NCBI RefSeq assembly: GCF_000003815.2
Contig: NC_049980.1
Span: 16,887,613 to 16,951,612 of the forward strand
Source of the DNA: Branchiostoma floridae
Taxonomy: Eukaryota; Chordata; Leptocardii; Amphioxiformes; Branchiostomatidae
Length of the DNA stretch: 64,000 nucleotides
Reading direction: 5' to 3'
Shown here: piece after piece, positions 1-64,000 of the stretch
How the letters are laid out: each line of letters starts with the position of its first letter
Position numbering within the stretch: the first letter of the stretch is position 1
Translations under genes and position numbers: made by a program
The notes under the pieces: generated by a model
Seen by the model: only the letters and a program-made list of their open reading frames with translations
Database searches by the model: none
Told to the model about the DNA's origin: nothing

Positions 1-36115
<36,115 letters not shown>

Positions 36116-36420
36116 CTCTGGTCCTGGAGCCTGTCTCCTTCTCCTCAACCCCGCCCGCGGCACTCAAACCCGGAAGCTAACGGTCCGCACGGAACCCCCG
36201 CGTGGATTCTGCGCGCCAACCGAAGATTACCGAATGTACACGAAGCTAAAACCTACAGTGGGTCTACCAATTGAAGTCTAGTTCATCAACTAACACACGA
36301 TGTGTTCAAACATGGCGATGATGGCTGTGTGTGTGGCTCGGTGTGTATTCAATAATCGATGCAAATAAGCTTGCGATGATCCCACTTCCGCCTTCTGAGT
36401 AATGACGAGATGACTACTGC
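36116..36420 (-). promoter_or_regulatory. Probable promoter / 5' UTR of the FRMD gene
   Basis: A GC- and CpG-rich stretch directly upstream of the start codon, contrasting with AT-rich flanks. No TATA box is evident. The transcription start cannot be fixed. Confidence 0.4.
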
Positions 36421-36705
36421 ACTTCATGCAAAAACAGATAGGGGCCGCCGTTGTACAGTGAGAAGCCGTTTGTCCGCATATTCCGTGCAATTATTCGGGT
36501 GGTGCAACAAAGCGTTATCCAGATGCACCGCACCTTCACGGAATTTGGGGATTCCATGCAATTCATAGAAGTGTCCGGTAATCCATTGTGCAATTAACTG
36601 ACTTCTACTGTATATGAGACTTGAGACTTGGAAAAAAATACATGGCACGAGAATTGATGTCTGCTTTTGAGAAAGATAAATACCACCTGGCCATTAGTCT
36701 ATATG

Positions 36706-36833
36706 GCAGGCTGTTCTTCNNNNNNNNNNNNNNNNNNNNNNNNNNNNNNNNNNNNNNNNNNNNNNNNNNNNNNNNNNNNNNNNNNNNNNNNNNNNNNNNN
36801 NNNNNNNNNNNNNNNNNNNAGCCTGCCATATAG
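36706..36833. repeat. Assembly gap flanked by a 14-bp perfect inverted repeat
   Basis: CTATATGGCAGGCT lies just left of the 100-N gap (36720-36819) and AGCCTGCCATATAG begins at the first base right of it. The hidden sequence is therefore probably a palindrome or the loop of an inverted-repeat element. Confidence 0.75.
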
Positions 36834-36898
36834 CCATTTCGGAAACCATATGATTGTAACAATCTCTCAAGATTTGATATTCAAGCAGATTTACCAGC

Positions 36899-36992
36899 GG
36901 CATAAGTCAGTATCAAAAGGACCAAAGCAATACCCAACTTTACCCGGTGACCAGTTGGATATAACTTTAGCCGTTTGATACTGTCTTATGCC
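36899..36992. repeat. Stem-loop with 18 of 19 pairs
   Basis: Arms GGCATAAGTCAGTATCAAA (36899-36917) and TTTGATACTGTCTTATGCC (36974-36992) enclose a 56-base loop. Next to the inverted repeat at the gap it may be part of one larger fold-back element; a hairpin RNA is less likely given the long loop. Confidence 0.7.
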
Positions 36993-37071
36993 AACGTTAG
37001 ATCTTCTTATAGATTAGACCACACTATCTTCATCCAGAAAGACAAACTAACTGTTTCAGCGAAGCAAGTGT

Positions 37072-37077
37072 TTTATT
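37072..37077 (-). promoter_or_regulatory. Candidate polyadenylation signal of cyclophilin A
   Basis: AATAAA on the minus strand, about 425 bases after the stop codon. It is the only canonical hexamer I noticed in the 3' flank. Confidence 0.45.
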
Positions 37078-37500
37078 AGTAAGAACGGTCTAGGGTTGAC
37101 TACATTATTACGTTACACAATACACCATAAGCTTAGTCGATGTCCATACTCACAAGTTGTTCTAGATCTCTTAGGAAAATTTTATGTCTTCTCTGAATAC
37201 GAAACAATTGAACAAGTATCCTTAGCAGAAACGACTAGTCAGCGTACCTAATTTATGGTCAGTAAGTCAAGGCATATGCTTTTGTATATGAAAGTATCAA
37301 TGATAGTATGCCAGTGGAACAAATATCTAGTATTCGTATCTTGGCTACCTATATGAAAATGAAGACTATGCATGTGTGTCTTAAACGTAAAAAGAAGCAT
37401 GTAGCATTGAAAAAGGTTCTATCCCGAAGATTTGTTACTGACATGTTGAACATCATAGCATGCTCATGCAAGCCGGACATGGATACGTGCGCTTTATGCC

Positions 37501-38987
37501 TTATTTGTCGGACTTGTCTGACTTCTTAGCACCCTCCGTGTTCGACTTGGGCTTCAGCTCGTACGGCGAAGTGTGCTGCACGCCGCAGTCCTTAATCAGA
37601 ACAGGCTTCTTGGGACGCCCGAAGTCGTCCACATCGACCTCTCCAATCTTCTCAACGATGTCCTGTGAAAAGGGATGCAATCAACAAATGAAAATACAGG
37701 AATATGTCCATATATACGACCGGTGCAGGAGAGAAACATATATTCTGGTAGAAAAGTTCGAATGAGAATTATGTAGTGTCCAACTCACCATGCCCTCTAT
37801 AATCTTCCCAAAGGCGACATGCCTCTTGTCCAGGAACCGTGCGGGCTGCAGAGTGATGAAGAACTGTGAGTTGTTGCTGTCCGGCCCGGCGTTCGCCATG
37901 CTGACCCACCCCTTGTCATCATGACTCAGGTCGAACGTCTCGTCAGCGAAATCCGCACCGTAGATGCTCTTTCCTGGAGTGGAGGTAGATTTAACAGTGT
38001 TGAAAATACTGTTTGTAAAGTAGTAACTGAATAATCTGTGCAGGTTTTATTAAACTAGGTTACTAGAAACTGGTAAAGAATTTGTTACTGCATTTCGCGC
38101 TTCCTAGACATAGAGACACAAGCAAGTGTTTGCACCCACCTCCAGTACCGTCCCCAACAGTGATGTCGCCACCCTGGATCACGTGATCTTGTACGACACG
38201 GTGAATGTAGGTGTTCTTGTAGCCAAATTTGGGCTGCGCAAAAACAAAGGAGATAAATCATTCGACGACCAATAGCTAGTGGAAGGGACAGGATCTAATA
38301 CTAGTCTAGTATCTCAGGCTTGTAATCTTGACCCGTCGTCTTGCTGGATAAAAGTGTTCAGCAATGCCTATAAGCACGAATATAGGAAATGATTAACCAT
38401 ACCACAACGATGCTAATATAAAATGATGGGTTGAAATATTTCGAGGAAGACGCCTCTTGAGACTTACGTCCATTCTGTAGTTTCCCCTTGCCAGAGCTGC
38501 GAAATTCGCCACTGTGATTGGCGCCATCTCTCCGAATAGCCCGACGACAAATCTTCCGATTGGTTCATCGTCGACCTCCACGTCGAACCAGGCCTTCTTG
38601 GTGACCAAAAGCTTTGGTACTTCCTCCTCTTCGTTATCCTATAGTGACGGCAAGTCGCAATGAAACGCGGTAGTACGAATAAGGCGTTTCAAATTGCAAA
38701 TGGGTATGAAATATTTCTAAATGCAAATGGTATAAAGTACGTACAGTCTGTTCTGTGGCAGCTGTTGCTAAAACCCTGGAGCGGAAACATTCGTGCATTC
38801 ATGAAGTCTTCCCCGGAAATTTAAGATACACAAGAACACAGATTAGTCCTGATATCATAAAGCTCCTTACCTTATCCTTCTTATCTTTGTCGTCCTTCTT
38901 GCCCTTATCATCAGAAGCAGCGACGGCGTGTGTCACAAGGCATAGTCCTAGGACCACTGCTAACGTCAGTTCAAACAGCTTAGCCAT
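37501..38987 (-). CDS. Secreted/ER cyclophilin-type peptidyl-prolyl isomerase A (242 aa)
   Basis: Cyclophilins catalyse cis-trans isomerisation of Xaa-Pro bonds; a signal peptide ([20 protein letters not shown]) places this one in the secretory pathway. Exons: 38987-38871, 38638-38468, 38233-38140, 37973-37789, 37662-37501, all phase-consistent. After the signal comes an Asp/Lys then Glu linker, and the cyclophilin domain from about residue 52 ([20 protein letters not shown]). Catalytic Arg55 of human CypA corresponds to R108 (IHRVV), Gln63 to Q116, Phe113 to F166 and His126 to H179. Two active-site positions differ: CypA Phe60 is His113 here, and the cyclosporin-contacting Trp121 is Phe174 (ARFLDKRH). 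No KDEL is present; the tail is Lys/Ser/Asp-rich (KKSDKSDK). Closest in layout to PPIB/PPIC. A paralogue lies 5 kb away on the same strand. Confidence 0.95.
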
Positions 38988-39661
38988 TGCAAATTCTATA
39001 TTCGGGAAAAGAATATGCGATTAGCAACTGAGATCCCTGATCGTGTGTGTGTGCTTTCACAATTTTCGTATGTAAATGCGACAACAATTAAAGACCACTT
39101 GTCGATTTGCAATAGTTACACACGACACGTGGACACTACATATGCAGCATATGAAAACAATAAAATCAGAAAAAGTTATCGATCGTTTTTTACTCTACAG
39201 AACACGTGGCTCGCCACGAATGCATGTACATCCAGTGGATGAGGGTATATGGTTTTATGGGAGAGCACGCAACTAAACTCGTTTTCGTCTACAACTTTGT
39301 ATTACTCCCTGGACATGTTGTCCAATGGAGTTCAGACAAAAGCCACATCCCATTATTCCCGTACATCCTGAGGGTATATCTAGTTCAGAAAACTCTTCTA
39401 AGACGTTTTGGTATATATAACTAGGTGTACTAAATTTTATGTTAACTTCCAATGATTTCTAAACCATCTTCTTTGTAATCAGAGCTATTTTCCTAGCTGT
39501 CACATCTTCATATTTTTCTTCATTTCGCTTAAAAAACATAACGACGAGTCAAAGGTTAATTGGGTTGTCAGTGACTGAGACGTCTCGGATTCATTAAACG
39601 GGTAAGAATCACTTACATGTACAAGTAGAAAGGACAATGATATAGAAAAAGGTACTCACCA

Positions 39662-39735
39662 AATATCTAGCGAATCCGACAGGATGGAGTAGAGTAAATT
39701 CGGACCGGTGGTTGTCGGTTCAGAGGTGGATGTGT
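39662..39735 (-). other. Probable non-coding first exon of cyclophilin A
   Basis: A strong donor (ATTTG|GTGAGTACC on the minus strand) lies at 39661-39662, and an acceptor CCGAATATAG lies about 10 bases before the start codon at 38987. Together they suggest a spliced 5' UTR. The upstream limit is a guess. Confidence 0.45.
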
Positions 39736-41308
39736 AGAAGTTGCAACGTGTATCGTTATCAGCTGTCTTAATAAGGGGTAGTCCTGGCAATTCCACCAAT
39801 CAGGGGACAGCAAGCTGTCGGTGTGTATCTCATCCAGTACGTGTCAAGAATGGGCGCCATGAGGGGAGCGCTTATGCGGAACTCCGACGTGGAACCATAT
39901 GGAACCGTACACGTGGGATTTCAGAATGTTTCTGGTCATTATCCACGTTTAGAAACTGACAAAGACATACAAGACAGCTGTTTTCAAAAAATTACCAATC
40001 AAACTTGCGGCATTGCTTTGTACCACCAGGTGTGTGTGCTTCTGCCCACAGTTACAGAAAACGCTTCACCAACATACTTGTATAGTCTGATGATACTACC
40101 CTGTAAGACGACGCTCATACGACCCACTTCACATTCATGTTTCGTGTACTATGTTTCATGTATATGTAGTAAGTGTACACCTTACTGTGAAGTTTCTACC
40201 TGTTAAGGCTATATCCTGTGCAACATTTTCTACAATATTTTCAAATTAAGTAACAATTGAGCAACCCTACTTTTATTTTACACAATGATTTGACTTTTTT
40301 ACATATCAAGAGTTCTATTATTAGCTAATTTTCTACGCAATTACTGTAAAACAAAGCGAAAGCCGATTGCACTGCAGTCACATCCGCGATGTAGCTTGGT
40401 CGTGCCCAGCTGACGTCCAATTGGTCTCCTAATCTTGGGTAACAGCTGACACAAGGATCATGTCAAATATCAATATTCTAAAGTCACCGAAATTTCTTTT
40501 CACAAAGTACAGGTAAGTGGCGGATAGCTATAACGCTCAGTAGATTTTATGTTGTGTTACGGTACAGAATATAAGTATAGTTATTGAAGGAGACAAACAT
40601 CTTAGATTTATCTTCGATGACCTGAAATTTTCCTGGTAAACTTCGTTTGGTTTCATATTTCAGAGCTCAGACACGGCTGTCCCGATTGGTCCTTCTTCTT
40701 TCCTGGGGGCATTTCTGAACACTTTTGTTGCCGCCTGGTTAACATGTGTTATAAGTCGCGAGCACCAGGTTAACCGCTTTCTGGACGATACAAGCGGCTA
40801 ACAACGATTGGTTTAGACACAGGGTTACTTGTCATCGAACAAACTATTCAACCAATAAGAGATAACCACGCAAGGAGAAACCTGCGTTTGTTTCTTTCAA
40901 CTGATTTCATATCAAAAGCTAAAAGATGAAATTTCCGTAGAGTGAAAAGTTAACACTTGCTACACTTCTCGCTTGCCATGTTGAAGCTACCGTGGTCAAA
41001 TAATCATAAAGGATGGTTTTATTACGCACGTTTGCATTAAATATTCAATTAGATCTTTTACAATGATGCTGGCCGGGGTGCTATGCCGTTATTTGTTTCA
41101 TTCTTTCGAAGCTAATATCTATTAATCATCATTGAAGGCCAACGCATGGACTCTATCGCTCTGTACGTGTATGTGTTAACCTCCTTGTGTATACCAACCC
41201 TGGACTTTGCTCTTCACGTGACCGACAACGGTTATTTGCTATAGTGAATACGCAGCCATACGTCTGCCTCTGGATACTTAGATCATTACTACCAATGGTA
41301 CATCTGCT
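39736..41308. other. Intergenic region between cyclophilin A and the NHL gene
   Basis: Presumably holds both divergent promoters. A GACGTGG core is at 39886-39892. A 127-codon plus frame at 39823-40206 resembles nothing I know and is Cys-rich only near its end, so it is not called. No repeat is seen. Confidence 0.5.
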
Positions 41309-42142
41309 ATGGAGCCTTCTACTAAGCTATGTGCTAGTCCTATTTCCACAATAGGTACGACCGAAACTGGACAGGTACAGTTCAAAAACCCCGTAGCAAT
41401 TGCAGTTGGAAAGGAGGCAACCCTTTTCGTCGTTGACCAGGGAACTAAAACTGTCCATATGTTCAGCGCAGAGGGTAAAGCTGTGAGTACATTCAGCATA
41501 CCGACAGCTTGGGCACGGGGTGTGGCGGTCAGCCCGACCAGCGGGAATATTCTCATTGTTGAGAACGAGAACCAGTCCGTGATGACGTTTACACCGTCTG
41601 GAGAACTCGTTCACTCGTTCCACAGTGACCACTTCTCTTCATGCTACGGAATCGCAGAGGCAAACGACGGGAGAATTTTAGCTGTCGACTACGCAGAACA
41701 TTGCGTCGCCATGTTTGAATCAGACGGAACGTTCATACGAAATATCGGCAAACGTGGCGATGGGGAAGGCGAATTTTACCGACCGTTTTTCATCGCCATG
41801 ACCAAGTCTGATGGGTTTGTCGTGTCTGACTCGTATAACCACAGACTTCAAACTTTCAACAAAGATGGCCATTTTGAAAGAGCTTTTGGCCAGAGGGGCG
41901 AGACAAATGCAGATTTTGAGCTCCCCTTAGGGGTAGGGGTTGGGGGACGAGGGGAAATCGTTGTGGCAGACAGGGATAACCATAGGTTACAGGTGGTTGA
42001 TACTAACGGAAGTCACGTGACCACGATTGCTAATGATGACGGCAGATTGGATAGTCCCGCCAACATCGCCGTGACGTATGATGGGCATGTTTACGTCATC
42101 AACGGCAAGGATAAGTCGGTTGATAAGTTCAAATACAACTAA
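41309..42142 (+). CDS. Intronless NHL-repeat beta-propeller protein (277 aa)
   Basis: The frame consists almost entirely of six NHL blades. Each has the pattern (N/L)P-(I/V)AV-...-(V/I)(V/A)D-...-(N/H)(R/S)(L/V)...F...G. Clear examples are NPVAIAVGKEATLFVVDQGT, RPFFIAMTKSDGFVVSDSYN then HRLQTFNKDGHF, and LPLGVGVGGRGEIVVADRDN then HRLQVVD. Six blades is the size of a complete propeller, as at the C-terminus of TRIM2/3/71, but no RING, B-box, coiled coil or signal peptide precedes it. NHL propellers bind proteins or structured RNA; the ligand here cannot be told. The single exon suggests retroposition or a lineage-specific family. The start is the first ATG of the frame. Confidence 0.88.
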   Translation: MEPSTKLCASPISTIGTTETGQVQFKNPVAIAVGKEATLFVVDQGTKTVHMFSAEGKAVSTFSIPTAWARGVAVSPTSGNILIVENENQSVMTFTPSGELVHSFHSDHFSSCYGIAEANDGRILAVDYAEHCVAMFESDGTFIRNIGKRGDGEGEFYRPFFIAMTKSDGFVVSDSYNHRLQTFNKDGHFERAFGQRGETNADFELPLGVGVGGRGEIVVADRDNHRLQVVDTNGSHVTTIANDDGRLDSPANIAVTYDGHVYVINGKDKSVDKFKYN

Positions 42143-42895
42143 GATGAACCCAACAACGATGACATTCTTCTATACACTTTATTTCGTCGTTAATAACTTG
42201 CCACTATGGTATACGTACATGTAACATTATGTAGCAACAGATGGAGATAATGTGTTTCGAAAAGCTTATAGAAATGTGAGAGGCAGATACATAACAAAAA
42301 CTTATATATATATGTGTGTATATATATATAACACAACTGCAGCAAAATATATTGATTGCATTTATTGTTGTGATCGTTTAAAAGACCAAGACATTATACG
42401 TTGACAATGAAGCATTTTATTACCAGAAGAAAAATCGATATCACTCATGTTCTGTAGCGTTCTTTTTGTCTAATTTTCCCGGCCTGACATGACTGAAAAT
42501 ACGTTGACAAACATGCTTCTGTACTTAAGCGTCGATTTATGTAGACATTGATGCGGGCTGTATAATAAGTGTGTCACCGTGTGCTAAAATAACTCTGCCC
42601 GCCGTCTACGTCAGTCTGTTGAAATCGGTGGTGATGGTTCTACAATGTGAACCAAGCATTCTGTATTTACTCATAGATCAAGTGCGAGATTTTGTGAAAA
42701 TACAAAGTCACATTTTGTGCCCGGTTAGTTGAAAACCCTTCCCAGCCTTCATACTAAACTGAACCCCCTTCCCCCATTACAATCCTCACTGGTCCACGTC
42801 CTAATTTCGTTTTACATAAATGAAAACAAGTTTGTTGCGAACACATGTAGCGATATAAGAGCTCGAAGAAAACTGAGATCAGAATGTGTTAAAGA
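42143..42895. other. Convergent 3' flanks of the NHL gene and cyclophilin B
   Basis: Contains an AT microsatellite near 42304-42330 and minus-strand AATAAA hexamers at 42361-42366 and 42416-42421 that could end the cyclophilin B transcript. No gene is seen. Confidence 0.5.
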
Positions 42896-44714
42896 TCACG
42901 TAGGTTTAATAAGGTCGGGTTCGATGTCATATATGATGGCCTCCGGCGCGTCCAACACGTAGGGTTGTGTCACGGCATCAGAGGAAGAGTCGGCCACACG
43001 GACTAGCTTGTACGGCAGACCGTTAGAACTGCTCCTCATCTCTCCGATATTCCGGGCGATATCCTGGGGAGGGCGGCAGTAAGGAATCATTACCGTCGTG
43101 AATGGGGAAAATGAATCAAAGCACATACACATGCGCACATGCATGTACAGAGATTTGCCGGTGTGTCTGTCTGTAGGCAGCATATAAATCAAAGGTAATT
43201 ATATATATATATATAACTTTAATATGATTTATGGAAATGAGGACATAATTTGCATTATCAATGACATTTGTAACATTTATAATTCACCCGAAAAGAATTA
43301 AGGTACGAGGTTGTACCAACTTACCATGCCCTTGACGACCTTTCCGAAGACGACATGTTTCTTGTCCAGGAAGCGTGATTTGGTCAGCAGGATGAAGAAC
43401 TCGGAGTTGTTGGAGTCTGGTCCACTGTTGGCCATGGACACCCAGCCTGGCCCGGCGTGACCCAGGCGGAAGTCTCGTCAATGANNNNNNNNNNNNNNNN
43501 NNNNNNNNNNNNNNNNNNNNNNNNNNNNNNNNNNNNNNNNNNNNNNNNNNNNNNNNNNNNNNNNNNNNNNNNNNNNNNNNNNNNCTGTAGGAGGAATGGG
43601 GGCGAGATGTACACGTGTATTAGTTCCAAGCAGAGGTCACGCTCCGGCTTGTTTTGGACATCTTTTAGGCGTTTAGTGTGCATGCCTTTCCATTTTCTTC
43701 AGTTTTTCTTAATAGATACTGGCCTAAGAAAAAAATAAATAAAAGGTCGACAAAACGCCTCAAAAAGTTCAAATCAAGCCAGAGTTCACCCTCTGCTTAG
43801 AGAGTATATTTATATCATTAAAACACAACGATACACTTGTCATACTACAGTACAGTGTAACATCTTTATCCTAGGACCTACTTGTCAGAGTCAACATGCC
43901 AAACAAGACTCACCGCCTGTTCCATCGTAAGACGAGATGTCCCCTCCCTGGATGATGAAGTCCTGCACCACGCGGTGGAAGTACGTTCCGTTGTACCCGA
44001 AGGTAGGCTGGAGGGTAATACAGGGAGATGTAAAATAGATTGATATTGTCACGACTCACGGGGTAGTCTGGTCCCACATAACCACCCCCTCTCCTATAAA
44101 GAAAGTGACGGTGACCATATTAGGTCATAGGTTGGTACTTTTGTTGCAATCACATCACTTATGACTTATGTCGGACCGTCGTCCAAACTATCTTACAAAA
44201 ACGCTTAGGTCAATTCTCTTTTAGTGGAGTACGTACATCATTCCTGACGTTCCCCTGTGCCAGCTTGTGGAAGTTCTCCACAGTTATAGGAACAGTCTCC
44301 CCGAACAGCGCGATCACAATTCTCCCCACAGGCTCGTCATCGATCTGTGGAGGGAGCACAGACACATAAAATGACGGTAAGAAAGCAGACATGAAATGTT
44401 GTGAATCATACTTTTGGTCCACGAAAACATACAGTTACGAAGTATTAGTTTGGTATTTTTGTACCTAAAAGGCAAACCAGAGGAGGGATGACTGTATATG
44501 TTATTCCTGTCACAATAACAGGGTAGCTTTAGGTAGTGGTGATGTAAAAAGCCGGTACCTCTATGTCGAACCACGCCTCTTTGGTCACCAGGAGTGGGTG
44601 GGGCTCGTCATCTCCGTCCAACATGTCTTCCTGTTCATCATCTTTAGAAGATTCTAACAGGACGGCCCGTGTCATAATGAGCAGGACGGCGCCGGCCAAC
44701 AGTAGGGCCTGCAT
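42896..44714 (-). CDS. Secreted/ER cyclophilin-type peptidyl-prolyl isomerase B (interrupted by gap and one-base frameshift)
   Basis: Paralogue of the gene at 37501-38987. Exons: 44714-44559 (signal peptide [20 protein letters not shown], acidic linker, [10 protein letters not shown]), 44344-44237 ([20 protein letters not shown]), 44007-43914 ([17 protein letters not shown], catalytic HR and the FxxQ missing in paralogue A), 43584?-43325 and 43063-42896. The fourth exon starts at a CTACAG acceptor abutting the N run and is read after it as [20 protein letters not shown] then [14 protein letters not shown]. CypA Trp121 is again Phe. The segment just after the gap needs one extra base to join IDET to FRLGHAGPG, which looks like an assembly error. 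An intron splits WFDIE from IDDEP; paralogue A has none there. The C-terminal tail differs and lacks KDEL. Confidence 0.9.
43471..43484 (-). other. Probable one-base deletion next to the gap
   Basis: The minus strand reads GACGAGACTTCCGCCTG. Family homology requires D-E-T followed by F-R-L in one frame, which needs one more base. In the FRLGHAG frame a TGA stands immediately upstream. A contig-end sequencing error is the simplest reading; a pseudogene is possible. Confidence 0.75.
43485..43584. other. Assembly gap (100 N) inside cyclophilin B exon 4
   Basis: A placeholder-size gap. By alignment with paralogue A the missing coding sequence should be only about 30 bases, encoding the GG(K)SIYG-like stretch. 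Confidence 0.9.
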
Positions 44715-45339
44715 CTGGAGTAACATGCACGTTGATGTGAGACACAACCAAACGTACCATGCAACACTAGTCCTGTTTTCACTAGCATTGATGTCAGCTC
44801 TTAAAGTTAATACGCTCTCTCGTTCGCTTGCCAGAAAAAATGCATTAGAGAAAGCGTGCTAAAAGCGGATGATGGTATCCAGGCTATGTTTTCCCGTTCT
44901 CAACAAATATAGATATTGCCGAATCCAGCGAGTGTTACGAGCCTTAAATCATTTCGCTTTTTGTTACACGTCTTCATTAAGTTCACTTTTTTTGTACAAA
45001 GTAAACACTGTGCCTCTGTCATTTGCAACACATTTATCAATCCTCTCTTCAAGGTTAGATATTCTGTCGCTTTTTGATGCTGAAGTTAACGATTCCCAGT
45101 TTCGCCCAAATGTCACTACTAAGGTCAGATCGATTTTCTATGAGTGACAAAACAAAGAATGCAACACACTTTTCTCATTGGAATTTCAATGCTCTCATTG
45201 TACCATTTAGATTAGAAAACAAGCTTCGATCAAGGATCTCTACATACGGAAAGTTCACCTTAGCGAACCTTATCACCTATCAATCATAATCGAATGTTTA
45301 GAGGCGTCAATCTAAAATGAAGAAATAATACCTAACCTT

Positions 45340-45520
45340 GGTTCTGGTGATGACAACTTGCACACAGGTTTTCCTGAAGTCAGTCGGTTGAGAACGTCAG
45401 CCAGCGTGTCCTCCCGTAAGTTTATATCGACCGATGTGTTTAAACACCACGACCAACGGAGCGGGCAGCAGCTGCGCGCGTGTGACGTGGCCGTGCAGCG
45501 GATGTGCCGGTTTATCTTGT
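45340..45520 (-). promoter_or_regulatory. Probable non-coding exon and promoter of cyclophilin B
   Basis: A donor ACCAAG|GTTAGG lies at about 45344, and the first coding exon starts exactly with ATG after TTACTCCAG, so a spliced 5' UTR is expected. The region is CpG-rich. TGACGTGG at 45483-45490 equals the unfolded-protein-response element recognised by XBP1/ATF6, which would suit an ER foldase. This is inference from one short match. Confidence 0.4.
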
Positions 45521-45855
45521 TCGGTGATCTGGCGAGCGCGAGTAATCTTCGTCGGATTATAGATACGGATTTTGAGGCAGCCGGTGCTTCGGTAAACGAA
45601 CCGATCACGCCACGTTTAGGTTTTATCACATTCGTAACTACTTCATTTTGCGTTGCCAAGGGTATAACAGTCCACGGTTGATTTTCGTGAGAGATCTGGA
45701 CCTGATGTACTTTTTGTTCATCATAAAATGTTGAAACCACCGCATTACGGATAGCATTTAAACGACCGCCTATCTACCGTGACCATAGCTTGTCGAGAAC
45801 ACGAGATGTAAAACTGTAATTCCTGCTGCAGTAAGGATCCATCCCTAACATCGTT

Positions 45856-46734
45856 TAGGCCATGTTGATTTGATTATATGGATGACATCCTCCAGGAACT
45901 CCAAAACTGATGCGAGCGAGCGAATAAAAAAAAAGTTTGGCCAAAAAAAAAAAAAAAAAGTTGCCTTCAGTATGAAATCAAAGTGGTCAGGAAGGTTGAA
46001 CATAGGACTAAACACACATAGTATGGCATACCAACAGTTAGGTGTAGGGACCAGTACATCATACGGGTGCAAAACATTTTTTTCTTCTTGGACCAATCCG
46101 AAAAAAAAGACCTGAAAAAAAAACAGAGGAACAGGTTTCGCCAATTACAAAATGGACACACTATGTCGGCAGCCATTTGCCTGATGATTTGGGGTCTAAC
46201 CAGGGGGCCAAGAAGACAACAAGAGCGAAGTCAAGTAGAGTTTATAGTCAATTGCACCAAGTTTCTACAGTCAAAGGTACAGAGACAGTTAGCCTTTATT
46301 ACATGGAGATGGGATTTTAAAATGCAGTGGGAGTCCAATAATCCACCAAACAGATTCCTTTGTAGCAACATTGACCAATTACCATTGTTTTGAGTATTGC
46401 TAGTTCTCAAGTTTCCACAATCAGGTCCAGGTTCATGTCCGGACCTGGAAATGATCCTCTGGACCTGAATGTTCTGTACTGATACCTCCCCCAACCAACA
46501 ATAGATTTTTTTTTCTTTCTGTCCTTTCATATCTTATTCTTTGACTGTAGATTCATTTTGGCATTCTATGGCATTAGTTATCTGCTTTCTGATACTTTTT
46601 TTTCAATCTACGGAATATTTGTGCTGAAATTTGCACAATTTATTGTGTGGTCGAAAACTTCTTTTTTTTTGGAAATGGCCGAAAATTGGTGCGAACGTGG
46701 ATGTCATCCATATAATCAAATCAACGTGGCCTTA
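45856..46734. mobile_element. Family H DNA transposon, long copy (about 880 bp)
   Basis: Left end TAGGCCATGTTGATTTGATT, then ATATGGATGACATCC. The right end inverted reads TAAGGCCACGTTGATTTGAT, then TATATGGATGACATCC, so the terminal inverted repeats exceed 30 bp. The interior has A-rich runs and no transposase. The shorter relative is at 27533-27942. Confidence 0.83.
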
Positions 46735-48410
46735 CAAACAAACAAATACAGAGAAAGAGAGGGGGGGGAGACTGCAGGGCGAAAGTAAATAACACCTTAA
46801 CATAACATCTTCGCTGTCCAATTGTACTCCGTCTCAAGTAATTTTCCATAGGAGATCGGCACGGTATTGTTCTACTGAATATGAAATACAGCAACTTGCA
46901 TTGCATTTTAAGCTACGAAAGTGGCACAGCCTTGAACGCAATGGTGTATCGATCCCAGCTGCTCCAGTTAAATATCCTCCATATTTACGCTCCAAACCCT
47001 TGAAATGTCGGGTACAATGATGAGTAATAAGATGCACAGGCACAAGCCGCAGGTGCGCAAAGGTTCAAGTAAATGCGATCCTTCAGTTTCTTTAACCATT
47101 AGCTTACCAATCGGTTCATAGAAACCGCTGATACGAAGACAAAAACAGAAAAAATCCAGAGTTCTATTTCTAAGTCATCTGTTCTTCGTACAGCCTTGTA
47201 GCTTTCGTATGAAAGGATGTACTTACTATAGCCCTTGGTGTCTTAGAAACCAACGTATCGTGATCATGATACCCTTGGTAAAGATGGGTTAAACCACTGC
47301 ACTTGAGAAAACACTTAAGGATACACTATTGACCTGGTTCATTCAGAAGCAGAGGACTACGCTTATCACCCTAGGCACGACCGGACGCATATTCCATGTC
47401 TCCGCACACAGTTTAAAGGTGAGTTGATTTTAGTTTCCCTGCCGATGTGCAAGGACATGTTCACTTGTAGACGAGTACTAGGTGCGGTTAAGATTTGTTA
47501 AGACAACAATGACGCGATTTGCATCTCCTAAAAGAGAGCTTCTAGAGTTGGAATTAATCGGGCCTGAACTCTGTGGGGTCATGTGGCGTAACTGTAGGGT
47601 ATTTACCCCAGAACCCAGAGGTCCATGGATCCTTTGTTCGAAAATACCATGGGACTCCGACTGCCTGCACCTACCTTAATACCTTTAATCTTTAGTACGT
47701 GAATATGATTGCGCTGCGATATGTTCCTAGCCCATCATGCACTCATCAAATGAACACCGAAATGAACGGCTGTGGCTCGTCGATAGAGGGCCCAAAGTAA
47801 CTAAGCATTTTCGGAAGTGTGTCAAAATTGCAGTCTTGTATTCAAAATAAGGGAATCATCAAGTCGTTCCGCCAAGGTAAAGTTATGAGATTAAGCCTGA
47901 CGGCGACGTGTCTCTGGTAATGAACAAAATGGACAGCTGGATGTATATAAGTGGCCCTCGTGCGTAATGAGGAAGGCTGAGCCGAGACGGTGTGAGGAAC
48001 GGGTGGTGTGTGTAGAGCTGCCTGTGACGTCGCCATGCATCATTGTTTCTTTGTAGGGATGACGTCATGGTTAGAAAGCTGGATAAATAAGACGCGAATA
48101 GCATTTTTGCCACTCTTTGTACATTTGTACCGATTTCGGCACTGATTCAGGGACATGTGAACAATTAAAACTGTGTTTGTATCGGTAAAAGTTGAGAGGA
48201 CTCAAAGTGAGTACAATGTTCTCTTCTTGTTGCTGATTGATGGATTTGTTATTTGGAACCAAAAACCACGGTTTTAATGAGATACTAAAGTAAACACTAG
48301 AAAAGACGAAGCTATTTGCGAATGATTGAAGCAGTCATTATAGGCCACTTCTTAAAGTGTTACCCTGAGAGCTTTGGACTTACGTTTCCCACTTAGTTTA
48401 AGGACACGAT
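46735..48410. other. Intergenic region upstream of the LINE relic
   Basis: No gene is recognised. A possible donor (AAAG|GTGAGT) at 47418-47419 on the plus strand could belong to a non-coding first exon of the otopetrin gene. Confidence 0.35.
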
Positions 48411-49240
48411 GAGATAGATAGATAGATAGATGGTTTATTGCGCAACAATTGTATCAGTGACAATGTATGGCAATGTATATACAATAAAAGGTACAGTCTA
48501 ACACTACATATATAAGTTATATTGCAATAATTTCGGTTACTACAATACTAGTGGAAAATACGGCAGGTATTACAATTTCGGTTACTACAATACTAGTGGA
48601 ATCTACGGTAGGTATTAAAGGGAACTATAACATACATCAGTTGGGTATATCTAAGCTACTAGCGACATAATATTTGTCAAAAGTTATTTAGGAATGGTAC
48701 AGTTTCTTTTTTGCATAGCGTGATAAATGTATTGACCTATGTACATAGATATAGAGTCATGACATGATAAGAGTATATTGAAAGTGTCATTACTTGTGTG
48801 TGGTAGAGACATATTTGACTTACATGTGATTGATTTCATTAACTTTTGTCTTTCTTCATTGTATGTAGGACAGGTCATAATGAAATGATACTCATCTTCA
48901 ATGCTGGTGTCATCTTGACATGAAGGACATAGTCTCTGATCTGTTGGTATTTTATGGTGGCGACCTTTTTCAATTTCGAGGCAATGTGCACTTATTCTTA
49001 GTTTGGTAATGCTGTTAACAAAGTTTTTGTTTTGAATAGATAAGAGGTAGTTTTCTATGCCAAACTGAGTTTTTATTTTAGAATATACTTTGAGTTTATT
49101 GTTGTTTCTTATTTTTTGTCTCCATTCAGAGAGGAATGCGTCCTTCATGCGTTCCTTAAATGTGTTTCCAAAATATTTGGCGTCAACAGTAGGATTGAGC
49201 CAAATATTTCGGAATCCATGTCGGCTTAGCATATCTTGAA
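48411..49240 (-). mobile_element. 5'-truncated LINE (non-LTR retrotransposon) relic, 3' end only
   Basis: A 182-codon frame (49232-48684) matches the region after the reverse transcriptase in LINE ORF2 proteins: the helical KLRISAHCLEIEKGR block and a zinc-knuckle-like CX2CX10HX4C (CPSC...H...C, followed by PTYNEER). A stop lies just upstream, so the RT and endonuclease are missing, as expected for 5' truncation. It is followed by about 250 bases of 3' UTR, AATAAA (48434-48439, minus) and a (TATC)n tail at about 48411-48431. A 45-bp tandem duplication lies in the UTR. Confidence 0.82.
48529..48618. repeat. 45-bp tandem duplication in the LINE 3' UTR
   Basis: AATTTCGGTTACTACAATAC starts at 48529 and again at 48574; the copies differ at a few positions (GGAAAATACGGCAGG against GGAATCTACGGTAGG). 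Confidence 0.9.
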
Positions 49241-49388
49241 CATGTCAACATGGGCAAACATCTAAGAAATGAGTCAACATAGTGAAGAATGTTCCTGTGT
49301 AGCCACACACGACCTCTAAAACTCAGGAAAACTGGTACACCGTATCCAACATCAATCCATTATTGCGAGTCTTTTTCTCTCTTTACAG

Positions 49389-49452
49389 AGGTCTGGGTTA
49401 TTCCTGTCTATCAATTTTGGACAAGACAGCTACAAGCTGATAGGAACGAACG
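49389..49452 (+). other. 5' UTR portion of the otopetrin first coding exon
   Basis: A polypyrimidine tract and CAG at 49388 precede AGGTCTGGG; the ATG follows 64 bases later. This implies a spliced leader whose first exon is not confidently located. Confidence 0.5.
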
Positions 49453-52400
49453 ATGCCTGCGATGTTGGACGCCCCGCTGAAGCCCTACCAGCACCATAAC
49501 GCCAGGAGGGTGGAGCCACGGCCAATAGAACAGCTGCAGAAGTCAAGAATATCCACCAGACCGCAACAGAACCTTCAAGACCAGGACATGATGTTTGAAC
49601 GGAACAAATCAGTCTATTCCAGAAGCCAACATGTCATTCCGACCGCTAACGGCATGGTGGAACGAAACAAGACTTATGCAAGGTACCAGAGAGAAAATCC
49701 TGTCCAGGACATGGCAGAACGTGCCAGTCAGGCTTCTTCGGTCTGCTCCGATAAGGAACTCTTCGCTTCTAGACGGAGCAGTGTGGTTAGCTCAAGGAGG
49801 TCCTCAGTTTCCGAGGAGTATTGTGGACAGGTAGGTGGCTTTATCTTAATTTTTGGAAGTTAATCTGTTTCTTCCTTTCGATTGTTTCCCTATAGGTATT
49901 TTTGGTGCTTTATATTAGGTGCTTTATGATACGTTGGTTAAACTACTAGTATGCTTACTACATTGAAAGTAGGCACCAGAACTTTCTCTCTTTCAGAAAT
50001 CAAATTAAGCCCTTCACATTTGTTTCACAGGTTGAGGAAGATAGGGAACCAACCCCAAATCAAAACACATTCCCTAACGGTACACTGGTAACAGAAGAGG
50101 ACGGTGCTGGGGGTGTTGAAGACACTGACAGCCCGTCAGACGACAAGTAAGTTTCATCTGCCTGTACTTGTGCCTATACAATATCTTCTTTGTCGCGTCA
50201 GCTACAATGGTAAAATGAAGGCACACTCACTCACAGGTCTAGTTGCACGTGGTGCGAGGACCTGACTTGGTCCACTTAGCTTCACCAGGAAAGGTGGAAT
50301 GATACGTTTCAAAATACCAGTAACGATTATACTCAGTTTATGCATACAAACCCACTGATTTCGAAAGCATACTGAAATTGACTTATCATAGAAGAGAGAA
50401 GACTTTAGCAAGACAGGATGTTACTTATTCGCGAAACTCTTGTTCCGTTCACAGGTGGATGTTGCTTCGCATGTTCGGAGTCCTGTATGGACTGTTGATG
50501 TTTGCTGTTGGCACCATGTTGCCCGCAGCCCAGCTCTTCTCGTCTGACATCTCCCAGGCAACCGTGGAGGCGTTCTACCTGTACCTGTTCCTGGTGGGCG
50601 CGCTGTGGATGGGCGCGGTGCATGCCTGCAGCATCATGGCTGCTCGCGGCGGACGAACTGTTGACAAGCCGGACTCAACCGTCAACACTTACCTAACAGG
50701 TGAGGCACGACTGAAGTATCCTTGAAGGAAATCTCAAGATTTCTGGACATTTTCTTTAAGCAAGAAAGCTTTGACAAATTTGAACGGTTGATCTATATGT
50801 TTTGACGCACATGTACTCGTTGTTTCAGGAGCAGCGTCCTTTTTCGGTTTCTGCACCATTCTAATTTCTGCGTTCAAGTTCGGCACGTATGTCTACTCCG
50901 ACGCCAACGACGACTCAGGCGGAGCTTGCGAAAACATCCTTCTGGCCGTGACACCTGTGTGTGAGGCGGTCTTCACTCTGCTCCTGGTGCACCACCTCTG
51001 GCACCACGCCTGGAGCAACAGGACACGTCGCGGCAAGCTTCACGTGCTGACAAGGTGGGCGTCGTTTTGTGGCTGATATTTCACTGCTAAGAAAATGTTC
51101 AAATTGCAGTTTCTGTGTCAAGTATATATGGTGTAGGCGTCTAATACTGTGGTGGTTCATTTTGCGTATTGAATAACGGTGTATCACAAATGAAATCATA
51201 ATGACGAAGGTCATTTTCGTGTCCTACAGTTTCGGGGTCATGCATACCGTTGCTACGTGCGGCTGCGCCTGGATACGCACCGTGATCATCGAGGCCTGGA
51301 TAGATGTAAAGCGTCTGACCCCCGACGACACGCCCAGCCTAGCACCCTCTACAGACGTGCCTGCGGCTTTCGGAGTCTCAAACTGCTCGTTCAACGGTTC
51401 TGGACTGCCGGTTGAATCTGTCACGACATTTGCATTGAACACCAGCAGCGCCACCCCAGCAGCAGTGGTGCGACGGTCTGTTGAAGACGAAGTCGAAGGT
51501 AAGAAAGAGAAAGAATATACTTAAAGTGTCGGGTGTCAAGTAATGGCATTGTCTTGAACATCTTGTACTTAAACAAGTCACATTGTGACTAATTATGATG
51601 CTTACTCATCTGTCCCCCTCAGTATTCAACATCACCGAAACAACAAATGCGGCCAATATGTCAGAGGCGTCTATGGACTGCCTGAGAGAAAGGGCGTTCT
51701 TGACCACGCTGGACCCCCTTCTGTATCCTAGCAACGTGGAGTTCTACATCCTCAGTGTTGGCCTTATTCTAATCCTTTGGAGCAAGATGGCGGAGGCGAA
51801 CGAGGTAGTGAGCCCTCCTCGACGATGGTCCATGGAGAAGTCTAACGGAGGAACCGTTCTGAGCTTCTTGCTGTTCGTCGTCACCATCTGTGTCATCGTG
51901 TTATACCACAACGACCCGAGCCCTGGCAGCGCTGCCTTCGTCGTCTACTACGCTCACAGAATCGTTCTTCTGCTGACAATGACGATAGCTTGTGTGTTCA
52001 CCTGCGTTCGGCGACGTCGTGCCGTGGAGAAAGGTGGGTGGACCCTTGACCCTGAGCGGGATAATCGACTGGGCATGATCATCATCCTACTGTGCGTGAC
52101 GACGATCTACTTCAGGGATCTACTCACCGCCGTGGCCGCCATCTTTCTGAACCAACCCGAGCTGATACCAGGAATAGTCCTGATGGAGGCACTTTTGGAT
52201 GTCGTCTTGGTAACGACGCAGTCTGCTGTCGTGCTGGACACGTTAAGCAGGATCCCGCCCACCGCTGAGTTCTGCCCGGATCTGACCCGACAAGCCGTCG
52301 TCTTCCTGGTTCTCTGCAACGCCAGCCTGTTTGTCATCTGCACTAACGACGCAAATGACCACGGGACAGACTTGGTTCAGATTGAGTACTTTGGTGTGAT

Positions 52401-52497
52401 CATGTGGTCCGTCCTTCGCAACATAGTACAGCCCTTTGTGATATTTCACCGATTCTATTGTTCTGTGTCCTTCATGGAAGTCTGGCTACGAGGCTAA
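49453..52497 (+). CDS. OTOP: Otopetrin-like proton channel (702 aa, six exons)
   Basis: Otopetrins are 12-TM proton-selective channels. Exons: 49453-49830, 50031-50146, 50455-50699, 50829-51054, 51230-51498, 51623-52497, all GT-AG and phase-consistent. Residues 1-165 are a hydrophilic, Ser/Arg-rich cytoplasmic N-terminus. TM1 is about 166-190 (RMFGVLYGLLMFAVGTMLPA), TM2 about 206-226 (YLYLFLVGALWMGAVHACSI), TM3 to TM5 within 246-345, including FGVMHTVATCGCAWI, which matches the FGLMHTLATNL signature. A 100-residue loop with N-glycosylation sequons (NCS, NGS, NTS, NIT, NMS) follows. TM6 to TM12 are in the last exon, with VVYYAHRIVLLL and the C-terminal otopetrin motif VIFHRFYCSVSFMEVW. A strong acceptor (CTCTTTACAG, exon from 49389) suggests an upstream non-coding exon. 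The start is the first ATG in the exon. Confidence 0.92.
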
Positions 52498-52846
52498 CAA
52501 CATATTCATGTGTCACAATCATTTGTATATCGGACGATATTTCTAACATTGACATGATGTACTTGGAGCTTGATTTTTCTGTTAATGTACATGTGATTCT
52601 TGACTGTTTTCATTTCTCTGTTTCTAAACCATGTACATAGTTTTTTTATATCTCCACGTTTTGAAAGTTAACTGAAAGTGGTTATGTTGTAACGTTATAT
52701 GCAAACCATCCAAATTTCAATTGTTGATATTTTTCAACCAACGGAGAAACCGATTTCAAAATAGAAAGAGACAGCTTGGATTTCTTCTAACCACCTTTAA
52801 TTTGTATATTTAATATCATCCATTAGCACAAGAAAATGCGAAGCAG

Positions 52847-52852
52847 AATAAA
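52847..52852 (+). promoter_or_regulatory. Polyadenylation signal of the otopetrin gene
   Basis: AATAAA about 350 bases after the stop codon, in an AT-rich 3' UTR. Confidence 0.6.
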
Positions 52853-53847
52853 AGCATGTAAAAAATCCCCAGAAATGATTAGCACCATGTTGCACAATCG
52901 TAACTGGTACACGTATCTTTATCTCATTGTGATCTCTCTACATCAGTCAGTCGATAATGAAGATTACTCAACCTATTGTGTTATTAGGCAATAACATAGT
53001 ACACAACATGTAGGACTGGTTCAAATACACGACTGGACATGACAAATTCCCTTTGTCAACCCACATGTCTCTCAATTCCATGTTTCAATACTATGGTATT
53101 GTTTTTGTCTCGCGAGAACTTACGAGGTGATAGAACTGAGTGTCTATCTTGCATTTCAAGGATATTTTAAGTTGAATTCAAAATGGGCAAATCTCATTTC
53201 TTGTACCCAGGTTGAAAAAAAAACATACAAGAGCAGTTCTGTTACATACAAACATGTCTTCATACATTGTACTATATAATCGCGTAAGGAATATTCTTCT
53301 CCCCTCGTCTCCATACAATCTTAAAGGAAAACACAACATAGTACACCAGTAACCTCGATAACATGCATTATCTCTACATCTACTCCATATGTGCACATCC
53401 GAGTATACTCCACCACCCCTCCCAACTTACAGCGCTATCTCCACTTAAAACTAAATCCAACTTTGTAACATCAAAATCTCCCTGCCCATTATCTACGACG
53501 TCTGACTATCTCTTCTTGAAAACACACCATGCTTGGCGGACCTGTGTATCTTCGTAAAGTACAATTCCGGAAGATGACTCAGTGGCTAATAAGCGAACAT
53601 TAAAAGTAGAAAATTAGAAAAGTAGAAGGACCATTCATAACTTGCTATCTCCTGACAAACTGTATTTAACTAGTCTTTGTAAGTTCATAGGGTGTTATTT
53701 ATTTTAGAATCATAAATGAAAAATTTTGAAGAGAGCAAGTGTTTCGTATTCAACAAAATCATATAACTACGAATAATCCAAATATTGTTTTGGGAAAGTG
53801 CCAAAATGCCAAGTGCTAACGTTATCAGATTCAAATATCAGTGAGAG
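52853..53847. other. Intergenic region
   Basis: AT-rich sequence; I see no gene, repeat or RNA. Confidence 0.5.
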
Positions 53848-54010
53848 AAAGGGTAGATGACCCCTTTCTGACGTCTATAGATATTTTTCACCCAAGATAA
53901 CCACCCTCTGTAATAAAAAAAGGGTAGATGACCCCTTTTCTGACTTTTACAGAAATTTCACTCCCTAGACAACTACTGTCAGTAATGGAAAGGGTAGACG
54001 ACCCCTTTAA
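53848..54010. repeat. Three direct repeats of about 70 bp with a quasi-palindromic core
   Basis: AAAGGGTAGATGACCCCTTT at 53848 and about 53919, and AAAGGGTAGACGACCCCTTT at about 53989. Each core can pair AAAGGG with CCCTTT. The sequence between the first two cores is similar to that between the second and third (TTTTTCACCCAAGATAAC against ATTTCACTCCCTAGACAAC). Confidence 0.82.
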
Positions 54011-54031
54011 TTTGTTGACTTTTCGGACAGT

Positions 54032-54259
54032 TTACACCCTCGATTCGTACATGTCAATGTCGTTCTGCAAACTCTCCATCTCTTCGACGGCTTTGATGCT
54101 CTCTTTGTGCCACGTGCTGCCAGGGCCACCGTTCATCAGGAAAGGCGAGTTGGAGTCCCTGTAAACGAGCGCAGGCGCGGGTCCAATGTTCCATCGTGCC
54201 ACAACAGTGGTTGTGAGTGTCCCTTCACCGTGTAAACCGTGTCCGACGCCATGCCCAAA
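54032..54259 (-). CDS. Orphan coding-like segment, possibly a terminal exon
   Basis: A 76-codon open stretch without a usable ATG, ending in a stop at 54032-54034. The second half reads like protein: APALVYRDSNSPFLMNGGPG, then KAVEEMESLQNDIDMYESRV. The lower boundary is the stop; an AG with a poor pyrimidine tract at about 54226 is the only candidate acceptor. It lies 0.8 kb downstream of the filament gene stop on the same strand, so it could be an alternative last exon, the last exon of an unseen gene, or a relic. I recognise no family. Confidence 0.25.
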   Translation of the reverse strand, partial: FGHGVGHGLHGEGTLTTTVVARWNIGPAPALVYRDSNSPFLMNGGPGSTWHKESIKAVEEMESLQNDIDMYESRV

Positions 54260-55080
54260 TCACCGACACCATAGGTTTCATATTCCGCTTTTCTAGACCA
54301 GTTAATGATTATTGGTGAATATTATTGAAAGTGTTAGTGTGTTCACAGGTAGCGAGGATTCTGATGTTGAAGTTATTTATGGTAGCAGCAGCAGAGGGAG
54401 TAACAGTAGATGTGGTAGCACCCGGTCAGTATTTGCAACATGTTAGACGTTGATGTCGAGGCCAGCACGTACAAGCTGTTGTACCGTTTCTCGTCTGGAA
54501 CAAGACACAGGGGACATTTTATACAGCCACTTAAGCTTGCTCCACCGATACACATAATAGGGCGCCTGCATTTTCTCTTAAACTCGTTTCCGTTCTACTT
54601 CAATAAGTTTTATAATTTTTTAACAGAGTGGTTTTATGATTGGACAAATTCCATATGACAATAACAATATGATTGGAAAAATATCTATTTGTATTTAGTT
54701 CATAATTCTTGTTACCAAAGACATAGAACATCATCGCTTCGCTGTTTTCATGAAGTCAATGTACTGTCCTTTACATGACAACATTGTTTCAGCGATAAAA
54801 TGTGTTTATGTGCGGCACAACAGTGCATGTGCGAAAATTACGGTACTGTGCAGAACAAAAGGAAAGGTCAACGTTATTCTCTGCTGTCACCAACAAATCA
54901 TAAAAAAGGTCATTGTCTCCTTTCCAGTTTCTTAAGTTTTTACCATGCTGAAGAGTTTTGTTAAGTGCTGTGCATTAAATTGCGCATTGCCTTAATCCTG
55001 TCAAATGTCCATTAAATTTGTCCATTAAACCAAGCTCGTGGTTAGGTAGTTAGTGTGGTAGGTTTGGAACGTTATATACG
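54260..55080. other. 3' flank of the intermediate filament gene
   Basis: No gene is recognised. No clear AATAAA for the filament transcript was found near the stop. Confidence 0.4.
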
Positions 55081-56278
55081 CTACACGGTCTCGTAGATCT
55101 CCACGTCCCAGTCCTGTCCCTCCTTCTTCTTGTGCTGAACCACAACCTTCCCGTCAGCCACGTCCATGGCCAGCTCGTCAGGGTCAGACAGGATGTACCC
55201 GTCTCCGCGGATCTACAGCAGGAAGTATTGTGTTGTCATAAAGGTGCATAGATCAGGCGACCAGTTGAGCGACCAAAATAGATTTGGCTGATCATTGGTT
55301 TTATGATTTAAGAACAACACGCGATGTAAAATGATGCTGTGAAAGACACCAAAGACATAAAACTTGATTTCGGTCTTTGTCTATGAAATTCGTTGAGCGA
55401 TCCGTCAAATTTCGGTCGCTCAGTGGTCGAAGTGAAAAAGGGGTGTCAGACAGAGGGGTTACCGTGGATTATAATTACTACGAATAAGCTTATTAAGATA
55501 ATTCTAAAGCTCTGCTCTTCTGACGGCCTGTGTGATCTCAATGGAAGGAAGGCACAGTAATGAGCATTTTGTATGGGGGATACTTACGATCCACTTTTGG
55601 TCTTGCTTGCCCGTTTTCTTGGCCACCTTCACAGCGCCTCCTGCCGTAGCCTCTGGGAGATGCAGTACTTGTCCGTTCTGTCTGTTTACCAGGAGACCAT
55701 CGGTGTAGGACCACAGTTGACTGTCACTGGAATTAAACAGAACATTGGAACGTATGTACCTCTTGGTTAATCTTCTAATTCAACATGCTTTGATTGTCCG
55801 AAACATTTTGTCCCCACGCGCACCCTTCAATTTTCTATTCAACCTGGACAATAAAAAACTGAAATGTCTCATGATCATTTTCAATGAAGTGTGATAGATA
55901 TATAAAGTGTAAGAACCTGCGAGGAGATTTCTTCCCTGCCAGGACTGCCTGGGGTCCATCAGGGCCGTTCTGCATCTCCAGGACGTCTTCTGAGTCACGG
56001 AATGACAGGAAAAACGTGCGGCCCTGAAACAAAAAATACACTTTCTTGTCCGCCTCTGAGAGGAAACAGTGAAAAATAAATCAAAACACGAAAACAAATT
56101 ACAGTGACAACTAGAAATGATAAAACTTACCTTGAGCAGCCCTGCGATGTTCTCACTCTGCACCGTCATGCGGATCACCCCAGTCTCCTCGATCTTCAGA
56201 TCCTCCTTACTGTCCTCCAGATCGTCCACGATCATGGATTGCCTGCTCCGGGAGTAACTCATGCGGGACGTATCCATT
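55081..56278 (-). CDS. Filament exons 7-10: tail linker and beta-trefoil
   Basis: Exon 7 (56278-56131) is a Ser/Arg then acidic linker ending SENIAGLLK in phase 0. Exons 8-10 encode the trefoil. Repeat 1 begins FFLSFRDSEDVLEM and ends DSQLW; repeat 2 begins GLLVNRQNGQVLHL and ends QDQKW; repeat 3 begins GYILSDPDELAMDV and ends GQDW. All three share the order beta-hairpin, Gly turn, (V)xxxKK, QxW. Only repeat 3 keeps an Asp at the usual sugar-contacting place (MDV), so lectin activity is uncertain. A general beta-trefoil of another class (fascin-like) is an alternative, but three QxW favour the R-type. Confidence 0.85.
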
Positions 56279-59200
56279 CTGGGGGGAACGAACATTCCTC
56301 TCATTCAACTGTGGGATATGTGTGCGATAGTATGTCCTTGATAATTCGCTGAACTATCAACCAATATCTTGTGTCTGTGAGTAAATTAGCACATTCAGAC
56401 AATCTACGCGAGCCCAGACTAAACAGATAAAGCAGCAAGCATCAATAGCCCTACCGTGTTTCCTCGCCCTCCAGTAGTTTCCTGTACGCCTGAATCTCCA
56501 CATCCAGGGCCAGCTTGACGTTCATCAGCTCGTTGTAGTCCTGGACCTGTTTCGCCATCTCGTTCTTGATCTGCTTCAGCTCGTCCTCCAGACTGCGCAC
56601 CATGGACTGCAGCTGGTCAACATCGCCGGTGGACCTGCTCTCCAACTCACGGGCACTCTTCTCCAGCAGGGCGTTCTGACAAAAAGGGGAACAAAGAATT
56701 ACTAAAAGAAACTACTAGATATACGCACAATTGTGATGATAGGTAAAACGACTAGTTTGATGGACATGGATACGTAAATATTTGGTTATGAAATAAAAGT
56801 CATGGTTTTGGGACAATATACTTGAAGACTTGTCTTGAAAAAAATGTAGATATCATAAAGTGTGCGATATATAGACAGGCTATGTATTAGATGAGATGCA
56901 TCCCCTGTCCAAAGATTCCAAAGTCCATATCATATACATGGGTTTGTAGTCTAATTGCCTCACCTTGCTCTTGGCCGTGTCCACCTCGCTGGTGAGCACG
57001 TGAACTTGACGTTTGTTCTCCAGAGCCTCCTGCCTGGCCAGGCGCAGCGCGTCCTCCGCCCTGTCACACTTCTCCGTGATGTCACGCAGCTGGGGAGGGA
57101 CAGATCACATAGGAGTATTTCATTAAAGCTAAATTCGTGCTTATCCAATGCATCCAATTACTATTCATACCTAAACACCGAGGCGAAGTTATGTACAATA
57201 TCCAAAAGATAGAGTTTCAAAGGACTCACGACGAAAGACACTGACATCACTGTCTACTTTCAAAAACGCTTATTTAATGATCAGTTGCTGCCATAATTGG
57301 ATGACTTCCAAGAAGAATCTCTCCTCTGCACTGCGGTTTCATGAAGTAGCTAGACTACCATAGGTGAGAATAGCAAATCGGACACGAGTGGAGCCGCAGA
57401 TATCTTACCTTGGACTGGTACCACTGCTCAGACTCGTCCTTAGTCTTCTTAGCCAGGGCTTCGTACTGCTTCTTCATGTTGGCCATCGCCATGGCCATTT
57501 CGTCATAGATGCTGCGGCCGCTGTCGATCTGCACCACCGCCTTCTGCTCCTCCAGCTGCTTCTGGAGCGCTTCGATCTCCTGTAGTTTCAGGGAGAGGGA
57601 TAGGTGGCGTTGTGTGATGGAACGATCAGTTGTGCATACTTTTGTAGATGTTGATCGTCCAATGTTGCTATTTCATCAATTATTTTGCCAGTTAGTATTA
57701 CGCAATCTAACCCTTTTCTAACATGTCAGTCTTAACGCGTACCTGTTGGTGGATTTCCTTGGAGAAGTCCAGGTCTTGCAGGGCTGTTTTTAACCTCGTC
57801 TCCATGTCTTGCCTAGCCAGATCCACCTTATTCAGTTCCTGTAAGGAGATTTTGACCAAAAATGTTTCTTTTGTACGCATTCAAAAGATAAACAATCATT
57901 TGCATCGGATATATGGGAATATTTCAAGGTAAGACCAATAAAGAGATGAGCTTTATCGGGATGTACAGAAATATTGCGTAAAAAGTTTACCATTGTTAAC
58001 CACTGATTACACATTCAAGCACATTCATTCTGTATACAACTTCGAATTCCGCCGATTTTTTGTAAACAAATGCTCACCTTCCTGGAGCTGTTTAACTCAG
58101 TCTCAAGGTCCTGGCGAACTCGCTTCTCCTCCCCCAACCTGGAAGAGCGGGTATGTTTCAGTCTTGAAATCAAGTGCATATACGAACAACGCTATTGTCA
58201 TTAAACACCATAGTCGTTTGTATTTTGTGAAAAATCATGTTCGCCTGTATTTTATGACATCGACATCAATACGGATGCACATTGTTGCCAGTTTGAGAGG
58301 CATTTTCCAAGGCGCTAGCAAATTTCTTTAAACTTAGCGATTAGTAAAACAAGCAACACACTTTCCCCTGTCATTTCTTCAACAACATTACCGTATTCAA
58401 GCCACATCTAAATACACGTAAATGGCCTATTGAAGTAGGTTTAAGCTCGAGAAAGAAATCATACTTTCCATACATAACGTTATGTTCGACTTAATTACAG
58501 TTTTGTATTTCCCTACGGTTAGTACAATATGGATGCTGTTCTTATGTTTTCCGTGACATGATTCATGAATTTTTTGTCGGCCCGTCCAAACGAAATGCAT
58601 GGATCGGATATTTGTGTGCTGCCAATTCATTGGCCAACACGTACAACCAATTTCTTAATGAAACACCTGGTAATTGCAGTGGTGAACACAAGTGAAATTA
58701 CTCCCATGGCGGCACTCACTCTCAAAGTGACGGGTTTATGGACACGGACCACACGAACAGGTGGAATAGCTCGAGGAAACATCGCTGAAATTACAGCCGC
58801 CTACAGGGTCGTTATCCGCCCATATTCGCGATAATTTTACACAATTTGTAGACGTAAATGTATGACACGATTTGCGAATGGGGGCAATGACCTGACATAC
58901 TCTTTAGGTTTGCGGAGAAAAAAACATGGAAAGTCCAATTGATGACTTTTAGGTCAATTGGACTTAAAAGTTTGATTAAACTTAGCGGGGAACCAAACAA
59001 TTGCACCCATCGACTTATAGACTTCACCGAAAGTTTGTAATGTTCAAAGAAATCCTTTTGCCAAGCGTCTTTACAATCAAAAAGATGTAAAATAAGACTA
59101 ATAAGTTTTTCGAACGAAAATTGTAAAGTCCCTCCGTTTTGCTTGAAATGTGCATATTTTTTTAAGTTTCCAAATAACGAACGAACCCGGTTCTTCTGGC

Positions 59201-61493
59201 TGCATTTGTATCCACTTTCAACATTTCCTGCTACATATGAGCTTAACTAAAATCAAACAAACCCAAGTGTCTCTCATAGTCTTCATCATTCAGTTTGTAA
59301 GTGTTCAAGCATCAGTGAGCATCAGTGAAAGCACCAATCACTTCTTAAGTGAAGGCATGATTGGAGAAAAGTGTGACGCGACCCGGACACCTTTACGTGA
59401 TAAACTGCACTGCGTGCCTCGTGAATTGTGTCAGGGTGACCCCTAGCCGTTGTTAACGCCCCAGCTTCGGGCGAAAGCTGTGTAACTTCCCCATCTAATG
59501 ACAGACTAGGCACAACTGTTACCTTTGTGCACCAGTACTTAAGAACTAATTTGATGTACTTTGGTGTCAACAACCCGCATGTAATGATAGTACATGTACT
59601 TTTTAACGGGAAAATGAACATTGGGCAGACAATTTTACGTTTTGTTGTTTGACTGTAAGACTTATGCAATATACTGACTTTCTAATCTGATCACTTGTTT
59701 GAGTAATCTTGTTTCATGTCTTTCACAGAATTCGAAGATAGGCAATTTGGCGAGTGAATGATGTCCTAGCCTTTCTTGTCGAGGGTTCAAGAGCGAAGAG
59801 AGATATACTTTAGTAAATCGGATGAAATACAACTCAGGAATACACGGTGAATGAACTCCACTAAGGGTGATGATTTGGTCTTCCTATAAGGATGATTTGC
59901 AGAGTTCAGTCTCGAGCTCTGTTAACAAAACACCAAACAACCGCCGCCTGTGGCTGGGCTTGGAGACGTGTTGACTCTTTTCCCAGACTTCAAAGCACAA
60001 AGATCGCATTTGCATCGGAAAGGAACAAATATCGTCGCCAGAGTCCATCTGTCTGTTGACTTTGTCAGGTCAGGGAATAGGCCATGGCCGTCAGGCGTGA
60101 TTGAAAGAGACTAAAACAAAATCTATAGAGGTCTTATTTTCGTGGAGTCCGGCAAGAAAGGCATATCCGATTTCAAACGGGAGGACGGTGGTAATGTAGG
60201 ACAACATCGCCGACATTTCGACATACAGACAATCTATCTTAAGTCCTCCACATTAGCATGCACAAGTATACGAATGCTTGCATTGTAAAAAATTATTAGT
60301 ATGTTTCAGATGTGGTTATACCGATACATTCTCCTCGCTAAAACATATCAATCAAACGCGTAAGTGGTCGTCTATTGTGTTTGTGCATAATATCGATCCA
60401 TCTCGCAGAGCGAACAATACAAAGATGGAGCTGTGAATGAGGTAGAAAGGACACCCGTCTCTGGCCTTTATGTCGTGATCCTCAAAATCAATTATACATT
60501 CCTCAAACAATATGTGTAGCATCGCATTACACAGCACGTACAATATGGTGGGCTATGAACACAGCGAGCAATTTGTACAGCATTGGGCACATTTATGAAT
60601 GTCTTCATTGTGCTACCGTCGTAGAAAAAAGACAATTAATAAAAGCAAGTCTAAATTCACTTCCTCTAAGGTATCCCCGACTTTAGCATAATACATGTAC
60701 AGCTACTATACACAATAAACAATTCTACCTACATACATGTACTTGAATACACTACAAAAAGAATATCAATGCATGTGCAATATTCGTTACAACATCTTTA
60801 TGTTAAGACTATCGGAGAATGTCATGTTACTTACTGGTGCCTTGTATGGTCCAGCTCCTCCCCCAGGGTGTCCCTGTCCACCTCCACGATGGCCTTCTCG
60901 TTGGAGAGGGAGTCGATGGCGCGTCGGAGCTCGCGGATCTCCTGTTCAAACATCTCTTTCATCTGGTGAAAGTTCTGGTGGCCAGCCTGGAGAGCCCGCA
61001 CCTCTATCTCCAGCTCCTCGTTACGGGTCTCCAGGAAGCGCACCTTGTCGATGTAGCCGGCCAGGCGCTGGTTCAAGGTCTGCATCTCCTCCTTCTCCTG
61101 GACGCGCAAGGCGTGGTTCTCGGCGATTTGTAAGGCGTTGGAGGTGGCTATAGCCCCGCTGATGGTGGTGGTGCTGGGGCGGGAGGCGGCGATGGTCGTG
61201 CGGCGCATGGTCGTGACGGGAGAAGGCCGGCTGCCTGAGAAGGACGTCCGGTTGTTGGTGCCTCCCCCGCCCAGTCGGTACGTCGTCGTCAGCGTCTTGG
61301 TGGCGGAGTTGTAGTTGGACATCGCCGGAGAAGTGCTGAAACGCGCCGCGTAGATCGAGTCGGTCATGCTTCTGGGCGATCCTGACAGTCTCGTCTTGGT
61401 CGGAGTCGAGGTTGCAGAGGGGCGGGGTCCTGGTCTCTGCACTGGAACGGTGTGAGAGAGAGTGGTGGTACTCTGGGTGCCGCTACGGCTCAT
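55081..61493 (-). CDS. Cytoplasmic intermediate filament protein with beta-trefoil (R-type lectin-like) tail (619 aa, ten exons)
   Basis: Exons: 61493-60835, 58138-58078, 57838-57743, 57579-57409, 57089-56964, 56675-56455, 56278-56131, 56023-55917, 55726-55588, 55212-55081; every phase fits. Residues 1-132 are a Ser/Thr/Arg-rich head. The coil 1A initiation motif is LNQRLAGYIDKVRFLETRN (140-158); the rod-end motif is KLALDVEIQAYRKLLEGEE (425-443). Coil 1B aligns with vimentin without the 42-residue insert of lamins and protostome filaments, so this is a chordate-type cytoplasmic filament chain. No lamin tail domain or CaaX box is present. After a linker (446-494), residues 495-619 form three repeats of about 40 residues, each closing with QxW (533, 573, 609), the signature of ricin-B-like beta-trefoils. 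Acts in the cytoskeleton; the trefoil ligand is unknown. Confidence 0.95.
56455..58138 (-). CDS. Filament exons 2-6: coil 1B, coil 2 and rod end
   Basis: Exon lengths are 61, 96, 171, 126 and 221 nt. Translations include EEKRVRQDLETELNSSRK, ELNKVDLARQDMETRLKTAL, YDEMAMAMANMKKQYEALAK, CDRAEDALRLARQEALENKR and the rod-end consensus. From memory, vertebrate desmin and vimentin have 61, 96, 162, 126 and 221, so the intron plan is conserved apart from three extra codons in exon 4. Confidence 0.95.
58139..60834. other. Filament gene intron 1 (2.7 kb)
   Basis: No exon, repeat or RNA is recognised. Short frames on both strands lack splice-supported continuity. Confidence 0.5.
60835..61493 (-). CDS. 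Filament exon 1: head, coil 1A and first half of coil 1B
   Basis: Encodes 219 residues plus two bases. The head is rich in Ser, Thr, Arg and Pro, as in assembly-regulating, phosphorylatable heads of type III filaments. The exon ends after VEVDRDTLGEELDHTRH with a GTAAGT donor, the same place where vertebrate type III genes break coil 1B. The start is the first ATG of the frame. Confidence 0.95.
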
Positions 61494-63482
61494 CCTGTCC
61501 CACTTTCAGGCCGGGTGATAAAAGAACGGGAAACACAGGCTTCGATTGGTGCAGATACCAATCACACTGCCATGGCAACGCAATTTTCGTTTGCGTGAGT
61601 CAAAGATGATTACCGTCTCTCGTCGAATCACTATATTGTTCAGAAAAAAACTCGCTTAACCTGGTGCAAGAGTTGGTCCCAGCGAGACGAACGTGTCGCG
61701 TCCAGAGGCTGAGTGTCTCAGACTGAGGCAGACGCGGAGTGATCGGTTAACGCGGGATCACGGGGTGCCGCGTCTCTAGGCTGACGCTACTGTGTGTGGA
61801 AAGATGCATGAGGCCTCCGACTGATGTGGTGTGCCAAGGATTCCGCCACAACAAAGGACCCAGTAACTGGGAATTCATGAAGTGTACTCCCGTGCTCCAT
61901 TGAGCCCAGTATTCGTCTGAATACCGGCACAGTGTGAAGCCATACTTATTTGCGTCACTTCTCAGTACTTTTGACTTTGACGTATCTACATCTGCCTGGT
62001 TGCACCACAAAAACGAACCACACCGCTTCCTAGACTAGAAGGAAAATAATTAAAAGCCTCTAACCGAGACCTTGCCATCGAGCCTTGCCTTCACAAGTCA
62101 CAAAATGCGGTTCAAGTCAGTAGACAATGAAGTTTCGAAGATAACTTTCCAACAGGGCTGCCACCATGACCGTGACAGTAATGCGCTACACGTTTTGAAG
62201 GCACTTTCATGACCTAAAACTTCATTTCTATTCTGTAGTGGTGGTGAATCTGAGAAAGGCACAGAAGGACCGTGGGATGTGGTTCGACAAGGTAGCTCTG
62301 CTGACTTTTGTACCCCTCCGACAAGGTAGTCGCACTGCCCTAGAGGTGGCCTCTTCAAAGTCTTCCCACTAGCTGGGACTGGCGTCACAAATTGTTAAAT
62401 ACTCCTAGTATTTTTCTCCCCAAACCACTTAGAATAAGCTGCATTTACAAAGGACAATTATCACAAGACCTTAAGTTCCCAGTACGTAGTGTGTTGTCAG
62501 TGGCCCTTAACCAAGTGTGCAGCGGATACCCGCACTTCTGTTAACGAAGTGTTTTTCCCGATCATCTAAGTGGTTGTTTGATTGAGAGACAATTTGTTTC
62601 ATTGGCACACGAGCAAAATGACCTCCAGTGCCCTCTCGCTGGGCGGAGTTACATTTCGCTTAGAATAGTCAATCTTCGTTTTAGCCTCAACGTATTTTCA
62701 CACCTGTATCGCTGACATCCACGTTTCTCGCCTTTCGATTCCTGCCCATATAATTATCTTTTATTTCTACTACATTCTCAACCTGGTAATTTGCAAGAGT
62801 AACTCCCAGTTCAAACACCTCTGCTACGAGTAACTAAGTGTGCAGAATGAAAACAAACTCCTCATTCTGTACACACTGACATGTAAACGTTGTGTCTCGG
62901 CTGTCTGTGATGACGATGACTTTCGTAGAATTTTTGACTTGATTGTAACGAGAGACAATGGCTTCTTTCGTTCTTTTGTTCGGTATCTTGAAAAAGATTA
63001 GATAGGACAACATAACTTTTCAATAAGCTTATGTTCAGTGTTGTGTTTGGTGTAGTATTACCTACATGGTAAAGCAGTTGGGAATAGTCACGACCACGCC
63101 CCCTCCCTAAGGCAGCATAGAATCATTGATCTTAAAATACAGGGCCTGGGGACAGTTACTTCTATAGTATCGGTCTATCATTCGGCAACTGAACAATAAA
63201 ACCTTTCCCTCGGGCGTGTGTTAATTGCTTTTCTCGCGAATTACAACCGTCCTCCGGTTTGTCATTCCGCATGGGGTGTTTGAAGTGAAACAAGAACCAG
63301 ATAGAGAAGCAATTTTCATCCGAATCGCTGGGGACTTCGCACACAAGCCTGAGTTGAAATATACCCATTCTGGACAGTACAGAAGGTCTGAAGGTCACAC
63401 GCAACTTCTCACAGTTCTGTAAACACAAACTCATCCCTGCGAACCATGATATTGAAACAAGCAACTTGAAGCAAGGGTACAT
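61494..63482. other. 5' flank of the filament gene and intergenic sequence
   Basis: Promoter presumably within the first few hundred bases; no TATA box is evident on the minus strand. No further gene is recognised. Confidence 0.4.
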
Positions 63483-63800
63483 TAAGCTAACGGCACAACC
63501 CGCCGTACGTGCAACTACGTGCTATCTACGTGCCAAAACGTGGGCAATCATTTGGGATCCGTAAGTGGTAAGTACCCCCTCCGTACGAACTCGTAGGGTA
63601 TCCGACGGATTTTGGAGCACGCAGGCTCGCCGTAGAACTTCACGTGCAGACAAAACTTTGTGTGCCATCGGGCTGCGGATTCGCCCCCCGTACGGGCGAC
63701 GCGCATACCCTGTACGGCCTGAACGTTTCCAGAAATACGTGGCGGACGTAGCCTCCCCAAAAAACGCATTGTACATACGACGGGTTGTGCCCTTAGCTTA
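63483..63800. mobile_element. MITE of about 318 bp
   Basis: Left end TAAGCTAACGGCACAACCCG, then CCGTACGTGC; right end inverted TAAGCTAAGGGCACAACCCG, then TCGTATGTAC. A TA target duplication is possible. The interior is GC-rich; frames within it (up to 84 codons) are not genes. Confidence 0.85.
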
Positions 63801-64000
63801 GGCCTACGTCACATTACCCAGGGACCCGAAAGTGCAAAAAATCAGCCCTTAACATACCCGGCCGGGCCCCTTTGTGGAAATGTGACGTTAGCATTAACAG
63901 TTGGTTGGTTGCGTGTTTGTATAGCTACGATCAACATAATGCTCTTGTCTCAGACCTGGCATTCTTTTACACATCTCACGGTTCCACGAGCTGAATTGAT
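63801..64000. other. Right edge of window
   Basis: Nothing recognised. Confidence 0.4.

Follow-up and report, generated by a model that had tools for sequence, protein, structure and literature searches.

What is a lectin-like fold doing at the end of an intermediate filament (IF) protein? The question is raised by a gene of the lancelet Branchiostoma floridae, which was found on the minus strand of a 64,000-nucleotide stretch of DNA; this whole stretch is called the window. A reading made from the letters alone (the sequence-only reading) had described the gene product as an IF rod fused to a three-fold QxW beta-trefoil. In our study, we examined the gene model, the fold of the tail, the residues at its sugar sites and its relatives in the genome.

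Gene Structure and the Rod

The gene extended from 61493 to 55081 and contained ten exons on the minus strand, all with GT-AG borders, and their in-frame join gave a protein of 619 residues. Zero N was present between 55081 and 61493. Exon 1 (60835–61493) contained a Ser/Thr-rich head, coil 1A and a part of coil 1B, and was placed by its GT-AG border, its phase and a Filament match starting from residue 132. The gene model placed the rod in exon 2 (58078–58138, 61 nt), exon 3 (57743–57838, 96 nt), exon 4 (57409–57579, 171 nt) and exon 5 (56964–57089, 126 nt), followed by the end of coil 2 in exon 6 (56455–56675, 221 nt). Exon 6 was also found in the genome search with the Filament profile, where it ranked top among the 105 matches listed (E 7.5e-23). 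The sizes of exons 5 and 6 presumably match those of vertebrate type III genes.

Exon 7 (56131–56278) encoded a linker of residues about 445–494, and its end (GVIRMTVQSENIAGLLK) lay within the conserved tail unit. Exon 8 (55917–56023), 107 bases away from exon 7, contained the trefoil repeat alpha (residues 495–529 and a split codon), and its open frame had no Met before the exon. Exon 9 (55588–55726) contained QLW followed by repeat beta up to QKW and one further residue, and exon 10 (55081–55212) contained repeat gamma, whose motif was QDW, as well as the stop codon. The donor of exon 8 (CAG/GTTCTT, at 55917) scored −3.55 on a simple matrix, the lowest among nine donors, and on this score is the weakest point of the gene model. 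A second in-frame acceptor (TGACAG) was present six bases into exon 9 (from 55726), where a two-residue splice variant is possible.

The Pfam Filament profile (PF00038) matched residues 132–445 over its whole length (1–313 of 313) with E 4.8e-85 and 286.4 bits (cut-off 40), which confirmed the identification of the rod as that of an IF protein. The rod was 314 residues long, and the translation contained LNxRLAxYIDKVRFLE and KLLEGEE, which we take to be the IF consensus of the coil 1A start and the coil 2 end, respectively. The best PDB match of the head and rod was vimentin (E 1.1e-74), a point of likeness to the vimentin-type cytoplasmic IF proteins of chordates; the rod was presumably like theirs also in being without the longer coil 1B of the lamin type. 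Vimentin-type proteins have a short unstructured tail, whereas that of the window gene was a trefoil some 125 residues long. In lamins and lamin-like filament proteins of invertebrates, the tail is an Ig fold (LTD), which differs from the fold found here. The LTD domain was absent among the six Pfam families listed for the 619-residue protein at E up to 1, in agreement with the earlier statement that the tail is not a lamin tail domain. The likeness of the window protein to lamins and lamin-like IF proteins, in which the rod is followed by a compact all-beta globular tail, is one of analogy.

Fold of the Tail

The Ricin_B_lectin profile (PF00652) matched residues 509–611 with 29.9 bits in the full protein, just over the cut-off of 29, and the tail alone gave 35.2 bits (E 1.6e-8), so that the Pfam comparison proposed with the sequence-only reading came out above the cut-off in both forms. 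The QxW motifs were QLW at 533, QKW at 573 and QDW at 609, and the alpha, beta and gamma repeats contained 41, 40 and 36 residues, respectively. Shuffling the tail 200,000 times gave three QxW motifs spaced 30–50 apart in 2 cases, and the internal similarity of the repeats, with QxW kept fixed, was reached in 5 of 2,000 shuffles. The best PDB matches of the window tail alone were plant R-type lectin chains (E 4.8e-8). A profile of seven tails from the genome (described below) matched 73 different sequences in the PDB at E up to 1, the best being 9tpe_B (E 1.7e-16). Among the 60 of these 73 that were listed, all were by name of the ricin-B/CBM13 kind and included R-type lectin chains, ThreeFoil, the 29-kDa galactose-binding lectin, CBM13 xylanase modules, CEL-III, actinohivin and others; fascin and FGF were not named among them. 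Together, the PF00652 score, the three QxW motifs and the PDB matches upheld the proposed three-fold QxW trefoil, and the membership of the tail in the ricin-B class of the trefoil fold is well supported by these comparisons.

The tail was similar to the R-type lectins and CBM13 modules [(QxW)3, PF00652] in its three repeats of about 40 residues, its three QxW motifs and its significant profile match. It differed from them in having no sugar-stacking aromatic and no cysteine and in being joined to a filament rod. Fascin is comparable in that its beta-trefoils are cytosolic and act on filaments, but they are of another class and bundle actin, and it was not named among the 60 of 73 matches listed for the tail profile. 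No relatives of the tail were found in prokaryote genomes and plasmids, and a search of NCBIfam returned nothing useful.

Sugar-Binding Residues

The aromatic and Asp positions of the repeats, which we take to be the sugar-site residues of R-type lectins, were read by eye from the tail alignment. The register was taken from the PDB alignment for repeats one and two and from the family alignment for the third, and the alpha repeat of one member (C2c) was left out. The sugar-stacking aromatic was absent from all 20 repeats read in the seven members; its position was occupied by Ala, Glu, Thr, Cys, Gln, Asn, Lys or Ser. The gamma repeat of the window tail contained a His one residue past this position. 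The sugar-binding Asp was conserved in one of six alpha repeats, one of seven beta repeats and six of seven gamma repeats. A full R-type lectin sugar site (Asp, aromatic platform and Asn/Gln) was found in none of the repeats read. Cysteine was absent from the compared tail region in four of the seven members, including the window tail, as is expected in the cytosol; two cysteines per repeat are described for the R-type lectin class (PMC11212257).

The canonical lectin site is thus gone, and since the aromatic was missing from 20 of 20 repeats, canonical glycan binding is unlikely. The suggestion that a filament displaying many trefoils could bind glycans was disfavoured by the same count and by an Asp conserved mainly in the third repeat. 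Some trefoil lectins, for example CCL2, are described as binding sugar at non-canonical places (PMC3355094), so that even without its canonical site the tail might bind sugar in another way. A lectin function of the tail is not supported by the residues that we read.

A Family of Trefoil-Tailed Loci

The whole genome of 513,431,437 bases in 431 contigs was searched, and it holds at least seven loci with a trefoil tail, the window gene and at least six others; this count is a lower bound. The search with the window tail returned its own three exons and five further places with E from 0.0012 to 0.47. These values are weak when taken alone and gain their strength through location. Two of the five places, C2:18.375 Mb and C2:27.37 Mb, fell in stretches (L061 and L062) that had been picked from rod matches, downstream of the last rod exon, before the tail matches were known. 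A third place, on C9 (L065), had rod matches upstream on its own strand: a weak one about 2 kb before its alpha exon (E 3.2e-5) and others at distances of 14 and 19 kb. The chance that a random stranded position falls within 20 kb downstream of a rod is about 0.001 if the genome contains 40–60 rods, a number which is an estimate. The seventh locus, at C19:13.334 Mb (L054), was found with profiles of the three trefoil exons that were built without it and run on 9,829 open frames of selected loci; its beta exon had E 5.3e-11, and a rod exon (E 2.3e-21) was present 1.5 kb upstream. Genome searches with the tails of C19a, C19b and C9 returned only members of the same set of seven.

The rod was above the Pfam cut-off in the window gene (C2:16.94 Mb), in C2b (C2:18.37 Mb) and in C19b (C19:13.334 Mb). 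Exon by exon, the rod of C2d (C2:27.37 Mb) scored 37.5 bits and that of C9 (C9:14.24 Mb) 24.1 bits against a cut-off of 40. In C19a (C19:13.327 Mb; C19:13.3266) the nearest rod matches lay at distances of 11 kb (26.7 bits) and 17 kb on the upstream side, and the stretch between them and the tail was read in part. In C2c (C2:19.66 Mb; C2:19.658) the 3.6 kb read showed no rod, only one helical-looking exon without a Filament match. Rod exons were thus present upstream on the same strand in five of the seven loci, including the window gene, and in a sixth (C19a) only at 11–17 kb.

The spliced tails of all six paralogues passed the PF00652 cut-off (43.5, 29.2, 33.4, 33.2, 40.2 and 34.0 bits), the C2c query being without its alpha repeat. 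A genome scan with PF00652 on single exons returned nine places, none of which was the window gene or a paralogue; such a scan is blind to the trefoil-tailed family, and its count is uninformative on it. The QxW motifs were conserved in 20 of 21 cases across the seven loci, the third motif of C19b being substituted by AVW. At all seven loci the first base of the beta exon completed a split codon that lay two residues before QxW; the exon ended in phase 0 one residue past the next QxW, and the gamma exon opened in phase 0; the beta and gamma splice sites of the paralogues were selected among listed candidates. A phase-2 donor of the alpha exon matching that of the window gene scored above 1 in four of six paralogues. 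Only a weak phase-2 donor was readable in C19a, and none was found for the alpha exon of C2c.

The window tail was 29–33% identical to the other tails. In all 10 pairs among five spliced members, agreement was better at second than at third codon positions; the four-fold sites agreed in 41 of 123 cases and were close to saturation. Old duplicates under purifying selection show such a pattern. The paralogues with rods upstream and the shared borders of the beta exon point to an old duplicated subfamily rather than to a chance join. When 16 stretches of 6.5–9.5 kb at last rod exons were examined, three contained matches to the trefoil exons at E below 1e-3 and the other 13 contained none, so only some of the filament genes carry the tail; L052 and L064 overlap in this sample, L055 may hold the C19a rod, and distant tails such as that of C19a are missed by it. 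A dense cluster of a few dozen Filament-matching exons was present at C2:27.68–27.85 Mb, and four longer stretches taken from it contained no trefoil exon matches.

Coiled-coil exons were present in C2b between the rod end and the trefoil (L061:847–5400; C2:18.369–18.373 Mb), a part of which matched coil 2 weakly (E 9.9e-5), and a similar exon was found in the C19a region (L055:6682–6882; C19:13.3157 Mb; E 5.4e-6). Some of the exons in L061 and L055 resembled the end of coil 2 (LNRAKLALE..., LMNAKLALE...), and these two trefoil-tailed genes possibly have extended rods. Between the alpha and beta exons of C9, a Ser-rich open frame looked by eye like a filament head (L065:5095–5502; C9:14.241 Mb), possibly an internal start or a nested exon.

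Start of the Conserved Unit

The conserved tail block was found to start inside exon 7, about 20 residues before exon 8. A motif of the form G-x-I-R-M-T-x-x-x-x-[DN]-I-x-x-[IL]-L was encoded at the end of exon 7 in the window gene, and in C19b, C2b, C19a and C2c a motif of the same G-x-I-R-M-T type ran directly into the alpha repeat within one open frame; in C9 and C2d no such motif was seen. The four paralogues with the contiguous motif lacked the phase-0 intron that precedes exon 8, their frames reading through. As the motif and the alpha repeat are continuous there, this intron is not an insertion scar. The phase-0 boundary before exon 8 had been taken as fitting exon shuffling; such a signature at the exon 7/8 border was ruled out by the read-through in the four paralogues and by the earlier start of the block. 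The description of the cassette as the last three exons held for the trefoil, which occupies exons 8–10, but not for the conserved unit, which begins inside exon 7. The range first given (55081–56278) likewise covers the trefoil exons and also takes in exon 7.

Neighborhood of the Gene

The window also contained an otopetrin gene (49400–52500, plus strand), an exon of a cyclophilin-type isomerase (about 44210–44440, minus strand) and an NHL-repeat propeller (41282–42142, plus strand). A 186-aa open frame on the minus strand (48684–49244) looked by eye like the end of a LINE-type reverse transcriptase, and a similar open frame was present in L061 (7560–7985). On the minus strand at 54032–54259, a GC-rich open frame of 75 aa was found, with a plausible acceptor near 54160 (phase 2, by eye) and an ATTAAA at 54011.

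Discussion

From the rod, the tail of trefoil class, the exon borders that the paralogues share, the signs of purifying selection and the lack of the canonical sugar-stacking residue, all read from the genome, we consider that the window gene belongs to a lancelet IF family with a (QxW)3 beta-trefoil tail which serves as a protein-docking knob and not as a lectin; the probability of this reading is about 0.7. The rod would assemble vimentin-like filaments in the cytosol, and the trefoil tails would stand out on the filament surface at regular spacing. A trefoil in which the sugar platform is lost, with the QxW core and the third-repeat Asp retained, would most likely dock a protein, and the many copies per filament would give high avidity for it. 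The tail would then be a functional analogue of the lamin Ig-fold tail. The interposed coiled-coil exons of C2b, and the similar one in the C19a region, would set the trefoil further from the rod. Counting against the family reading, the rods of C9 and C2d were under the Pfam cut-off exon by exon, that of C19a was distant and that of C2c was not found in the 3.6 kb read; the AVW of C19b and the missing linker motif of C9 and C2d count in the same direction.

The main rival to docking is a role in assembly or bundling, where the trefoil contacts rods or other trefoils and sets the width, bundling or end-to-end growth of the filament with no outside partner. IF tails are mostly dispensable for assembly and the trefoil tails were strongly diverged, the window tail being 29–33% identical to the others, which counts against such a role; in its favor are the short motif before the trefoil, conserved in four of seven members and also read in a fifth, and the ability of trefoils to dimerise, as in the SeviL dimer (PMC7744527). 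We regard this role as possible and tentatively keep it behind docking. A tail that is present in some isoforms only is less probable. Here a last exon at about 54032–54160 would replace the trefoil in some transcripts, making the fusion optional; its acceptor is compatible with exons 6 and 8, both of which leave two bases, it is accompanied by the ATTAAA, and some cytoplasmic filament genes of Branchiostoma floridae, together with lamin, are alternatively spliced, the only remark of relevance in the accessible part of PMC4448529. The piece had no Pfam match at E up to 1, its PDB match was at chance level (E 0.24), its one match in the genome was itself, and it may belong to another gene.

A working lectin is slightly less probable still. 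The tail belongs to the R-type lectin class, the gamma Asp was kept in six of seven members, and non-canonical sugar sites exist in the trefoil fold (PMC3355094), so that many weak sites, perhaps in the third repeat only, could bind glycans, glycogen or O-GlcNAc proteins. Set against this are the missing aromatic in every repeat read, the rarity of the Asp in the alpha and beta repeats, and a protein that begins with a filament head and in which no signal peptide was seen by eye. It is highly improbable that exons 8–10 belong to another gene or that the join is an assembly error. The weak donor of exon 8 would suit either case, but the gene contained no N, exons 7 and 8 lie close together, the frame of exon 8 lacks a preceding Met, and the paralogues have the same order of rod and then trefoil.

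The docking reading also bears on what is known of IF tails, which outside lamins and lamin-like proteins are generally regarded as mostly unstructured. In the open-access literature, we found no description of a fusion of an IF rod with a trefoil, the catalogues of amphioxus specialists lying outside the search; within this range the result agrees with the sequence-only reading, which knew of no such description. The parts seen of PMC8733776 and PMC4793263 contained nothing on tails. Sequence databases may already display the two domains through automated annotation. We lean toward the view that lancelets possess an undescribed class of cytoplasmic IF proteins, encoded by at least seven old genes (most tails about 30% identical), in which a glycan-blind trefoil of lectin fold forms the globular tail; this would be a second, independent folded docking knob after the Ig tail of lamins. 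The trefoil-tailed IF proteins suggest that a lectin scaffold found a new use in the cytosol, and they are an instance of domain gain among invertebrates closely related to the vertebrates. As a duplicated subfamily of chordate IF proteins in which the tail is folded, they offer a natural system for asking what folded tails do on filaments.
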